This document shows positions 1-64,000 of a DNA stretch of 64,000 nucleotides, piece after piece. Source of the stretch: Methylobacter tundripaludum SV96 (lineage in GTDB: Bacteria > Pseudomonadota > Gammaproteobacteria > Methylococcales > Methylomonadaceae). The notes beneath the pieces are model-generated. The model saw only the letters and a list, made by a program, of their open reading frames with translations. It searched no databases and was not told the DNA's origin. The DNA lies in assembly GCF_000190755.2 (NCBI RefSeq), contig NZ_JH109152.1, positions 248,001-312,000 of the forward strand, written 5' to 3'. Within the stretch, counting starts at the first letter, position 1. Each line of letters opens with the position of its first letter. The position numbers and the translations under genes were made by a program.

Positions 1-358
1 TCGTGCTTTTCGCGGATAACGCCTTCCCTGGACAGCTGAGAAGGCACACACGGCGCGGCCGCTAAGTATTTGTACGAGTATTTTTCTCTCCTTTCCCTAC
101 ATAGAATGGCTACAAGTGCTTGTATTTCATGTGCGAATAAAAAGATTTAAGACCGGTAACAGGGAGAGGAATGGTTGCAATCAAAGTAAAAACTTAAATC
201 CTAACTGATGTTACGCATTGCCCGTGAAAATAGATGAACGTGTCTTAACTGGATGACCGTGACGAGGTGGTAGTGAGCAGGGCGCGCCATGTTGCGCGCC
301 TTAGAGAAATCAAAGCCAAACCAAGGCGCGCACGGCACGCCCTACAGAGAATATTCCT
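1..358. other. Intergenic region with repeat fragments
   Basis: No gene is supported here. Bases 1-16 match the inner side of the 'cacgaaaagcacgaaa' repeat type seen again near 4070 and 18130. At 203-217 lies AACTGATGTTACGCA, the terminal motif of a dispersed MITE-like family. At about 325-347 lies the short repeat AAGGCGCGCACGGCACGCCC, also found near 4595 and 20655. The treZ promoter is presumably in this stretch, but I cannot point to a convincing -35/-10 pair. Confidence 0.6.
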
Positions 359-2212
359 ATGCCAACCGTACATCGCTGCCATCCCATGCCTTTCGGAACT
401 CATATACTGGATGACGGCAGGGTCAGTTTTCGATTATGGGCGCCTGGAGCCGATAAGGTTGAATTGTGCCTGCAAGGGCATGCGCCCGAAATCAGCTTGA
501 CCATGGCGGCGGAAGCCGGTGGCTGGTACGGCATTACGACCGGACTCGCCGGTAGCGGATTTTATTACCAGTACCGGATCGATGGCAGGCGCTATGTGCC
601 CGATCCTGCATCCCGCTATCAGCCGCAGGACGTCGAGGGCTCCAGTCAAATTATCGATCCCGATTCATGGCAATGGCATGACGCGGCCTGGAAAGGACGG
701 CCCTGGGAAGAGGCGGTGTTTTATGAGCTGCATGTGGGCACCTTTACTGAACAAGGCACTTTTGCCGGGGTAAAGGAACGTCTGGATTATCTGGTCGATT
801 TGGGCGTGACTGCAATCCAGTTGATGCCCATTGCCGATTTTCCCGGTCGCCATAATTGGGGCTACGACGGCGTGTTGCCGTTTGCGCCTGACAGCCGTTA
901 CGGTACGCCCGATGAGCTTAAAGACCTGATTGAAACCGCTCACGCCAAAGGCCTGATGGTCTTTAACGATGTGGTGTACAGCCATTTCGGCCCGGAAGGC
1001 AATTACCTGCATTTGTACGCGCCGGAATTTTTTACCGACCGTTTTCATACGCCCTGGGGCGATGCCATTAATTTCCATCCTGAACAGAGTCATTGGGTGC
1101 GTCGGTTTTTTATCCACAATGCTCTGTATTGGCTGGAGGAATATCATTTCGACGGTTTGCGCTTCGATGCCGCACATGCCATTTTCGATGACTCGTCTCC
1201 GGATATTCTGGAAGAACTGGCCGAAGCGGTTCGGCTGGGGCCTGGATACGATCGCCATGTCTATTTGGTGCTGGAAAACGACAATAATGCCGCCCGTTAT
1301 TTAAGGCACGATCCCTCCTTGCCGCAGCGTTATTTCGATGCGCAATGGAATGACGATATGCATCATGCCCTGCATGTCCTGTTAACCGGGGAAAGTACCG
1401 GTTATTACCGGGATTATAGTCAGCAGCCTATCCACCAACTGGGTCGTTGTTTAACCGAAGGTTTCGCTTATCAGGGCGAAGTCTCCGCTTATCGGGACGG
1501 AAAACATCGGGGCGAGTCCTGTTCGGATTTGCCATTGACGGCTTTCGTCTCCTTTTTACAAAATCATGACCAGGTAGGCAACCGGGCATTGGGCGAGCGC
1601 ATCTCAAATCTTTGCCCACCGGAAGCCCTGCGAGCGGCGACAGCGATATTATTGCTGTCGCCGTCGCCACCCTTGCTGTTTATGGGGCAGGAGTGGGCCT
1701 GTAGCCAGCCATTCACCTACTTTGTGGATTTTCCCGAAGCGTTGGGCGAGAAAGTGAACGAGGGGCGATTACAGGGATTCGCCAAGCTCGCGGCGTTTAA
1801 CGATGTTGAAATGCGCCGAAAAATACCGTTACCCAATGCCATTGAAACCTATCAAGCGGCCAAGCTTGCATGGGACGAATTAGAACGGGAGCCGCATCAA
1901 CAATGGTTCGACTATCACCGGGAGTTATTGCGTATTCGTCACCGTCAGATAAGCCCAAGGCTAAAGGCAATGGCCCCAGGATCAGCCCAGTACCGGGTTT
2001 TGGATGACCGGGCAATAAGCGTGCAATGGCGCTTGAACGACGGATCGACTTTAATGCTGGCGGCCAATCTGGGCAGTGAATCGGCAAAGGTTGACTGTCC
2101 AGGTAACGGTGAGGTGTTGTTTGCCAGCGATTCCAAGGTTAAGAAGAACTTGAGACAAGGCAGTTTAAGTCCTTGGTCAGTCATTTTTTACTTGAAGGAA
2201 GCCAAGAAATGA
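359..2212 (+). CDS. treZ: Malto-oligosyltrehalose trehalohydrolase
   Basis: GH13 family enzyme that releases trehalose from maltooligosyltrehalose, the second step of the TreY/TreZ route from glycogen-type glucans. Length (617 aa) suits the family. An N-terminal beta-sandwich (about 1-95) precedes the TIM barrel. Visible GH13 motifs are DVVYSHFGPEGNYL (204 on), GLRFDAAH with nucleophile Asp270, VYLVLEN with acid Glu306, and FLQNHDQVGNR with Asp404. The start is the first Met; Met10 (MPFGTH) is an alternative, and no strong ribosome binding site decides between them. treY and glgX are not in the window. Cytoplasmic, probably for compatible-solute synthesis. Confidence 0.93.
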   Translation: MPTVHRCHPMPFGTHILDDGRVSFRLWAPGADKVELCLQGHAPEISLTMAAEAGGWYGITTGLAGSGFYYQYRIDGRRYVPDPASRYQPQDVEGSSQIIDPDSWQWHDAAWKGRPWEEAVFYELHVGTFTEQGTFAGVKERLDYLVDLGVTAIQLMPIADFPGRHNWGYDGVLPFAPDSRYGTPDELKDLIETAHAKGLMVFNDVVYSHFGPEGNYLHLYAPEFFTDRFHTPWGDAINFHPEQSHWVRRFFIHNALYWLEEYHFDGLRFDAAHAIFDDSSPDILEELAEAVRLGPGYDRHVYLVLENDNNAARYLRHDPSLPQRYFDAQWNDDMHHALHVLLTGESTGYYRDYSQQPIHQLGRCLTEGFAYQGEVSAYRDGKHRGESCSDLPLTAFVSFLQNHDQVGNRALGERISNLCPPEALRAATAILLLSPSPPLLFMGQEWACSQPFTYFVDFPEALGEKVNEGRLQGFAKLAAFNDVEMRRKIPLPNAIETYQAAKLAWDELEREPHQQWFDYHRELLRIRHRQISPRLKAMAPGSAQYRVLDDRAISVQWRLNDGSTLMLAANLGSESAKVDCPGNGEVLFASDSKVKKNLRQGSLSPWSVIFYLKEAKK

Positions 2213-2316
2213 TCGGCCTGATAGCCTCGTAAGGTGCGCTGTGCGTACCTTTCAGCATTCAATGATACGCGCAGAGTATCTATACATGCAGGACCAAATA
2301 TCTTCGGATAACTAGA

Positions 2317-4047
2317 ATGCGATTAATTCCTGCAAGCCTCAGCGTTGTGCTATTCATACTGCTGTATTTAGCTGCCCCCGGCGTTGATGCAAAAGTCTCT
2401 GTCACCGGACTTGAAAGCGAAGCCAAAAAAAATGTTCAGCTCATGCTGTCGCTTTCGGAAGAAAAATGCGCATCGCCGGAATGGAAAATACGCGGCTTGT
2501 TTGACAAAGCCGATGAAGAAATATCCCAGGCTTTGCGGGCTTTGGGTTATTACCATCCCGTCATCAAAAAATCATTGGCTTTCAATACTGAATGTTGGCA
2601 GGCGGACTTTACGCTTGATTCCGGCCCGCAGACCATCGTTGCCGACATCGCTATCAACCTCATTGGCGATGCCCGCGACGACCCTGAATTTCAAAAACTG
2701 CGTAATACGCTGCTAACCGCAACCGGTAAGCCTTTGCGCCACGATCAATACGAAAAGATGAAGAGTCGGCTTGAATCGCTGGCATTGGAAAGAGGTTATT
2801 TGCAAGCCTCGTTTCCGGAAAAAAAACTGCTCATCGATAAAGCCGCCAACAAGGCGCACATCAAGCTGGTCTTTGATACCGGAAAACGCAGGGTGTTTGG
2901 TGACGTTATTGTCGAACAGGATATTTTGAATCCCGAGTTTGTCGGTAAATTCATTACCATCAAAAGCGGCGATTTTTATTCCGGCGAGCAACTGGCTAAA
3001 ACGCATAATGCGCTGTCAAAAAGCGGCTATTTCAAGAGCGTGGAGATACGCCCCGATACCGCTTATGTCGACCCAAAGCGAGTCCCCGTCACCGTTAAAC
3101 TGTACCCTGAAAAAATCCATCATTACGGCTTCGGCGTAGGTTTCGACACCGACATCGGGCCGTTGCTGAATGCTTCGTATAAAAACCGCCGATTGAATCG
3201 CCGGGGCCATTTTCTTAACGCCAATATCGATCTTTCACCGGTGCTGTCAACGGCGGATGTTGAATACACCGTACCGTTGGACAACCCGGCCGGCGATTTC
3301 TTCAGCTTCGGCGGCGGGCTCAAGCGAGAAGATACCGACACTTATAAGTCCCTGTCGGGCAAACTTTCCGCGCGCTTGAAACACGATTTCGACAGCGGTT
3401 GGAAGCAGACGCTGTTTATCGACTCCGTCTACGAAGACTTTAGTACCGGCACAATCTCAAATCAGGTGCTTTTGTTAGTGCCGGGCGGCAGTTGGCTGCG
3501 TTCTGTTTCCGATAACGCACTGCGCCCCACCCGAGGCCATCGCCTGGAGTTTAACCTGGCCGGTAGCTATAAAAATCCAATCTCCGATGTCAGTTTTGCG
3601 CAGGGTTCGGCATCCGCGGTATGGATACACCCGTTACCCTGGAGCGGCAAATTGATTGCCCGAACCGAGCAAGGCGCAACGCTGGTCGACCAATTCGAGA
3701 GGCTGCCGACCTCGTACCGGTTTTATGCCGGCGGTATGAACAGCATACGCGGCTACGCTTATAAAGAACTGGGGCCTAAGGATAATTTGGGCAATGTGGT
3801 CGGCGGCAAGTTCTTAAGCGTAGTCAGCGCGGAATACGAACAGGCCGTGCTTGATGACTGGGGTGTCGCGGCCTTTATCGACGGCGGTAACGCTTATAAT
3901 CTGGATCATATCAGCATTAAAACCGGCGTGGGTTTGGGCGTCAGGTGGTATTCGCCTATCGGTCCGATTCGGCTGGATTTCGCCTTGCCGTTGAGCGAAT
4001 CGGATTCCTCGTTTCAAATCCATTTTGCCGCGGGGGCACGGCTATGA
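2317..4047 (+). CDS. tamA: Outer-membrane translocation and assembly module subunit TamA
   Basis: Omp85-family outer-membrane protein that works with TamB in inserting or supplying outer-membrane components. The 576-aa product has a signal peptide (about 1-25, cut after VDA), a periplasmic POTRA region to about residue 265, and a 16-strand-type barrel beginning near 'YGFGVGFDTDIGP'. The Omp85 lid-lock motif is visible as GGMNSIRGYAYKELGP near residue 470. It lies 104 bp after treZ. tamB normally follows directly; here 642 bp of repeats intervene, so cotranscription is doubtful. Confidence 0.9.
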   Translation: MRLIPASLSVVLFILLYLAAPGVDAKVSVTGLESEAKKNVQLMLSLSEEKCASPEWKIRGLFDKADEEISQALRALGYYHPVIKKSLAFNTECWQADFTLDSGPQTIVADIAINLIGDARDDPEFQKLRNTLLTATGKPLRHDQYEKMKSRLESLALERGYLQASFPEKKLLIDKAANKAHIKLVFDTGKRRVFGDVIVEQDILNPEFVGKFITIKSGDFYSGEQLAKTHNALSKSGYFKSVEIRPDTAYVDPKRVPVTVKLYPEKIHHYGFGVGFDTDIGPLLNASYKNRRLNRRGHFLNANIDLSPVLSTADVEYTVPLDNPAGDFFSFGGGLKREDTDTYKSLSGKLSARLKHDFDSGWKQTLFIDSVYEDFSTGTISNQVLLLVPGGSWLRSVSDNALRPTRGHRLEFNLAGSYKNPISDVSFAQGSASAVWIHPLPWSGKLIARTEQGATLVDQFERLPTSYRFYAGGMNSIRGYAYKELGPKDNLGNVVGGKFLSVVSAEYEQAVLDDWGVAAFIDGGNAYNLDHISIKTGVGLGVRWYSPIGPIRLDFALPLSESDSSFQIHFAAGARL

Positions 4048-4142
4048 ATGCGGAAAAAGCAGTTTGTCCACGAAAGACACGAAAAGCACGAAAATATTCA
4101 GCGAGATGCGGCATTGCATCGGTAGGGCGCGCCGCGCGCGCC

Positions 4143-4592
4143 TTAAGGACTCCATCAATAATAACTTCCGCTTATGGTTCCCACGCTCTGCGCTCATCGT
4201 TATACATAAGTGTTTGCGAGATACCCTCGTTTCCACGCTCTGCGCTCATCTTTATACACAAGTCTATCGAAGAGCGTCATTTCGATATGGACGCTGGAAT
4301 GGCGGGCTCGGATGTAGGCCGGAATAAGGCCATCCAAGCGCATCGCGCGAGGTGGCGTTTCCGGCAAGTTCGTGAGGAGTTTGCCGGAAACGCCAGTTCT
4401 CGCTATCGCTCGAACCGGCTTATTCCGGCCTACTTCGAGATGTGTATAAAAGACGAGCGCTCTGCGTGGTAACCCGGTCAGGGATGTTTCAGCGTCCCGA
4501 AGCGCAGAGCGGTTCAGGCTGCATTCCCACGCAGAGCGTGGGAACGATGGAGTTTATGTTTCATGAAGCTATTACCGACCGTATCCAAAGCC
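4143..4592. repeat. Left arm of large inverted repeat flanking tamB
   Basis: This arm is matched in reverse complement by 8150-8774 on the far side of tamB. Matching landmarks are ttaaggactccatcaataat (4143 on) against its complement ending at 8774, the 120-bp palindromic element at 4314-4433, and 'attaccgacc.tatcc.aa' at 4571-4590 against the complement near 8155-8175. The arm holds several copies of a terminal-repeat-like unit TTCCCACGCTCTGCGCTC followed by TTATACA, at about 4179, 4231 and (inverted) 4441. It is shorter than the right arm because the right arm carries an extra insert. Confidence 0.85.
4314..4433. repeat. 120-bp palindromic element, copy 1
   Basis: Starts GTAGGCCGGAATAAG and ends CTTATTCCGGCCTAC. 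An inner palindrome, GGCGTTTCCGGCAA against TTGCCGGAAACGCC, frames a short variable centre. The same 120-bp unit occurs at 8536-8655 (inverted) and 37054-37173. No coding capacity. It resembles a REP/BIME-type or MITE-type intergenic repeat; the family name is unknown to me. Confidence 0.85.
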
Positions 4593-4689
4593 TTAAGGCG
4601 CGCGCGGCACGCCCTACAGCAGAGGCCTCCAAGCCGGGAACAGCGGCGAGCGAGAATCGTGTTTTCGCGAACCCGGCGCGGTTTTTAAG

Positions 4690-7600
4690 ATGAAGAAACG
4701 TATTCTTCTGATTAGTTTGATTCTGGTGCTGATGACGCCTGTCGGTTTGCTCGGGTTGATGAACAGCATAACCGGCAGCCGCTGGCTGTTGCAGACGATT
4801 TTCTCAAGTTTACCGATACAGGCTTCAGTTAAAACCATTGATGGCCGGATACTTGAACGTATTGTGCTCACTGATCTGATCTATAAAAGCGATACGGGAA
4901 CGGTCGCCGTTAAAAAACTGGTGTTCGTTTGGCAACCTTCCAAATTGTTCTCGGGCACTTTAAAAATTGTCGATATGACCATGGAAGGGGTAAACATCAG
5001 CCTGACCGAAACAACACCGCCTGCGGAAGAAAGCGGTTTCGACCTTAATGCCGAACTACGGTTGCCGGTGCAAATCGTGCTTGAAAACCTGCTGTTGACG
5101 GATCTAACCTTTCAGCAAGGCGAGCAAGTCCAACAACTGGAAAAACTGCACTTGTCGGCATTTACCGAACACGGTCGACTTAATATCGTCTCGCTGGATG
5201 TTAATGCCAAACCGGGAGTTGCAACGGCAAAAGGACAAATGGGCTTGGGCAAGGGGTTTCCATTCAGTTTGACTGCCGATTGGCAGGTCACAACAGCAGA
5301 TTACGGTTTATGGCAAGCGACAGCCACGGTCAACGGCGACATGCATCAGCTGGTTTTCGACAATCGGTTGTCATCGCCGTTCAAATCAGCTTTGAAAGGC
5401 AGTCTGGATGATTTGCAGGATGCGCCGCGTATAACCGCGCACGGCGATTGGCAACAGCTTAATTGGCCGCTGAGTGGCGGCAAACCGCAGATGACCAGCG
5501 AACAAGGATCTGTTGAGTTGACCGGTTTGCTCAGCGATTATCAGCTTGTATTGGACGCACAGTTAACCCAGCCGACTTTGCCGAAAGCCCATTTGGCGTT
5601 TAAAGGCAACGGCAGCATGGATGCCTTGTCTATTGAAAAACTGGAACTCAACTCAACGGCAGGGACATTCCAGGTCGACGGCGCTGTGTCCTGGAAAGAC
5701 GCGACGGTTTTCGACCTTAGCGCAAGCGGGCAAAATTTTAATCCCGCCATCCTGTTGCCCGAGCTTCCCGGCAGCCTGACCTTCAGCACCCATCTTAAAG
5801 GCCAGCTGGCCGGGGACGCGTTACAGCTGGATGCCGAGATTAACAAGCTGTCCGGCAAGTTGCGCGGCTATCCGGTTAGCGCAGACGGCAAGCTGGCTTT
5901 GGCAGGCGAGCAGCTCAAGGTCGATGCCCTGCGGATCGTTTCGGGAGCAAATAAAATTGCCGTTAACGGTACGCTGGGACAGCAGCAAGCCGCGCTTGTT
6001 GTCGCAATCGACGCCCCGGCCTTGGAATCGTTATGGCCGAATCTGGGCGGAAGCTTGAAAGGGGAAGGGCGTTTGCAGGGCGCGTGGAAGAATCCTTCGG
6101 TAAAATTTCAGGCTGACGGCAAGCGTCTGCATTTTGCCGGATACCGCGCCGAGCAGGCGGCCGTCAATATCGATTATCAAGCCGATACAAAACTGACCTC
6201 TAAAATACGGTTGTCCGCAAGCGGCATCCAAACCGGCACCCTGCAAATTGCAACACTGCGGGTTGACGGCTTGGGTACGCTTGAGCAACATCATTTTAAA
6301 GCCGACATCAACTCGTCTTACGGTGATGCATCAACCGTGCTGATAGGCAGTTACAAGGCCGGGGTGTGGCTGGGCGATTTTTCCAAACTGGATTTGAATA
6401 CCCGCGATTCCGGCCGCTGGCGGCTTACGAATGATCTGACTATTCGCATAGCGCAAAGCCCCGCCGGAGTGGATGCGACGCTGGCGAAAGCCTGCCTGGT
6501 TCAGCAACAGGCCGCTCTTTGTGCGCAGGGACATTATCCTGCCAACGGCGACTTCCGCTTTCAAGTTAACGCCACGGCCTTACCGCTAAGCCTGATGCAA
6601 GCCTACTTACCCGAGCAGACAAAGTTAAAAGGCATCATCAATGCCGATGCGGACATGCAGCGGGAAAAGGGTTCGCTTAACGGCACTTTCCGGGTGGCTA
6701 TGCCCGCTAACGCAAAGATTCTGTTTCGGACTCAGCAAGGCTCGACTGAACTTACCTTGGGCTCGTCGTCATTATCGGGCAAGCTGAAAGAGACGACGGT
6801 TTCAGCCGACGTAGATCTGGCGCTGACGGGACAGGATTATCTGCGCGGTCAGCTGCAACTGGATACCGGCAAGACTCAAAGCCTGTCCGGGCAGGTAACG
6901 GCATCAATGCTTAACTTTGCGCTGTTGAATCCTTTTGTTCCGCAGTTGTCGAACATCAAAGGCAAGCTTAACGCGGATTTGACCTTACAAGGCAGCACCG
7001 ACAAACCGCTGGTTAACGGAGTAGTGCGTTTCAGCGACGGATCTGTCGATCTTGCTGAGTTAGGGCTGGAACTTCGCGACATCAGGCTAGAGGCTGTTTC
7101 GTCCGCCGATAATGCCGAACGTATTCAGCTAAGCGGCTTTGCAAAATCCGGGCAAGGTTTTGTTAAGCTCGATGGTTTTTCAAGTCTGCAAGGCACAGCA
7201 GACTTGACGCTGAGCGGAACGGATTTTGAAGTCGCCAAATTGCCGGACGCTCAAATAGCCGTTTCGCCGGAGTTAAAAGGCGCGTTTGCCGGGCAGCAAG
7301 GAAAAGTGACCGGCACCTTAAAAATCCCCAAAGCCGTCTTGCAGCTTCCGCAGCTTCCCGAAAATACAGTAAAAGTCAGCAGCGATGAAGTGATTCTCGG
7401 CGAACAAAAAGCCGAGCCAAACGCTACGTCAGCACCCCAAATCGATGCGGAGTTAGACATCGAACTCGGCAAACAGGTCAGCTTTTCAGGGCAAGGGCTG
7501 AAGACCGACTTGTCCGGCAAATTGAAGATGACCAAAACAGGAGAAACAACGGCGATGTACGGCAGCATCGACATGAATAAGGCGCGTTATAAAAGCTACG

Positions 7601-8133
7601 GACAGGATCTTACCGTGCGTAAAGGGCGTTTCCTGTTTAACGGCCCGGTCGATAAGCCCTGGCTGGACGTGGAAGCCATACGCGTTTCAAAAAGCAAAGA
7701 GGTTACCGCTATTCTGAACCTGACCGGCCCGCTGGATACGCCGCAAACGCGTCTGTCTTCGGAACCGGCCCTACCGGAAGAAGAAGTGCTGGCCTATTTG
7801 ATTACCGGCGGCCCGTTAGAAGAGGTCAGCAAATCGGAAGGCAACAGGGTTGCCGCTGCCGCGTTATCTTACGGTTCAGGCAAGTTATCCTGGCTTTCCG
7901 ACAAACTGGGCGTGGACGAATTTGAAGTTCAAGAAGGAAAAACGCTGCAAGATACACTGGCTACGGTAGGGCAATACCTGACACCGGATTTCTATGTGGG
8001 CACCAAGGTCGGCCTGTTTAATAAACAAGCCGTATTGGTATTAAAACGCAAGCTGACCAAGACCTTTAATGTTGAAACCCAGACCGGTACATCGCAAAGA
8101 ATAAAACTTAACTATGAGTTTGATACTGATTGA
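4690..8133 (+). CDS. tamB: Translocation and assembly module subunit TamB
   Basis: Very large inner-membrane-anchored periplasmic protein (1147 aa) of the AsmA-like/TamB family, thought to form a lipid-conducting beta groove between inner membrane and TamA. An N-terminal membrane anchor (about residues 4-24) is followed by long beta-rich repeats. The conserved C-terminal TamB domain (DUF490) is visible in the stretch from 'GSIDMNKARYKSYGQ' through 'LPEEEVLAYLITGGPLEE' to the C-terminal 'INLNYEF'-like tail (IKLNYEFDTD). The gene sits exactly between the arms of a long inverted repeat, so it may lack the usual tamA-coupled transcription. Confidence 0.92.
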   Translation: MKKRILLISLILVLMTPVGLLGLMNSITGSRWLLQTIFSSLPIQASVKTIDGRILERIVLTDLIYKSDTGTVAVKKLVFVWQPSKLFSGTLKIVDMTMEGVNISLTETTPPAEESGFDLNAELRLPVQIVLENLLLTDLTFQQGEQVQQLEKLHLSAFTEHGRLNIVSLDVNAKPGVATAKGQMGLGKGFPFSLTADWQVTTADYGLWQATATVNGDMHQLVFDNRLSSPFKSALKGSLDDLQDAPRITAHGDWQQLNWPLSGGKPQMTSEQGSVELTGLLSDYQLVLDAQLTQPTLPKAHLAFKGNGSMDALSIEKLELNSTAGTFQVDGAVSWKDATVFDLSASGQNFNPAILLPELPGSLTFSTHLKGQLAGDALQLDAEINKLSGKLRGYPVSADGKLALAGEQLKVDALRIVSGANKIAVNGTLGQQQAALVVAIDAPALESLWPNLGGSLKGEGRLQGAWKNPSVKFQADGKRLHFAGYRAEQAAVNIDYQADTKLTSKIRLSASGIQTGTLQIATLRVDGLGTLEQHHFKADINSSYGDASTVLIGSYKAGVWLGDFSKLDLNTRDSGRWRLTNDLTIRIAQSPAGVDATLAKACLVQQQAALCAQGHYPANGDFRFQVNATALPLSLMQAYLPEQTKLKGIINADADMQREKGSLNGTFRVAMPANAKILFRTQQGSTELTLGSSSLSGKLKETTVSADVDLALTGQDYLRGQLQLDTGKTQSLSGQVTASMLNFALLNPFVPQLSNIKGKLNADLTLQGSTDKPLVNGVVRFSDGSVDLAELGLELRDIRLEAVSSADNAERIQLSGFAKSGQGFVKLDGFSSLQGTADLTLSGTDFEVAKLPDAQIAVSPELKGAFAGQQGKVTGTLKIPKAVLQLPQLPENTVKVSSDEVILGEQKAEPNATSAPQIDAELDIELGKQVSFSGQGLKTDLSGKLKMTKTGETTAMYGSIDMNKARYKSYGQDLTVRKGRFLFNGPVDKPWLDVEAIRVSKSKEVTAILNLTGPLDTPQTRLSSEPALPEEEVLAYLITGGPLEEVSKSEGNRVAAAALSYGSGKLSWLSDKLGVDEFEVQEGKTLQDTLATVGQYLTPDFYVGTKVGLFNKQAVLVLKRKLTKTFNVETQTGTSQRIKLNYEFDTD

Positions 8134-8149
8134 AGGCGCGGAATAAGCA

Positions 8150-8774
8150 GGCGTTTAGGATATGGTCGGTAATAACGTCTCGAAATATAAACTCATGGTT
8201 CCCACGCTCTGCGCTCGTCGTTATACACAAGTGTCTGGGTAACTCGTCATACCCGCCGAAGCGGGTATCCAGTGCCATGGATGGCGAGCTGTGTACGTCC
8301 ATGTAGCCTGGATCCCGGCACAAATCCGTCTGGAACGGATTTGCATTAACCCAAAGGGTGTCAGGCAGGATAGCCTGACATGAATCCCTGCCGGGATGAC
8401 GTGCTTTTCAATACTTATGTATAACGGCGAGCGCTCTGCGTGGGAATGCAGCCTGAACCGCTCTGTGGTTCGGGGCGCTGGAGAGGCCCTGACCGGGTTC
8501 CCACGCAGAGCGCTCGTCTTTATACACATCTCGAAGTAGGCCGGAATAAGCCGGTTCGAGCGATAGTGAGAACTGGCGTTTCCGGCAAACTCCTCACGAA
8601 CTTGCCGGAAACGCCACCTCGCGCGATGCGCTTGGATGGCCTTATTCCGGCCTACATCCGAGCCCGCCATTCCAGCGTCCATATCGAAATGACGCTCTTC
8701 GATAGACTTGTGTATAAAGATGAGCGCAGAGCGTGGGAACCCTAAGCGGAAGTTATTATTGATGGAGTCCTTAA
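8150..8774. repeat. Right arm of large inverted repeat flanking tamB
   Basis: Reverse-complement partner of 4143-4592. It includes the palindromic element at 8536-8655 and has an additional insert of roughly 200 bp (about 8232-8411). That insert is bounded by inverted copies of the CCCACGC..GCGCTCGTC.TTATACA unit (8198-8231 and 8412-8443). The insert carries nested palindromes such as 'cccgccgaagcgggt' and 'aatccgtctggaacggatt'. Reading frames through this arm are repeat artefacts. Confidence 0.85.
8536..8655. repeat. 120-bp palindromic element, copy 2
   Basis: Inverted relative to copy 1 at 4314-4433, with the same outer GTAGGCCGGAATAAG / CTTATTCCGGCCTAC ends and inner GGCGTTTCCGGCAA stem. 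Only a few bases differ from copy 1. Confidence 0.85.
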
Positions 8775-8792
8775 TAGAAGCGCATCAATGTT

Positions 8793-8908
8793 GATAGGTA
8801 GTGATACGAATGTTATTGATTTTACGCGCATGTTATAAATTTCAAGGTGTGGATATATCGGTTTTACATTATTCAAATCACCCATGTTTCATATATTCCC
8901 GCCGATAG
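8793..8908 (+). repeat. Leader-like repeat, copy A (upstream of cytochrome c and fae)
   Basis: Shares blocks with 20819-20937, 40941-41000 and 45486-45604: GATAGGTAGTGATACGAAT, then TTATTGATTTTA, CATGTTATAAATTT, GGATATATCGG and TTCCCGCCGATAG. It ends about 146 bp before the cytochrome c start. All four copies lie in the same orientation upstream of plus-strand genes, which suggests a shared promoter or leader, though a neutral repeat is not excluded. Confidence 0.65.
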
Positions 8909-9054
8909 ACGTTAGCGCTGCGGAGCCTGATACGGCTGAGTCTTTCATGGCTCAAGTCACAGGTTATACGCACTACGCTATATTTTAGAGTTCTCCGGGC
9001 TTTGGCCGTGTTTGGCGGCGCTGGAGCGCGACTTATGATTTATGAGAGGTCACA

Positions 9055-9462
9055 ATGAACAAGATATTTCATAGCAAACTTAAAATTATGTCGGCCGTTG
9101 TTATGCTCGGCGGCCTTATGTTATTTCCCTGTCAGTCTGTCTTTGCGCAGGCCCTTTATAAGGTCGAAGGACACAAAGTCGATAAAGCCGCTTTCAATGG
9201 CTGGAATATCTACAGAACGGAAGCGTGCGGAAACTGTCACGAAGCAACTGGAGAAGGCAACGTGAGCAATCCGAATCTGCTTCAAACCATGAAAAACCAG
9301 ACTAAAGAACATTTTCGGAAGGTCATTATCGATGGACATAGAAGCATGTATTCGTTCAGTGGCAACAAAACTGTGGTCGACGGCGTTGATGACTTGTATG
9401 TCTATCTTAAAGGCCGTTCCGACGGCGCTATCCCTGCGGGCGACCTGATGGAGATGAAGTAA
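9055..9462 (+). CDS. Small periplasmic c-type cytochrome
   Basis: A 135-aa precursor with a signal peptide (about 1-32, cleavage near FAQA) and one heme-attachment site CGNCH (Cys58, Cys61, His62). Candidate Met axial ligands lie in the C-terminal half (SMYSFSG). Class I cytochrome c fold is likely. It lies 170 bp ahead of fae, so a role as electron acceptor of a periplasmic C1 dehydrogenase is plausible, but the family (for example MxaG/XoxG/PedF-like) cannot be fixed from sequence alone. Preceded by a purine-rich ribosome binding site (gagaggt). Confidence 0.85.
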   Translation: MNKIFHSKLKIMSAVVMLGGLMLFPCQSVFAQALYKVEGHKVDKAAFNGWNIYRTEACGNCHEATGEGNVSNPNLLQTMKNQTKEHFRKVIIDGHRSMYSFSGNKTVVDGVDDLYVYLKGRSDGAIPAGDLMEMK

Positions 9463-9479
9463 ATCAAACGCTTAATATT

Positions 9480-9496
9480 GCGCTCGGCCGGAGCGC
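9480..9496 (+). terminator. Weak hairpin after the cytochrome c gene
   Basis: GCGCTC-ggccg-GAGCGC forms a 6-bp stem 17 bp after the cytochrome stop. No T-run follows, so it may be only an mRNA-stabilising hairpin. Confidence 0.3.
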
Positions 9497-9632
9497 GGCA
9501 TGCAACCATTTTCGAGCTTTCGTGATCCGCGTCCGGTTGGCTTTACGTTAGACGGCTATTGCATTGGTTATCAGTGGCTGTCTTTTGAATTCAAGAATTG
9601 ATTGATTTGAAATCTCAAGAGGAGAAAACAAC

Positions 9633-10151
9633 ATGAAAATACCAAAAATCGATAAAGTACTGGTAGGTGAAGCTCTGGTAGGCGAGGGTAATGAATTAGC
9701 CCATATCGACCTGATCATGGGGCCTCGGGGCAGCGCCGCAGAACTCGCATTTTGTATCACATTGACCAACCAAAAACGGGGCGATAATTCCCTGCTGGCG
9801 CTGGTCGCGCCCAATCTGATGGCTAAGCCTAATACCGTCATGTTCAACAAGGTCGAAATCAAGAACGAGAAACAGGCAACCCAAATGTTCGGCCCGGCGG
9901 AACGGGGCGTGGCCAAGGCGGTGGTCGATAGCGTCAAAGAGGGGGTAATTCCGCTGGAAGAAGCAGGCGATATATTTATCTGTGTCGGTGTTTTTATCCA
10001 CTGGGATGCCAAGGACAACAATAAAATCCAGGACTGGAATTACGAAGCTACTAAATTGGCGATCAAACGCGCTGTCGCAGGAGATCCGACGCCTGCCGAA
10101 GCGATTGCCCAGGAATACGTGCAGCATCATCCGCTCGCGGCGCATGATTAA
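9633..10151 (+). CDS. fae: Formaldehyde-activating enzyme
   Basis: Condenses formaldehyde with tetrahydromethanopterin to methylene-H4MPT, the entry to H4MPT-linked formaldehyde oxidation in methylotrophs. The 172-aa length and motifs match Fae: [16 protein letters not shown] with the active-site His, [48 protein letters not shown] and [13 protein letters not shown] strong AAGAGGAGAAAA ribosome binding site precedes the ATG. It sits between a cytochrome c gene and wrbA. A 3' fragment highly similar to the end of this gene is present at about 45666-45731, so a second fae copy once existed. Confidence 0.95.
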
Positions 10152-10233
10152 AGCGTTTGCCGACCTGTGCCGGAATAAGCCGGGGTCGGAGTGAAATAAA
10201 AGGCTATCTGTATTGAAAGCAACGCAGGTAACG

Positions 10234-10277
10234 GGAGTGCAGGCTTCGCTTGCGCTTGCAGGCGAAGCCTGCACTCC
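10234..10277. terminator. Perfect 16-bp hairpin between fae and wrbA
   Basis: GGAGTGCAGGCTTCGC at 10234-10249 pairs exactly with 10262-10277 across a 12-base loop. There is no T-run on either side, so it may be a processing or stability hairpin or a small extragenic palindrome rather than a classic intrinsic terminator. Confidence 0.6.
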
Positions 10278-10423
10278 AGTTGTCGGTAGCTCATAGCCAA
10301 CATAAATGCATGACATTACGCTTAACCGGCGCGCGGCCGTAAGCCCATTTAGTTTTCTTGGCCGTGCGCGGTTAGCTTTACGTCAGGCTCACTGCAAGAC
10401 CGTAGGCAATGAGGAGATACACT

Positions 10424-11026
10424 ATGGCAAAAATTCTGGTTCTTTACTACAGCATGTACGGCCACATCGAAACCATGGCGAAAACGGTGGCTGAAGGCGC
10501 GCGCAACGTTGAAGGCACCGAGGTCATCATCAAGCGCGTGCCCGATCTGGTGCCGGAAGACGTGGCGCGAAAGGCCGGAGCCAAACTCGATCAGGAAGCA
10601 TTGATCGCAACGGTGGACGAGTTGCCGGGCTACGACGCCATCATTTTCGGCACGCCGACACGCTTCGGCAACATGTGCGCGCAGATGCGCAATTTTCTCG
10701 ACCGAACCGGCCGGTTGTGGCTGAACGGCAGCTTGATCGGCAAGGTCGGCAGCGTGTTCACATCCACGGCCACGCAGCATGGCGGACAGGAAACTACGAT
10801 TACCTCGTTTCATACCACCTTGTTGCATCAGGGCATGATCATCGTGGGCGTTCCCTATTCCTGCCAGGAAATCCTGAACATGAGTGAAATCACCGGCGGG
10901 TCGCCCTATGGCGCGAGCACGCTTGCCGGGGTCGACGGTAGTCGGCAACCGTCGGAGAACGAACTGAAAATCGCCCGTTTCCAGGGCGCTCATGTTGCGG
11001 AAGTGGCGAAGAAGCAATCGGCCTAA
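10424..11026 (+). CDS. wrbA: NAD(P)H:quinone oxidoreductase, WrbA type
   Basis: Flavodoxin-like FMN protein that reduces quinones by two electrons, protecting against redox cycling. The 200-aa length fits. Motifs include the FMN-phosphate loop in [15 protein letters not shown] (4 on), [16 protein letters not shown] (about 78-93) and [11 protein letters not shown] (about 111-121). The ATG at 10424 is chosen because GAGGAG precedes it by a normal spacing and WrbA proteins begin MxKxLVLYYS. It lies just upstream of the cox operon (30 bp gap), and cotranscription is possible. Confidence 0.93.
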
Positions 11027-11056
11027 CAACCGTTTGGATAGGGACAGGAAAAATAA

Positions 11057-12103
11057 ATGAACAACTCCGAATCCGGATTTCGCCATGGCGTCGCGGGCAA
11101 TTACGCATTTTTTTTATGCATCCTCGCGGCTGCGCCTGCCTCCGCCGCATCATCTGAAAACGACGTTGCTCCGCTTAACTATTTTTTGCATAGTTACGGT
11201 CCGGCCTCAACGCCCACGATGGTTTTGGGATGGGTGTTTGCCGCGCTGTTGATTGCAATCTTCAGCAGCATCGCGCTGTTGCTGGTTTGGGCTGTGTTTC
11301 GTAAACGCCCGGCTGTAGATCCCCGTTCAATTGGCCGTGAAGATGAAGGGATGCCCTGGATTTATATCGGAACCGGCATATCCACCGGCATTTTGTTTGC
11401 ATTGGCTATTTATGCGTTGATTACGCTCAATGCGATCGCAAATCCCACGCATGCCCCGGCGCTGACGCTGACTGTCACCGGGTACGACTGGTGGTGGAAG
11501 GTCGAGTATGAAGATGATGATCCGACCCGCAGCTTTGCGACCGCAAACGAGATCCACATCCCGGTCGGTCAGCCTGTTCTGGTCAAGCTGAAAAGCGCAG
11601 ATGTGATTCATGCGTTTTGGGTGCCGATGCTGGCCGGAAAAACCCAAATGATTCCGGGTCTGGCCAATCAGCAATGGATCCAGGCCGATGTCGAGGGCGT
11701 TTATGGCGGGCAATGTACGCAATATTGCGGGGTCCAGCATGCACACATGAGTTTGGAGATTGTTGCGCAAAGCGAGGATGAATTCAGGACATGGCAAGAC
11801 GCCCAGCGAGGAGAAGCCGAAATGACTGCCGGCATTAATGCGGGAAAAAGTCTGTTTCTGGATCGTTGCGCCGGTTGCCATGCCATCCGGGGAACCGAAG
11901 CGGTGGGCGCCCATGCACCCGACTTGACGCATCTGAACTCGCGCCGCCTGATTGCCGCCGGATTATTAACCAATACCCCGGATCATTTGGCGCAATGGAT
12001 TACTCATGCCCAGGACCTGAAACCGGGTGCGCGCATGCCCAGCATGGCGCTAACGGCGACGGAGCTTAACGCGCTGTCGGCATTTTTATCGACACTTAAC
12101 TAA
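11057..12103 (+). CDS. coxB: Cytochrome c oxidase subunit II with fused cytochrome c domain
   Basis: Electron-entry subunit of a caa3-like heme-copper oxidase. The 348-aa protein has an N-terminal signal or anchor, two transmembrane segments (about 50-75 and 100-122), and a cupredoxin domain with CuA ligands in DVIHAFWVP and GGQCTQYCGVQHAHM. A C-terminal cytochrome c domain carries CAGCH near residue 272. In the CuA loop the usual CxExC reads CTQYC, so the Glu that ligates by its backbone carbonyl is Gln. First gene of the cox cluster; coxA starts 12 bp after its stop. Confidence 0.92.
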   Translation: MNNSESGFRHGVAGNYAFFLCILAAAPASAASSENDVAPLNYFLHSYGPASTPTMVLGWVFAALLIAIFSSIALLLVWAVFRKRPAVDPRSIGREDEGMPWIYIGTGISTGILFALAIYALITLNAIANPTHAPALTLTVTGYDWWWKVEYEDDDPTRSFATANEIHIPVGQPVLVKLKSADVIHAFWVPMLAGKTQMIPGLANQQWIQADVEGVYGGQCTQYCGVQHAHMSLEIVAQSEDEFRTWQDAQRGEAEMTAGINAGKSLFLDRCAGCHAIRGTEAVGAHAPDLTHLNSRRLIAAGLLTNTPDHLAQWITHAQDLKPGARMPSMALTATELNALSAFLSTLN

Positions 12104-12115
12104 GGAGAGCCGCTC

Positions 12116-13492
12116 ATGAAAGATGTCGATCAAAGTACACCTGACGTCAGCCTCTCTCGTATCCCCGAGGTGGGATTCGCGCCGATCGGATCGCCTGCCG
12201 AAAGAAGACTCGCCGAACTATGGGAATCGGCTCCCGGATGGCGCGGCTGGTTGTCGACGGTTGACCATAAAACCATAGGGATGCGTTACCTTGTCACCGC
12301 TTTTATTTTTTTGCTGATGGGCGGAGTCGAGGCGCTGATCATGCGTCTGCAACTCGCACGGCCGGACCAAACCCTGCTGACGCCGGAGCAGTACAGCCAA
12401 CTGTTCACGATGCATGGCGTGACCATGATTTTTCTGTACTCGCTGCCGATACTGTCGGGTTTTTCCAACTATTTATGGCCGTTAATGCTGGGTTCCCGGG
12501 ATATGGCGTTCCCGCGTCTTAACGCTCTTTCTTACTGGATTTTCCTGTTTGCCGGTATCTTTCTCTACGCCAGCTTTCCGCTGGGAGAAGCGCCGAACGC
12601 AGGCTGGTTCAATTATGTGCCGTTTGCGGGGCTGGAGTACAACACCGGCCCCAACATCGACGTTTACGCGCTCGGCATGGTGCTGCTGGGGATTTCCACC
12701 ACCGTCGGGGCTATCAATTTCATCGTCACGTTATTTCGAATGCGCGCCCCCGGCATGTCGATCGACCGGGTGCCGATCCTGGTTTGGGGCACGCTGACCG
12801 CATCGGTCGCCAATATTTTTGCCGTGCCTTCGGTCAGTCTGGCCTTTTTTCTGCTGTGGCTGGACCGTCAAGTGGGTACGCATTTTTTCGATGTGCTGAA
12901 TGGCGGTAAGCCGCTGCTGTGGCAGCACTTGTTCTGGATGTTCGGTCATCCCTGGGTTTATGCGGTGGTGCTTCCGGCCATGGGCATCGTGTCAGACGCT
13001 TTGCCGACCTTTTGCCGCCGTCCGCTGGTTGGGTATTCGGCGGTTGCGCTGTCAACCATGGCGACCATGCTGTTGGGTTTTGGCGTCTGGATACACCACA
13101 TGTTCGCCACCGGTTTGCCGACGCTTGCGCTGTCGTTTTTCAGCGCTGCGAGCATGGTGATTTCGATCCCGAGCGCCGTCGCGGTGTTCGCATGGCTGGC
13201 GACCATTTGGCTGGGACGCCCGGTGTTCAATACGCCGTTCCTGTTTTTCGCCGGTTTTGTCATCCTGTTTGTGATCGGCGGACTTTCGGGCGTGATGACG
13301 GCAGCCGTGCCTCTGGATCTTCAGCTCAACGAAACCTACTTCATCGTCGCGCACTTGCATTACGTGTTGCTGGGCATCAATGTGTTTCCGGTTGTCGGCG
13401 GGATCTATTACTGGTTTCCCAAATTCTTCGGCCGGATGATGAATGAAGCGCTAGGAGGCTGTCGGATTAATAGAGCGAGCCTCCCCACTTAA
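12116..13492 (+). pseudogene. coxA: Cytochrome c oxidase subunit I, 5' part, cut by an insertion sequence
   Basis: Encodes residues 1-446 of subunit I followed by a spurious IS-encoded tail (GGCRINRASLPT). Heme and CuB ligands are present: His100, His278 and Tyr282 in GHPWVY, His327-His328 in VWIHHM, and His413/His415 in AHLHY. Two canonical proton-channel residues are replaced: the D-channel Glu of HPEVY is Trp280, and the K-channel Lys of PTGxK is Ala356. Asp129 (RDMAFPRLN) is kept. The gene continues in frame at 15016 after the IS; joining across the CTAG duplication gives a 664-aa protein. As it stands, the product lacks the last transmembrane helices and should be inactive. Confidence 0.93.
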
Positions 13493-15015
13493 TCACGATT
13501 AAAATTTAAAAAAGTGGTTTATTGGGATTTTTAATGCCCATAGTTCTGTTTTATGGGCAGCTCAATGCTCTTTTTCCTCTCTCACCCTCTTAATACATGC
13601 ATTCTTTTTAAATTCCAGCCTATACAGACTAAATTCCATTCACTTTGGACGGATTCCAGGCCTCGAAGCTGGAATTGCCTGAATCCCTGGACGTGTTTAA
13701 TGATGCCAAACACGGTTTCGACAGTAGATTTTCGCTTGCCGTAGAGTGCTTTGCCCGCTTTGGTTGTTAAGCGATGGGTCATGGCCTCAACCGGCGGTAA
13801 GGTGCTTTCGCCTATTTCCGGCTGATGCTGAAACCGGGCGTCAAGGGCTTGGTTATGGCTTTGCCGCTTTTGGGCGATGTACGGTTTTATCTTTGCATCA
13901 GCACACGCCTTTACATTGGCTTGGCTGAAGTAGCCGGTGTCGGCCAACAGGTTGTCAACACTCCCCAAGCATTCCGGGAGCTGTTCCAGTTTGGCTAAGG
14001 CCGGTTCGATTTCTTGTTTGTCGTTGGTGTGTTGGGTGATGTGATGAGCAACGATCAGGTGGGTGGCAATATCAACACTGGCTTGGGCGTTATAGGCTTG
14101 TTCAAAACCATTAGGGGTCGGCATGATGCGGGACTCTTCATCGGTCAGGCTGACTTGATCTTTACCTTGAGGCGCATCGGTAGGCGCTTGGGGGGCTTTG
14201 CCGCCCATTTTCTTGCCGGTTTCACTCAGGTGTTGTTCACGCTTAGCCTGCTTTTCGTCATACTCGGCCTTTTCTTGCGCGTAACGCGCCTTGGCACGGG
14301 CCTGGATTTCCTGTTTGGCTTTGGCAATCACTGCTAAACGGTCTTGGCGGCGTTTGAGTTCCTTGGGTACATCCATGTCTTCTGGAAGCGGGGAATTGTC
14401 GGCGGCTTCAGCCAGTTTCATCAAGGTTTCAACTTCCTGTTTGAACTGGGCTTCCAGTTGATTGGCGTAATCCCAGCTCAAGGCTTTATGCTTGCTGGCA
14501 TTGGCTTTAATCTTGGTGCCGTCCAGGCTCACCGTACCCAGCTTAAGCAGCCCCAAGGTTTGTGCAAGTACCAATATCTCGACAAATAGGCTTTCGATCT
14601 CTTTGCCAAAGCGCTTGCGAAAGCTGTTGATGGTGTCGTGATCTGGGTTTTCGTTGGCGCAGATGTATTTAAAGGCCATCGAGTCATGAGTGGCTTTCTC
14701 CAGTTTGCGACTGGAAAATACGCCGGTCGCGTAACCGTAGAACAGCAACGCCAACAGCATCGCCGGATGATAGGGGCGCTTTCCTTTGCCCGCATAGACG
14801 GCTGATAGCGTCCGTAAATCCAGTTGATCGACAATCTCGACAACAAAACGGGCCATATGATCTTCAGGCAAATAATCCTGAACACACGGGGGCAGAATGT
14901 AGGGGGTATCGCGATCAATCAGGATGAATTGGGTAGCCATTTTTGTTTTTTGATTTGGTGTTTCGATAGGGTTATTTTAACACTTTTTGCACTGCTAAAT
15001 CCGACAGTCTCCTAG
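13451..15015. mobile_element. IS1182-type insertion sequence inside coxA
   Basis: The element body spans 13455-15011 (1557 bp) and is flanked by direct CTAG duplications at 13451-13454 and 15012-15015. Ends form an imperfect inverted repeat: GAGGCTGTCGGATT on the left, and GAGACTGTCGGATT read inward from the right. It carries one intact transposase gene on the minus strand. Deleting the body plus one CTAG restores the coxA frame exactly, so this is a simple recent-looking insertion. Confidence 0.93.
13582..14940 (-). CDS. IS1182-family transposase
   Basis: A 452-aa DDE transposase. The N-terminal domain (DUF772-like, about 1-110) shows the family pattern PYHPAMLLALLFYGYATG and PDHDTINSFRKRF. 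The catalytic core shows VSLDGTKIKANASKH (first Asp), LLADTGYFSQANV (second Asp) and STVETVFGIIKHVQGFRQF (Glu). A charged helical insertion with many Lys/Glu lies at about 160-260. It appears complete and starts 71 bp inside the right end of the element, so the IS may still be mobile. Confidence 0.93.
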   Translation of the reverse strand: MATQFILIDRDTPYILPPCVQDYLPEDHMARFVVEIVDQLDLRTLSAVYAGKGKRPYHPAMLLALLFYGYATGVFSSRKLEKATHDSMAFKYICANENPDHDTINSFRKRFGKEIESLFVEILVLAQTLGLLKLGTVSLDGTKIKANASKHKALSWDYANQLEAQFKQEVETLMKLAEAADNSPLPEDMDVPKELKRRQDRLAVIAKAKQEIQARAKARYAQEKAEYDEKQAKREQHLSETGKKMGGKAPQAPTDAPQGKDQVSLTDEESRIMPTPNGFEQAYNAQASVDIATHLIVAHHITQHTNDKQEIEPALAKLEQLPECLGSVDNLLADTGYFSQANVKACADAKIKPYIAQKRQSHNQALDARFQHQPEIGESTLPPVEAMTHRLTTKAGKALYGKRKSTVETVFGIIKHVQGFRQFQLRGLESVQSEWNLVCIGWNLKRMHVLRG

Positions 15016-15671
15016 GGAAATGGAGCTTTTGGGTCATGTTCATCGGCTTCAATCTGGGCTTCTTCCCGATGCATGTGGCAGGCCTGCTGGGCATGCCGCG
15101 TCGCATCTATACCTATGCGCCGCACATGGGCTGGACGACGGTCAACATGCTCACATCGGTCGGATCGTTTGTTTTCGCCGCCGGTATTTTGCTATTTCTG
15201 GTCAACATCCTTGTCAGTTTGAAGCGCGGCGTTCCGGCGACTTCGAATCCCTGGGATGCGCCGACGCTGGAATGGGCTGTGCCATCGCCGCCCCCGGCTT
15301 ACAACTTTGCGGTTATTCCGTTTGTCGCCAGCCGCCATCCGTTATGGGAGGATCGGCTTGGTGAAGGCACTGGCCGATCCAGCCTTGAACAAGGCTATTT
15401 ACTGATGGAAGGGCGGGAAACGATAGGCACGACGCCGCTTGATGCCACGCCGGACATCATTCTCAAAATGCCGGACGACTCCTATGCGCCTTTCTTTCTC
15501 GGGTTGTTTAGCGCCTTGGTTTTCGTCGGGTTGCTGCTGCATTGGCGGGATTTTACGGTGCTGATGGCTGCGGCTTGCAGTCTGTCGCTGATTGTCTGGA
15601 TGTGGCCGAGAAAAGCCCTGGTCCAGCACGTGCCGGACATCGAATGCGATAAGGAGGCCGCCCATGTCTGA
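15016..15671 (+). pseudogene. coxA: Cytochrome c oxidase subunit I, 3' part, downstream of the IS
   Basis: Continuation of coxA in frame with the 5' part (GKWSFWVMFIGFNLGFFPMH, then GMPRRIYTY and the conserved TLEWAVPSPPP). It encodes the last core helices plus a C-terminal extension with two further transmembrane segments (about the last 90 residues). The first available in-frame ATG is at 15036, but there is no good reason to expect separate expression. The stop codon overlaps the start of coxC (ATG at 15664), showing tight translational coupling in the ancestral operon. Confidence 0.9.
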
Positions 15672-16263
15672 GGCAATACAATCGGCCCAAGCCTTGCCTG
15701 TGGGCAGCGAAGGCAAACGCTCCGGCGGCTGGTGGGGCGTGCTGGCATTGATTGTCACCGAAGGTTCCCTGTTCGGCTATCTACTGTTTACCTACTTTTA
15801 CCTGGCCGCGCAATCGGAGCAGCACTGGCCGCCTGATGGCTTGCCGGTGCTGCTCATGCCGGGCTTAAATACCTTGATCTTACTCGCCAGCAGTGGTTTC
15901 GTCTGGGCGTGCGAGCGCTGCATCCAGCGCAGGCTGATGCGATGGAGCCTTGCCTCGATGGCGTTGGCGCTCATGCTGGGCATTGGCTTTGTCGTCATTC
16001 AGCTTAATGAATGGAACAAGCTTACCTACGATATGACCTCGAATCTGTACGGCTCGCTGTACTTCACCATCACCGGATTTCACATGCTTCATGTGATCGT
16101 GGGGCTGATTATCCTGATGGTGCTTTTGCTTTGGCTTGCGCTCGGTTATTTTGATGATAGACGTTATGCCGCCGTGACCATTGGCGGATTGTATTGGCAC
16201 TTTGTCGATGCGGTCTGGCTGTTTGTATTTACGACTTTGTATCTAACGCCTTACCTTTACTAG
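15664..16263 (+). CDS. coxC: Cytochrome c oxidase subunit III
   Basis: Integral membrane subunit III of the heme-copper oxidase (199 aa, five predicted helices). Family features are WGVLALIVTEGSLFGYLLFTY in the first helix, the HMLHVIVG helix, and the terminal YWHFVDAVWLFVF helix with the conserved His-Asp/Trp pattern. The start at 15664 overlaps the coxA stop by 8 bp and removes an unlikely N-terminal extension. With coxA split, its expression depends on read-through of, or promoters in, the IS. Confidence 0.9.
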   Translation: MSEAIQSAQALPVGSEGKRSGGWWGVLALIVTEGSLFGYLLFTYFYLAAQSEQHWPPDGLPVLLMPGLNTLILLASSGFVWACERCIQRRLMRWSLASMALALMLGIGFVVIQLNEWNKLTYDMTSNLYGSLYFTITGFHMLHVIVGLIILMVLLLWLALGYFDDRRYAAVTIGGLYWHFVDAVWLFVFTTLYLTPYLY

Positions 16264-16271
16264 AACAGACT

Positions 16272-16685
16272 ATGAACCGTTCATTCAATCACGATCCGTC
16301 CCTTGAGCTTTCCGGCAGGATGAGCATGATGCGAATAGGGATAGCTCTGTTCGGCGCGCCGGTCGCGTGGATAGCGCAGATGTTTTTGAGCGAGCCGCTT
16401 GCCGCTTATGCCTGCTATCCCTACCGGATGCCGCTGTCTGCGCCGATCTGGGAACGATTGCCCGTCATGCTGGCGACGATCGGCATTGCCTGCCTCACGG
16501 TAGCTCTCCTGTCCGGGCTGGTTGCATGGACCTCATGGCGGCAGTTTGACGCTAAGCCGGTTGGTGGGAATCGGAATCGGTTTTTAGTGAAATTAGGCGC
16601 GATGTCGAGTTTCATCTTCATCGTTGCGACACTATTCAACATGTGTGCAATTTTGTTGGTGTCGCCATGCAGCGCGTGGGTTTAA
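16272..16685 (+). CDS. Small membrane protein of the cox cluster
   Basis: A 137-aa protein with about three hydrophobic helices (MMRIGIALFGAPVAWIAQM; LPVMLATIGIACLTVALL; LGAMSSFIFIVATLFNMCAILL). No enzyme motif is visible. Similar small membrane proteins commonly follow coxC in caa3-like operons, so an accessory role in the oxidase is inferred from position only. The ATG at 16272 follows coxC by 8 bp. Confidence 0.65.
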   Translation: MNRSFNHDPSLELSGRMSMMRIGIALFGAPVAWIAQMFLSEPLAAYACYPYRMPLSAPIWERLPVMLATIGIACLTVALLSGLVAWTSWRQFDAKPVGGNRNRFLVKLGAMSSFIFIVATLFNMCAILLVSPCSAWV

Positions 16686-16690
16686 TTGTC

Positions 16691-17995
16691 ATGGCCTTCA
16701 GGGGTATCCTGAACCGGGCGACAGTCAAGCTTGTAACCTGCATGGGTGCGGCATTATTATCCGGCCTTGCCGTGGCGCAGCAAGTTGACCCGGCAGACCT
16801 TAGCCGGGGCGCTTATCTTGCCAGGGTAGGGGACTGCATAGCCTGCCATACGTCCGGGCCGCAATCCCCGCCGTTTGCAGGCGGACTGCCGCTCAATTCG
16901 CCTTTCGGGATAATTTACTCGACCAATATTACGCCGGACCCGGTTACCGGCATCGGCAACTACAGCTTGCATGATTTTAGTCGCGCCGTCCGAAACGGCG
17001 TTGCCAAGGGCGGCAGGCGCTTGTATCCGGCAATGCCTTATCCGTCGTTCACGGCTATTACCGATGACGATATTCATGCCCTTTATGTTTATTTCATGAA
17101 TGCGGTGGAAGCTGTCCACCATAAGCCGCCCGAAACGAAACTGCCTTTCCCTTTCAATATACGCTTGAGCCTGTTTTTCTGGGATGCGGCTTTTGTCAAA
17201 CATAAGCGCTTTAAACCGCAAAATGACCGCGACGCGCAGTGGAATCGCGGCGCTTATCTGGTGCAGTCGCTCGGCCATTGCGGCGCTTGTCATACGCCTC
17301 GCGGTCTGGCCTTCCAGGAAAAGGCCTATGCGGAATCGTCTCCGGCGTATTTAAGCGGGGCACTGGTGGACAACTGGTTTACGGCGAATCTTAGGGGCGA
17401 TTACGCTTCCGGGTTGGGGCGTTGGTCTGAGGCGGACATCGCCGCCTTCCTGGAAAGGGGGCACGGCGGAAAGGTCGCGGCGTTTGGCAGCATGGTCGAT
17501 GTCATCGAAAACAGCACCCAATATTTTCATAAAGACGATGTGGATGCGATTGCGCGCTACCTGAAATCGCTTCCCGCTTACAGCGAAAAGGCTAGCTATA
17601 AACCGGACGCTCCGGCCGTTGCGATAACCTTGGCGGCAATGGTAACTGGTGAAGTGGAGCGTCCCGGTGCGGGTCTTTACCAATCATTCTGTGCAAAATG
17701 CCATCAGGTAACCGGAACGGGCGAACCGGACAAATTTCCGAAGCTCGCCGGGAATTCTATCGTTCTTTCCGAAAATCCTAGCTCGCTGATCCGTCTGCTG
17801 CTGGAAGGAAGCAAGACTGCGCAAACCAGAGGGGGACCGGAACCCCAGGAGATGCCGAGTTTTGCGGAAAAGTTTTCCGATAGTGAGATCGCCGAGGTGC
17901 TTAGCTTCATTCGCAATAGCTGGGGCAATGCGGCGTCTCCGGTGACGACGCGCCAGGTCTCATCGTTACGGCGTGCGCTGCGGAAGAAACCGTAA
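16691..17995 (+). CDS. Triheme periplasmic cytochrome c
   Basis: Resembles the cytochrome c subunits of membrane-bound alcohol, gluconate and aldehyde dehydrogenases. It has three heme sites: CIACH near residue 47, CGACH near 195 and CAKCH near 335. A signal peptide of about 31 residues (ending GLAVAQQ) follows the chosen Met; an upstream in-frame ATG at 16667 is an alternative that would overlap the preceding gene. It may pass electrons from a periplasmic dehydrogenase to the caa3-like oxidase encoded upstream. No partner dehydrogenase gene is adjacent, which is unusual for this family. Confidence 0.82.
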   Translation: MAFRGILNRATVKLVTCMGAALLSGLAVAQQVDPADLSRGAYLARVGDCIACHTSGPQSPPFAGGLPLNSPFGIIYSTNITPDPVTGIGNYSLHDFSRAVRNGVAKGGRRLYPAMPYPSFTAITDDDIHALYVYFMNAVEAVHHKPPETKLPFPFNIRLSLFFWDAAFVKHKRFKPQNDRDAQWNRGAYLVQSLGHCGACHTPRGLAFQEKAYAESSPAYLSGALVDNWFTANLRGDYASGLGRWSEADIAAFLERGHGGKVAAFGSMVDVIENSTQYFHKDDVDAIARYLKSLPAYSEKASYKPDAPAVAITLAAMVTGEVERPGAGLYQSFCAKCHQVTGTGEPDKFPKLAGNSIVLSENPSSLIRLLLEGSKTAQTRGGPEPQEMPSFAEKFSDSEIAEVLSFIRNSWGNAASPVTTRQVSSLRRALRKKP

Positions 17996-18023
17996 ATATA
18001 ACTGTTCATAAAAGCCTTTTATT

Positions 18024-18076
18024 CACCACGAAGACACGAAGGACACGAAGTTTTAATTCTTCGTGCCTTCGTGGTG
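18024..18076 (+). terminator. Nested hairpin after the cox cluster
   Basis: CACCACGAAG (18024-18033) pairs with CTTCGTGGTG (18067-18076), with an inner CACGAAG/CTTCGTG stem (18044-18050 and 18059-18065) closing on an AT loop. AT-rich sequence follows. It probably terminates the plus-strand operon, and its arms belong to the widespread 'cacgaag' repeat type. Confidence 0.55.
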
Positions 18077-18091
18077 CAAATTATTTTATTT

Positions 18092-18298
18092 AACTAATGT
18101 TACGCATGTACCTAATAAAAAAGCGTAGTCCACGAAAGGCACAAAAAGCACGAAAAAAACCGGGTACAGGAACAATAAGTAAAGCCCATCGTCAAGATTA
18201 GAAAGATGCATGCCGTAAGCCGGGAAACATACGGCCCTCTATTTTTTCGTGTCTTTCGTGTCTTTCGTGCTTTTCGTGGACAGTGTGTAACATCAGTT
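18092..18298. repeat. MITE-like element with ACTGATGTTACGCA ends
   Basis: The left end AACTAATGTTACGCA (18092-18106) and the right end TGTGTAACATCAGTT (18284-18298) are terminal inverted repeats. Inside lies a second inverted pair, 'ccacgaaaggcacaaaaagc' against 'gtgcttttcgtgg'. The stop codon of the minus-strand CtaG gene (18293-18295) falls inside the right terminal repeat. No coding capacity. Confidence 0.65.
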
Positions 18299-19090
18299 AT
18301 TAAATTTAATCGGTTGGCGCAATTCCTTATGTATCACAATCAATATTCCGACCACGCTCATCATTGCCGCATTCATCCAGAGCATCAAACCGCCGATTTG
18401 CTGGTCTGTTACAGGACTCATGCCGGTGAATGTGCGTCCGCAGAGGGTGTAAATCGGGTACAGCTCGTGCGGGGTGAAAAAGATTAATGCGCCGATCAGG
18501 ATTTGCGGCGGAACCACTGCCAGCATCATCGCGATGCGGCTACCGGGAGATCGCATCAAATCAGGGTTCAACGCCAGCCCCCAAAACATCAGGCCGTTTA
18601 AAGCCATGCTCCAGTTCATCAGGCGATAGATGCGCCAGTCAAGCATTGCGATAAAGTGGACAGACGGCAGCAGCCAGAAAGCAAGCAAGCCTACGAACAC
18701 AATAATGGCGGCGACAGGATGGAATAATAGCTTAACCGCACATTGCACCGGCTTTTGCCCCGAAACCCATCGGATTAATCGCTTGCCCGCCGTAGGGAAA
18801 CCTGCCGACAGCGCGTCTTTAGGGCGGGCCAGTACGATGAAAAACGGCCCTAGATGATGGAGCACGAGACTTTGGAGCTGATGAACAAAGAATTCATGTT
18901 CAGCGTAATAATCGATTTGAGTTTGAGTGACAACATACAGGGATAACAGCCCGGCCCCAAAGTATAGTTTTTGCCGAAAGAGGAGCTGACATGTCAGGCT
19001 GCCCCTGATAAAGATGATGGCTGTAACGGCCGTTACGACGGCAATGGAAAAGGATGCTTCCCATGGGATGAGCCATTGCAGCAGGTTCAT
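18293..19090 (-). CDS. ctaG: Cytochrome c oxidase assembly factor, caa3_CtaG family
   Basis: A 265-aa integral membrane protein with about seven helices, matching the caa3-type CtaG family needed for CuB/oxidase assembly (not the Cox11-type CtaG). Conserved features include HEFFVHQLQSLVLHHLGPFF with several His residues and DWRIYRLMNWSMALNGLMFW. It lies 4 bp downstream of the Sco gene on the same strand and points towards the cox operon, so its role there is well supported. Its stop lies in a repeat end. Confidence 0.85.
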   Translation of the reverse strand: MNLLQWLIPWEASFSIAVVTAVTAIIFIRGSLTCQLLFRQKLYFGAGLLSLYVVTQTQIDYYAEHEFFVHQLQSLVLHHLGPFFIVLARPKDALSAGFPTAGKRLIRWVSGQKPVQCAVKLLFHPVAAIIVFVGLLAFWLLPSVHFIAMLDWRIYRLMNWSMALNGLMFWGLALNPDLMRSPGSRIAMMLAVVPPQILIGALIFFTPHELYPIYTLCGRTFTGMSPVTDQQIGGLMLWMNAAMMSVVGILIVIHKELRQPIKFNN

Positions 19091-19094
19091 TTAG

Positions 19095-19691
19095 CTACAG
19101 CCTCAATGAATCCAGCAGATGCCGCAAATCGTTCGCAACCGTTTCAATCGTATCATCCGGCGTTACCAGCAAGCGCGCATGACCTTGCGTATCGAAAATA
19201 TAAACCGCAGCACTGTGAACAATGTCGTCGGAATCCGGTTTTTTAGGACGATAAGCGGCCCGATAACGTTTTGCGAGATTTTCTATTTCGCTGTCGGTGC
19301 CGGTCAAGCCAATCGCATGTCCGCCATCGAAGGCCGTTACATAACGGTGCAAAGCTTGTTGGGTATCGCGACCGGGGTCCAGCGTGACAAATAGAATACG
19401 GGTGCGATTTGCATTAACTCCCAAACGCTGCACTATTTTTGCCAAACGGAACAGGGCGGTCGGGCACTCCGCCTGACAGTTGGTGAAACCGAAAAACAGT
19501 ATGACCAGGTAGCCGTGATAGGTTTGATCGGTTACGGGTTGCCCGGTATCGGATATCAGCGAGAAACGCAGGTCCGGCAGATGACCGGTAATCTCCTGCA
19601 ATTGCCACTGTTTTTCAGGGTTGCAGCCGGTCAACATCAAAACGAGACAAAGAAGTTTCAGGCCTCGTGTCCCGAATAATCCGTTAGGCAT
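19095..19691 (-). CDS. SCO1/SenC family copper chaperone lipoprotein
   Basis: A 198-aa periplasmic thioredoxin-fold protein that delivers copper to CuA of oxidase subunit II. It has a lipobox (LMLTGC, Cys near 23), the copper-binding CxxxC in FTNCQAECP, a TLDPGRDT motif and the distal His in DIVHSAAVYIFD. Immediately upstream of ctaG in a two-gene unit, consistent with biogenesis of the caa3-like oxidase encoded convergently. Confidence 0.92.
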   Translation of the reverse strand: MPNGLFGTRGLKLLCLVLMLTGCNPEKQWQLQEITGHLPDLRFSLISDTGQPVTDQTYHGYLVILFFGFTNCQAECPTALFRLAKIVQRLGVNANRTRILFVTLDPGRDTQQALHRYVTAFDGGHAIGLTGTDSEIENLAKRYRAAYRPKKPDSDDIVHSAAVYIFDTQGHARLLVTPDDTIETVANDLRHLLDSLRL

Positions 19692-19732
19692 GTGAGAGGC
19701 TCAATAAAATGACCGATTCAACTCGGCATTAG

Positions 19733-20590
19733 CTATGACTTAAAGCGCCCGGCATCAAAATCCTCAATGGCTTGCCGGATTTCTTCCTTGGTATTCATCA
19801 CAAACGGTCCGTAACCGGCTATCGGTTCGTCAATCGGTTCCCCGTTCATGATCAGCAGCGTGGCCTCTTTGAGCGCGGTCAGGGTAATCGTTTTGCCTAA
19901 GCGTTCGAAAAACGCCAGCTCGGCATCGTTGATCGTTGCAGAATTATTGATTTCTACGCTGCCTTTCAAGGCAAACAGCAGCGTTGTGTAATTTTCTGGG
20001 AAATCAAGCTCAACAGTTTGCCCGGCCAGTAGACGCAGCTCCCATAAGTTAATCGGAGTATAGGTGTTCGCAGGCCCTTTAAGACCTTGATAATATCCTG
20101 CAATCACCCGCACGACACTGCCTTCGTCATCCAGCTTTACCACCGGAATCCGGTCGGAGGTGATGGACTGATAGTGCGGCTCAATCATTTTATATTGGGC
20201 GGGCAGGTTGACCCAAAGCTGTATCGCTTCAAAGGTGCCGCCTTGCCGGGTAAAGGCGGGGGAGTGCATCTCTTCATGCAGAAGACCTTTTGCCGCAGTC
20301 ATCCATTGCACATCGCCGGGGCCGATCAGGCCGCCATGGCCTGCGGTATCATGATGTTCGACTTCACCTTGATAAAGAAGGGTGACGGTTTCAAAACCGC
20401 GATGCGGGTGCATGCCGACGCCTCTGGGTGTCGATGCGGCTGGGAAATCGGCGGGTCCTGCATAGTCCAGCATCAGAAACGGGCTCACTTCGGCGTCCGG
20501 CGTGTTGTAGGAAAACAGCGTGCGTACCGGAAAGCCGTCTCCTACCCAGTGAGAGTCATCGGTGCGGGTGATTCGATGCAATTGTTTCAT
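19733..20590 (-). CDS. Pirin family protein
   Basis: A 285-aa bicupin. The N-terminal pirin motif shows the metal ligands: PHRGFETVTLLYQGEVEHHD (His, His) and GDVQWMTAAKGLLHEEMH (His, Glu). Bacterial pirins have quercetinase-like or regulatory roles, and no specific substrate can be read from sequence. It starts with ATG at 20590 and is probably a separate unit from sco/ctaG (41 bp gap). Confidence 0.88.
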   Translation of the reverse strand: MKQLHRITRTDDSHWVGDGFPVRTLFSYNTPDAEVSPFLMLDYAGPADFPAASTPRGVGMHPHRGFETVTLLYQGEVEHHDTAGHGGLIGPGDVQWMTAAKGLLHEEMHSPAFTRQGGTFEAIQLWVNLPAQYKMIEPHYQSITSDRIPVVKLDDEGSVVRVIAGYYQGLKGPANTYTPINLWELRLLAGQTVELDFPENYTTLLFALKGSVEINNSATINDAELAFFERLGKTITLTALKEATLLIMNGEPIDEPIAGYGPFVMNTKEEIRQAIEDFDAGRFKS

Positions 20591-20818
20591 GGCTTTATTC
20601 CTTATCGTTGTCCAGCAAGATTGGCTGTTCCCTGCCTAGAGACATCCTTCGTAGGCGCGCACGGCACGGCCTACCCACGGAAGATAAATCCGCCTGATCC
20701 GTGTCTGTTTCTCCATGAACTTGACCGTTACAGCTTAGAAAAAACAAAGCCTTTGTACAATATGCAGAAATACCTAGGGGCATTGGCAATGGAATCGTCA
20801 ACTCGCAAGCTAACAGCT
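20591..20818. other. Intergenic region between pirin and pncA genes
   Basis: Divergent promoter region. It contains the short repeat TAGGCGCGCACGGCACGGCC (about 20653-20672). Further on is 'ttgtacaatatgcagaaatacct' (20752-20774, quoted in part), which resembles 'tacaatatgtaggtatacct' near 40717. That similarity extends the relationship between leader-like repeat copies B and C upstream of the core. Confidence 0.4.
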
Positions 20819-20937
20819 GATATAGGTAGCGATACGGATTTTATTGATTGTATTCACATGTTATAAATTTTCAGATGCGGGTATATCGGCATTAAATTAT
20901 CCGTAGCAGGAAACATTTCAATTGTTCTCGCCGATAG
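20819..20937 (+). repeat. Leader-like repeat, copy B (upstream of pncA)
   Basis: Same block order as copy D at 45486-45604: GATATAGGTAG, GATACG, TTATTGATT, TATTCACATGTTATAAAT, TTTTCAGA, GCGG, TATATCGGCATTAAATTA, ACAGGAAA-type and CGCCGATAG. It ends about 60 bp before the pncA start. Confidence 0.7.
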
Positions 20938-20997
20938 TCACCGGGGTGGTGGGGACTAGCCTTTGATGCCCAATCCACAGTGTGAGACGTGCCGCCT

Positions 20998-21603
20998 ATG
21001 ACTAACAAACGAAAAAGCATTGATCAAATCGAGTTAGGCAAAGGCGATGCCTTATTAATCAGCGATATCCAAAATGATTTTCTGCCCGGCGGCAGTCTGG
21101 CTGTGCAGGAGGGGGAACGGATCATACCCGTCTTGAACGGCTATATCGATCGATTCAGCAATCGTCAATTGCCTGTCTTTGCAACCCGCGACTGGCATCC
21201 GGCCAACCATTGCTCGTTTATCCGGCAAGGCGGTCCTTGGCCGGAACACTGCATCGCCGGTTCTAAAGGAGCAGAATTCGCAGCCGATTTGCATCTTCCT
21301 GTCTCTGTTTACATCATTTCCAAAGGCACGGATGTCGAACGGGAAGGCTATTCAAGTTTCTCAAACCGGACCTTCAAGGCGCAACTGGATAATGCGGGTA
21401 TCCGCCGTTTGTTCATCGGCGGACTGGCTACCGATTATTGCGTTTTAAATACGGTGCGCGATGCACTGAACTTCCATTTCAAAGTATTTTTATTGATAGA
21501 TGCGATACGCGCCGTTAATGTTCAGAAGCAAGATGGCGAAAACGCAATCAACGAAATGATTGAAAAGGGTGCGATACCTATTACCTTGAGCATGATCGGA
21601 TAA
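20998..21603 (+). CDS. pncA: Nicotinamidase
   Basis: Hydrolyses nicotinamide to nicotinate in NAD salvage; isochorismatase-like fold, 201 aa. The catalytic triad is visible: Asp23 in ISDIQNDFLP, Lys109 in ISKGTD, Cys148 in GGLATDYCVL. Metal ligands lie in ATRDWHPANH (Asp65, His67, His71). The ATG at 20998 is preferred over an in-frame GTG at 20989 because GTGAG at 20982-20986 is spaced properly for the ATG. Its stop overlaps the start of pncB (TAATG). Confidence 0.93.
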   Translation: MTNKRKSIDQIELGKGDALLISDIQNDFLPGGSLAVQEGERIIPVLNGYIDRFSNRQLPVFATRDWHPANHCSFIRQGGPWPEHCIAGSKGAEFAADLHLPVSVYIISKGTDVEREGYSSFSNRTFKAQLDNAGIRRLFIGGLATDYCVLNTVRDALNFHFKVFLLIDAIRAVNVQKQDGENAINEMIEKGAIPITLSMIG

Positions 21604-22934
21604 TGCCTGACAGCGCCTTGCTTACCGACCTTTACCAGCTAACCATGTTGCAGGGCTATTACGAACAGAACATGGAAGAGCTTGCCGTATTCGAGTTTTT
21701 TGTCAGGAAACTGCCTGAAACCCGGGGCTATTTGGTCGCGGCAGGTCTGGCCCAGGTTTTGATTTATCTGGAGCAATTGCGATTTTCTTCGGATGAGATT
21801 GAATGGCTGGCCAGTACCGGGCAATTCAAGCTGTCCATGCTTGATCGACTGAAGACATTAAAGTTTACCGGCGACGTCCATGCGATGCCTGAAGGTACGG
21901 TATTTTTCCCGAACGAACCGATATTGCGCATCACCGCGCCGCTGCCCGAAGCACAATTGGTTGAAAGCAGGATCATCAATCTATTGCATTTCCAGACCTT
22001 GATCGCCTCTAAAGCCGCGCGCTCGGTATTGATTGCGCCGGATAAGCTGCTGGTCGATTTCGGCATGCGCCGGGCGCACGGCAGCGAAGCCGCGCTGTTG
22101 GCAGCTCGGGCAAGTTATCTCGCGGGTTTCACGGGTTCAGCGACGGTGGCTGCCGGGATGCATTTTGGCATTCCCATTTTCGGCACGATGGCGCATTCTT
22201 TTATCCAAGCATACAGTTCAGAGAGCCAAGCCTTTGCCGATTTTGCCAAGGCCAATCCCGATAATGTCGTGTTTTTGGTCGACACCTACGATACCGAAGC
22301 CGGTGCGCAAAAAGTAGTCGATCTGGCGGCCGCATTGCATGCGCAAGGTATAAAAATCAAAGGTGTTCGCATAGACAGCGGCGATTTGGCCGATCATGCC
22401 CGGAAAGTCAGGACAATTCTTGACCGCGGCGGCCTTAACGATGCAACCCTCTTTGCCAGCGGCAATATCGATGAACATAAACTTGCAGAATTGATCGCTG
22501 AGCAAGCCCCGATTGACGGCTTCGGCATCGGTACGCGGTTGGATACCTCAGCCGATGCCCCTTATCTCGACTGCGCCTATAAATTGCAGGAATATGCCGG
22601 AATTGCCCGGCGCAAGCGTTCGGAAGGCAAAGCGACCTGGCCCGGACGCAAACAGGTTTATCGTAACTATGATAACGGCATTATATCCGGCGATACCGTA
22701 ACCGTTGACAATGCGCCTTGCGCAGGCCAACCGTTACTGCAACTGGTTATGCAAGGCGGAAAGACTGTAGTAGGGCAGCCTACGCTTGTCGAGGCCAGGG
22801 AATATGCTCGATGCCAATTGAATAGTTTGCCAATGTCATTGCGCCAATTGAGTAATACCCTGGAATACCCGGTAATCATTTCTGCCGAACTGCAAGTGCT
22901 GGCGAAAACAGTGGATGAACGAAACACAGGCTGA
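21603..22934 (+). CDS. pncB: Nicotinate phosphoribosyltransferase
   Basis: Converts nicotinate and PRPP to nicotinate mononucleotide. The 443-aa length and motifs fit the family: N-terminal LLTDLYQLTMLQGYYE, FEFFVRKLP, FGMRRAHGSEAALLAARASYLAGFTGSATVAAG (quoted in parts at about 152-184), GTMAHSFIQ, VDTYDTEAGAQK and GVRIDSGDLADHA. The start codon overlaps the pncA stop, so the two salvage enzymes are translationally coupled. A leader-like repeat lies ahead of the pair. Confidence 0.95.
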   Translation: MPDSALLTDLYQLTMLQGYYEQNMEELAVFEFFVRKLPETRGYLVAAGLAQVLIYLEQLRFSSDEIEWLASTGQFKLSMLDRLKTLKFTGDVHAMPEGTVFFPNEPILRITAPLPEAQLVESRIINLLHFQTLIASKAARSVLIAPDKLLVDFGMRRAHGSEAALLAARASYLAGFTGSATVAAGMHFGIPIFGTMAHSFIQAYSSESQAFADFAKANPDNVVFLVDTYDTEAGAQKVVDLAAALHAQGIKIKGVRIDSGDLADHARKVRTILDRGGLNDATLFASGNIDEHKLAELIAEQAPIDGFGIGTRLDTSADAPYLDCAYKLQEYAGIARRKRSEGKATWPGRKQVYRNYDNGIISGDTVTVDNAPCAGQPLLQLVMQGGKTVVGQPTLVEAREYARCQLNSLPMSLRQLSNTLEYPVIISAELQVLAKTVDERNTG

Positions 22935-22974
22935 AAGCCCTTATGGTGTTTTGATGTCAGGCTCAAAATATTTG

Positions 22975-23430
22975 CTGATGTTACGCACAGATAGTTTTTG
23001 TCCTGTTTGTCGCGCTGCATGGATGTAGTGCGTAGGATGCACTCAACTCGCGGCGCAGCGCGCCTTTAACTGCATTCCTACGCAGCGCGTGGGAATGAGA
23101 AAAAACGAAGAAAACCGGCCGTTGGTAGGAACCCAATCCCGTATGCCGCGCCGAGTACCGGAGCTTTCACCGGGAACAGCCCGAAGGGGCGCTGCAAGGA
23201 TGCAGCGCGTTGCCAGAGGGCCAGGGATGGCCCTTCTGGCAACCCCCGGTGAAAGCGAGGAACGCAGGAAGCAAGCGGCAACCGGGTCGCCTTTTCTTTG
23301 GTTACTTTCTTTTGGCGAAGCAAAAGAAAGTAACTCGCCTTCGGGTGCGAGAACCCGATTCAAATAACCGTCGCGCTAGCGACACCTTAACGTTAAATCA
23401 GTATAAATTCGACTAACTGCTTAACATCAG
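22975..23430. repeat. MITE-like element with CTGATGTTACGCA ends
   Basis: CTGATGTTACGCA (22975-22987) and TGCTTAACATCAG (23418-23430) are near-perfect terminal inverted repeats. Inside are a 'gcgcgccttt..cctacgcagcgcg' segment and, at about 23290-23417, the repeat containing TTTTCTTTGGTTACTTTC, AAAGAAAGTAACTCGCC, GTCGCGCTAGCGACACC and 'cgactaa', which recurs at 43919-44168. Short reading frames here are repeat-derived and not genes. Confidence 0.6.
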
Positions 23431-23616
23431 ATATTTGCTCGGATTGGACCTGATACTGACGGTATCAGTTCGGCCAGAAAAGAGACAGTCGCGACCAGCA
23501 GCTACCGGGCAACGAAATAACTGTTTCAATTCGCCGTTTCCGTGCGTTCAGCCAATAGCTTATAATTTCGAGCCATGATCATAATTGCGAACACTGCCTT
23601 TAAGCGAAGGATTTCC

Positions 23617-24666
23617 ATGCAAGTCAGAATGAACGAAAAACGCCTATTTCCTTTTGCCGGTACGATGATTTTTACCCTCGTGGCCATTGTCGGATTCGCC
23701 TATGTTAAGTGGATGCCCTATTACGCTAAGGCCTTCCTCGCCCAGAGTCATCATTTCATAGGCGATTCGATTCTTTCGGGGAATTCCGTCTCTGCTCCGC
23801 CTGTATCATGGAACTCGGCTGTGGACTACGCCATAGCCTATAGCAAAGCAATCTGGAAGGCGCTTCTTCTAGGACTGATTCTGGGTTCCGGCATCAAGGT
23901 GCTTCTGCCGACTCAGTGGGTGAGCGCGGCGCTTGGTAGGCTAGGCTTCAAGAGCGTCGCACTAGGTAGCCTTTTTGCCATTCCCTGCATGATGTGTACC
24001 TGTTGCGCAGCCCCCGTGGCTGCCGGCATGCGCCAAAGCCGCGCATCGGTTGGTAGTGTAGTGTCCTGGTGGATATCAAACCCGGTGCTGAATCCTGCGA
24101 CTCTGATATTCATGGGGTTCGTGCTGGGGTGGGGGTGGACTCTGTTCAGGGTTGTGTTAGGCATTGCAATGGTGTTTGGGGTTGCTTATTTAGCAGAGCG
24201 TTATGGCGACCAGCGTGAAGCTGTTTCGCTCGAACAGGGTTTACCGCCTGAGGCTGAGGCCTTAAAAGGCAACATTCTGACACTCTGGGGCCGGGAATTC
24301 ATGGCCCTCGCGATCAAACTCTTACCCGAGTATCTTATTCTCGTACTTCTGCTTGGAGCCGCACGGGCTTGGCTTTTCCCGGTGCTTGGCGCTCATGATG
24401 GGATATTCTGGATCGTTGCAATGGCGGTAGCCGGTACACTGTTCGTGATACCCACTGCTGGAGAGGTACCCATTGTGCAGGCAATGCTCGCTTTGGGGTT
24501 GGGCGCGGGCCCTGCTGGGGCGCTCATTATGACGCTGCCGGCTGTTAGCCTGCCTTCGCTGGCCATGCTCAGCCGCATCTTTAGTTTGCGGACCCGTCTC
24601 GTGATTGTGGTCGGCGTTGTGCTTTCAGGCATTGCCGGCGGACTTATAGCGATGATCGCATTTTAA
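23617..24666 (+). CDS. Cysteine-rich membrane permease (DUF318/ArsP-like)
   Basis: A 349-aa polytopic protein, about eight helices, of the permease family that includes ArsP. After the second helix comes AIPCMMCTCCAAPVAAGMRQ, with four Cys in a membrane hairpin, then SWWISNPVLNPATLIFMGF. This pattern repeats in weaker form at TAGEVPIVQAMLALGLGAGP in the second half, as expected for an internal two-fold repeat. Transport of a soft metal or organoarsenical is conceivable but unproven. The ATG at 23617 is chosen for its GAAGG site at 23606-23610; upstream in-frame ATG 23575 lacks one. Confidence 0.78.
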   Translation: MQVRMNEKRLFPFAGTMIFTLVAIVGFAYVKWMPYYAKAFLAQSHHFIGDSILSGNSVSAPPVSWNSAVDYAIAYSKAIWKALLLGLILGSGIKVLLPTQWVSAALGRLGFKSVALGSLFAIPCMMCTCCAAPVAAGMRQSRASVGSVVSWWISNPVLNPATLIFMGFVLGWGWTLFRVVLGIAMVFGVAYLAERYGDQREAVSLEQGLPPEAEALKGNILTLWGREFMALAIKLLPEYLILVLLLGAARAWLFPVLGAHDGIFWIVAMAVAGTLFVIPTAGEVPIVQAMLALGLGAGPAGALIMTLPAVSLPSLAMLSRIFSLRTRLVIVVGVVLSGIAGGLIAMIAF

Positions 24667-24816
24667 CGTGAAAGAACCCTCAGACTTAACAACGCAATTT
24701 CCGCGTGGCCGTCGTGGGTCGAGTGCCGAATGTCGCGAATAGCAGCAATGTGCCATGAGCGGCCAGTCGATCTTAATTTTTGAATGACCGGTTTAACACC
24801 TTTAGGGGCCGTAGTC

Positions 24817-24843
24817 AGCTATAGTAAGAAACTAACTATAGCT
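24817..24843. terminator. Perfect 9-bp inverted repeat between convergent genes
   Basis: AGCTATAGT (24817-24825) and ACTATAGCT (24835-24843) surround a 9-base loop, lying between the 3' ends of the permease and the HD-GHKL gene. No T-run follows directly, so termination is only inferred from position. Confidence 0.35.
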
Positions 24844-24934
24844 CTTACCGAATACATCTAGGTGTATAATGGCCTATGTTATTCAATATGTTAGAATTTT
24901 AGCTCTGTACATAGAGAAAAAGACATCCATTTAT

Positions 24935-27523
24935 TTATGAGGCAGTTAACCGCCACTTGTAAAGTGGTGTTCCAAAAATGGTTCTACCGACAGGCTGCCC
25001 ATGATCGATGGAAATACAACAACCATTGGCCTCCACGTAATCAGAGACACATTTCAGGAATGTGTATTCTGGCTCATTAGCTGGACTGTCTCTTCTAAGT
25101 ACATAAAATGTCCCAGAGTTTTCCAATGGTATGAAAGTTGGACCTTCTTGATCGTAAGGAAGATTGTCGTAGTGACGACAATACTCCCACCCCCCCTCAT
25201 GGGAGGCAAACAGATATATGCCTGTCCTTTTAAGGATGGCTAAAATCTCATCCATAGAGACAATTTGCACTTGGTGCTGTGCATTACCTATAGGAACCAA
25301 AAGTGAAGTATGGAAAATTCTGGTCGGATTTATTCCCATGTCGGAGAATGATCGGGTTGCCTTCTCAAGCTCCTCCTTCGGTGCGTTCTCTTTAATCAAA
25401 ATGTCCATCTGCTCATTTGCCCAAACATCAAGCTCATCCGCCGTTGCCCGTGGTTTCGGACCTTGATCCCGTTTGGCGGACTGAGGATCGTAATCCATAT
25501 AGCCTAAAAAATATGAATTTCTGCCACTCTCCAATCCGCCAATCGTCGTAACAGACAATGCAACATTATTTTGGAATGTCGAGTTAATTGCTGCATATCC
25601 AAGAATTTCCTTTCCACGTCTCACTGCACGTAGTCTTGTATCGTATTTTGAAATAATTTCTTCAGGCAGTGCTCCATGGACAACGTATCTAGAATAGTAA
25701 ATATCTCTAAGCCACCGTCCCATATCGCCGGTCCTAGTTATCTCCGCAACCGAATGATGAATTGTGGATTCATTGTTATGGGATATGTTTACGTTCACAT
25801 CCAGACCACAAACAAGGACTGAGATGTAACTGTTGAAATCTATAGGTATTTTATCTTGATGGCCTGTGATCCCGCCAACAGATATCGTCCCATTTTCATT
25901 GATCAGTCCATCTTCAAGAATTAAACTTACTCGTGTAGATTCCCTTGCGCCGAGACATGGAGTTGAACTAACCAATGTTGGGCGTAATGTTAGTCCCTTG
26001 GGAAATAGTAGACGGTTAACTGCGTCAAGCCCTGCATCATAACGACGGGCCGCTACTTCAACGCTTTTCGCGGCCATGAATACAGAAAAGAAACCAATTC
26101 CAAATCGCCCAGCTGATTGAAATTTTGAAGAGCGTAATCCTGGGAATTCATCTTGAACAATATTCCCTGACCAAAAGGAGCTCCCAAAATCTAATAGTGC
26201 GCCAGTGAGTACGCCCATAGACATACCAACCCCATCATCGATAATATCAATTTTCCAGTTGCCATTAAATTGACTCAGGCGGACTGAGATTTCGCCAACA
26301 TACCCTTCATCAATAAATCGACGTGCGACTACAGCATCTCGACTATTCTGAAGCATCTCCCGAATAACTATTTTTAACTTATCGCAACCCGCACCATATA
26401 ATTGTTCGCCCCCAAGACGTTCGATCAGTCGTTGCATGTCGCTAACATGGACAGACACAGAGCATGGCATCCATCCAGTTACGCGTATGTGTTTAGACGC
26501 ATTAGCAGGATTATCGACACCTTCAACATGCTGCATTTTAAATAGTGGCGATTTGCTGCTAGTGCCGAGTCTAGAGCTAAGTAATTGGTTTGAGTTTTGA
26601 AGTTCCCGCTGAACGAGACAAATCGCGTCATAAGCAACCCACCACGCATCAGCTTCATCGATTGGAAAGGCCGAACAAGATGTGAAAAGCAAAGTGCGGT
26701 TTTCTGGGTCGGAATGGGATGGCCCTACTTGCGATAAACGATTTTGTGCTTGCCAATGCTGAAGCGAAACACCGTGTCGGCGTACAAGTGCGTACAAAAA
26801 ATCCGGCGCCCGACGACTATCGATATGGGCAGCATCTGCACATCTAAGCAAGCAGGCTATTTTTATTGGGTCTACCACCCAAGAAGACGGGAAGTTTCCT
26901 GGGGCATTTAGCTGACCCGGAAGAGATGTAAGAAGTTTTTCAATGTCCCAGTGATGGCTTGAAGCTATGAGTCCAATTATCTCTCCAAAATTGCTTCTAA
27001 GGTTGGTGTCATCTATAAGAAAAATATCGTGATCGTTTGGCGTTTTCCAGCCAATTTTAGCGAGATCAGCGGCCCGCGCACTATGAAAACGTCGGATCGT
27101 CACAAAATCCGCAGCTTTCAAGCATTCATCATTTTCAGCATCTGGGTATTTTTTCAATTCCGTAGCATAGGCATCTTGCCAATATACGTTCTCCCGAATT
27201 CCCTTCAGTCCATTTTCATATGCTTCAAAGCATAGCGCCGCATCATGCAGCAATACTGCGCCTCCGAAAACAAATGCCTCCAATGGATTAAGCGGATAGT
27301 CATCTCCAGCAATAAGATCAGCAACGCCCCAAAGTGCATCCAGATGAGAGATATCATGAATGGTAAGTTCTGGCAAATCGGATGAAATCCTTGATACCAA
27401 TTGGGATGCGCGTTCTCGGAAAGTACAGAAACTCGTTTTTAGGCGTTCATATTCTCGAACATTTTCACTGTTCTGTGCACCCAGCGAGCGTTTCCAAAGC
27501 CCTGTGTTTTCAATTTCTTTCAT
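24935..27523 (-). CDS. HD-domain/GHKL (HSP90-like) ATPase protein, candidate conflict-system gene
   Basis: An 862-aa two-module protein. The N-terminal module has HD-type metal-site residues: HDISH (His56, Asp57, His60), LLHDAAL (His93, Asp94), SSHHWD and a distal RCADAAHID. The second module is a GHKL ATPase: Bergerat N-box REMLQNSRDAV (Glu389, Asn393, Asp396), G1 box DDGVGM (429-434) and G2 box GRFGIGFFSVF (472 on), then a large C-terminal region without recognised motifs. The ATG at 27523 follows GGGATGGAAGA; a TTG 33 bp upstream is less likely. Base composition looks more AT-rich than its neighbours, and a recombinase/IS91 block lies upstream, suggesting acquisition. Function is unknown. 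Confidence 0.75.
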   Translation of the reverse strand: MKEIENTGLWKRSLGAQNSENVREYERLKTSFCTFRERASQLVSRISSDLPELTIHDISHLDALWGVADLIAGDDYPLNPLEAFVFGGAVLLHDAALCFEAYENGLKGIRENVYWQDAYATELKKYPDAENDECLKAADFVTIRRFHSARAADLAKIGWKTPNDHDIFLIDDTNLRSNFGEIIGLIASSHHWDIEKLLTSLPGQLNAPGNFPSSWVVDPIKIACLLRCADAAHIDSRRAPDFLYALVRRHGVSLQHWQAQNRLSQVGPSHSDPENRTLLFTSCSAFPIDEADAWWVAYDAICLVQRELQNSNQLLSSRLGTSSKSPLFKMQHVEGVDNPANASKHIRVTGWMPCSVSVHVSDMQRLIERLGGEQLYGAGCDKLKIVIREMLQNSRDAVVARRFIDEGYVGEISVRLSQFNGNWKIDIIDDGVGMSMGVLTGALLDFGSSFWSGNIVQDEFPGLRSSKFQSAGRFGIGFFSVFMAAKSVEVAARRYDAGLDAVNRLLFPKGLTLRPTLVSSTPCLGARESTRVSLILEDGLINENGTISVGGITGHQDKIPIDFNSYISVLVCGLDVNVNISHNNESTIHHSVAEITRTGDMGRWLRDIYYSRYVVHGALPEEIISKYDTRLRAVRRGKEILGYAAINSTFQNNVALSVTTIGGLESGRNSYFLGYMDYDPQSAKRDQGPKPRATADELDVWANEQMDILIKENAPKEELEKATRSFSDMGINPTRIFHTSLLVPIGNAQHQVQIVSMDEILAILKRTGIYLFASHEGGWEYCRHYDNLPYDQEGPTFIPLENSGTFYVLRRDSPANEPEYTFLKCVSDYVEANGCCISIDHGQPVGRTIFGTPLYKWRLTAS

Positions 27524-27830
27524 TCTTCCATCCCTTGGTGCGGCCAAACTTGACAATATTTCATGCTACCAGCTTTTCCTTCTGTTGAGGGCCGTAGGCT
27601 GGGTTTCATTATCATTCAACTCAGGCACGTCTACAAGCCTAACGTCGGCTTATTTTCCATTTTTGGTCATTGGAAAAATTAAATCGATTGTCGTTTTTGT
27701 GTCGAAGGACTAAACCGCTCACGCGGTATTGAGGCTGCGATCATAAGCCTGGGGGTGGTTGAAAGAGCGTGACATTTTCCTATGTTAAGGAATGAGGCAA
27801 TCCGCCTTGTTTCAAGATAGGAGCAGTGTC

Positions 27831-28706
27831 ATGACTTCGACAAGTAAACCCATTACCCCGTTGCGCCAACGCATGATTGACGACATGCGGATGCGCAAAC
27901 TTTCCCCCAAAACCCAGGCCAGTTATATCCGTGTTGTGAAACGATTCGCGGGTTTCCTGGGACGTTCGCCTGATACAGCCAGCGTCGAAGATTTACGCCG
28001 TTATCAATTGCACTTGGTTGATCACGGTATTTCGCCGATTTCATTGAATGCGACCCTCACCGGGCTCAAGTTTCTCTTTGAAACGACGCTAGACCGCCCT
28101 GAGTTGTTGACTAAGATGCACCCGGTGCATGTACCTCACAAACTGCCGGTGGTATTGAGTCGTGAAGAGGTGGCTCGCCTGATCGCCGCCGTTGACAATC
28201 TCAAGCACCAGACAGCGTTATCGGTGGCTTACGGCGCCGGCTTACGTGCCAGCGAGGTGGTGTCGCTGAAGGTCGGTGATATCGACAGCCAGCGTATGAC
28301 GCTGCGCATCGAACAGGGTAAAGGCAGCAAGGATCGTTATGCCATGCTGTCGCCGGTGCTGTTGGAACGGTTGCGCGCCTGGTGGAAGTTTGCCCATGCA
28401 CAAGGCAAAATGCTCCAAGGTGGCTGGCTATTTCCTGGCTTGGACCCCATCGATCCACTCAGCACCCGTCAACTCAACCGGGCCATCCATGCCGCTGCAG
28501 AGGCGGCGCGGATTGACAAGCGGGTATCGATGCATACGCTTAGGCACAGTTTCGCCACTCACTTGCTGGAACAGAAGGTGGATATTCGGGTGATCCAGGT
28601 GCTACTTGGCCACAAGAAGCTGGAAACCACGGCGCTGTATGCCCAGGTGGCCACCGATATCCTGCGTGAGGTGGTCAGTCCACTGGAGACCTTGCAACCG
28701 GTGTAG
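27831..28706 (+). CDS. Tyrosine recombinase associated with the IS91-type element
   Basis: A 291-aa XerC/D-like integrase. The N-terminal SAM-like DNA-binding domain is seen in RMRKLSPKTQASYIRVVKRF. The catalytic domain shows GAGLRASEVVSLKVGDID (first Arg), KGSKDR (Lys), HTLRHSFATHLL (His-x-x-Arg) and LLGHKKLETTALYAQV with the nucleophilic Tyr. The ATG at 27831 is preceded by AGGAG at 27819-27823. It sits 9 bp ahead of the IS91-type transposase gene, the two-gene arrangement known in some IS91-like elements. Confidence 0.9.
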   Translation: MTSTSKPITPLRQRMIDDMRMRKLSPKTQASYIRVVKRFAGFLGRSPDTASVEDLRRYQLHLVDHGISPISLNATLTGLKFLFETTLDRPELLTKMHPVHVPHKLPVVLSREEVARLIAAVDNLKHQTALSVAYGAGLRASEVVSLKVGDIDSQRMTLRIEQGKGSKDRYAMLSPVLLERLRAWWKFAHAQGKMLQGGWLFPGLDPIDPLSTRQLNRAIHAAAEAARIDKRVSMHTLRHSFATHLLEQKVDIRVIQVLLGHKKLETTALYAQVATDILREVVSPLETLQPV

Positions 28707-28715
28707 ACTAAGGTC

Positions 28716-29915
28716 ATGGTGCGTCCCGCACTGGAGGTGGCGGAGATTTTCCGCGCCCACGGACCCGCTTGGCGACAAGCTCAACAGACCCACTTAAGTC
28801 TGGGGCAACTGAAAGTCATGTCCGCCATCGAACAGTGTCGTACCTCGACCTTGGGTGGGCATGTGTTGCACTGTCCTGCCTGTAAGCATGACGAAATCGC
28901 CTACAACTCTTGCCGTAACCGGCACTGCCCAAAATGCCAGGCCAGTGCGGCTAAACGGTGGCTCGAAGCCCGGCAGGCCGATCTGTTACCGGTGGACTAT
29001 TACCATGTGGTATTCACCTTGCCCGCGCCGATCAGCGCCATCGCCTACACCAACAAGGCGGTGATCTATGGCCTGCTGTTTGAGGTCGCCGCCGAGACGC
29101 TGCGCACCATCGCCGCAGACCCTAAACATCTGGGCGCACGGATCGGAGCCACCTTGATTCTGCATACCTGGGGCTCGGCGTTAACTCATCATCCGCATGT
29201 GCACGGCATCGTTCCCGGCGGCGGCTTATCCGTAGACGGCAAGCGATGGGTGGCTTGCAAACCGGGCTTCTTTTTATCGGTACGCGTGCTGTCACGGCTG
29301 TTTCGACGGCGTTTTCTGGAAGAACTCAGCAAAGCGCAGGCGGCAGGACAATTGCAGTTCTTCGGTGAGCATGCCCATCTGGCTGACGCCTCGGCCTTTG
29401 CTGATTGGCTCGTGCCACTTAAAAAGTGCGAATGGGTGGTCTACGCCAAACGCCCGTTTGCAGGGCCTTCGGCGGTATTGGCTTATCTGTCGCGTTATAC
29501 CCACCGGGTGGCAATCGCCAACTCACGCCTGATTGCCCTGGACGAGCGCGGCGTCACGTTCCGCTGGAAAGACTACCGAGCCAAGGGCAAGACGCGGCAT
29601 AAAACCATGACGCTCACTACCGACGAGTTTATCCGCCGCTTCCTGTTGCATGTGTTGCCCAGTGGCTTCCATCGCATTCGTCATTATGGCTTGCTCGCCA
29701 ATTGCGGCCGCCGTGAACAGCTTGCGCAGGTACGTAAACTACTGCAGGTTATGCCGACCGACAGTGAACTCAACGGTGGGGATACCGATGCGGTAGGACA
29801 ATCGGCCCAGCCGACTTTCACCTGTCCCGACTGCGGTGCGGCCATGATCATCGTCGAAATCTTAGCGCGCAAACAGCCGATTCGAGCACCACCTTGGCAA
29901 CGAGGTACGGCATGA
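28716..29915 (+). CDS. IS91-family transposase (HUH/Y type)
   Basis: A 399-aa rolling-circle transposase. An N-terminal zinc-binding domain shows HCPACKHDEIAYNSCRNRHCPKCQ (in parts, Cys pairs at about 53-75). The HUH motif is in THHPHVHGIVPGGG and the catalytic Tyr region in YLSRYTHRVAIANSRL. A C-terminal zinc ribbon is suggested by TCPDCGAAM. It appears complete. Such elements transpose by rolling circle and can carry adjacent DNA, which is relevant to the neighbouring HD-GHKL gene. Confidence 0.92.
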   Translation: MVRPALEVAEIFRAHGPAWRQAQQTHLSLGQLKVMSAIEQCRTSTLGGHVLHCPACKHDEIAYNSCRNRHCPKCQASAAKRWLEARQADLLPVDYYHVVFTLPAPISAIAYTNKAVIYGLLFEVAAETLRTIAADPKHLGARIGATLILHTWGSALTHHPHVHGIVPGGGLSVDGKRWVACKPGFFLSVRVLSRLFRRRFLEELSKAQAAGQLQFFGEHAHLADASAFADWLVPLKKCEWVVYAKRPFAGPSAVLAYLSRYTHRVAIANSRLIALDERGVTFRWKDYRAKGKTRHKTMTLTTDEFIRRFLLHVLPSGFHRIRHYGLLANCGRREQLAQVRKLLQVMPTDSELNGGDTDAVGQSAQPTFTCPDCGAAMIIVEILARKQPIRAPPWQRGTA

Positions 29916-30133
29916 AAACAAGAGTCTGCCAAACTCCACATCACCAGTTACTGTTTCATCGGCGGTTAGAGCCGATACGGGAAGGCTTGGCCTGGTGGCG
30001 TAAAATCCCTATTTTTTGCTCGCCACCGCCACGAAAAATCAGGCGCATAGACTGTGAGATGGACCTACTGGGCTATATCGGGCCTCGGCTGACCAACATG
30101 AGAGCCAGGTTAACCCGTACAGCCACCTGTTAA
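29912..30133 (+). CDS. Small unrecognised ORF overlapping the IS91 transposase stop
   Basis: Begins with ATGA overlapping the transposase stop and would encode 73 aa (MKTRVCQTPHHQLLFHRRLE start), rich in Arg. No domain is recognised. It may be a passenger of the element or non-coding terminal DNA that happens to be open. Confidence 0.25.
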   Translation: MKTRVCQTPHHQLLFHRRLEPIREGLAWWRKIPIFCSPPPRKIRRIDCEMDLLGYIGPRLTNMRARLTRTATC

Positions 30134-30611
30134 ATCTCCATAGTCCATCCCCTGTTCTAGTCCACTGCTGCGTAGCCCGCGGTTTCCTCCCTCGAGGCTT
30201 GTCCGACGCCTGCCCACCCAGTTCTGTCGCGTCTTGCAGTCTTGCGCAGGAGGGCAGGCATCTGACAACCCTTAACAAACTCGGTCTTTCACGAATGACG
30301 CAGTCCGGCCATGTGCGGTCGGTCACCGTAGCCGGGCCTATAACCGCATTCGCACGGAAAGTGGACGTAGCTATAAAAACTGGACGATGACAGCCAGAGG
30401 TAGATTAACCAGCTCTCGATAACAGTCTGTAAACATAATCCCTAAGACCTGCAAGCATCTTTTTTCGGCCCGAATTAGCTGCAAATATCCGAAGCCATCG
30501 ATCCGAATTAATTGCCAAAGGGATCTTCCCCCTCAGGGTCGGGGCATTGATTTATAATCGCTCAGCTTTATATAGGGTATCTGTTGAGATATTAAGCCCA
30601 TATTCGACGCC
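30134..30611. other. Intergenic region at the 3' side of the IS91-type element
   Basis: No gene is seen. The stretch up to about 30390 (including 'ggtcggtcaccgtagccggg' near 30319) probably contains the origin end of the IS91-type element, but I cannot define the boundary. The remainder is the 3' flank of the ABC transporter permease gene. Confidence 0.4.
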
Positions 30612-31373
30612 TCAGTTTCTAATCTTGTACCCAGTCTTAAACACCCACCCTACAAAAGTCAGGCAGATGATAAGAAAACCAAACGTCATGCCAATACTCA
30701 TGCCGATGTGCACATCGGCGACACCGTAGAAGCACCAGCGAAAGCCGCTGATCAAATAGACCATTGGATTGAACAGGGTGATCTTCTGCCACAATGGAGG
30801 CAACATAGTGATCGAATAGAACGCGCCGCCCAAGAATGTGAGCGGGGTGACGATCAACATCGGAACCACCTGTAGTTTCTGAAAATTATCGGCCCATAGG
30901 CCGATAATGAAGCCAAACAGGCTGAAGGTAACGGCAGTGAGCAAAAGAAAGGCGATCATCCATAAGGGGTGGGCGATCTGGTAGGGCACGAAAATGCGGG
31001 CGGTGCCCAGAATGAGCAGCCCCAACATCACCGATTTGGTCGCCGCCGCCCCCACATAACCAATGAGTATCTCGACCCATGAAACCGGTGCTGATAGCAG
31101 CTCATATATAGTGCCCGCCCACTTGGGCATGTAAATACCGAAAGAAGCATTGGATATGCTTTCGTTCAGTAGATTCAGCATGACCAGTCCTGGGATGATG
31201 AAGGCGCCATAACTGATGTCGTCAATGTTGCCCATACGCGAACCGATGGCTTTGCCAAATACGATGAAGTATAGCGAGGTGGTCAGTATCGGTGCGGCGA
31301 TGCTTTCCCACAGAGTACGAAAGGTGCGTGCCATTTCAAAGTGGTAAATGGCGCGAATGCCATAGATGTTCAT
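30612..31373 (-). CDS. ABC-2 type transporter permease
   Basis: A 253-aa inner-membrane permease with six helices, of the ABC-2 family (YadH-like). The conserved signature is in [26 protein letters not shown] and [14 protein letters not shown]. Its start overlaps the stop of the ATPase gene by 4 bp, showing a coupled exporter pair. The substrate is unknown. Confidence 0.88.
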
Positions 31374-32329
31374 TCCAGTGCCTCCTTGGGCTGATGCACC
31401 AGACTGACGAAGATGTCCTCCAGTGAACTCTCGCTGGAGCGTAAGTCTTTGAATTCGATATTGTGCTCACCTAGCGTGCGCAATAACTCGGCAATACCGG
31501 TTTCTTCTTTTTGGCTGTCGAAGCTATAAACCAGGGTGTGTCCATCGTCGGAGAGCGCTAATGGCCAAACGCTTAGCTCGGCCGGGATGCTGGTCATGGG
31601 CTGCCGCAAAGTCAGCATGAGCTGCTTTTTGCCAAGCTTGCGCATCAATACATCTTTGTCTTCAACAACGATCAGTTCACCTTGGCTGATGACGCCGATC
31701 CGGTCTGCCATGTCTTCGGCTTCTTCAATATAATGTGTGGTCAGAATGATGGTGGTACCCTGCTCACGTAGTTCGCGCACCATGCGCCACATATCGTGTC
31801 GTAACTCCACATCCACGCCGGCACTCGGCTCATCGAGGAACAATATCGTCGGCTCATGCGCGAGGGCTTTGGCAATCAGCACGCGACGTTTCATGCCCCC
31901 CGATAAGGTCATGATTTTTGCGTCGCGTTTGTCCCATAGGGACAGATCGCGCAGCACTTTTTCCAGGTAGGTTGCGTTGGGTGCCTTACCGAACAGCCCC
32001 CGGCTGAATTTGATCGTGGCCCAGACCGACTCAAACGAGTCCGTATAGAGTTCCTGCGGCACCAACCCGATGCTGGCCCGCGCCGCGCGGTAGTCTCGCA
32101 CGATGTCGTGACCGCCGGCGATGATGGTTCCAGAGCTAGCCTTGACGATGCCGCAGATGATGCTGATCAGTGTCGTCTTGCCCGCACCATTGGGTCCGAG
32201 CAAGGCGAATATCTCACCGCGTTTTATCTCCAGGTTGATTTTTTTGAGCGCTTGGAAACCACCGGCATACGTCTTGTTAACGTCGCGCACGAAGATGATG
32301 GGAACGGAATTTTCGGCGGATATGGGCAT
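31370..32329 (-). CDS. ABC transporter ATP-binding protein
   Basis: A 319-aa nucleotide-binding subunit (YadG-like). Walker A is GPNGAGKTT, the Q-loop region is [13 protein letters not shown], the signature is [15 protein letters not shown], Walker B is [12 protein letters not shown] and the switch is TTHYIEEAE. The ATG at 32329 fits the family length; an upstream TTG at 32410 would add 27 atypical residues. It pairs with the permease encoded downstream to form an ABC-2 exporter. Confidence 0.9.
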
Positions 32330-32890
32330 TGTCTTTATGAATGATAGGCTAGGTGTAAGGATTCTTTCACAGTGCAAGTGATTGTATAAATAATTGTTTA
32401 TCTTGAGCAATCATGGCTAAATCTGCCGTTTCTCCGGCAGTAGTCTAAGAGTCCGGAGCTTAAATGTAATCTGATGGTTGGGTGAGTTTAAACAAACAAC
32501 AGTAAAGTCTCATAGACGTGTAGTTTAATCAATTTCAAGAGCCTATATTTAATAATAGGCTTTCGAATACCAAAGCAATTAATTCATCGAGTTAGTGTCA
32601 TACGTTTCTATACATATTGTGTTTTTAGTTTGAAGTGTTATGGTTTTATTTACGGTTGAAATGGAATAGTGCTTTTAAACTCCAGATGACACTCAGCAAC
32701 CAATTGCGGACATGCGGTTTACATTCTGCATTATCCGCAAACTATTTTTATCCACATTGAAGTGTTAACGCCGCTCGTCGCGCCGACTGATAAGGAGGCA
32801 CGCCCCTACTTTCATCCAATAGACTGTCTCCACGCTTCTGGCTTAATCGCAGCCGTAGTTTCCTAATCGATTGAACAAAGGAGGAACACA
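32330..32890. other. AT-rich intergenic region
   Basis: Divergent spacer between the ABC exporter and the DJ-1/PfpI gene. No gene or strong repeat is seen. A strong AAAGGAGG ribosome binding site for the DJ-1 gene lies at 32877-32884. Promoters for both directions are presumably here but cannot be assigned. Confidence 0.5.
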
Positions 32891-33586
32891 ATGAAAATTC
32901 TGATGGTACTGACGTCTCATGACACGCTTGGGAATACAGGGAGGAAGACGGGGTTCTGGCTGGAAGAGTTCTGCGCCCCTTATTACACGTTTATTGATGC
33001 GGGTGCTAGCGTTACGGTCGCTTCCCCCAAAGGCGGTGAACCGCCGCTCGACCCCAAGAGCGACACACCCGAAGGGCAGACCGACCTTACAAGCCGATTT
33101 AAGAACGATCCTAAAACGCAGGCCGTACTAGCTGGCACGACGAAACTATCCGACGTGAAGGCGCAGGATTACGACGCGATCTTTTATCCGGGCGGTCACG
33201 GTCCGATGTGGGACCTGGCTGAAGATCCAATCTCGAATACCTTGATCGAAACCTTTTACAACGCAGGCAAACCCGTCGCGGCGGTCTGTCATGGTCCTGC
33301 CGTATTGCACCACGCAATGTTTAACGGCGAACCGATAGTGAAGGGGAAACGCGTCACAGGCTTTACAAATTCAGAAGAAGAGGCCGTTCACCTCACTGAG
33401 ATAGTGCCGTTTCTGGTCGAGGACGAACTCAAGCGTCTAGGCGGCCACTTCGAAAAGGCCGCCGACTGGCAGAGTTTCGCGATCGTCGATGGCCACCTGA
33501 TCACCGGGCAGAACCCGGCGTCTTCAACAGCGGCGGCCCAGGAACTCATCAAGCTGCTGACGTCGACTCTGGTAGGCGTAAGTTGA
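32891..33586 (+). CDS. DJ-1/PfpI superfamily protein (Hsp31-like glutamine amidotransferase fold)
   Basis: A 231-aa class I GATase-like protein. The nucleophile elbow is AVCHGPAVL with Cys133, and an acidic partner is in FWLEEF (Glu25/26). YPGGHGPMWDL is the conserved oxyanion region. Members of this clade act as glyoxalase III or general stress proteins. It precedes a peroxiredoxin on the same strand (176 bp apart), which suggests a stress-related pair without proving one transcript. Confidence 0.88.
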   Translation: MKILMVLTSHDTLGNTGRKTGFWLEEFCAPYYTFIDAGASVTVASPKGGEPPLDPKSDTPEGQTDLTSRFKNDPKTQAVLAGTTKLSDVKAQDYDAIFYPGGHGPMWDLAEDPISNTLIETFYNAGKPVAAVCHGPAVLHHAMFNGEPIVKGKRVTGFTNSEEEAVHLTEIVPFLVEDELKRLGGHFEKAADWQSFAIVDGHLITGQNPASSTAAAQELIKLLTSTLVGVS

Positions 33587-33762
33587 CCCGCCGATCTTCC
33601 GCAAAGGCAAATTCGACTTTTGGCTTATTCGCTAACCTATGAATAATTATATAATTTTTGGGCTGGCGTGTAATATCCGATAGTATGCAGCTTCTTATTA
33701 ATGACGCGCATACGTTTCTTAGTATTTTTTTCAGTTCCCGTACAGCACAAAGGAGAATAAAA

Positions 33763-34422
33763 ATGGCATTAAGAATAAATGATGAAGCACCTGATTTCAC
33801 AGCCACCACAACGCATGGAATCATTAATTTTCATGAATGGATTGGTAATGGATGGGCTATCTTATTTTCTCATCCCAAGGACTTTACGCCGGTGTGTACC
33901 ACTGAGCTGGGCTATATGGCAAAGCTAGAGCCTGAATTCACGAAACGAAACTGTAAAATTATTGGTTTAAGCGTTGATCCAGTGGATAACCACTCTAGAT
34001 GGGTAAAAGATATCGAAGAAACACAAGGCTGTGCTGTTAATTATCCGATGATCGGCGATACTGATTTGGCAGTGGCGAAGCTTTATAATATGTTGCCTGC
34101 TGATGAGGCAGGTTCGTCAGAAGGCCGAACAGCAGCTACAAATGCAACGGTTCGCTCCGTTTTTATCATTGGTCCAGACAAAAAAATTAAACTGATGCTT
34201 ACCTACCCTATGACAACGGGGCGTAACTTTGACGAAATTCTGCGGGTTTTAGATTCAATGCAGCTAACGGCTAAGTACAAAGTCGCTACACCAGTTAATT
34301 GGAAAAACGGTGAAGATGTCATTATTGTCCCATCAGTATCCGATGAGGAAGCAAAAGGAATGTTTAAAGAAGGTTGGAAAACACTAAAGCCATATCTGCG
34401 TTTGGTTAAGCAACCGCACTAG
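33763..34422 (+). CDS. 1-Cys peroxiredoxin (Prx6 type)
   Basis: A 219-aa thiol peroxidase. The peroxidatic Cys45 sits in FTPVCTTELGYMA, with the supporting Thr and a downstream Arg in TVRSVFIIGPDKKIKL. The Prx6-type C-terminal domain (YKVATPVNWKNGEDVIIVP) is present. The ATG at 33763 is set by AGGAG at 33751-33755 and by family length. It reduces peroxides in the cytoplasm. Confidence 0.93.
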   Translation: MALRINDEAPDFTATTTHGIINFHEWIGNGWAILFSHPKDFTPVCTTELGYMAKLEPEFTKRNCKIIGLSVDPVDNHSRWVKDIEETQGCAVNYPMIGDTDLAVAKLYNMLPADEAGSSEGRTAATNATVRSVFIIGPDKKIKLMLTYPMTTGRNFDEILRVLDSMQLTAKYKVATPVNWKNGEDVIIVPSVSDEEAKGMFKEGWKTLKPYLRLVKQPH

Positions 34423-34548
34423 CAGGTTATTCCAGCGGTCAGCCTCTGGTGTCTCCTGGAGATGCTACGTTAACTTGTAAATTCTGCCATTTATATGGTT
34501 AAAAACGTATAACATTAGACATTTCGATACGGACTGTCTAATGTTTTC

Positions 34549-34637
34549 AGTGCGTAGGTCGGGCAACAGCTTTTCGTTGCCCGACATTTTGGTGTGTGAA
34601 TGTGTCGGGCATAAACAGCTTGCTCGACCTACGTGAC
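34549..34637. terminator. Nested inverted repeats between convergent genes
   Basis: GTGCGTAGGTCGGGCAA and TTGCCCGACA form one hairpin (about 34549-34586), while TGTCGGGC and GCTCGACCTACG pair with the outer arm (to about 34637). It is placed between the 3' ends of the peroxiredoxin and DUF1579 genes, so a bidirectional terminator or an extragenic palindrome is likely. Confidence 0.5.
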
Positions 34638-34639
34638 TC

Positions 34640-35236
34640 TTACTTCGGCGTGTACGTCATCTCCATCATCTTCCATTCCTTGCCGCCGGGGTGAGTCCCG
34701 TACATGTCGAACGTCTGGGTATTGCTATCCACGATCTTCCAGATAGCGCGATGCTTCATGTATCCACCGCCCGGTTCGGCGTGCTGGCCCTTCAAGGTGA
34801 TGGTCTTGCCGTCTGTGCTCGCAGTGCCTTCCATCGTGAAGATCCCGGTACCCATGGTAGACATCCAGCTCGTCACATACCGCTTGAGCAAGTTGTCATA
34901 GGCTGTAATCTCGATCCCGGAGAATGGCTGCCCCATCATTTGACCGGTCAATTCCTGCTGAAGAAAGCGCCCGTCCAGCAGTATCTTCATTTCCGCGGAG
35001 CCGGTCGATTCCACTGGTGGCTTGTTGGGCTCCATCCATTCCTTGGTTTTAGTTGTCCAGCTTCCCGCAAGGCTTGCCAATTGCTTGTGCTGCTCGCCCG
35101 GCGCGGCCAGCTTGGTGTAGACCTCCATCATCGCTTGCGGGTCCATTGGTTTCTCCGCCTTCTTGCCCTTCGCCATGGCGACGGGTGCCGCCAACATGAT
35201 ACAGAGACTCATGAGAGTGAGTTGTAAGTAACGCAT
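34640..35236 (-). CDS. DUF1579 family secreted protein
   Basis: A 198-aa precursor with a signal peptide (about 1-22, cut after AMA). The mature part shows the DUF1579 pattern: LASLAGSWTTKTKEWMEP, GRFLQQELTGQMMGQPFSG, YDNLLKRYVTSWMSTMGTG. A lipocalin-like beta-barrel is probable, but the function is unknown. A strong AAAGGAG ribosome binding site precedes the ATG. Confidence 0.85.
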   Translation of the reverse strand: MRYLQLTLMSLCIMLAAPVAMAKGKKAEKPMDPQAMMEVYTKLAAPGEQHKQLASLAGSWTTKTKEWMEPNKPPVESTGSAEMKILLDGRFLQQELTGQMMGQPFSGIEITAYDNLLKRYVTSWMSTMGTGIFTMEGTASTDGKTITLKGQHAEPGGGYMKHRAIWKIVDSNTQTFDMYGTHPGGKEWKMMEMTYTPK

Positions 35237-35354
35237 GGTTTTCTCCTTTCAAAGTGTAGTTAGAAAGTCATAGGTAAACTAGGCCCATCGTGTGGGGCGC
35301 CGCCCGCCCCTGATAGTGTGGTATACGCACCAAGCCGATGGGTGGCGACGTTAA

Positions 35355-35483
35355 GGAAGCGCTTGGCGATATAGCCAAATGATCGGCCTCTTGCTGCTGG
35401 CTGTAACCTTTTTCAAGCACCAACTTGGCAGCATCCTGTTTGAATTCCAGACTATATTTAGGCCGATTGTATTTTTTACTCAT
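35355..35483 (-). pseudogene. IS3-family orfA remnant
   Basis: The first 43 residues (MSKKYNRPKYSLEFKQDAAK, then LVLEKGYSQQQEADHLAIS) match the N-terminal helix-turn-helix of IS3-family OrfA proteins. The frame then runs into unrelated sequence and stops at 35268. Only the 5' part of the gene remains, without orfB downstream. A 3' piece of an IS3 orfB lies at 39230-39328 on the same strand. Confidence 0.7.
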
Positions 35484-36018
35484 GGACCTCTATGGGCAGT
35501 ATAAATTCTGCCTTTAGAGGTATCCGGCTTCATTAAACCATTTCAAACTGAATATGCAATACGGATGAACACCTACATGCACTAAGAGAAGTAGGCTGCA
35601 TTTGTGTTCCAAATCCTGTTCGCATTTTTTAATAAATGGCGTAAAGATAACCGATCTCTCAATAACCTTTTTGGCCGTTTGTCGCCAGGATTCCGTTTTG
35701 ATATACCCATACGAAACGCCGCCATCAAGGCAAATTCAGTGTATCAATAGGGTTTTATTTAGGTTTATGAGCCATTCTTGCTTTGTGGTAGCCCCTAATT
35801 TACAGGCATCCCAAGTATCAATAAAGTCATCAGATCAGTGGTCCGCTGAATCAGGCAGACCGTTCAACCCGATGAAAGTCAGCTTTCGTCGCACTACAGA
35901 CGATCAAGATGCCTACTCAACAGGCAGCTTAGGGTCGAACTGAGACAGCTAATGTCTGAAACAGTTGAGACTAATTTTGGCAATTGTCGGATCAAGTCTG
36001 GAGTTTTACAAAGCAGTA
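35484..36018. other. Intergenic region, no gene seen
   Basis: Open frames here (for example 35602-35943) have no recognisable domain or ribosome binding site. The stretch 35484-35535 probably includes the left end of the IS3 remnant. The rest is the 3' flank of cysH. Confidence 0.4.
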
Positions 36019-36753
36019 TCAGGAAGTACCGTTATCTTTTACATTTCCGGCATGCAGGCCGCATTCTTTTTGGGCTCCCGCTTCCCACCACCAGCGTCCG
36101 GCTCTTTCATGTTCATGAGGCAAAATAGCGCGGGTGCAGGGTTCGCAGCCTATGCTGGTAAAGCCTTTTTCATGCAGTTCGTTATAAGGGATCTGATAGG
36201 CTTCAATATAATCCCAGACTTGCGTCAGGCTCCAATTGACTAGCGGATTGAATTTAATCAATGGATGTCCGGCGGTGGAAAATTCGCTGTCTATTTGCAC
36301 TTCAGGAATAGACTGCCGGGTATCCGGGCTTTGATCTTTGCGTTGGCCGGTAATCCAGGCATCTAACTGAGGCAGTTTGCGTTTTAATGACTCAACTTTA
36401 CGGATGCCGCAACATTCGTGATGGCCGTCCACATAAAAGCTAAACAGGCCTTTCTTTTTTACCAGGTTATCGAGCAAGTCCTTGTCCGGCGATAATATTT
36501 CAATGTCTATCCGGTAATGTTTTCTGACTTTTTCTATGAAACGGTAGGTTTCGGGATGTAAGCGCCCGGTATCCAAACAAAAAACCTGGATGTCTTTGCT
36601 GAGTTTGACAGCCATATCGATCAGCGCCACATCTTCCGCACCGCTGAAAGCAATGGCAATGTTGTCGAATAGCTCAAGCGCTTTTTTAAGTATGATGCGC
36701 GGGTTTTTATGGGTCAGGTCAGTTTGTAATTGCTGGATATTGAAGGTTTCCAT
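36019..36753 (-). CDS. cysH: Phosphoadenylyl/adenylyl-sulfate reductase, copy 1
   Basis: A 244-aa reductase of assimilatory sulfate reduction, forming sulfite. The PP-loop motif is FSGAEDVALIDMA. Both Cys pairs of the [4Fe-4S] APS-reductase type are present ([10 protein letters not shown] and GCEPCTR), as is the catalytic Cys in ECGLH. This favours APS as substrate. The start at 36753 (METFNIQQ) follows CAGGAAT; a TTG 15 bp upstream is rejected. A close paralog lies at 62845-63570 on the other strand. A duplicated 65-bp segment lies immediately upstream. Confidence 0.93.
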   Translation of the reverse strand: METFNIQQLQTDLTHKNPRIILKKALELFDNIAIAFSGAEDVALIDMAVKLSKDIQVFCLDTGRLHPETYRFIEKVRKHYRIDIEILSPDKDLLDNLVKKKGLFSFYVDGHHECCGIRKVESLKRKLPQLDAWITGQRKDQSPDTRQSIPEVQIDSEFSTAGHPLIKFNPLVNWSLTQVWDYIEAYQIPYNELHEKGFTSIGCEPCTRAILPHEHERAGRWWWEAGAQKECGLHAGNVKDNGTS

Positions 36754-36773
36754 AATATTCCTGTCCAAAGGGG

Positions 36774-37005
36774 AGGGCTTATGCAGAGCGCCGCTGCTAT
36801 CGGTCTGACATTGAGGATGCAGTTGTCGTTAGCTGAAACATTAGCCTGTTCCTTAGCTCTCAAGGCGCGCACTCATCGTTATACCCAAATGCCCAAGAGA
36901 CACTCGTTCCCACGGAGCCCGTGGGAACGAGAGCGAAAAGGGAAGGGCTTATGCAGAGCGCCGCTGCTATCGGTCTGACATTGAGGGTGCAGTTGTTAGC
37001 TGAAA
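36774..37005. repeat. Direct repeat upstream of cysH copy 1
   Basis: About 65 bp at 36774-36839 recurs at 36943-37005. Shared blocks are AGGGCTTATGCAGAGCGCCG, CTGCTATCGGTCTGACATTG and TGCAGTTG..AGCTGAAA. Between the copies are a GCGCACTCATCGTTATAC unit related to the tamB repeat ends and a palindrome CGTTCCCACGG-agc-CCGTGGGAACG (36905-36929). It may have duplicated a cysH promoter. Confidence 0.7.
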
Positions 37006-37053
37006 TATCTTTTGCTAATCAGGCCCTTTTTTGCTTAACCAGATTGATTAGGT

Positions 37054-37173
37054 GTAGGCCGGAATAAGGCCATCCAAGCGCGTAGCGCGAGGTGGCGTTT
37101 CCGGCGAATTTGGATAGTGTTTGCCGGAAACGCCAGTTCTCGCTGTCGCTCGAACCGGCTTATTCCGGCCTAC
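37054..37173. repeat. 120-bp palindromic element, copy 3
   Basis: Same ends and inner stem as the copies at 4314-4433 and 8536-8655, in the same orientation as copy 1. The loop differs (gaatttggatagtg). Located between cysH and the aconitase gene. Confidence 0.85.
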
Positions 37174-37260
37174 ATGGCTCTTTGTAACTATTCAGCGCGA
37201 AGCACAGCATCCCTCTCCTACTGGAGAGGGAGCAAGCGCGATTTTCGATTTGCTGAGTAG

Positions 37261-39198
37261 TTACGACGCTTTTTGCTTAACCAAATTGATCAGGCTACCC
37301 GCCAACACCATTTCTACCTGGTATTGCGTCATCCGATGCTCGGTTTCATAGGTCTCGTTCTTGGTCAGGTTGATCACCTTGACGCTATTTCCCTGACGAA
37401 TGGCAGTGCGCACATCGGGAATTGATAGCCGGTCGCCTTGGGCGATCTTGTTCCAATCATCCGGATTGGCAAATATCAACGGCAAAATGCCGAAGTTGCT
37501 TAGATTCTGCAAATGTATTCTGGCAAAGCTTTTTGCGATGACAGCCTTGACTCCCAGATAGCGGGGGCCTAAGGCTGCGTGCTCGCGGCTTGAACCCTGC
37601 CCGTAATTGCTGCCGCCAACAACGAACGATCCCTGTTTTTGATAGCTCATAGCTCTTTCGGAGTACGTCTCGTCGATCGGGCTGAAAACAAACCGGCTGA
37701 TTGCCGGGATATTACTGCGAAAAGGCAGCACCTTGGCTCCGGCAGGCAAAATTTCATCCGTGGAAATATCATCCTCCACCTTCAATAGCACCGGCCCTTC
37801 GAGTATATCGGGCAGAGGCTCTAACTGGGGCAGCGGTTTGATATTGGGGCCTTTCTCCAAGTCATACAGTTCGCCTTCCGGTGCGGGGGGGACCAGCATC
37901 TCGATATTGAGGAGTACGGTCTCAGGCTCCATGAAACGGGGATACTCCATGCCCAGCGTACGCGGATCGGTAATCACGCCGGTCAGGGCCGAGGCGGCGG
38001 CGGTTTCCGGGCTGCACAAATACACCAGATCTTCCTTGGTGCCCGAGCGGCCAGGAAAATTCCGGGGAACGGTGCGCAGGCTAATGCGGCCCGTAGCCGG
38101 AGCCTGTCCCATGCCGATACAGCCGCCGCAACCGGCTTGGTGGAGGCGCGCGCCCGCATGGATCAGCTTTCCCAGTATGCCGGTTGCCGTCATGTTCTCC
38201 AATATCTGCCGGGACGTGGGGTTGACGTCGAATGAAACGCGGTCGTGCGCCTGTTTGCCGTCGACGATCATGGCTGTGATGGCAAAGTCCCGCAGCCCAG
38301 GATTGGCGGATGATCCGATATAGGATTGGTAGATTTCCCGGCCCGCCACCTCGCGCACCGGCACCACGTTACCCGGACTGCTGGGCAGCGCGATCAGAGG
38401 CTCCAGCTCCGACAGGTTGATTTCCTCGTATTCGTCGTATTCCGCATCCGGGTCTGCGAGAATTTCCCGAAAGGCTTGCTCGCGCCCCTGGCTTTTGAGG
38501 AACGCCATGACCGCATCGTCCGATGGAAAAACCGACGTGGTGGCGCCCAGTTCGGCGCCCATGTTGGCGATCACATGCCGGTCCATGGCGGTCAGGGATT
38601 TCAATCCGGGACCGTAATATTCGACGATCTTGCCAACCCCGCCGTCCACGTCGTGCCTGCGCAGCATTTCCAAAATTACATCTTTGGCGCTCACCCAGTC
38701 GGGCATTTCCCCGACCAGTTTGACGCCCCATGTTTTCGGCATTTTCAGGTAAAACGGTTCCCCCGCCATCGCCATCGCCACCTCCAGGCCGCCCGCACCG
38801 ATTGCCAGCATTCCCAATGAACCGGCCGCGCAGGTATGGCTATCCGAGCCTAACAAGGTTTTTCCCGGCACGCCGAAGCGCTCCATATGCACGGGATGAC
38901 TCACGCCGTTACCGGGGCGGCTATACCAAAGGCCGAACTTCTTACACGCACTACGCAAAAACAGATGGTCGTCGGCGTTTTTAAAGTCTTCCTGCAGCAG
39001 GTTGTGATCTACATACTGGACGGAAAGTTCGGTTCGTATGCGCGGAAGGCCAATCGCTTCAAATTCCAGCATGACCAGCGTGCCCGTTGCATCCTGGGTG
39101 AGCGTTTGATCGATTTTTAAGCCGATCTCTTCACCGCATACCATGCGGCCTTCGACCAAGTGACTTTCGATCAGCTTCTGAGTTACGTTTTTACCCAT
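37261..39198 (-). CDS. Aconitate hydratase
   Basis: A 645-aa [4Fe-4S] aconitase of the shorter 'putative aconitase' type rather than the 860-890-aa AcnA/AcnB. Cluster Cys residues are in LLGSDSHTCAAGSLG and HQAGCGGCIGMGQAP. The swivelling domain carries YGQGSSREHAALGPRYLG. Catalyses citrate/isocitrate interconversion in the TCA cycle. The ATG at 39198 (MGKNVTQKLIE) is preferred because GGGAG precedes it; ATG 39216 is an in-frame alternative. It lies between cysH and fdh on the same strand, with a 209-bp gap to fdh that holds an IS3 remnant. Confidence 0.9.
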   Translation of the reverse strand: MGKNVTQKLIESHLVEGRMVCGEEIGLKIDQTLTQDATGTLVMLEFEAIGLPRIRTELSVQYVDHNLLQEDFKNADDHLFLRSACKKFGLWYSRPGNGVSHPVHMERFGVPGKTLLGSDSHTCAAGSLGMLAIGAGGLEVAMAMAGEPFYLKMPKTWGVKLVGEMPDWVSAKDVILEMLRRHDVDGGVGKIVEYYGPGLKSLTAMDRHVIANMGAELGATTSVFPSDDAVMAFLKSQGREQAFREILADPDAEYDEYEEINLSELEPLIALPSSPGNVVPVREVAGREIYQSYIGSSANPGLRDFAITAMIVDGKQAHDRVSFDVNPTSRQILENMTATGILGKLIHAGARLHQAGCGGCIGMGQAPATGRISLRTVPRNFPGRSGTKEDLVYLCSPETAAASALTGVITDPRTLGMEYPRFMEPETVLLNIEMLVPPAPEGELYDLEKGPNIKPLPQLEPLPDILEGPVLLKVEDDISTDEILPAGAKVLPFRSNIPAISRFVFSPIDETYSERAMSYQKQGSFVVGGSNYGQGSSREHAALGPRYLGVKAVIAKSFARIHLQNLSNFGILPLIFANPDDWNKIAQGDRLSIPDVRTAIRQGNSVKVINLTKNETYETEHRMTQYQVEMVLAGSLINLVKQKAS

Positions 39199-39229
39199 GG
39201 CTTTGTACTCCCGCATAGCATCAGGTATT

Positions 39230-39328
39230 TTAATAGCAATTCTTTTCCTGACCAGATTTTAACTGCATTTCATAGTCTACGGGTGATACATAGCCATTGG
39301 CAGAATGAAGGTGCTCGCGGTTATAAAA
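39230..39328 (-). pseudogene. IS3-family orfB C-terminal remnant
   Basis: On the minus strand this reads FYNREHLHSANGYVSPVDYE then MQLKSGQEKNCY and stop, the characteristic C-terminus of IS3-family OrfB integrases. Upstream of it the frame is lost. This is a decayed insertion between the fdh and aconitase genes. Confidence 0.75.
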
Positions 39329-39407
39329 TATCGTTTGTCGTCCTCTGTCTTATCCGAAAACCAGGAGGCGTCACAATCGATACATCCTGCTTACTAAGGC
39401 ACAGCCA

Positions 39408-40607
39408 CTATTGCTTGAACTTCGCAGCTTCTTCGGAGCCGCCGGTGGCATCGCCTTCACTGTAGGAATGGGCGCCGACACCTGCCAATTTACCTGCATC
39501 GACTACCAGGTACTCGTTGCGGATCGGCCGACCTTCGAACCAGCATTCCAGCACCTCTCTGACGCCGGCGGCATAGCGGGCCTGCGCGGACAGGCTGGTA
39601 CCGGAAATATGCGGGGTCATGCCGTGATGAGGCATGCTCCGCCATGGGTGATCTTTCGGCGCCGGTTGCGGAAACCAGACATCGCCCGCATAACCCGACA
39701 GCTGGCCGCTTTCCAATGCATGGGCAATAGCGTCGCGGTCGCAGATCTTACCGCGGGCGGTGTTGATGATGTAAGCGCCGCGTTTCATCTTGGCCAGCAT
39801 AGCCTCATCGAACATGTGTTCGGTTTCCGGGTGTAATGGGCAATTGATCGTCACCACATCGCAAACCCGCACCATCGATTCAACATTGGGGTGCCAAGTC
39901 AGGTTCAATTCCTGCTCGACGGCAGTCGGTAGGCGGTGGCGATCGGTGTAATGCAGTTTGACATCGAACGGTTTCAAGCGGCGCAGCACCCCCAGACCGA
40001 TGCGTCCTGCGGCGACGGTGCCGACTTCCATGCCTTCCAGGTCGTAGGAGCGCGCCACGCAGTCGGCGATGTTCCAACCGCCTTTTACGACCCACTGGTA
40101 GGATGGAATGTAGTTGCGCACCAGGCTTAGAATCATCATCACCACATGTTCGGCAACGCTGATGCTGTTGCAGTAGGTGATTTCGGCGACGGTGATATTG
40201 TTTTCCATCGCCGCCTGTAAGTCGACATGGTCGGAACCGATGCCAGCGGTCAGCGCCAGTTTCAATTTCGGCGCTTTGGCGATGCGTTCCGCGGTCAGAT
40301 AGGCTGGCCAAAACGGCTGGGAGATGACGATTTCGGCATCGTGCAATTCCTGATCCAAGCGCGAGTTTTCACCGTCTTTGTCGGAAGTCACCACCAGCGT
40401 ATGGCCCAGACTTTCCAGATAGCGACGCAAACCCAATTCGCCGGAAACACTGCCCAGCATTTGACCGGGGATGAAGTCGATGGCTTTGGGGGTCGGAGTA
40501 GTTTGGCCGTCGGGATAAACTTTGATTTCCGGTATCGCGTCGCGGGCATAGGATTTTGGATAGCCGTCAATCGGATCGTCGTAAAGTACGCAAACAATTT
40601 TGGTCAT
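39408..40607 (-). CDS. fdh: NAD-dependent formate dehydrogenase (homodimeric, metal-free)
   Basis: A 399-aa D-2-hydroxyacid dehydrogenase family enzyme that oxidises formate to CO2 with NAD, the last step of C1 dissimilation. It carries the family's catalytic residues: Asn in ITYCNSISVAEH, Arg in IINTARGKICD, Gln in WFPQPAPKDHPW and His in MTPHISGTS. The Rossmann loop is TVAAGRIGLGVL, and the following Asp in LHYTDRHRLP favours NAD over NADP. The residue numbering and length are close to those of the well-studied Pseudomonas 101 enzyme. A single-gene unit divergent from the thioredoxin-fold gene. Confidence 0.95.
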   Translation of the reverse strand: MTKIVCVLYDDPIDGYPKSYARDAIPEIKVYPDGQTTPTPKAIDFIPGQMLGSVSGELGLRRYLESLGHTLVVTSDKDGENSRLDQELHDAEIVISQPFWPAYLTAERIAKAPKLKLALTAGIGSDHVDLQAAMENNITVAEITYCNSISVAEHVVMMILSLVRNYIPSYQWVVKGGWNIADCVARSYDLEGMEVGTVAAGRIGLGVLRRLKPFDVKLHYTDRHRLPTAVEQELNLTWHPNVESMVRVCDVVTINCPLHPETEHMFDEAMLAKMKRGAYIINTARGKICDRDAIAHALESGQLSGYAGDVWFPQPAPKDHPWRSMPHHGMTPHISGTSLSAQARYAAGVREVLECWFEGRPIRNEYLVVDAGKLAGVGAHSYSEGDATGGSEEAAKFKQ

Positions 40608-41177
40608 TTTTTCTACCTCAATGATGATTTTCCCTAAGGAATCGCTGATTTAATCCTGCGACAAGCTCAGGATGAACGGTGACGTATGGAAATACAGGCT
40701 AGATAAAAAAAATGGTTTATACAATATGTAGGTATACCTATTTGGTTTATTCGCTGGAACGGAATAACAAGGATGTGATTGTCGCTCAGGAGTCTGTCGA
40801 GCGTGAGATCGCCGTCCGCATCGTCCATTCGCAAGTTCAGTTAAATAGCCTATGTTTTTATCATGTCCAAACCGGCCTGTTGTACTCTCAGTCACAATCA
40901 AGCAACGGCCATGACTTAGCGATAAAGAAACCGATGTTTGTATAAGTAGTGATACGAATATTATTGATTTTATTCAGGAGTTATAAACTCCCTGACGAGG
41001 TTCTACTTAAGTTTTTATGGGTGAGCCTTTAGCAGTGTCCGTAGCTATCTTTGAACCTGCCGGAAAAACAATGTCTCCGCTAGCGAAGCGTTTGGCGACA
41101 AGCTACCTGAGTTATTCTATGAGTCCCATGAGAATCTTTAATCTTGGAAAATACACCGGCTTTAATTTGGAGGGATT
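40608..41177. other. Divergent intergenic region with leader-like repeat copy C
   Basis: Spacer between fdh (minus) and the thioredoxin-fold gene (plus). The core repeat GTAGTGATACGAATATTATT GATTTTATTC lies at 40946-40975. It continues into an AACTCC palindrome (CAGGAGTTATAAACTCCCTG, 40976-40995). A 'tacaatatgtaggtatacct' segment at about 40717-40736 resembles one ahead of copy B. A 77-codon frame at 40712-40945 has no recognised domain and I do not call it a gene. Confidence 0.5.
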
Positions 41178-43442
41178 TTGACTTTTTCTCTTTCGACACA
41201 TGCTTCTGCAAACAGGCTTATTGATTCGAGCAGCCCGTATCTGCTCCAACACGCGCATAACCCGGTTGACTGGTATCCGTGGGGCGAGGAAGCGTTTGCC
41301 AAGGCGCGGAAGGAAAACAAGCCGATTCTGCTCTCCATCGGCTATTCCACCTGTTATTGGTGCCATGTGATGGAACGTGAGATCTTTGAGAATCCGGAGA
41401 TCGCCAAGTTGATGAACGAGTCTATCGTCAGCATCAAGATCGACCGGGAGCAGCGGCCGGACGTGGATGATCTTTACATGACGGCCACCCAGATGATGAC
41501 GCACAGCGGCGGCTGGCCGAACAACGTATTCGTCACGCCCGATCTCAAGCCGTTTTACGCCGGCACCTATTTCCCGCCGGCGGCCTTTTCGTCGCTCATT
41601 CAGCAGATCCACTACATATGGATGCAGGATCAGGTACCCCTTAAAGCGCAGGCCGAGCGGCTGGCTAGCGCCATCATCCGGATCAAACAGCAGGAAAACA
41701 ATGCCCAAAGCAGCTCGCTTCCCGGCAGCCGGCTGGTGGAGGCGCTGATCAGCCATTTCAGCGATTATTACGACAACCGGCTGGGCGGGTTTTACCAAGC
41801 TCCGAAGTTTCCCAATGAGGACGCGCTGCTGTTCCTGCTTGAGGCCTACCGCCTGACCAGTAACAATACGTGCCTGGAGATGGCGCGCGGCACGCTGGAA
41901 AAAATGGCAGAGGGCGGGATACACGACCATGTCGGCGGCGGGTTCCATCGCTACGCCACCGATGCGCAGTGGCGTATCCCGCATTTCGAGAAGATGCTCT
42001 ACAATCAGGCGCTGCTGGGGCGTGCCTACACGGAGCTTTACGCGCTTTCCAATAAGCCAGATGACCGTGTCGTCGCCGAAGGTATTTTCGACTTTACGCT
42101 GCGGCAGATGACGCACAAGGACGGTGGCTTCTACTCTGCGCTTGATGCCGAGACCGACGCCGTGGAAGGCGCTTATTACGCATGGACGGATGCGGAACTG
42201 CAAGATGCCCTGGATACGGATTCCTACGCATGGCTGATGAAACATTACGGACTGGCAGAGATACCCAAGATTCCCGGACACAAGCATGTGGACGGCAGGG
42301 TGCTGTATCTGATTCAGCCGCTTTCGGAGAGTGCGACGGCGGAAGGACTGTCTTACGAGGATGCGGTTAAGAAACAGCAGGCCGTGATGACCTCGCTACG
42401 GGAATCGCGGGACAAGCGCAAATTACCGCATCTCGACAACAAAATCATCACGTCCTGGAACGGGCTGATGATCGACGCGTTCGCCCGCGCTGGACTATGT
42501 ATGAGGAAGCTGGAATATACCGAAGCCTCCCGCCGTGCAGCCGATTTCATTCTGGCTAATTTGCGGAAACAAGACGGGTCGCTGTATCGCACATGGCGGG
42601 ACGGCCAGGCCGAAATCTCAGCCTATTTTGAGGATTATGCCTTCATGATTCAGGGGCTGGTGTCCATCTATCGCGCGGCCAAAGATAACAGATACCTGCA
42701 AGCAGCGAAGGAACTGGCGGCGAAGGCCAAGCAGCTGTTTTGGGACGAGAAACATGGCGGGTATTACTTCACCGATGGCAGCGAGCTGTTGCTGGTGCGG
42801 ATGAAAAACGCCGTGGACTCGGCCATTCCCTCCGGCAATGCGGTGATGGCTCAAGCCTTGCTCGATCTTTATGAAATCACCGGCGATGCCGAATGGAAAC
42901 AGCAGGCCGAAGCGCTGCTTATTGCCTTCGGGCAGGCCATCACCGAGAACCCGAGAGCCTATACCCATATGGTACATGCGTTGCTTAGGCTGAATCATGT
43001 GGCACCGGCAGCGAAGGCCGCACAGCAACCGGATGAAGCGGTTACCCTGCGGGAGGCGATGGTAACCAAAACGTATGTGAAGGTCGGTGCGTCGGCACCC
43101 AAGCGCGAGGGCAATAGCCTCACTGTTACGGCGGTGCTGGACATTGCCCAGGGCTGGCATGTCAATGCCAATCCTGCGAGTTTCGATTTTTTGATTTCTA
43201 CTTCTGTTGATGTGCGCGAGGACTCCGGCAAGGCAGAAGTGGAGCCTGCCTATCCCGATGCGCGCGCGATGACTACACCACTGGGTGACATCAATGTTTA
43301 TGAAGGGAAAGTGAGTATTCCGGTGAAGGTGACGCTTCCGGGCAACGCAGAAAATCTCCGCCTGCTCGTCCGCGCCCAGGCCTGCAAGGATGCTACTTGC
43401 CTCGCGCCATCAGATTGGATCGTACCTGTAAAGTTAAAATAA
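41178..43442 (+). CDS. Thioredoxin-domain protein (DUF255/SSP411 family) with a DsbD-like C-terminal domain
   Basis: A 754-aa protein. Residues about 10-175 form a thioredoxin-like DUF255 domain with a CxxC ([12 protein letters not shown]) and the family signature [20 protein letters not shown]. Next comes an (alpha/alpha)6 barrel typical of the family ([40 protein letters not shown]). From about residue 630 a beta-rich domain with [13 protein letters not shown] resembles the N-terminal domain of DsbD. It begins with TTG at 41178 following GGAGGGA, because the family signature starts only 12 codons later and no ATG is available. Function is unproven; a thiol-redox role is inferred. Confidence 0.82.
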
Positions 43443-43564
43443 AAAGAGACGGCTTCAGATTTAGTCGCAACTATTTATAAAGCAGTAAAACTGCACTACG
43501 ACTCAATATTAAGCGAGTGCATCAATAGAGTTAAACTCATTTTTGAAAATGAAGGATGGTAACC

Positions 43565-43894
43565 ATGGCAACACATCATGCGGCTCCCGGAGAAATTGTT
43601 GACCTTGCTAGTTGGGCAGATGATTTACCCAACGAAAAAACAAAGGCCATTATAAAAACCAATGACATAGAATTAGCGCGCCTTGTCATACCAAAAGGCA
43701 AAGAATATCCAAATCACAAGGTATCAGGGCCTATCGTCGTTCATTGCCTTCAAGGGAAGATTGAGTTTACTGCTATGGGGGCAACACAAGAATTACATTC
43801 CGGTCAATTACTCTATCTTGTAGCAGGAGAGCCACATTCGCTTAAAGGAGTGGAGGATTCTGTGATTCTTTTGACAATCCTTATTTCAAGCTGA
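43565..43894 (+). CDS. Small cupin-domain protein
   Basis: A 109-aa single-domain cupin with the motif core NHKVSGPIVVHCLQGKIEFT and GQLLYLVAGEPHSLKGVEDS. Only some of the usual metal-binding His residues are present. The start at 43565 is set by GAAGGA at 43551-43556; an in-frame ATG at 43556 overlaps that site. Function cannot be assigned. Confidence 0.7.
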   Translation: MATHHAAPGEIVDLASWADDLPNEKTKAIIKTNDIELARLVIPKGKEYPNHKVSGPIVVHCLQGKIEFTAMGATQELHSGQLLYLVAGEPHSLKGVEDSVILLTILISS

Positions 43895-43910
43895 CTATTG
43901 GAAATGTTTT

Positions 43911-44183
43911 CCACGGCTCGCCTTTTCTTTGGTTACTTTCTTTTCGGCTGCATGGACAGATATTTGCTCCTGCAATATCCGCATTCACCACATCCCAGTG
44001 GATTATGCAGGAGGTAGAGCAATGCAGGAGCTATTGCCGAGGCGACGCAGGAGCAGTTGCCGAGGCGAAGCACAAGAAAGTAACTAGCCTTCGGGCGCGG
44101 CAACCCGGTTCAATCAAGTGTCGCGCTAGCGATTCCTTAATGTTAAAGCGGTCGAAATTCGACTAATTTGCGTAACATCAGTT
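43911..44183. repeat. Repeat with TTACTTTCTTTT stem and GCGTAACATCAGTT end
   Basis: Contains CGCCTTTTCTTTGGTTACTTTC and AAGAAAGTAACTAGCCTTCG arms, 'gtcgcgctagcgattcc' and 'cgaaattcgactaa', paralleling 23290-23430. It ends in TGCGTAACATCAGTT at 44169-44183, the right terminal motif of the MITE-like family. A left terminal motif is not visible nearby, so this copy is partial. Confidence 0.6.
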
Positions 44184-44310
44184 ACGTCATTAGTTTACAA
44201 ACGTATGTTGCACGCTAATTTTATAAAGTAAGCTTCGTGTAAAGCTAAACTCAATCGCTTGTCCTGAAGGTCATAAAAACGTACCCAGCGTTCACTGCGG
44301 GAGACATGAA

Positions 44311-45468
44311 ATGATTCCAGATCCAAGCCTTTCATCTCAGGCAACTTTCCGCAATACCCAAACGATTACGCTGTTTCTGGGCGGCGATGTGATGACCGGG
44401 CGGGGCATCGACCAAGTGCTGCCGTACCCCGGTAATCCGCGGATTTATGAACCTTATATGACTTCCGCCAAGGGCTATGTGAGGCTCGCGGAGGAAGTCA
44501 ACGGCCCTATTTCGAAACCGATCGACTTTGCCTATATCTGGGGGGATGCGCTTGAAGAACTCCGGCGCACTAATCCCGACGCCCGCATCATTAACCTTGA
44601 GACGGCGGTGACGTCCAGCCCGGAATTTTGGGCGGGGAAGGGCATCAATTACCGGATGCAGCCGAAGAACATCCCCTGCATTACTGCGGCGAAGATCGAT
44701 TGCTGTGTTCTGTCCAATAATCATGTCCTGGATTGGGGTTATGCCGGGCTGAAAGAGACTTTAACTACGTTGACAGGTGCGAACCTCAAGGCCGCGGGGG
44801 CGGGCCGAAACCTTTCAGAAGCCGAAGCGCCGGCGATTATCGAGGTGGCCGGGAAAGGACGCGTGCTGGTGTTCGGTTTCGGCGACGAAAGCAGCGGCAT
44901 TCCGTGGTTGTGGGGCGCACGCAGAGACAGGCCGGGTGTGAATTTACTGCCGGATTTATCCGGCGACACGGTGCGCCGCATCGCCAAGCGGATATCGGGT
45001 CTTAAGCAAAAAGCCGATTGGGTGGTGGCCTCGATTCACTGGGGCGGAAACTGGGGTTACGAGGTTTTAAGCGCACAAAGGGAATTTGCGCACCGGTTGA
45101 TAGATCAGGCCCTGGTGGACGTGGTGCACGGCCATTCATCGCACCATCCCAAGGGCGTCGAGGTGTACAAGGGCAAACCGATTCTGTTCGGTTGCGGCGA
45201 TTTTCTGAACGACTACGAAGGCATTTCAGGATACGAGGAATTCCGGGGCGATTTGGCCTTGATGTATTTTGTGACCCTGGACTCAGCGACAGGAAAGCTG
45301 GCCAGCTTGATCATGACACCCCTGCAAATCAAACACTTCCGCTTGAATTACGCACACCCTGATGATGTTCATTGGCTGCAGCAAATCCTGGACAGGGAAA
45401 GCCGGTCGCTGGGCGCGAGAATCGAATGGGTCAATGAATACCATCTGGCTTTATCGGTCGGACGCTAA
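44311..45468 (+). CDS. CapA family protein (calcineurin-like fold)
   Basis: A 385-aa protein of the PGA_cap/CapA metallophosphatase-like family. Motifs are LFLGGDVMTGRG, INLETAVTSS, LSNNHVLDWGYAGLKET, VVASIHWGGNWGYEV, VDVVHGHSSHHPKGVEVYKG and LFGCGDFLNDYEG. No signal peptide is evident. Family members take part in poly-gamma-glutamate capsule synthesis or act as uncharacterised phosphoesterases; no capBC genes are nearby, so a capsule role is not supported here. Upstream is a MITE-like repeat and downstream a leader-like repeat. Confidence 0.87.
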   Translation: MIPDPSLSSQATFRNTQTITLFLGGDVMTGRGIDQVLPYPGNPRIYEPYMTSAKGYVRLAEEVNGPISKPIDFAYIWGDALEELRRTNPDARIINLETAVTSSPEFWAGKGINYRMQPKNIPCITAAKIDCCVLSNNHVLDWGYAGLKETLTTLTGANLKAAGAGRNLSEAEAPAIIEVAGKGRVLVFGFGDESSGIPWLWGARRDRPGVNLLPDLSGDTVRRIAKRISGLKQKADWVVASIHWGGNWGYEVLSAQREFAHRLIDQALVDVVHGHSSHHPKGVEVYKGKPILFGCGDFLNDYEGISGYEEFRGDLALMYFVTLDSATGKLASLIMTPLQIKHFRLNYAHPDDVHWLQQILDRESRSLGARIEWVNEYHLALSVGR

Positions 45469-45485
45469 GGCAGAATGCGGGTGCT

Positions 45486-45604
45486 GATATAGGTAGTGGT
45501 ACGAATATTGTTGATTTTATTCACATGTTATAAATTTTCAGACGCGGATATATCGGCATTAAATTAGCCGAAACAGGAAATATTTCATTTGTTCCCGCCA
45601 ATAG
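45486..45604 (+). repeat. Leader-like repeat, copy D (upstream of a fae remnant)
   Basis: Nearly the same block order as copy B at 20819-20937: GATATAGGTAGTGGTACGAA, TATTGTTGATTTTATTCACA, TGTTATAAATTTTCAGACGC, GGATATATCGGCATTAAATT and TTGTTCCCGCCAATAG. It ends about 60 bp before a sequence derived from the 3' end of a fae gene. Confidence 0.7.
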
Positions 45605-45662
45605 CCACCAGAAGTGGGGCGGGTGCTATGTAGCTTATGGGGAGCTTTTCAACGGGTCGGGA

Positions 45663-45728
45663 TGTGCCGAAGTGATTGCCCGGAAAGACGTGCAGCAGCA
45701 GTATCATCCGCTTGCGGCGCATGATTAA
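45663..45728 (+). pseudogene. 3' remnant of a second fae gene
   Basis: Reads CAEVIARKDVQQQYHPLAAHD followed by stop when split as CAEVIARKD and VQQQYHPLAAHD. The intact fae ends [18 protein letters not shown]. At DNA level GCCGAAG.GATTGCCC, ACGTGCAG and ATCATCCGCT.GCGGCGC are shared, and similarity continues a few bases past the stop. The upstream 450 bp of the gene are missing. It therefore marks a deletion of a former fae paralog. Confidence 0.7.
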
Positions 45729-45856
45729 AGAGTCAGTCAGGGTAAAAGTATAGGTTACCGGCCATGGACTCTACAAAATCAAAGGGCTTACTTGAAAACG
45801 AAATCCCTTTTTATTGTCTGACACTTGGGTAGGGTGATTTAGTCTAAGTCAGGGTT

Positions 45857-45884
45857 GTAGTAACATACCAGTAGTAACATATCA
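45857..45884 (+). promoter_or_regulatory. 14-bp tandem repeat upstream of the histidine kinase
   Basis: GTAGTAACATACCA is followed directly by GTAGTAACATATCA (13 of 14 bases identical). It ends a few bases before the first candidate start codon of the kinase. Tandem sites of this size often bind a regulator, but this is inference. Confidence 0.4.
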
Positions 45885-45888
45885 ATGG

Positions 45889-47556
45889 ATGTCAGGGGAT
45901 GAAACCCCAGGTTCATCGATGCAGATTCAGGAATCTGGAACTTTGCTAATTGACGGATCGGCCAAAACCAGGCGGACAGACCCCCATTCCATTTCATCCT
46001 ACATCAGACGAATGCATACACTGATTGATCTTTTTGATGTTAAAGACCTCATTCCTCATGGCTATTGTCTGTCGTGGAGTCCCCTATTACTTTGGCTGCA
46101 CGTTGCATCGGATCTGCTGATCGCTCTCGCCTATTATGCCATTCCCCTGATTCTCGTTTATTTTATCCGTCAGCGTAAAGATTTGCCCTATCCGTGGCTG
46201 GTTGTCATGTTTGCCGGATTTATTGTCGCCTGCGGTACCACGCATTTATTGTCGGCTATCACAGTCTGGATACCCATGTATTGGTTGGACGGCTTGCTTA
46301 AAGCCTTTACGGCGATTATTTCGATTGCCACCGCGATACTGATGATATGGGTTGTTCCTCGTGTCTTGTCGGTACCGACCGTTGCACAACTGCAAGCTGA
46401 GATACAGCAAAGAAAAACAGCGGAAGGTGCGTTGCGGGAAAGCGAAAATAAACTGGCCACTATCCTCGACAATGTCGAAGCGTTTATTTATATCAAAGAT
46501 TGCAACTATCAATACCAATACGTCAATCAGCCGGTGCAGCAGTTGTTTGGCAAAGCGGTAAAAGACATCATCGGTAAATCAGATGATGCCTTTTTTGATG
46601 AGGCGACGGCGGCAAAAGTGCATGAAGATAACCGCCGTGTCATTGAGCAGGGCGAGCGTATAGCCACCGAGTATGTTTATACCAACAAGGACAACACCAT
46701 CACCCATGCCTATTTTACCGTTAATCAACCACTACGCCGTGAAGACGGCAGTATTTACGGTTTGTGCGGTATTTCTACCGACATAAGCGAACAAAAACAT
46801 AGGGAACAACAAGACAAGAAACATCTGGACGAACTCGCCCATGTCACTCGCCTTGGGCTGATGGGGGAAATGGCGTCGGGTATCGCTCATGAAGTTAACC
46901 AGCCTCTGACTGCGATTTCCAGTTATACGCAAGTCAGTTTAAACCTTATCAATACTGAAAATCCCGATCTGGTAAGGCTCACCGAGATCTTATCCAAAAC
47001 ACAGCAACAGGCTTTACGAGCGGGACGAATAATTCATCGGATGAGGGAGTTTGTTAAATCCCATTCAAAACATCGTTCAAGCGCCGACGTTAATACCTTG
47101 ATTCATGAGGCTGTCGGCTTGTGTATTGCTGAGCTTAAACAAAACGATATAAAGCTGAAATTTGAGCTGGAGAACAATCTGCCGCCTGTCTATGTTGATC
47201 ATATACAAATTGAGCAGGTCATCATAAACCTGATCAGGAACAGCGTTGAAGCCTTGCAAAATTTATCCGCAAAACAGCAGCGCCAGTTAACCGTTAATAG
47301 TCGATTGGCTCCCAATAATGGCGTACGGGTCGAGGTGAAGGACAATGGGCCGGGACTTGATCAAGATCAACGCCAAAAAATATTAACGCCTTTTTACACC
47401 ACCAAGGCCGACGGTATGGGCATGGGGTTATCCATCAGTCGTTCGCTGATCGAAGCCCATAATGGAACGTTGCATTGCAATAGCCAACCTGGAAAAGGCG
47501 CTACTTTTTATTTCACCCTGCCAAACTATATACAGAGAAAATCCGGCAAGCGGTAA
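45889..47556 (+). CDS. Sensor histidine kinase with an ETR1-type ethylene-binding domain
   Basis: A 555-aa membrane kinase. Residues about 60-150 form three helices matching plant/cyanobacterial ethylene receptors: SDLLIALAYYAIPLILVYF and FAGFIVACGTTHLL. The ETR1 positions Asp25, Tyr32, Ile62, Cys65 and His69 are all kept with identical spacing (Asp75, Tyr82, Ile112, Cys115, His119); Cys and His bind Cu(I) in ETR1. A PAS domain follows (about 180-300), then HisKA with the phosphorylated His in GIAHEVNQPLTAIS. An HATPase shows NLIRNSVEAL, DNGPGL and GMGMGLSISRSL. No response regulator is adjacent. The start is uncertain: ATG 45889, 45919 and 46012 are all possible. Confidence 0.88.
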   Translation: MSGDETPGSSMQIQESGTLLIDGSAKTRRTDPHSISSYIRRMHTLIDLFDVKDLIPHGYCLSWSPLLLWLHVASDLLIALAYYAIPLILVYFIRQRKDLPYPWLVVMFAGFIVACGTTHLLSAITVWIPMYWLDGLLKAFTAIISIATAILMIWVVPRVLSVPTVAQLQAEIQQRKTAEGALRESENKLATILDNVEAFIYIKDCNYQYQYVNQPVQQLFGKAVKDIIGKSDDAFFDEATAAKVHEDNRRVIEQGERIATEYVYTNKDNTITHAYFTVNQPLRREDGSIYGLCGISTDISEQKHREQQDKKHLDELAHVTRLGLMGEMASGIAHEVNQPLTAISSYTQVSLNLINTENPDLVRLTEILSKTQQQALRAGRIIHRMREFVKSHSKHRSSADVNTLIHEAVGLCIAELKQNDIKLKFELENNLPPVYVDHIQIEQVIINLIRNSVEALQNLSAKQQRQLTVNSRLAPNNGVRVEVKDNGPGLDQDQRQKILTPFYTTKADGMGMGLSISRSLIEAHNGTLHCNSQPGKGATFYFTLPNYIQRKSGKR

Positions 47557-47634
47557 TAACTCAATTCATTTGGCGATGAATTAGCACGGTGGAGCTTGAT
47601 ATTGCGCTTCACTGTATTCAGGCCCTACATGCTG

Positions 47635-47648
47635 ACTGATGTTACGCA
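47635..47648 (+). repeat. Single ACTGATGTTACGCA terminal motif
   Basis: Exact match to the left terminal motif of the MITE-like family. No matching right end is found between this point and the degQ-like gene, so it is probably an element remnant. It adjoins the terminator hairpin. Confidence 0.5.
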
Positions 47649-47654
47649 AGCCAC

Positions 47655-47706
47655 ATAAAAAAACCACGAAGAGCATGAACAATAAAGCTTCACGATCTTC
47701 GTGGTA
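47655..47706 (-). terminator. Intrinsic terminator of the Do-protease gene
   Basis: On the minus strand ACCACGAAGA (47696-47705 complement) pairs with TCTTCGTGGT (47663-47672 complement) and is followed by seven Ts, 30 bp after the protease stop. The A-run on the other side could give weaker termination of the kinase gene. Confidence 0.75.
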
Positions 47707-47735
47707 AAAACGCCTTAACTATTGGGCGAGTTCAG

Positions 47736-49139
47736 TTATTTTTCCACTTTAATTGCCAGAAACACAGGGCTGCCTTGACGCTGTATTAAAATGGCGACTG
47801 ATTTACCGGCAGGGAGTTTTGTGACTATTTTTTCAAAATCAGCCGCATCGCGCACGACATTGTTCTGAATGCGTAAGATCACATCGCCACGCTGAATTCC
47901 GGCATCCTTGGCAGTACCCTTGGCAACGTCCTGAACTAACACGCCGTTTTTGGCAATCTGCAAGGTTTCTCTTTGCGTATCGGTTAAGTCAATGACGTTA
48001 ACGCCCAGCCGGTTATGGGGGAGTTTTGGCGCGACTTTAGCTTCTGCCAATTTATCCGCTTCATCCGGCAAAAGTCCGACTTTAAAGTCGAGGGATTTAG
48101 TCTCGCCTTGTCTGATGATTTTTAAGGTGGCTTTGTCATTGATGGGCGTTATGCCTACCATGGGCGGTAAGTCACCCGAGGTTTCAATCTGCTGGCCGTT
48201 AAATTCGGTAATAATGTCGCCAATCTGTAATCCGGCTTTTTCGGCAGGACTGTCGGGCAGCACTTTGGAAACCAACGCTCCCTGCGGTTTTTTCATGCCG
48301 AATGATTCGGCCAGTTCCCGCGTGACATCCTGTATTTGGACGCCTAGCCAGCCATGCGCCGCTTTACCGGTGGCTTTGATTTGGTCGACGACATTCATCA
48401 CTACATCCATGGGGATGGCGAATGAAAGTCCCATAAAACCGCCGGTACGGCTGTAAATCTGGGAGTTTATGCCAACGACTTTGCCTTCCATATTAAACAG
48501 CGGTCCGCCTGAATTGCCGGGATTTATGGCGACGTCGGTTTGTATAAACGGCACATAATTTCCGCCGGGCAGGCTGCGGCCTTTGGCGCTGATGATGCCG
48601 GCCGTCACGGATTGCTCAAATCCAAAAGGGGAGCCTATCGCCAGTACCCACTCGCCGACCTGGAGCTTGTTCGGATTGCCGATGGTAACGGCGGGCAAGT
48701 CTTTGGCATCGACTTTTAATAAGGCGACATCGGTGCGTGCATCGGTGCCGATCACTTTAGCTAACAGTTCCCGGTGGTCGGATAATTTGACTACGATTTC
48801 ATCGGCATCTTTTACTACATGACTATTGGTTAACACGTAACCATCCGGGGAAATAACAAAACCCGAGCCTAATGACGTAGTATCTCTTGGCACATAGCCG
48901 CCGCCCTGTTCATTGAGAAAGCGTTTAAAAAACTCTTCCATTTCAGGAGGCATTCCCTCCGGTAGCTGCGGTTCTTCAGGGGCGTTTTCAGCCTCTGGTG
49001 GCGCTTTTTGCGTGGTGCTGATGTTGACCACGGCAATCCCGTTGGTTTTTACCATGTCGGTAAAATCCGGTAATTGTGCTAACGCGTTTTGATTAAACAA
49101 AACGATCAGAAAAAAACACCACTTAATTTTCTGGAACAT
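47736..49139 (-). CDS. Periplasmic serine protease of the Do (DegP/DegQ/MucD) family
   Basis: A 467-aa protease/chaperone of envelope quality control. A signal peptide (about 1-21, ending ALAQ) precedes a trypsin-like domain with His in LTNSHVVKDA, Asp in GTDARTDVALLKV and Ser in INPGNSGGPLFN. Two PDZ domains follow (GWLGVQIQDV... and NRLGVNVIDL...). The ATG at 49139 (MFQKIKW) is chosen because TGGAGG precedes it by 5 bases; ATG 49151 overlaps that site. Which of DegP, DegQ or MucD is not decidable. A terminator follows the gene. Confidence 0.93.
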   Translation of the reverse strand: MFQKIKWCFFLIVLFNQNALAQLPDFTDMVKTNGIAVVNISTTQKAPPEAENAPEEPQLPEGMPPEMEEFFKRFLNEQGGGYVPRDTTSLGSGFVISPDGYVLTNSHVVKDADEIVVKLSDHRELLAKVIGTDARTDVALLKVDAKDLPAVTIGNPNKLQVGEWVLAIGSPFGFEQSVTAGIISAKGRSLPGGNYVPFIQTDVAINPGNSGGPLFNMEGKVVGINSQIYSRTGGFMGLSFAIPMDVVMNVVDQIKATGKAAHGWLGVQIQDVTRELAESFGMKKPQGALVSKVLPDSPAEKAGLQIGDIITEFNGQQIETSGDLPPMVGITPINDKATLKIIRQGETKSLDFKVGLLPDEADKLAEAKVAPKLPHNRLGVNVIDLTDTQRETLQIAKNGVLVQDVAKGTAKDAGIQRGDVILRIQNNVVRDAADFEKIVTKLPAGKSVAILIQRQGSPVFLAIKVEK

Positions 49140-49407
49140 AAAAACCTCCATTTAATATCATTAATAAAATAACGTATGTTAAAAATAACAGCCAAGGTAA
49201 TAGATATAGCTTTCCAGAAAAGTTCTGTCCTATTTTTAAGGCTGTAGCACTCGCTAGTCTTGATAGTAACAGAGACAAAATATATCTGGATAGCGATATA
49301 AAAAAAATTGCTATCACACTAAAAAGCTTTATTATCCATTAACAACAACTAAGCGTGTTAGTCCTATAAACTTTCTCTCATTTGTCCAGATCACTACCTC
49401 TAATCTA

Positions 49408-51003
49408 ATGCCTTATTCCCAAAATTACGATGTCCTTATTATCGGCAGCGGCGGCGCGGGCCTAAGCTTGGCGCTTAAGCTGGCGGATCATTCAATGCGA
49501 ATTGCGGTCCTGTCAAAATTCGCCTTGACAGCGGGTAGCACCTATTATGCGCAAGGCGGCATATCCGCGGTTTTCGGCGCCGATGATTCTATCGAGTCGC
49601 ATATTGAAGATACGCTGGATGCCGGTGCCGGGCTTTGCGATCCTGAAATTGTCAGGCTGACCGTCACGCACGGTAAAAGTTCGATAGACTGGTTGAGGGA
49701 GCAGGGTGTGATTTTTACCGAGGAGCAGACCGCATCCGGGGAAATAAAACTGCATTTAAACAAGGAAGGCGGACATTCTCACCGCCGCATCGTGCATACC
49801 GCCGATGCAACGGGTAAGGCGGTGTCGCTGTCGCTGATTGAGCGCGCTCAGGAACACGCGAATATCGATCTGTTCGAACACCATAATGTGGTGGAGTTAA
49901 TTACCGATTCCAAGGAAGGCGACAAACGGATTTTGGGGGCCTATGTTTTGGATTCGAAAAAACAGGAGGTTCGGACGATAACGGCTCGCGTCGTGGTTTT
50001 GGCCACAGGCGGCGCAAGCAAGGCTTATCTTTACAGCACCAATCCGCAAAGCTCAACCGGCGATGGCATAGCTTTGGCCTGGCGCGCAGGCTGTCGCGTC
50101 AGCAATATGGAATTCATGCAATTCCACCCGACTTGTCTTTATCATCCGCACGCACATTCTTTTTTGATCAGCGAAGCGGTAAGAGGCGAGGGCGGTAAGT
50201 TGATCCTGCCGGACGGCTCGTCGTTTATGCAGCATTTCGATCCGAGAGAGGAATTGGCGCCTCGGGATATTGTGGCCCGCGCCATCGATCATGAAATGAA
50301 AAAACGCGGCATAGACTGCGTTTATCTGGATATTAGCCACAAACCGGAACAGTTCATACGCGAGCATTTTCCGACGATTTACCAGCAGTGTCTTGAGTTT
50401 GACATAGACATCACCAAGCAGCCTATTCCTGTGGTTCCGGCCGCGCATTATACCTGCGGCGGTGTGTTAACCGACAGTTATGCGCGTACCGACATCGCCA
50501 ATCTCTATGCGATAGGCGAGGTTGCCTGTACCGGCCTGCACGGCGCCAATCGCATGGCCAGTAACTCGTTACTGGAATGCCTGGTGTTTGCAGAGCGGGC
50601 CAGCGAGGATATTTTGCAGAAATTGTCCGGCATTTCGCCGCCACCGCCTATTCCCGATTGGGATGAGTCGCAAGTCAGCGATTCCGATGAAGAAGTGGTT
50701 GTTTCTCACAACTGGGAGGAGCTGCGCCGCTTTATGTGGGACTATGTCGGTATCGTCAGAACCGATAAACGCTTAAGCCGGGCAATGAATCGCGTGGAAT
50801 TGCTTAAAAAGGAAATCGCCGAATATTACGGTAACTTCCGTGTTACCAGTGATTTGCTGGAATTGCGCAATCTGGTTATTGTCGCCGAATTAATCATTCG
50901 TTGCGCACAGCAGCGCAAGGAAAGCCGTGGTTTGCATTACACGTTGGACTATCCTGAAACCGATAACAGCAAGCCCGCGCAAAATACGGTTTTGACGCCG
51001 TAA
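49408..51003 (+). CDS. nadB: L-aspartate oxidase
   Basis: FAD enzyme (531 aa) that oxidises L-aspartate to iminoaspartate, the first step of de novo NAD synthesis. The N-terminal dinucleotide-binding motif is [15 protein letters not shown]. Other family motifs are [55 protein letters not shown], and [16 protein letters not shown] with the substrate-binding Arg. nadA and nadC are not in the window. The gene is divergent from the Do-protease gene across about 270 bp. Confidence 0.95.
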
Positions 51004-51025
51004 CCGACTGACCGCCGTTGATACG

Positions 51026-51421
51026 CTAAGGCTTCAACAGCGGTTTGATCGCCATGGCCGCTTGCTCGCAGTCGATAGCTGATTTCTCAACCCGCCGCCG
51101 CAAAAAAAGCCCGGTGCTTAAACCGTCAATGTCACGAGAAACATATTCGTTAAGATCGGCGCAGATTTGTTGCATATGTTGCTCAGCCTGCAGTAAGGCC
51201 TCAGGTTTTTTAACCTCGTCGCTTTCCAACATCATCATCACTTCGCTGGTCATGCGATTTTGCAGCTTGAAAACCTCTTCCACGTGATGCTCAAAGTCTT
51301 CACGTGACTGGCCGTTTGCGCCATATCCACCAAAAAACGGAACAGCGCAGCCGGATATTAACGCGGCAATAGCAAGCGCCGCTAAGCTTCGAAGAACAAT
51401 CAGACTCTTCACATTCATCAT
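51026..51421 (-). CDS. Putative lipoprotein of unknown function
   Basis: A 131-aa precursor with a lipobox (AALISGC, Cys near residue 25), followed by a Gly-rich linker and a largely helical mature part (EDFEHHVEEVFKLQNRMTSE; EALLQAEQHMQQICADLNEY). No family is recognised. The start may be ATG 51421 or the next ATG 51418; a GTG at 51436 is less likely. It is convergent with nadB. Confidence 0.65.
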   Translation of the reverse strand: MMNVKSLIVLRSLAALAIAALISGCAVPFFGGYGANGQSREDFEHHVEEVFKLQNRMTSEVMMMLESDEVKKPEALLQAEQHMQQICADLNEYVSRDIDGLSTGLFLRRRVEKSAIDCEQAAMAIKPLLKP

Positions 51422-51645
51422 TTTATTTTTAAACACGTTTACAAGGCTCGTTAATCAACGCCCAATATACTATAAACTCACCTGATTTGAGTATGAAAAG
51501 AACAATATTTACTCAACATTTTTTCATTTTACAGTCGTAAAACGCCTTATTATCCCTCTTGTTTTTTTGTATTACTGTCCCATTCTAGGTGTATACTTCG
51601 TTACCCCTTAATCCATAAAAATATAACAAATAAGGTGTCAAACTG

Positions 51646-53040
51646 ATGACTGAAAAGACAGCAAGCAAATACCTGCTTACCCTTGAAAAACACTTCGCCG
51701 CTGACAATCCGGTATTATTGAAAGCATCAAAAGTCTTTCAGGAGCTCGATCAAATTGAATTCGATTTGGGGCTCATCGAAATGGATGAAACGACTGCCAG
51801 TAAAAACTCATGGTGGCCAATAATCAGTTTGATTGGCGGTAATTCAACGGCCAAATCCAGGTTTATTAATAATTATCTGGGCTCGGATAATTTGTTTTCG
51901 GGCATTCAAACATCCAGTCATAAGTTTACTGTCTTGCTGCATAACAATCAGTCTAACCCGGCAACCTTGCCCGGCACAGCGCTGGACGTAGACCACCGGT
52001 TCCCGTTTTATCAAATCAGCAGTAAAATCGAGCAACAGCAAGAAGGCGAAGGGGATCGCATTAATTCCTACCTGGAATTGAAGACACTCAATAGCGACCG
52101 CCTGAAAAGCAAGCTTTTCATCGATACGCCGAATATCAGTGCCGCCCCATCCAATCCGGTTACGTCGCTGCTTGCAAAACATACCATTGAGAACTCCGAT
52201 CTGGTGTTAATTTTTACCGATATCTTTGATTCAACATCGCCGCTGGTTGATGAAGTCATAGAAAGCATTACCCTCCATCAGGATTCCAATAAATTTGTTT
52301 ATCTGATAGACAGGCCGGCAACCATGCTGAGTTCGACTACAAACAGCGAGATCATTTCTTCATGGCAAAGAAAACTTGCCGGATTGGGATTAAATACCGG
52401 TCAGTTTATTGTCCTGTCCAGTCAGGAAGGCAGTGTTATCCCTCAATCCTCGGCTGACTTTGCCTTGATAGACCAGCGCATAGCTAATGTCGGGTATGAC
52501 CGTACTTATCGCGTGTTGAATTCACTGGAAAAAAACATTCGTGAAATTAATAACGTGGTGATGCCGGAGGTGAAAAAAGCCATCGGACTCTGGAAAGATC
52601 GATCAGCCTTTTCCAGCCTGATTGTACTCGGATTTATTGCTACCCTGGCCATTTTTGCTGAAATACAAACAGGCATTCTGGAACTCTTGCTAGACCCGAT
52701 TATCGGGCCGGCTGTCATTGTTACGCTGTTGGTCATCATGATTCCGCTGCACATTATTTTCAGCAAGCTCCAGGCGAAATTAATCATAAGCCAACTTAAC
52801 GCCCGGCAAAAAGAACTTCATTTAATGGAAAACCTAGCCGGTATTTTCGAAAAAAACCTAACCTTCAGCCGCATGATACTGCCAATTTCAGAACCCGTTG
52901 GCTGGAATAAAAAAACCAAACTTCGCTTGGCCCAGATATCCAATAAAACCAAAGAACTGGTTCAGCTATTGAATGATAATTTTAGCACTTATGATGGACA
53001 ATCCTTAACCAGTTATTCCGGCTCGCCGGATTTTAAATAG
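51646..53040 (+). CDS. Dynamin-like membrane GTPase with a degenerate P-loop
   Basis: A 464-aa protein. The N-terminal part resembles a dynamin-type G domain: G1-like GGNSTAKS (64-71, with Ala69 where GK normally has Gly), a Thr/Ser-rich G2-like IQTSSHKFTVL, and G3-like LFIDTPNIS. Two hydrophobic helices (about 325-345 and 352-375) resemble a membrane paddle or hairpin. A helical C-terminal tail has QLNARQKELHLMENLAGIFE. Membrane remodelling or binding is inferred. An uncharacterised membrane protein gene follows 70 bp downstream. Confidence 0.6.
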   Translation: MTEKTASKYLLTLEKHFAADNPVLLKASKVFQELDQIEFDLGLIEMDETTASKNSWWPIISLIGGNSTAKSRFINNYLGSDNLFSGIQTSSHKFTVLLHNNQSNPATLPGTALDVDHRFPFYQISSKIEQQQEGEGDRINSYLELKTLNSDRLKSKLFIDTPNISAAPSNPVTSLLAKHTIENSDLVLIFTDIFDSTSPLVDEVIESITLHQDSNKFVYLIDRPATMLSSTTNSEIISSWQRKLAGLGLNTGQFIVLSSQEGSVIPQSSADFALIDQRIANVGYDRTYRVLNSLEKNIREINNVVMPEVKKAIGLWKDRSAFSSLIVLGFIATLAIFAEIQTGILELLLDPIIGPAVIVTLLVIMIPLHIIFSKLQAKLIISQLNARQKELHLMENLAGIFEKNLTFSRMILPISEPVGWNKKTKLRLAQISNKTKELVQLLNDNFSTYDGQSLTSYSGSPDFK

Positions 53041-53110
53041 TATTCGCATGCCTACGGGGTACTTGGCCGCTACGGTATAAATAGTTTGTAAAATAAAACC
53101 CTGGGTAACT

Positions 53111-53608
53111 ATGGATGTTTTAAAACAATACTTACCACTATGCTGGTTAAAAAATAACCCGCTCGAGCTACCGAGATCAGTCGATTTTTTCAAACAAAAT
53201 CTGCTGTTCTATTTTGTTGTTGAGTATTTCATGCAAGCCAACATGACCGACGACCCGATAGAGGCGTTTACCGAGGTTAGTATAGCGACGCTATTAACGC
53301 TGACATTTATAGGCGCCCTGCTGTTCCTCAACAGGACCTTATACGCCTATGTACAAGTGACAACAGCGATTATATTTTGCGCCAATATCATTGCACTGTT
53401 TGTCGTACCGGTGTTGATCTGGCTCACCGTCAGCGAAGATCCTTTAAGTTATTATTTTTTGGTTCTGCTTTTATTTTGGGATTATGTGGTGGTAGCTCAC
53501 ATAATCAAGCAAGTTTTAGCTATCAATTTTTTCGCCAGTCTGGTCTTGTCTTTGTTCTATTTTATAGCCACTTATTTTGGCGCTTTTGCGCTGGGACAAG
53601 TGCTGTAA
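53111..53608 (+). CDS. Hypothetical five-helix membrane protein
   Basis: A 165-aa protein with hydrophobic segments at about 29-42, 57-77, 83-105, 112-130 and 138-160. The overall pattern recalls Yip1-like membrane proteins, but no diagnostic motif is seen. It follows the dynamin-like gene on the same strand and may be cotranscribed with it. It is convergent with the next membrane protein gene. Confidence 0.6.
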   Translation: MDVLKQYLPLCWLKNNPLELPRSVDFFKQNLLFYFVVEYFMQANMTDDPIEAFTEVSIATLLTLTFIGALLFLNRTLYAYVQVTTAIIFCANIIALFVVPVLIWLTVSEDPLSYYFLVLLLFWDYVVVAHIIKQVLAINFFASLVLSLFYFIATYFGAFALGQVL

Positions 53609-53617
53609 CCGGGCTTG

Positions 53618-54328
53618 TCATGCCGCCTCAAAAACAGTCTTGTAAGAGACATACATCAATGTTGAAACCAGCATATACAAAACAGGCGTTAACAAAGGTA
53701 TTATTCCGGCGCCAATGAACGTGGCAGCAAATATAAAAGCCAGCAGCTTATACATTGCCGCCTGGTTTTTGACCGATGCCTGATTGCCTTGTTGTTTGGC
53801 CTGACTCCAGGAGTAGTCTTTAAACAGCATTAACGGATAGCTGAACCAGTTTGCAAAGGTAGTCAGCATTAGCAAGATAAAAAGCAGCGTGATCATTGCC
53901 GGTAAATAGAGCCAGCCGGCTATTTGGTGCGTGGATTTATTATTCAGATGCTCTGTCGTCAATTCCCAGTCAAAGAAGAAGTAGCCGATTTTATAAAGCT
54001 CACCCGAATAAATATTGGCGGTCACCCTGAACACAAACCAGCAAATCACCAGGCTGACGGCCGCTAATATGGCTAACGGCAGGCTTTTAGCTATCGCCCG
54101 GTAAAAGCTCAACGAAGTTCCTGTCGACGATTTCATGTCAATATATTTTGCAACCCCTACGCCGACAAACAAACCCGTTACCGCGAGAAAAATACCCAGT
54201 GCCAGGGAAACCCGTTCGATACCCAAAAGCAGGCCGATGAACAAGGTGCATCCTGTCCAAAGCAGCGGCGCACGGCTGATCAGCACTAATGACTGCTTGA
54301 GCCAGTTACCGAAGGTCACGGGGGTCAC
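53618..54328 (-). CDS. Hypothetical membrane protein cotranscribed with trpS
   Basis: A 236-aa protein with about six hydrophobic helices (for example [20 protein letters not shown] and [19 protein letters not shown]). It may belong to the BPSS1780-type family of uncharacterised membrane proteins. Its ATG overlaps the trpS stop by 4 bp, so it is probably translated from the trpS mRNA. Function unknown. Confidence 0.7.
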
Positions 54329-55338
54329 AAAGAGATTCGCGAAATCCCGACCGCTTTGCGCAACTCTTTCATAAACGGCACGCTGACTGCACGCGCTTTT
54401 TGAGCGCCTTCCTGCAATTGTTCTTCGATATGTTCCGGCGCCTGCAGCAATGCCTCATAACGTTCTCTTGCCGGAATTATGTGTTCATTAATATGCTCAA
54501 ACAGCACCTGTTTCATTTCACCCCAGGCGATGCCGTCTGCGTAGCGTTGCCGTATTTCAGCCACTTCCGCTTGGGTCGCAAAGGCCTGGTAAATGCTGAA
54601 CAAAGTGCAGCCTTCGGGGTCTTTGGGTTCGCCCGGTTCCAACGAATTGGTTTTAATCTTGTTAATGAGTTTTCTTAGCTTTTTTTCCGGCTCGAATAAC
54701 GGGATGGTATTGTTATAACTCTTGCTCATCTTGCGTCCGTCCAGACCCGCCAAGGTTGACGCATGCTCTTCGATGACCGCCTCCGGCAGTACAAAATGTT
54801 CGCCGTAAATGTGATTAAAGCGCCCGGCAAGATCCCTGGCCATTTCAATATGCTGAATCTGGTCCTTGCCGACCGGAACTTTATTGGCATTAAACATCAG
54901 CATATCGGCTGCCATTAAGATCGGGTAGCTGAACAAGCCCATGGTGATGCCTTTATCGGCATCGTTCTCGCCGCCCTGTTCATTTTCTGCAACCGCCGCC
55001 TTATAGGCATGCGCCCTGTTCATCAAACCTTTTGCCGCAACACAGGTCAACATCCAGGACAGTTCCAAAATTTCCGGCACATCCGATTGCCGATAGAAAA
55101 CCGCATTCGACGTATCCAGCCCTAAAGCCAGCCATGTTGCGGCAATCTCAAGGCTGGATTGCCTGACTCTTTCCGGTTCCTGGCATTTAATCAGCGCATG
55201 ATAATCGGCCAGAAAATAAAAGGGCGTAACATTCGCGTCCTTGCTTGCCGCAATGGCCGGTCTGATGGCGCCGACATAATTACCCAAATGCGGTGTGCCT
55301 GTAGTTGTAATTCCAGTTAAAACGATCGCTTTAGTCAT
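54325..55338 (-). CDS. trpS: Tryptophan--tRNA ligase
   Basis: Class I aminoacyl-tRNA synthetase, 337 aa. The HIGH-type motif is in [13 protein letters not shown] and the KMSKS loop is [10 protein letters not shown]. Also visible are [22 protein letters not shown] and the short-form C-terminus. Charges tRNA-Trp in the cytoplasm. The downstream membrane protein gene overlaps its stop by 4 bp. Confidence 0.96.
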
Positions 55339-55548
55339 TAGATAATACTCAGAGGTCTGTTTATTTAAGATGTGAAAGATAGCGTCATATTACATAAGTT
55401 CAGCTTAATTTCCAGTGGAATAGCTCAATTGACGGTGCTGTGGCAAAACATGCCCCCGTTATTAGGGTTTTTATAGTAAACTTTGCTGTTAAGGCCATGC
55501 GACTCGATCAGCGGGCACAACAACTGTACACTTGACCGGAGAAATAGC

Positions 55549-55848
55549 ATGTTGGAATATGATGAAAAGCGTAATTATATTCGAATGGAAATAGACTGTG
55601 ACGTAACTTACAGACTTGCGGGTTCGGATGAATTACACCATGGACGCTGTTCATCAATTAGCGGCGCCGGCGTTTCATTTATTGCCGACCGGCTTTTTGA
55701 TCCCGGCAAGGCAATGGAAATAAATGTTATTCCCAAAAATACGGTCACTCCCTCAATGACCGCTTTTATCGAGGTTATCAGAAGTGCCCAGCAAGACGAT
55801 GGCAGCTATGAGGTTGCCGCCACCATCAAAAGCATAAAAGGGGACTGA
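55549..55848 (+). CDS. PilZ-domain protein
   Basis: A 99-aa single-domain protein. The c-di-GMP-binding PilZ pattern is seen as KRNYIRM (RxxxR-like, here with Lys-Arg) and CSSISGAGVSF (DxSxxG-like, with Ser in place of Asp). Binding may be altered by that change. The ATG at 55549 is set by CGGAGA. It stands alone between trpS and queD, and its partner is unknown. Confidence 0.8.
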   Translation: MLEYDEKRNYIRMEIDCDVTYRLAGSDELHHGRCSSISGAGVSFIADRLFDPGKAMEINVIPKNTVTPSMTAFIEVIRSAQQDDGSYEVAATIKSIKGD

Positions 55849-55959
55849 AGCTCCCTACAACCCTGTAGGCAAAGCTTCCGCTCCTGCTCGCGCCCCTTGC
55901 CTACGTCCATGTAGGTAACGCTCATTATTTAAATTACCGGAACTGCTTATATTTTTATT

Positions 55960-56364
55960 ATGTATACGATTACCAAAGAGGTGTATTTTTGTTACGGACA
56001 CCGGTTAATGAATCACCCTGGCAAATGCCGCAATTTACACGGGCATAGCGTTAAGGCCTCGATTTCCATAGAACAGGAACAACTCAACGACCAAGGCATG
56101 GTCTGCGATTTTTCCGATATTAGAGACAGCGTTGAAGCGTTTATAGATCAGAAGCTTGATCATAATTTTCTATTGCATAAAGATGACCCGATCATTCCCA
56201 TGCTTATTGCAAACAAGGAGCGTTTCCTGGCCCTTGATGAGCATCCCACCGCAGAAGTCCTGAGTAAGATGATTTATCAGCATCTTAAACAATCCGGTTT
56301 TAACGTCGCCCAAGTCGTGTTATGGGAAACCGCCAGCGCCCATGCCTGTTACCGGGAAAACTGA
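55960..56364 (+). CDS. queD: 6-carboxytetrahydropterin synthase
   Basis: A 134-aa 6-pyruvoyltetrahydropterin synthase family enzyme of queuosine/7-deazapurine synthesis. Zinc ligands are in CYGHRLMNH and NLHGHSVKA. Catalytic Cys lies in GKCRNLHGH, followed by DFSDIRDSVEAFI, LDHNFLL and the conserved Glu in LWETASAHACY. Other que genes are absent from the window. Its 3' end is 9 bp before the DUF1249 gene. Confidence 0.93.
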   Translation: MYTITKEVYFCYGHRLMNHPGKCRNLHGHSVKASISIEQEQLNDQGMVCDFSDIRDSVEAFIDQKLDHNFLLHKDDPIIPMLIANKERFLALDEHPTAEVLSKMIYQHLKQSGFNVAQVVLWETASAHACYREN

Positions 56365-56372
56365 CAGCGGCC

Positions 56373-56822
56373 ATGAGTTTTGTAAATCCGGTCAACAAAT
56401 CCATCTGTCTCGAACAAGTCTGCGAGTCCAACTATCAAAAGCTGCTAAAATTAATTCCGGACTTAATGGCATTTAAAGAAACCGCCATCGGTCTCGCTCC
56501 CCATCACACTACGCTGTATCTTGAAATCATTGAGCGTACGCCGTATACCATGACCGTGGAACTTAGCCATTGCTTCATTAATAAAAACAGGGATGAATTT
56601 CTGGCGCCCGCTGTAAAGATAAGAGTCTATCTGGATGCGCAGTTGGCCGAAGTATTAAGCGATCATGCCCGTGCCGGTGTGGCGCAGGTTTTTAAAGATC
56701 CCGGATTAAGCCGCGAAATTATGAACTACAAATGGCGGTTAAATTATTTTCTGCAAAAATGGCTGGATCACTGTTTAAAAAATGACTACTTATTCAGCCC
56801 TAATGCTGAAGCGGCGGCTTAA
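56373..56822 (+). CDS. DUF1249 family protein
   Basis: A 149-aa cytoplasmic protein related to YqiB-type proteins (DUF1249). Characteristic stretches are ESNYQKLLKLIPDL, RTPYTMTVELSH, VRVYLDAQLAEVL-type (IRVYLDAQLAEVLSDHARAG) and WRLNYFLQKWLDHCL. The ATG at 56373 is preferred; an earlier in-frame ATG would overlap queD and add atypical residues. Probably cotranscribed with queD. Function unknown. Confidence 0.82.
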   Translation: MSFVNPVNKSICLEQVCESNYQKLLKLIPDLMAFKETAIGLAPHHTTLYLEIIERTPYTMTVELSHCFINKNRDEFLAPAVKIRVYLDAQLAEVLSDHARAGVAQVFKDPGLSREIMNYKWRLNYFLQKWLDHCLKNDYLFSPNAEAAA

Positions 56823-56920
56823 TCTTGAGAAAAACAGCTTTTTTCGCGAAAGACAAATAGCCGTTTTAACGTTAATCCGTTCGCGGCTAGCCAACGCCAC
56901 TCTTTAATGACCATCCGTTA

Positions 56921-57814
56921 ATGCGTAAAAAATCACCCACACTAAGCCTGCTTAAATTATTGTTGGGATTATTTTGCCTAAGCCGTAAGCATCCTGTGTT
57001 GATGCTGATTGTCCTCGGTCTGGGCTTAGGCAGCTATGGCTATGAAGTTAAAATTGCCCGTCCGGCGTTACTCTATCAAGGCGCACCGCAATCCCGCGAT
57101 GCTAAAAACATCGATACCTGGTTTCGCATATTACGTAATCGTGGTTTTATTCTGGGTTATTCGGATCTGCGCGGTAACCCGTTGTGGATAGAGTACGCGT
57201 TGATCCCCGCCGTAGAAAATATGCCGTCCCTAAAACGCCCCAATCACTTTGAAACCGACTGGCGCAGCATCAATCGCGTCAGCCACGAGAGTTATCAAAA
57301 AAGCGGATACGATCGCGGACACATGGCGCCAAATTATGCGATGAGTCATCTTTACGGCAGGGAAGGGCAGGCAGACAGTTTTTTGATGACCAACATTACT
57401 CCGCAAAAATCCAAGCTCAATCAACAATTATGGCAACGTTTGGAGGAGGAGGAAATAAAGCATTTTGCCAAGCTATTCGGCAAAGTGTGGGTGATTACCG
57501 GGCCGGTTTTTAGCGGCACGGTCGAGCGGTTATCTTCAGACTTGACGGTGGAAATACCGGATGCGTTTTACAAAATATATATGACAGAAACTGCGCCAAA
57601 CAAGCCGCCTATTGCGTTGGCCTTTTTAATCCCGCAAACGGTCAACGGCAAAGAGCCGCTGGCGCAGTTCGTGACCAATATTGACAGCATAGAAGCGCAA
57701 ACCGGTATCGATTTTTTTACTGAGCTGGACGATCGCATTGAGTCACATGTGGAGGCGGCTATTGAGCAGCTTCCCTGGGATTTGCAGGCCGTCAGTAAGC
57801 CTCCCCATCATTAA
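56921..57814 (+). CDS. Membrane-anchored DNA/RNA non-specific endonuclease
   Basis: A 297-aa NucA/EndoG-type beta-beta-alpha-Me nuclease. The catalytic motif is GYDRGHMAPNYAM, with the metal-ligating Asn in MTNITPQKSKLNQ. A single hydrophobic helix (about 24-40) after a basic N-terminus, without an obvious cleavage site, suggests an inner-membrane anchor with the nuclease in the periplasm. No immunity protein gene is evident beside it. It might act in nucleic-acid scavenging or in degrading incoming DNA. Confidence 0.88.
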   Translation: MRKKSPTLSLLKLLLGLFCLSRKHPVLMLIVLGLGLGSYGYEVKIARPALLYQGAPQSRDAKNIDTWFRILRNRGFILGYSDLRGNPLWIEYALIPAVENMPSLKRPNHFETDWRSINRVSHESYQKSGYDRGHMAPNYAMSHLYGREGQADSFLMTNITPQKSKLNQQLWQRLEEEEIKHFAKLFGKVWVITGPVFSGTVERLSSDLTVEIPDAFYKIYMTETAPNKPPIALAFLIPQTVNGKEPLAQFVTNIDSIEAQTGIDFFTELDDRIESHVEAAIEQLPWDLQAVSKPPHH

Positions 57815-57937
57815 CGGCAGCTAGTGTACAGGTCGCCCAAAATGGGCAATTGTTCCATACCGTTATTCGTACCTTGTCTCAACCCATCTTTAATTCTCGG
57901 GCTACATTTTGGGTGAAATCCAATAAATAAACATTTA

Positions 57938-57951
57938 TTGATCTGGCTCAA
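57938..57951. promoter_or_regulatory. Candidate FNR-type site
   Basis: TTGAT-CTGG-CTCAA matches the FNR consensus TTGAT-N4-ATCAA with one mismatch. It lies 85 bp before the small membrane protein at 58036, whose convergent neighbour is an fnr gene. Assignment rests on the motif only. Confidence 0.35.
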
Positions 57952-58035
57952 TTTTTTTATCCCGCACTTTGTTTAAATAGCCGCACGTTGATGCAAGTCA
58001 ACTGTTTTTCCTTAATCAATAGCTGGAGAATTACT

Positions 58036-58200
58036 ATGAATGATGTACAAGAAAAAGATAAATTCTGGATTTACGTAGCCGGCCTTGTTTTAGCCGTGGT
58101 TGCTACGGTGGTTATGATTAAAAGCGGTGAGCATGATAAGTTCGAATCGACAGCAAAAGCAATTGCTGAAGACCCTGCTAATTCAGCCTATAGAAAATAA
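58036..58200 (+). CDS. Small single-helix membrane protein
   Basis: A 54-aa protein: an acidic/basic head (MNDVQEKDKF), one helix (WIYVAGLVLAVVATVVMI) and a polar tail. The ATG at 58036 has GGAGA upstream. No family is recognised. A possible FNR box upstream and a convergent fnr gene suggest oxygen-responsive expression, which is inference. Confidence 0.55.
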   Translation: MNDVQEKDKFWIYVAGLVLAVVATVVMIKSGEHDKFESTAKAIAEDPANSAYRK

Positions 58201-58235
58201 AAGGCTTTCTCCTCTTAGCCGTAGTTTTCGTTTGA

Positions 58236-58282
58236 CCGCATAGAGCCCAACTTAAAGCCTGGCTGAGTTGGGCTCTATGCGG
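58236..58282. terminator. Perfect 17-bp hairpin between convergent genes
   Basis: CCGCATAGAGCCCAACT (58236-58252) pairs exactly with 58266-58282 across a 13-base loop. It sits between the 3' ends of the small membrane protein gene and fnr and could terminate both transcripts. Confidence 0.75.
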
Positions 58283-58321
58283 AAGTTTATTAAATCCTCG
58301 CAAGTCTGGGTTGTTTAGCGA

Positions 58322-59050
58322 TTAAGTTGCATAGAAGCTAAACAGCCCTTTTTTATCGGTTATTTTCAATTGCTTGGATTTAACTGCTATCAGTTTTCGT
58401 GCTTGAAAGAGATGAATGATCCGGCTAACCGTTTCATGCGCGATTCCCAGATAATTTCCTATTTCTTCCCGCGACATGCTCAGGCGAAATTCCAGCTCGG
58501 AGTAGCCTCGTATGCTCAGGCGATCTGAAATATGCAGAATGAAGCAAGCCACGCGCTCTTCTGCAGATCGGCGGCTTAGCATCATCTTTTGTACCTGCGC
58601 ATCAAACTGGTTGCAGGATCTTTGCAGCAACACCTGGCTTAAGCCGGGGGTGTTGATGGCCAATATCTCTATTTTATAGGCCGGCAAATGGCAATAATTC
58701 ACGGTCTCCAAGGCTATGGCGGTACAGTTATGGATTTGTGACGACATGCCGTCAAATCCGAGCAATTCTCCAGGAAGAATAAAATCAACGACCAGCTCAT
58801 TGCCGTTTTGGTCAAAACTCAGTAATTTGGCGCTGCCGGAACGCAAGGCAATTATTCCCCTGAATGGGCTGCCGGCATGATAGATGGCCTCGCCCTTTTG
58901 ACGTATATTGTTTCGATTGACTAATAGCGCGAGCTCACCCACTTCCGACCGAGGCAGTCCTTTAGGAATGCATAAATTATCCAAGTTACAGTTTGCGCAA
59001 GTGACTGCTGTTTTGGTTGTCGATGAGGTTGAGGTTGTTGAATCTATCAT
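58322..59050 (-). CDS. fnr: FNR-type oxygen-sensing transcription regulator
   Basis: A 242-aa Crp/Fnr family regulator. Cys residues for an oxygen-labile [4Fe-4S] cluster are in TCANCNLDNLC (C-x2-C-x5-C) plus the distant Cys in IHNCTAI, as in E. coli FNR. The cyclic-nucleotide-fold domain is followed by a helix-turn-helix, MSREEIGNYLGIAHETVSRI, with the Glu-x-x-Ser-Arg recognition pattern that reads TTGAT half-sites. The ATG at 59050 is preferred over a TTG at 59089. It would control genes for low oxygen, a usual state for methanotrophs at oxic-anoxic interfaces. Confidence 0.92.
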   Translation of the reverse strand: MIDSTTSTSSTTKTAVTCANCNLDNLCIPKGLPRSEVGELALLVNRNNIRQKGEAIYHAGSPFRGIIALRSGSAKLLSFDQNGNELVVDFILPGELLGFDGMSSQIHNCTAIALETVNYCHLPAYKIEILAINTPGLSQVLLQRSCNQFDAQVQKMMLSRRSAEERVACFILHISDRLSIRGYSELEFRLSMSREEIGNYLGIAHETVSRIIHLFQARKLIAVKSKQLKITDKKGLFSFYAT

Positions 59051-59393
59051 TGTTTTGGAAATGAGAAAGAGAGTGCGGAAATAAATCAATTAAAACTTAA
59101 CTTGGTTACAAGAAATCCATATGCACTTTCTGATGACCAACTTATCGAAGGGATTTATTATCTCACCTGGAAGCATATAAATTAAATGGTATTTGTGCGG
59201 CATAGCGGTATTCCGTTGCCGCTAGAGGGCAAGCGTCATCCGGCTCTTTTCGTGCAAGACGGCTATTTTGTTGAAATGGTGTGTTTTCTTTTTGATTGCT
59301 ATCAACGTTTTACCGATGTCATCGATAGCAAGCTTCGCGAGGCCGTTAACATGCGACACACATTTTTAAATTGAAGTCAGTGTTTCCTACAGA

Positions 59394-60881
59394 CTATTTT
59401 TTCTGCATTGCCGCTTCAATTTGCTTGCATAAAGTTTTCAAAATCTTGATACGCGCAAAGTTCTTGTCATTGGCTTCTATCAGCGTCCAAGGCGCAATTT
59501 CGGTACTGGTGCGATCTACCATATCGCATACCGCATGCTCGTACTCATCCCATTTATCGCGATTGCGCCAGTCGTCTTCGGTAATCTTGAAGCGTTTGAA
59601 ACCGATTTTTTCGCGCTCATTGAAGCGCTCAAGTTGTTCCTCTTTACTGATGGCGAGCCAGAATTTGACCACCACAATATTGTGGCGCACCAATTGTGCT
59701 TCAAAATCGTTGATCTCGCTGTAAGCGCGCATCCAGTCTACTTTTGAACAGAATCCCTCAACCCGTTCGACCAAGACGCGACCGTACCAGGAACGATCGA
59801 AAATCGTCACCCGCCCGCGGCGAGGAATGTGTCGCCAAAAGCGCCACAAATAAGGTTGAGCGCGTTCTTCCTCGGTAGGGGCGGCGACCGGAATAATATT
59901 GTACCAGCGGGCATCCAGGGCGCCGGTGATGCGGCGAATTGCGCCGCCCTTTCCGGCCGCATCATTGCCTTCGAACATGGCTATTACGGTGATGTTTTTA
60001 AACTTGGCTTCGCGGGTCAGCAAAGCGAGCTTGCCCTGGTATTTTTCCAAGTCAGTCTTGAATTTTTTCTTGTCAATCTTCTGGGTCAGATCCAGTGTCT
60101 TCAGAATGTTAAGCTGGTCAATCGAAGGCAGCGGTGGCGGCGCAATAATCTCCACTGTTTTCATGTCGGCATCGTCCAGGCGTTTACGTATGGCATCAAG
60201 AATCACCTTGCCTACGGTCAAGCTGCGGTAGTGGGGATCGTAGCCTTCGACGATGGTCCACGGCGCTTCTGCCGTGCTGGTGTGCCGAATCACGCTTTCA
60301 TGTATGACACTGAACTTGTCGTATAGCTTGAAGTGTTTCCAGTCGCGATCGGTCACGCGCCAGCGGGTTTGCGGATTTTCCTCAAGCAGTTGCAGGCGTT
60401 TTTCCTGTCTGTTTTTGGATAAGTGCATCCAGAATTTGAGAATCAGCGCGCCTTCGTCGGTCAGCATTTTTTCCAGGCGTTTAGCGCGTTCCATGCTCTG
60501 GTCAAGTTCAGCCGCCTTGGTGCGACCGGTCACGCGATTGAGAATAGGCCAGGTGTACCAGGAGCCGAGAAACACGCCTATCCTGCCTTTGGGAGGAAGC
60601 TCGCGCCAGAACCGCCACATCATCGGGCGGTCAAGTTCCTCATCCGACGGCTCGCCCATGCCGTGAGTTTGGATAAACCGCGGGTCCATCCATTCGTTGA
60701 GCAAGTTGACGGTTTCGCCGCGTCCCGCACCGTCCAGGCCGCCAATCAAAATAATAACCGGAAATTTGGACGATTTTGCCAAATCCATTTGTGCGTCCAG
60801 CAGTGCCTCGCGTAGCTTGGGCACTTCCATATCGTAGGTGACTTTGTCTATCTTGTGTCCAAGCTCTGCCGATTCAAACAT
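59394..60881 (-). CDS. pap: Polyphosphate:AMP phosphotransferase (two PPK2 domains)
   Basis: A 495-aa PPK2 class II enzyme that uses polyphosphate to convert AMP to ADP. Two tandem kinase domains are visible: the N-terminal half has a degenerate P-loop (GGLDGAGRGE) and the C-terminal half the active one (EGNDAAGKGGAIRRITGALD) with the lid/Walker B stretch FDRSWYGRVLVERVEGF. The length fits the two-domain form. It begins with ATG at 60881 and stands alone. Confidence 0.93.
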   Translation of the reverse strand: MFESAELGHKIDKVTYDMEVPKLREALLDAQMDLAKSSKFPVIILIGGLDGAGRGETVNLLNEWMDPRFIQTHGMGEPSDEELDRPMMWRFWRELPPKGRIGVFLGSWYTWPILNRVTGRTKAAELDQSMERAKRLEKMLTDEGALILKFWMHLSKNRQEKRLQLLEENPQTRWRVTDRDWKHFKLYDKFSVIHESVIRHTSTAEAPWTIVEGYDPHYRSLTVGKVILDAIRKRLDDADMKTVEIIAPPPLPSIDQLNILKTLDLTQKIDKKKFKTDLEKYQGKLALLTREAKFKNITVIAMFEGNDAAGKGGAIRRITGALDARWYNIIPVAAPTEEERAQPYLWRFWRHIPRRGRVTIFDRSWYGRVLVERVEGFCSKVDWMRAYSEINDFEAQLVRHNIVVVKFWLAISKEEQLERFNEREKIGFKRFKITEDDWRNRDKWDEYEHAVCDMVDRTSTEIAPWTLIEANDKNFARIKILKTLCKQIEAAMQKK

Positions 60882-61144
60882 GACGATCTTCCTGATGGTT
60901 TATCCGAGAATAGAAATATTAAGATTATAAAGAGTATATGTTAGGTTTGTCGGCGATAAAAGCTACGGTTTTGTGATTGTTTTTTCATGTTTAGGCTGGT
61001 TTTTTTGTTCCGGTGGCAAGCGACCAATCGCTCCAGTAAAGGCCTAATCAAAACAGGTTCATATCCTCGATAATATTTCTTCAATCAGTTAAACCCTTTA
61101 TAATGGTCGGATTATATAAGGACTACAGGGCATGTACCCATTCT

Positions 61145-62731
61145 ATGACTAATTTGAATAACGCGCTTTCAACACGTTTGGATCGACTTACTGCAAGCGG
61201 TCATCATCAACTGCTTTGCGGAGGACTTAAAGGGATTGAGAAAGAAAGCCTGCGCATATCCAAAGACGGATTCATTGCCCAAACGCCACATCCCAAAGCA
61301 TTAGGCTCCGCATTGACGCATCCGTATATCACCACGGATTATTCTGAATCCCTGATCGAATTGATTACCCCGCCGTTTGCCGACATAAAAGAGTCTCTGG
61401 ACTATTTGCATAACATACATCAGTTTGTTTATGAGCATCTGGATAATGAAATTTTGCTGGGTGCAAGCATGCCCTGCGGCATTGATGGGGATGAAAGCAT
61501 TCCCATCGCCGAATACGGGTCGTCCAACATAGGCAGGATGAAGCATGTTTACCGGCACGGTTTATGGCATCGTTACGGCAGAACCATGCAGTCCATTGCC
61601 GGTATCCATTTTAATTATTCGGTGCCTGAAGCCCTGTGGCCTGTTCTACATAAAGAAAAGAGCAGCCCGCTGAGCCTGGAGCAGTTCATTAACGAAGCCT
61701 ATTTTGGTCTAATCAGGAATTTCCAGCGTATGGGCTGGTTAATTCTGTATTTATTCGGCGCATCGCCCGCCATCTGCAAAAACTTCTTCAACAGCCGTCC
61801 GGCATTGATGACGCAATTTGAAGCGTTTGACAATGGCACGCTTTATCATCCCTATGCGACGTCGTTACGCATGAGTGACATCGGCTACAAGAGTAAAAAC
61901 CAGGCTAATCTGAACATTGATTACAACTCCATAGACGGCTATGTCAGTAGCTTGAGTGCGGCCATTAACACGCCTTATCCCGAATATGAAAAAATCGGCA
62001 CGCTGGTTGACGGCGAATACCGTCAGCTGAACAGCAACATTTTGCAGATTGAAAACGAGTTTTACAGCACTATGCGGCCTAAACAAATTGCCCAGTCCGG
62101 CGAAAAACCGACCCTGGCGCTTAAGCGTCGCGGGGTTCGTTACATAGAAATGCGTTCGCTGGACCTGGATTTATTTAACCCTATCGGTATCGATGAAGAT
62201 AAAGCCCGTTTTATTGAGGCGCTATTGCTCACTTGCTTGTTGCAGGACAGTCCGAAAACTTCAGCACAGGAGCAACAGGTGAACAACGCCAATCAATTGG
62301 CTGTTGCCAATTTTGGCAGAAAACCGGGGCTGGAACTTAATAAAAACAATCAAAAAATTCTTTTAAAAGATTGGGCGGCTGAAATTCTTGAATCCATGCA
62401 GCCGGTGTGTGCAATTCTTGATCAGGATGATGCGGCAAAGCATTACAGTTCCGCTTTGGAAAAACAGCAGTTGTTAGTCGAAAATCCTGATTCAACCGCA
62501 TCTGCACGCATATTGGAGCAGATGACGCAGCTTAGGCAGCCGTTTTCCCGTTTCGCATTAAATACTTCCATCGAACATGGTCAGTACTTTAAGCGCAATG
62601 AACTGGATAAGATCAAGACGCAGCAGTTTAATGACATGGCGGCGCTATCTCATGACAAACAGCTGGAAATCGAAAATAACAAGCAAATGCCGTTTGACTA
62701 TTTTTTGAAGCAGTATTTTTTACAAGCGTAA
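61145..62731 (+). CDS. gshA: Glutamate--cysteine ligase
   Basis: A 528-aa gammaproteobacterial-type (class I) enzyme joining glutamate and cysteine, the first step of glutathione synthesis. Features include GGLKGIEKESLRIS, YITTDYSESLIELITPPF, MPCGIDGDESIPIAEYGSSN, RMKHVYRHGLWHRYGR and QSIAGIHFNYSV. Met at 61145 matches family N-termini (MTNLNNALSTRLDRL); an ATG 42 bp upstream is in frame but unlikely. The sulfur-reduction gene cysH copy 2 follows 113 bp downstream. Confidence 0.94.
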   Translation: MTNLNNALSTRLDRLTASGHHQLLCGGLKGIEKESLRISKDGFIAQTPHPKALGSALTHPYITTDYSESLIELITPPFADIKESLDYLHNIHQFVYEHLDNEILLGASMPCGIDGDESIPIAEYGSSNIGRMKHVYRHGLWHRYGRTMQSIAGIHFNYSVPEALWPVLHKEKSSPLSLEQFINEAYFGLIRNFQRMGWLILYLFGASPAICKNFFNSRPALMTQFEAFDNGTLYHPYATSLRMSDIGYKSKNQANLNIDYNSIDGYVSSLSAAINTPYPEYEKIGTLVDGEYRQLNSNILQIENEFYSTMRPKQIAQSGEKPTLALKRRGVRYIEMRSLDLDLFNPIGIDEDKARFIEALLLTCLLQDSPKTSAQEQQVNNANQLAVANFGRKPGLELNKNNQKILLKDWAAEILESMQPVCAILDQDDAAKHYSSALEKQQLLVENPDSTASARILEQMTQLRQPFSRFALNTSIEHGQYFKRNELDKIKTQQFNDMAALSHDKQLEIENNKQMPFDYFLKQYFLQA

Positions 62732-62844
62732 TTTGGCTATTCGCGGTCGCTATTATTAAGTTGATGCAGGTTGTTGGCGAGTGAATTTGCCCCCATATAG
62801 ATGATTAACTGAGCAGTGACACAAGCGGGCAATAAGGAAAACAC

Positions 62845-63570
62845 ATGATGACCACATTTGATATAGAGCAACTACAAACCGAGCTGGATCAAAAAAATCC
62901 GCGCGTCATACTGAAAAAAGCGCTGGAGCTGTTCGATAATATTGCCATTTCGTTCAGCGGCGCGGAAGACGTGGTGCTGATCGATATGGCATTGGCTATC
63001 AGAAAAGACATACAGGTCTTTTCTTTGGATACCGGACGCTTGCATCCTGAAACTTATCGTTTTATGGAAAAAGTCAGAAAGCATTACCAAATCGATATTG
63101 AATTATTGACCCCGGACCGCGATGTACTGGATAGCTTCGTTAAAAAGAAAGGCCTGTTCAGTTTCTATGAGGACGGACACCAGGAATGTTGCGGTATCCG
63201 CAAGGTTGAACCGTTAAAGCGCAAACTGGCTCATTTAGACGCCTGGATTACCGGTCAACGCAAAGATCAAAGCTTGGATACCCGGCAAGATATTCCTGAA
63301 GTGCAGATAGACACGGCATTTTCTACCGCCGAGCATCAACTGGTTAAATTTAATCCCTTGCTCAACTGGAGTTCGGCGCAAGTCTGGGATTATATTGAAG
63401 CCTATCAGGTGCCTTACAACGAGTTACACGAAAAAGGCTTTATCAGTATCGGTTGCGAACCCTGCACCCGAGCCGTGCTGCCCAATCAGCATGAAAGGTC
63501 GGGCCGTTGGTGGTGGGAGGCGGGGGCGAAAAAAGAATGCGGGTTACATGCGGGTAATTTGAAAAAGTAA
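62845..63570 (+). CDS. cysH: Phosphoadenylyl/adenylyl-sulfate reductase, copy 2
   Basis: A 241-aa paralog of the protein at 36019-36753, closely similar over its whole length. The PP-loop is [13 protein letters not shown], the Cys pairs are in [10 protein letters not shown] and GCEPCTR, and the catalytic Cys in ECGLH. All APS-reductase-type residues are intact in both copies. An AAGGAAAA ribosome binding site precedes ATGATG; either Met may be used. Located after gshA, linking sulfate reduction with thiol synthesis, and followed by a good terminator. Confidence 0.93.
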
Positions 63571-63572
63571 TT

Positions 63573-63604
63573 GCGGGCGACCGGATGGTCGCCCTTAGTC
63601 TTTT
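63573..63604 (+). terminator. Intrinsic terminator of cysH copy 2
   Basis: GGGCGACC (63575-63582), a GGAT loop and GGTCGCCC (63587-63594) form an 8-bp GC stem followed by TTAGTCTTTT, directly after the cysH stop. Confidence 0.8.
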
Positions 63605-63780
63605 CAGCATAGGCTAAAATTTGTTATCTGGAAAAAGGGGGATAGCGTCTCATGGCTGAATTGGATGTCGTCAAAAACACCCTCTATTATTTTGCCGAAA
63701 CGGGATTTATAACGTCAGAATTATGAAAAGGTGTGTGAATAATACGGAGTCAGCCGTGATTCCCGGTCCGGATAACTCAG

Positions 63781-64000
63781 CTAGTCCAGATCATTCAGAT
63801 ACAAGTCTTCAATCAGCTTTCTTTCTTCTTGCGTAAGTAAAATCGGGGAATATTTTTTTTCGGAGCGGCGTTGTTCGGAAAGCAGTTGTTGCCGTCGCTC
63901 AATTGCGCGTCTTTCATCGCTGCGTCTGCTCATATCGCGACGATTCGATTTTGGCCAGGCCAGATAATGATTTTTTATATTTTCCACCCACTCTGGCGAT
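63781..64000 (-). CDS. Hypothetical protein, 5' end outside the window
   Basis: The frame is open to the window edge on the minus strand (SPEWVENIKNHYLAWPKSNR onward), so the true start probably lies beyond 64000; a GTG at 63985-63987 would be an internal start. The C-terminal part is very basic then acidic (RRDMSRRSDERRAIERRQQL; LTQEERKLIEDLYLNDLD). No domain is recognised. Confidence 0.5.
   Translation of the reverse strand, partial: SPEWVENIKNHYLAWPKSNRRDMSRRSDERRAIERRQQLLSEQRRSEKKYSPILLTQEERKLIEDLYLNDLD

Follow-up and report, generated by a model that had tools for sequence, protein, structure and literature searches.

An ethylene-receptor-type sensor kinase in the methanotroph Methylobacter tundripaludum SV96 and its putative link to a shared FixJ-type regulator

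RESULTS

An intact sensor kinase gene and its neighbors

The window analyzed here is a stretch of 64,000 nucleotides from the genome of Methylobacter tundripaludum SV96. The forward-strand frame at 45889-47556, reported in the first-pass annotation as an open reading frame, is indeed open throughout (555 codons, 0 internal stops), and the opposite-strand reading of the same interval contains many stops. On the contig, the kinase gene lies at C1:293889-295553. The frames of the orthologous loci L065, L063, and L058 open 1 codon ahead of the methionine equivalent to Met42 of the window frame, and that of L060 opens 3 codons ahead. Since the ortholog frames open only 1 to 3 codons ahead of the matching methionine, the true start is most likely Met42 at 46012, which would give a protein of 514 amino acids. 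The features of the gene and its surroundings are as follows.

44311..45468, + strand: upstream neighbor, CapA-like by eye; an 82% identical homolog lies on the same side in L065/L136
46012..47556, + strand: sensor kinase of 514 amino acids, EBD-PAS-HisKA-HATPase (EBD, ethylene-receptor-type membrane domain); start from the ortholog frames, the frame from 45889 having 41 extra upstream codons
46087..46374, + strand: ETR1_N ethylene-receptor-type membrane domain (Pfam, residues 67-162 of the 555-codon frame)
46465..46797, + strand: PAS domain, PAS_4 (Pfam, residues 193-303 of the 555-codon frame)
46861..47064, + strand: HisKA dimerization/phosphotransfer domain (Pfam, residues 325-392), with the phospho-His within GIAHEVNQPL
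47197..47526, + strand: HATPase_c catalytic domain (Pfam, residues 437-546)
47736..49151, - strand: downstream neighbor, HtrA/Deg-like protease by eye; it adjoins the kinase gene also in L065/L136 and L063/L141
49408-51003: nadB-like gene by eye, after the HtrA/Deg-like gene

At about 45540-45730, shortly before the kinase gene, a small open stretch looks by eye like a gene fragment.

The ETR1_N domain (PF25487) scored 130.1 bits (E = 3.7e-38) against a curated cut-off of 27. The PAS, HisKA, and HATPase domains, which had been placed after the membrane domain, were also found there by Pfam (PAS_4, HisKA, and HATPase_c), each above its cut-off, and the kinase boxes are intact: GIAHE (phospho-His), NLIRNS (N), DNGPG (G1), and GMGMG (G2). 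A GAF domain following the membrane domain was absent among the Pfam matches; PAS_4 stands there instead. In the AlphaFold2 model of the 514-amino-acid protein, helices span residues 24-54, 61-84, and 90-119, with a block pLDDT of 63-83 in that region, and the membrane domain folded alone gave a mean pLDDT of 79; the predicted structure is in line with a three-helix membrane sensor. A PDB profile search with the membrane domain returned 0 matches up to E = 1, and a PDB fold search returned 94 matches up to E = 10, none of them at E ≤ 0.001. The best PDB sequence matches of the window protein fell in the PAS-kinase part and were FixL chimeras and ZraS (4gcz and 8a7f among them).

Conservation of the binding residues

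The window protein carries the equivalents of ETR1 residues D25, Y32, I35, P36, I62, C65, H69, and K91. The five positions singled out earlier (Asp25, Tyr32, Ile62, Cys65, and His69) were thus confirmed as conserved, and I35 and P36, further members of the seven binding residues of ETR1, complete the set; Y32 and I62 entered the compared set as positions named in the first-pass annotation. The Cu(I)-ligand equivalents in the 514-amino-acid protein are C74 (Cys65) and H78 (His69). The ETR1 sequence used as reference has a self-consistent numbering. Identity to ETR1 is 36% (42 of 118 aligned positions). The alignment, described earlier as gapless, is so only from D25 to H69; helices 2 and 3 are separated by a gap of 3 residues, and further gaps occur at the N terminus. 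According to PMC11819568, ethylene binding in ETR1 depends on seven residues, and C65, D25, and H69 are named among them.

Four orthologs of the window kinase were found, with identities of 85, 80, 74, and 72%. Since a close ortholog (72-85%) is present in only 5 of the 23 genus genomes, the own genome included, the window kinase is an accessory gene. One ortholog keeps the genes on both sides, one keeps the downstream genes, and two keep neither. Loss of the Cys/His ligands in orthologs had been named beforehand as a finding that would count against the receptor assignment; all four close orthologs keep both ligands, and their ETR1 residue set is unchanged. Between the window kinase and the four orthologs, the sensor domain showed dN of 0.09-0.15 and dS of 0.38-0.86, and this domain is under purifying selection. 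The next homolog, at L144, is 56% identical and carries Y32F, I35V, and P36F. Judged by its sequence, the window gene is a real, conserved, and intact bacterial ethylene-receptor-type kinase.

Among the 61 genus places above the ETR1_N cut-off (23 genomes; profile-found places, with 12 non-genus rows and one doubly read place removed), the seven residues are all intact in 51, and both Cys65 and His69 are intact in 59, so that 10 places differ from ETR1 somewhere in the set and 2 are without a copper ligand. A wider reading of 74 profile-found rows, which represent 73 distinct places (all 61 genus places and 12 of the 42 outside the genus, one intact place being read twice), gave 62 with all seven residues and 72 with both ligands. 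The ligand comparison of individually named loci covered the best 80 of 572 confirmed stretches, and residue counts among those 80 are biased upwards because the loci were found partly by a pattern containing the Cys and the His. Ligand losses are rare; copper ligands have been lost in the divergent homologs L154 (H69Q; 5826-9311), L171 (C65S; 3191-6649), and L089 (C65G; 2192-4852). Because some related receptors have lost a ligand, the EBD scaffold can outlive copper binding. Changes at positions 35 and 36 were also seen: I35Y in L145/L146, I35M in L137/L142, and P36S in L035/L043.

Five receptor-type proteins in a methanotroph genome

The genome of strain SV96 (4.85 Mb, 3 contigs) contains two AMO/PmoA-family genes, the first in a pmoCAB-like cluster and the second in the A-B-C order of pxmABC (cluster names by reading). 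The earlier description of the host as a probable methanotroph is confirmed by these clusters, and on its gene content the host is a Methylobacter-type methanotroph. ETR1_N exceeded the cut-off at five places in this genome, and each of the five proteins carries all seven residues and the K91 equivalent.

C1:293889-295553: protein A, the window kinase, EBD-PAS-HisKA-HATPase
C1:1641194: protein B, EBD-PAS-kinase, 1026 amino acids
C1:2477561: protein C, EBD-PAS-kinase, 900 amino acids, neighbor of D
C1:2481572: protein D, EBD-PAS-kinase, 1161 amino acids, neighbor of C
C2:919686: protein E, EBD-PAS-GGDEF-EAL, 1183 amino acids

A sixth candidate at C2:483393-483518 (L049 4268-4612) was rejected, its score of 22.4 bits being below 27 and its frame by eye not EBD-like. 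A CHASE protein (C2:486611) is encoded roughly 3 kb from this sub-threshold match, and a receiver is close by.

The profile had no match in 14 control genomes. Copies above the cut-off number 61 in the genus; they occur in 20 of the 23 genomes, and 19 of those 20 carry at least two. Across the 81 genomes of the order, 35 of 49 in family f1, 7 of 8 in family f4, and 0 of 24 of the rest have the domain above the cut-off; within the order it is limited to these two families. A phylum-wide sample gave a match in 29 of 398 genomes, 28 of them, including the own genome, above the cut-off; among the other 27, multiple copies were seen in G347 and G229 only. Three EBD kinases of the same taxonomic order have a receiver gene directly downstream or overlapping (L137 4852-6537, L142 4785-6413, and L078 5986-7440).

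Genes of the pMMO/AMO family occur in 37 of the 42 relatives with an EBD above the cut-off and in 31 of the 39 without one (81 genomes); no link between the EBD and methane oxidation was found by co-occurrence. The other two genomes of the phylum sample with strong AMO matches (G182 and G267) have no EBD. An etnE-type gene (PF01717) gave no match in the own genome; the same model finds members in 10 of the 14 control genomes.

A phylogeny of the domain, proposed earlier as a check, was built from 119 rows and 130 columns, with 16 of 135 rows (Nostocales near-copies) left out and without Synechocystis. The window domain groups with Methylococcales domains, among Methylobacter-type ones and apart from a cyanobacterial-verrucomicrobial group, but only 8 of the 116 inner branches are starred and the single plant row sits on a long branch. 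The closest five rows to the window domain all come from the own genus or bear the name Methylobacter, at the same weak branch support (8 of 116 starred), and the 20 cyanobacterial rows lie apart from it. Recent acquisition from cyanobacteria or plants was unsupported, the nearest rows of this weakly supported 130-column tree being from the own genus or Methylobacter. The domain, labeled "plant-type" at first, is not specifically so: it sits among proteobacterial ones (with weak support), occurs in 29 of 398 phylum genomes, and is joined to a FixL-like bacterial kinase part.

A kinase module shared with a FixJ-adjacent kinase

No response regulator had been noted beside the kinase gene, and the contig agrees: the nearest receiver-domain matches, at C1:240495-240827 and C1:361619-361957, lie beyond the window, at over 50 kb from the gene. 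The genome as a whole has 82 receiver-domain matches. In a tblastn comparison, the kinase module of protein A shared 60-72% identity with the modules of C, D, and three EBD-less kinases, and at most 34% with any other kinase of the genome. Among the six kinases sharing the module, the phosphotransfer regions are 74-95% identical; one of the six has a receiver fused in front, and only one adjoins a regulator gene. The kinase of sibling B is of a different type.

The kinase gene at C2:688524-690431 overlaps the gene of a receiver-LuxR (FixJ-type) regulator, P0002 (C2:690421-691068). The phosphotransfer domain of A is 91% identical to that of this kinase, and the two agree at 9 of the 10 positions compared downstream of the phospho-His, which were chosen on the basis of specificity studies. 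The paralogy of the modules suggests P0002 as the most likely partner of the window kinase.

The FixJ-type regulator was found in 15 of 16 genus genomes (the own genome included; not G014) and in G052, among 25 genomes searched. In all 16 genomes having it, a phosphotransfer domain of the same type lies about 0.4 kb upstream on the same strand, which is the distance expected for the rest of the kinase; this domain is 69-89% identical to that of A in the genus and 50% identical in G052. The kinase-FixJ pair also occurs in G002 and G003, which are without an EBD above the cut-off. We infer a core kinase-regulator pair that was later joined by kinases with other sensors, including the ethylene-type one.

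A second copy of the regulator gene, at L208 (G012:C11:85027-85569), has six in-frame stops and no such kinase beside it. At L054 5288-7960 (C3 of the genome), an NMT1/THI5-type binding domain is fused to the module of the window kinase; this kinase may be another input to the putative shared regulator.

A CHASE operon and a GGDEF-EAL fusion

Downstream of gene B, in the same orientation, come genes for a kinase with a CHASE domain, a single receiver, and a receiver-PAS-GGDEF protein. This conserved operon of EBD-kinase, CHASE-kinase, receiver, and receiver-GGDEF lies at L046 1498-8554 (C1:1634497-1641553) and occurs also at L067, L080, L089, L209, and others. EBD-CHASE pairs within 7 kb were found in 7 of 81 genomes (G000, G001, G010, G011, G012, G019, and G047), always on the same strand with CHASE downstream. 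At 12 loci with the pair (11 distinct places), the CHASE gene is directly next in ten and comes after one more kinase in L074; since the loci were chosen for having the pair, this count gives no operon frequency. The complete four-gene order was seen in L046 (own genome), L089, and L209 (other genus of the family). In L085 the receiver is present, with no receiver-GGDEF within 1.9 kb after it, and the other pair loci end at contig or fetched-segment ends before the full order would be visible. Some EBD copies of these operons deviate at binding residues: L067 (Y32F), L089 (C65G), and L171 (Y32F, I62F, and C65S). The CHASE domain is the sensor domain of plant cytokinin receptors (PMC7700396). 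By domain assignment, two sensor domains of the plant-hormone-receptor type thus stand side by side in methanotrophs.

Proteins of the E type, EBD-GGDEF-EAL, occur in 17 of the 23 genus genomes (the own genome and 16 others) and also in G023; all 17 E-type loci from other genomes show both GGDEF and EAL. At L176 2-3245 (G011), the EBD-GGDEF-EAL reading is split into two overlapping frames, with the EAL in the second, by a frameshift or an assembly error. The fusion may not be new, because PMC7700396 already describes bacterial ethylene-binding proteins with a variety of output domains.

DISCUSSION

Bacterial ethylene receptors are already known, and the window kinase is one more protein of this type, in a methanotroph with an expanded set of them. 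No ethylene receptor in a methanotroph was found among the listed titles and abstract openings of the open-license literature, a body that leaves subscription journals mostly outside. The closest likeness is to AzoEtr1 of Azospirillum brasilense, an EBD-PAS-kinase of 525 amino acids that binds ethylene in experiments (PMC11819568); both have an N-terminal three-helix EBD with the seven residues, one PAS domain, and a histidine kinase (525 versus 514 amino acids). However, AzoEtr1 has an overlapping gene for a single-domain response regulator, while the window kinase has no regulator nearby, and AzoEtr1 is described as one such gene in a plant associate, while this methanotroph has five. SynEtr1 (Slr1212) of Synechocystis is likewise a bacterial EBD on a histidine kinase, with cell surface and biofilm as its output (PMC11819568, PMC6682694, and PMC7700396); in these sources it doubles as a light receptor and signals with a regulator of its own, Slr1213, unlike the window kinase with no adjacent regulator. 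In the tree, domains from cyanobacteria group separately, with weak support. Plant ethylene receptors such as ETR1 have a GAF domain after the membrane domain. The window kinase shares with Arabidopsis ETR1 the seven binding residues and the gapless D25-H69 alignment, but it has PAS in place of GAF and a FixL-like bacterial kinase module. Its PAS-HisKA-HATPase module resembles that of FixL-type kinases (253.9 bits to NCBIfam NF041777), although a different sensor domain stands in front, and FixL membership was rejected because this score is far below the curated cut-off of 850.

We think it probable, with modest confidence, that the window kinase is a membrane ethylene sensor acting as an add-on input through the shared FixJ-type regulator. 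The three helices would bind Cu(I) via C74 and H78, and the bound Cu(I) would bind ethylene or a similar small unsaturated gas. Ligand binding would alter the PAS-linked kinase and its autophosphorylation on the His of GIAHEVNQPL. The kinase, having no adjacent regulator of its own, would then phosphorylate the shared FixJ-type regulator (C2:690421-691068), thus adding an ethylene input to a core two-component system of a Methylobacter-type methanotroph. This model starts from the domains, the seven residues, the ortholog conservation, the paralog set, and the core kinase-regulator pair as observed; copper and ethylene binding, the response direction, the FixJ-type regulator as the phosphotransfer target, and the regulon are what we infer.

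The model could fail at the signal. Methane monooxygenase of the particulate type (pMMO) is a copper enzyme, the host has pmoCAB- and pxmABC-like clusters, and the Cu(I) ligands are kept in 59 of 61 genus places, all of which would suit a domain that reports the Cu(I) loading of the membrane and serves the methanotroph copper switch. But D25, Y32, I35, P36, and I62, which a plain copper site does not need, are conserved as well, and inspection by eye of the window's frames at 40-53 kb recognized no copper or methane-oxidation gene. That copper serves as signal instead of cofactor, an option raised in the first-pass annotation, gained no support here, and we hold it to be quite improbable. Cu(I)-olefin chemistry is not specific for ethylene, and sequence cannot separate ethylene from acetylene, CO, or propylene as the Cu(I) ligand. 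The same fold and copper site might therefore serve propylene, acetylene, CO, or another unsaturated gas of methane-rich sediments, and the changes at positions 35 and 36 in homologs could retune binding; the window protein and its four close orthologs, however, keep the ETR1 set unchanged, and a different natural ligand seems unlikely, if a little less so than a copper signal. In the characterized relatives, copper is a cofactor (PMC11819568), a further point against the copper sensor.

It could also fail at the partner, and here the doubt is larger. With 82 receiver-domain matches in the genome, none within 50 kb of the kinase gene, and a single-domain receiver in the operon of sibling B, an ethylene-sensing kinase might signal to another orphan regulator or by wide cross-talk. 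Against this stand the 91% identity of its phosphotransfer domain to that of the FixJ-adjacent kinase and the different type of the sibling B kinase; we regard another partner as rather less likely than P0002, yet the most serious of the alternatives. Finally, the EBD might be an inert anchor in the membrane, left over from paralog swapping and attached to a kinase that still works, as the copies with a lost ligand (L154, L171, and L089) and the recurrence of the same output module on several kinases with other sensors would allow. Such a relic or decoy is very unlikely given that dN in the sensor domain is well below dS in four ortholog pairs and that 7 of 7 binding residues are kept.

Taken more broadly, ethylene perception in Methylobacter-type methanotrophs may be an elaborated network with several receptors per genome, feeding the FixJ-type regulator and, by two routes, c-di-GMP. 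We offer this tentatively, as a possibility short of an even chance. Add-on kinases such as the window gene would act on the shared FixJ-type regulator, the EBD-PAS-GGDEF-EAL protein would act on c-di-GMP directly, and the four-gene operon of EBD-kinase, CHASE-kinase, receiver, and receiver-GGDEF would reach c-di-GMP as well. The network might warn of a gas from which the methane monooxygenase of the cell itself makes a toxic epoxide, or it might mark plant roots. Ethylene toxicity to methanotrophs is a documented hazard (PMC11507031); the word "receptor" does not occur in the accessible text of that source. Because the genome has no PF01717 match, there is no obvious ethylene-detoxification target, a point against the model of an ethylene sensor, and ethylene/epoxide catabolism was rejected as the target on this ground.

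The gene is of note for its setting, which combines an enlarged set of receptor-type proteins in methanotrophs with a plausible shared regulator and with a conserved operon in which two plant-hormone-receptor-type sensors stand together with a diguanylate cyclase. Ethylene sensing by methanotrophs thereby becomes testable, with the binding assay of AzoEtr1 as the precedent and the ligand-loss variants of the genus as natural negative controls. If the proposal is true, the receptor set would supply a sensor and tie the consumption of methane in wetlands and rice paddies to ethylene from plants or soil.
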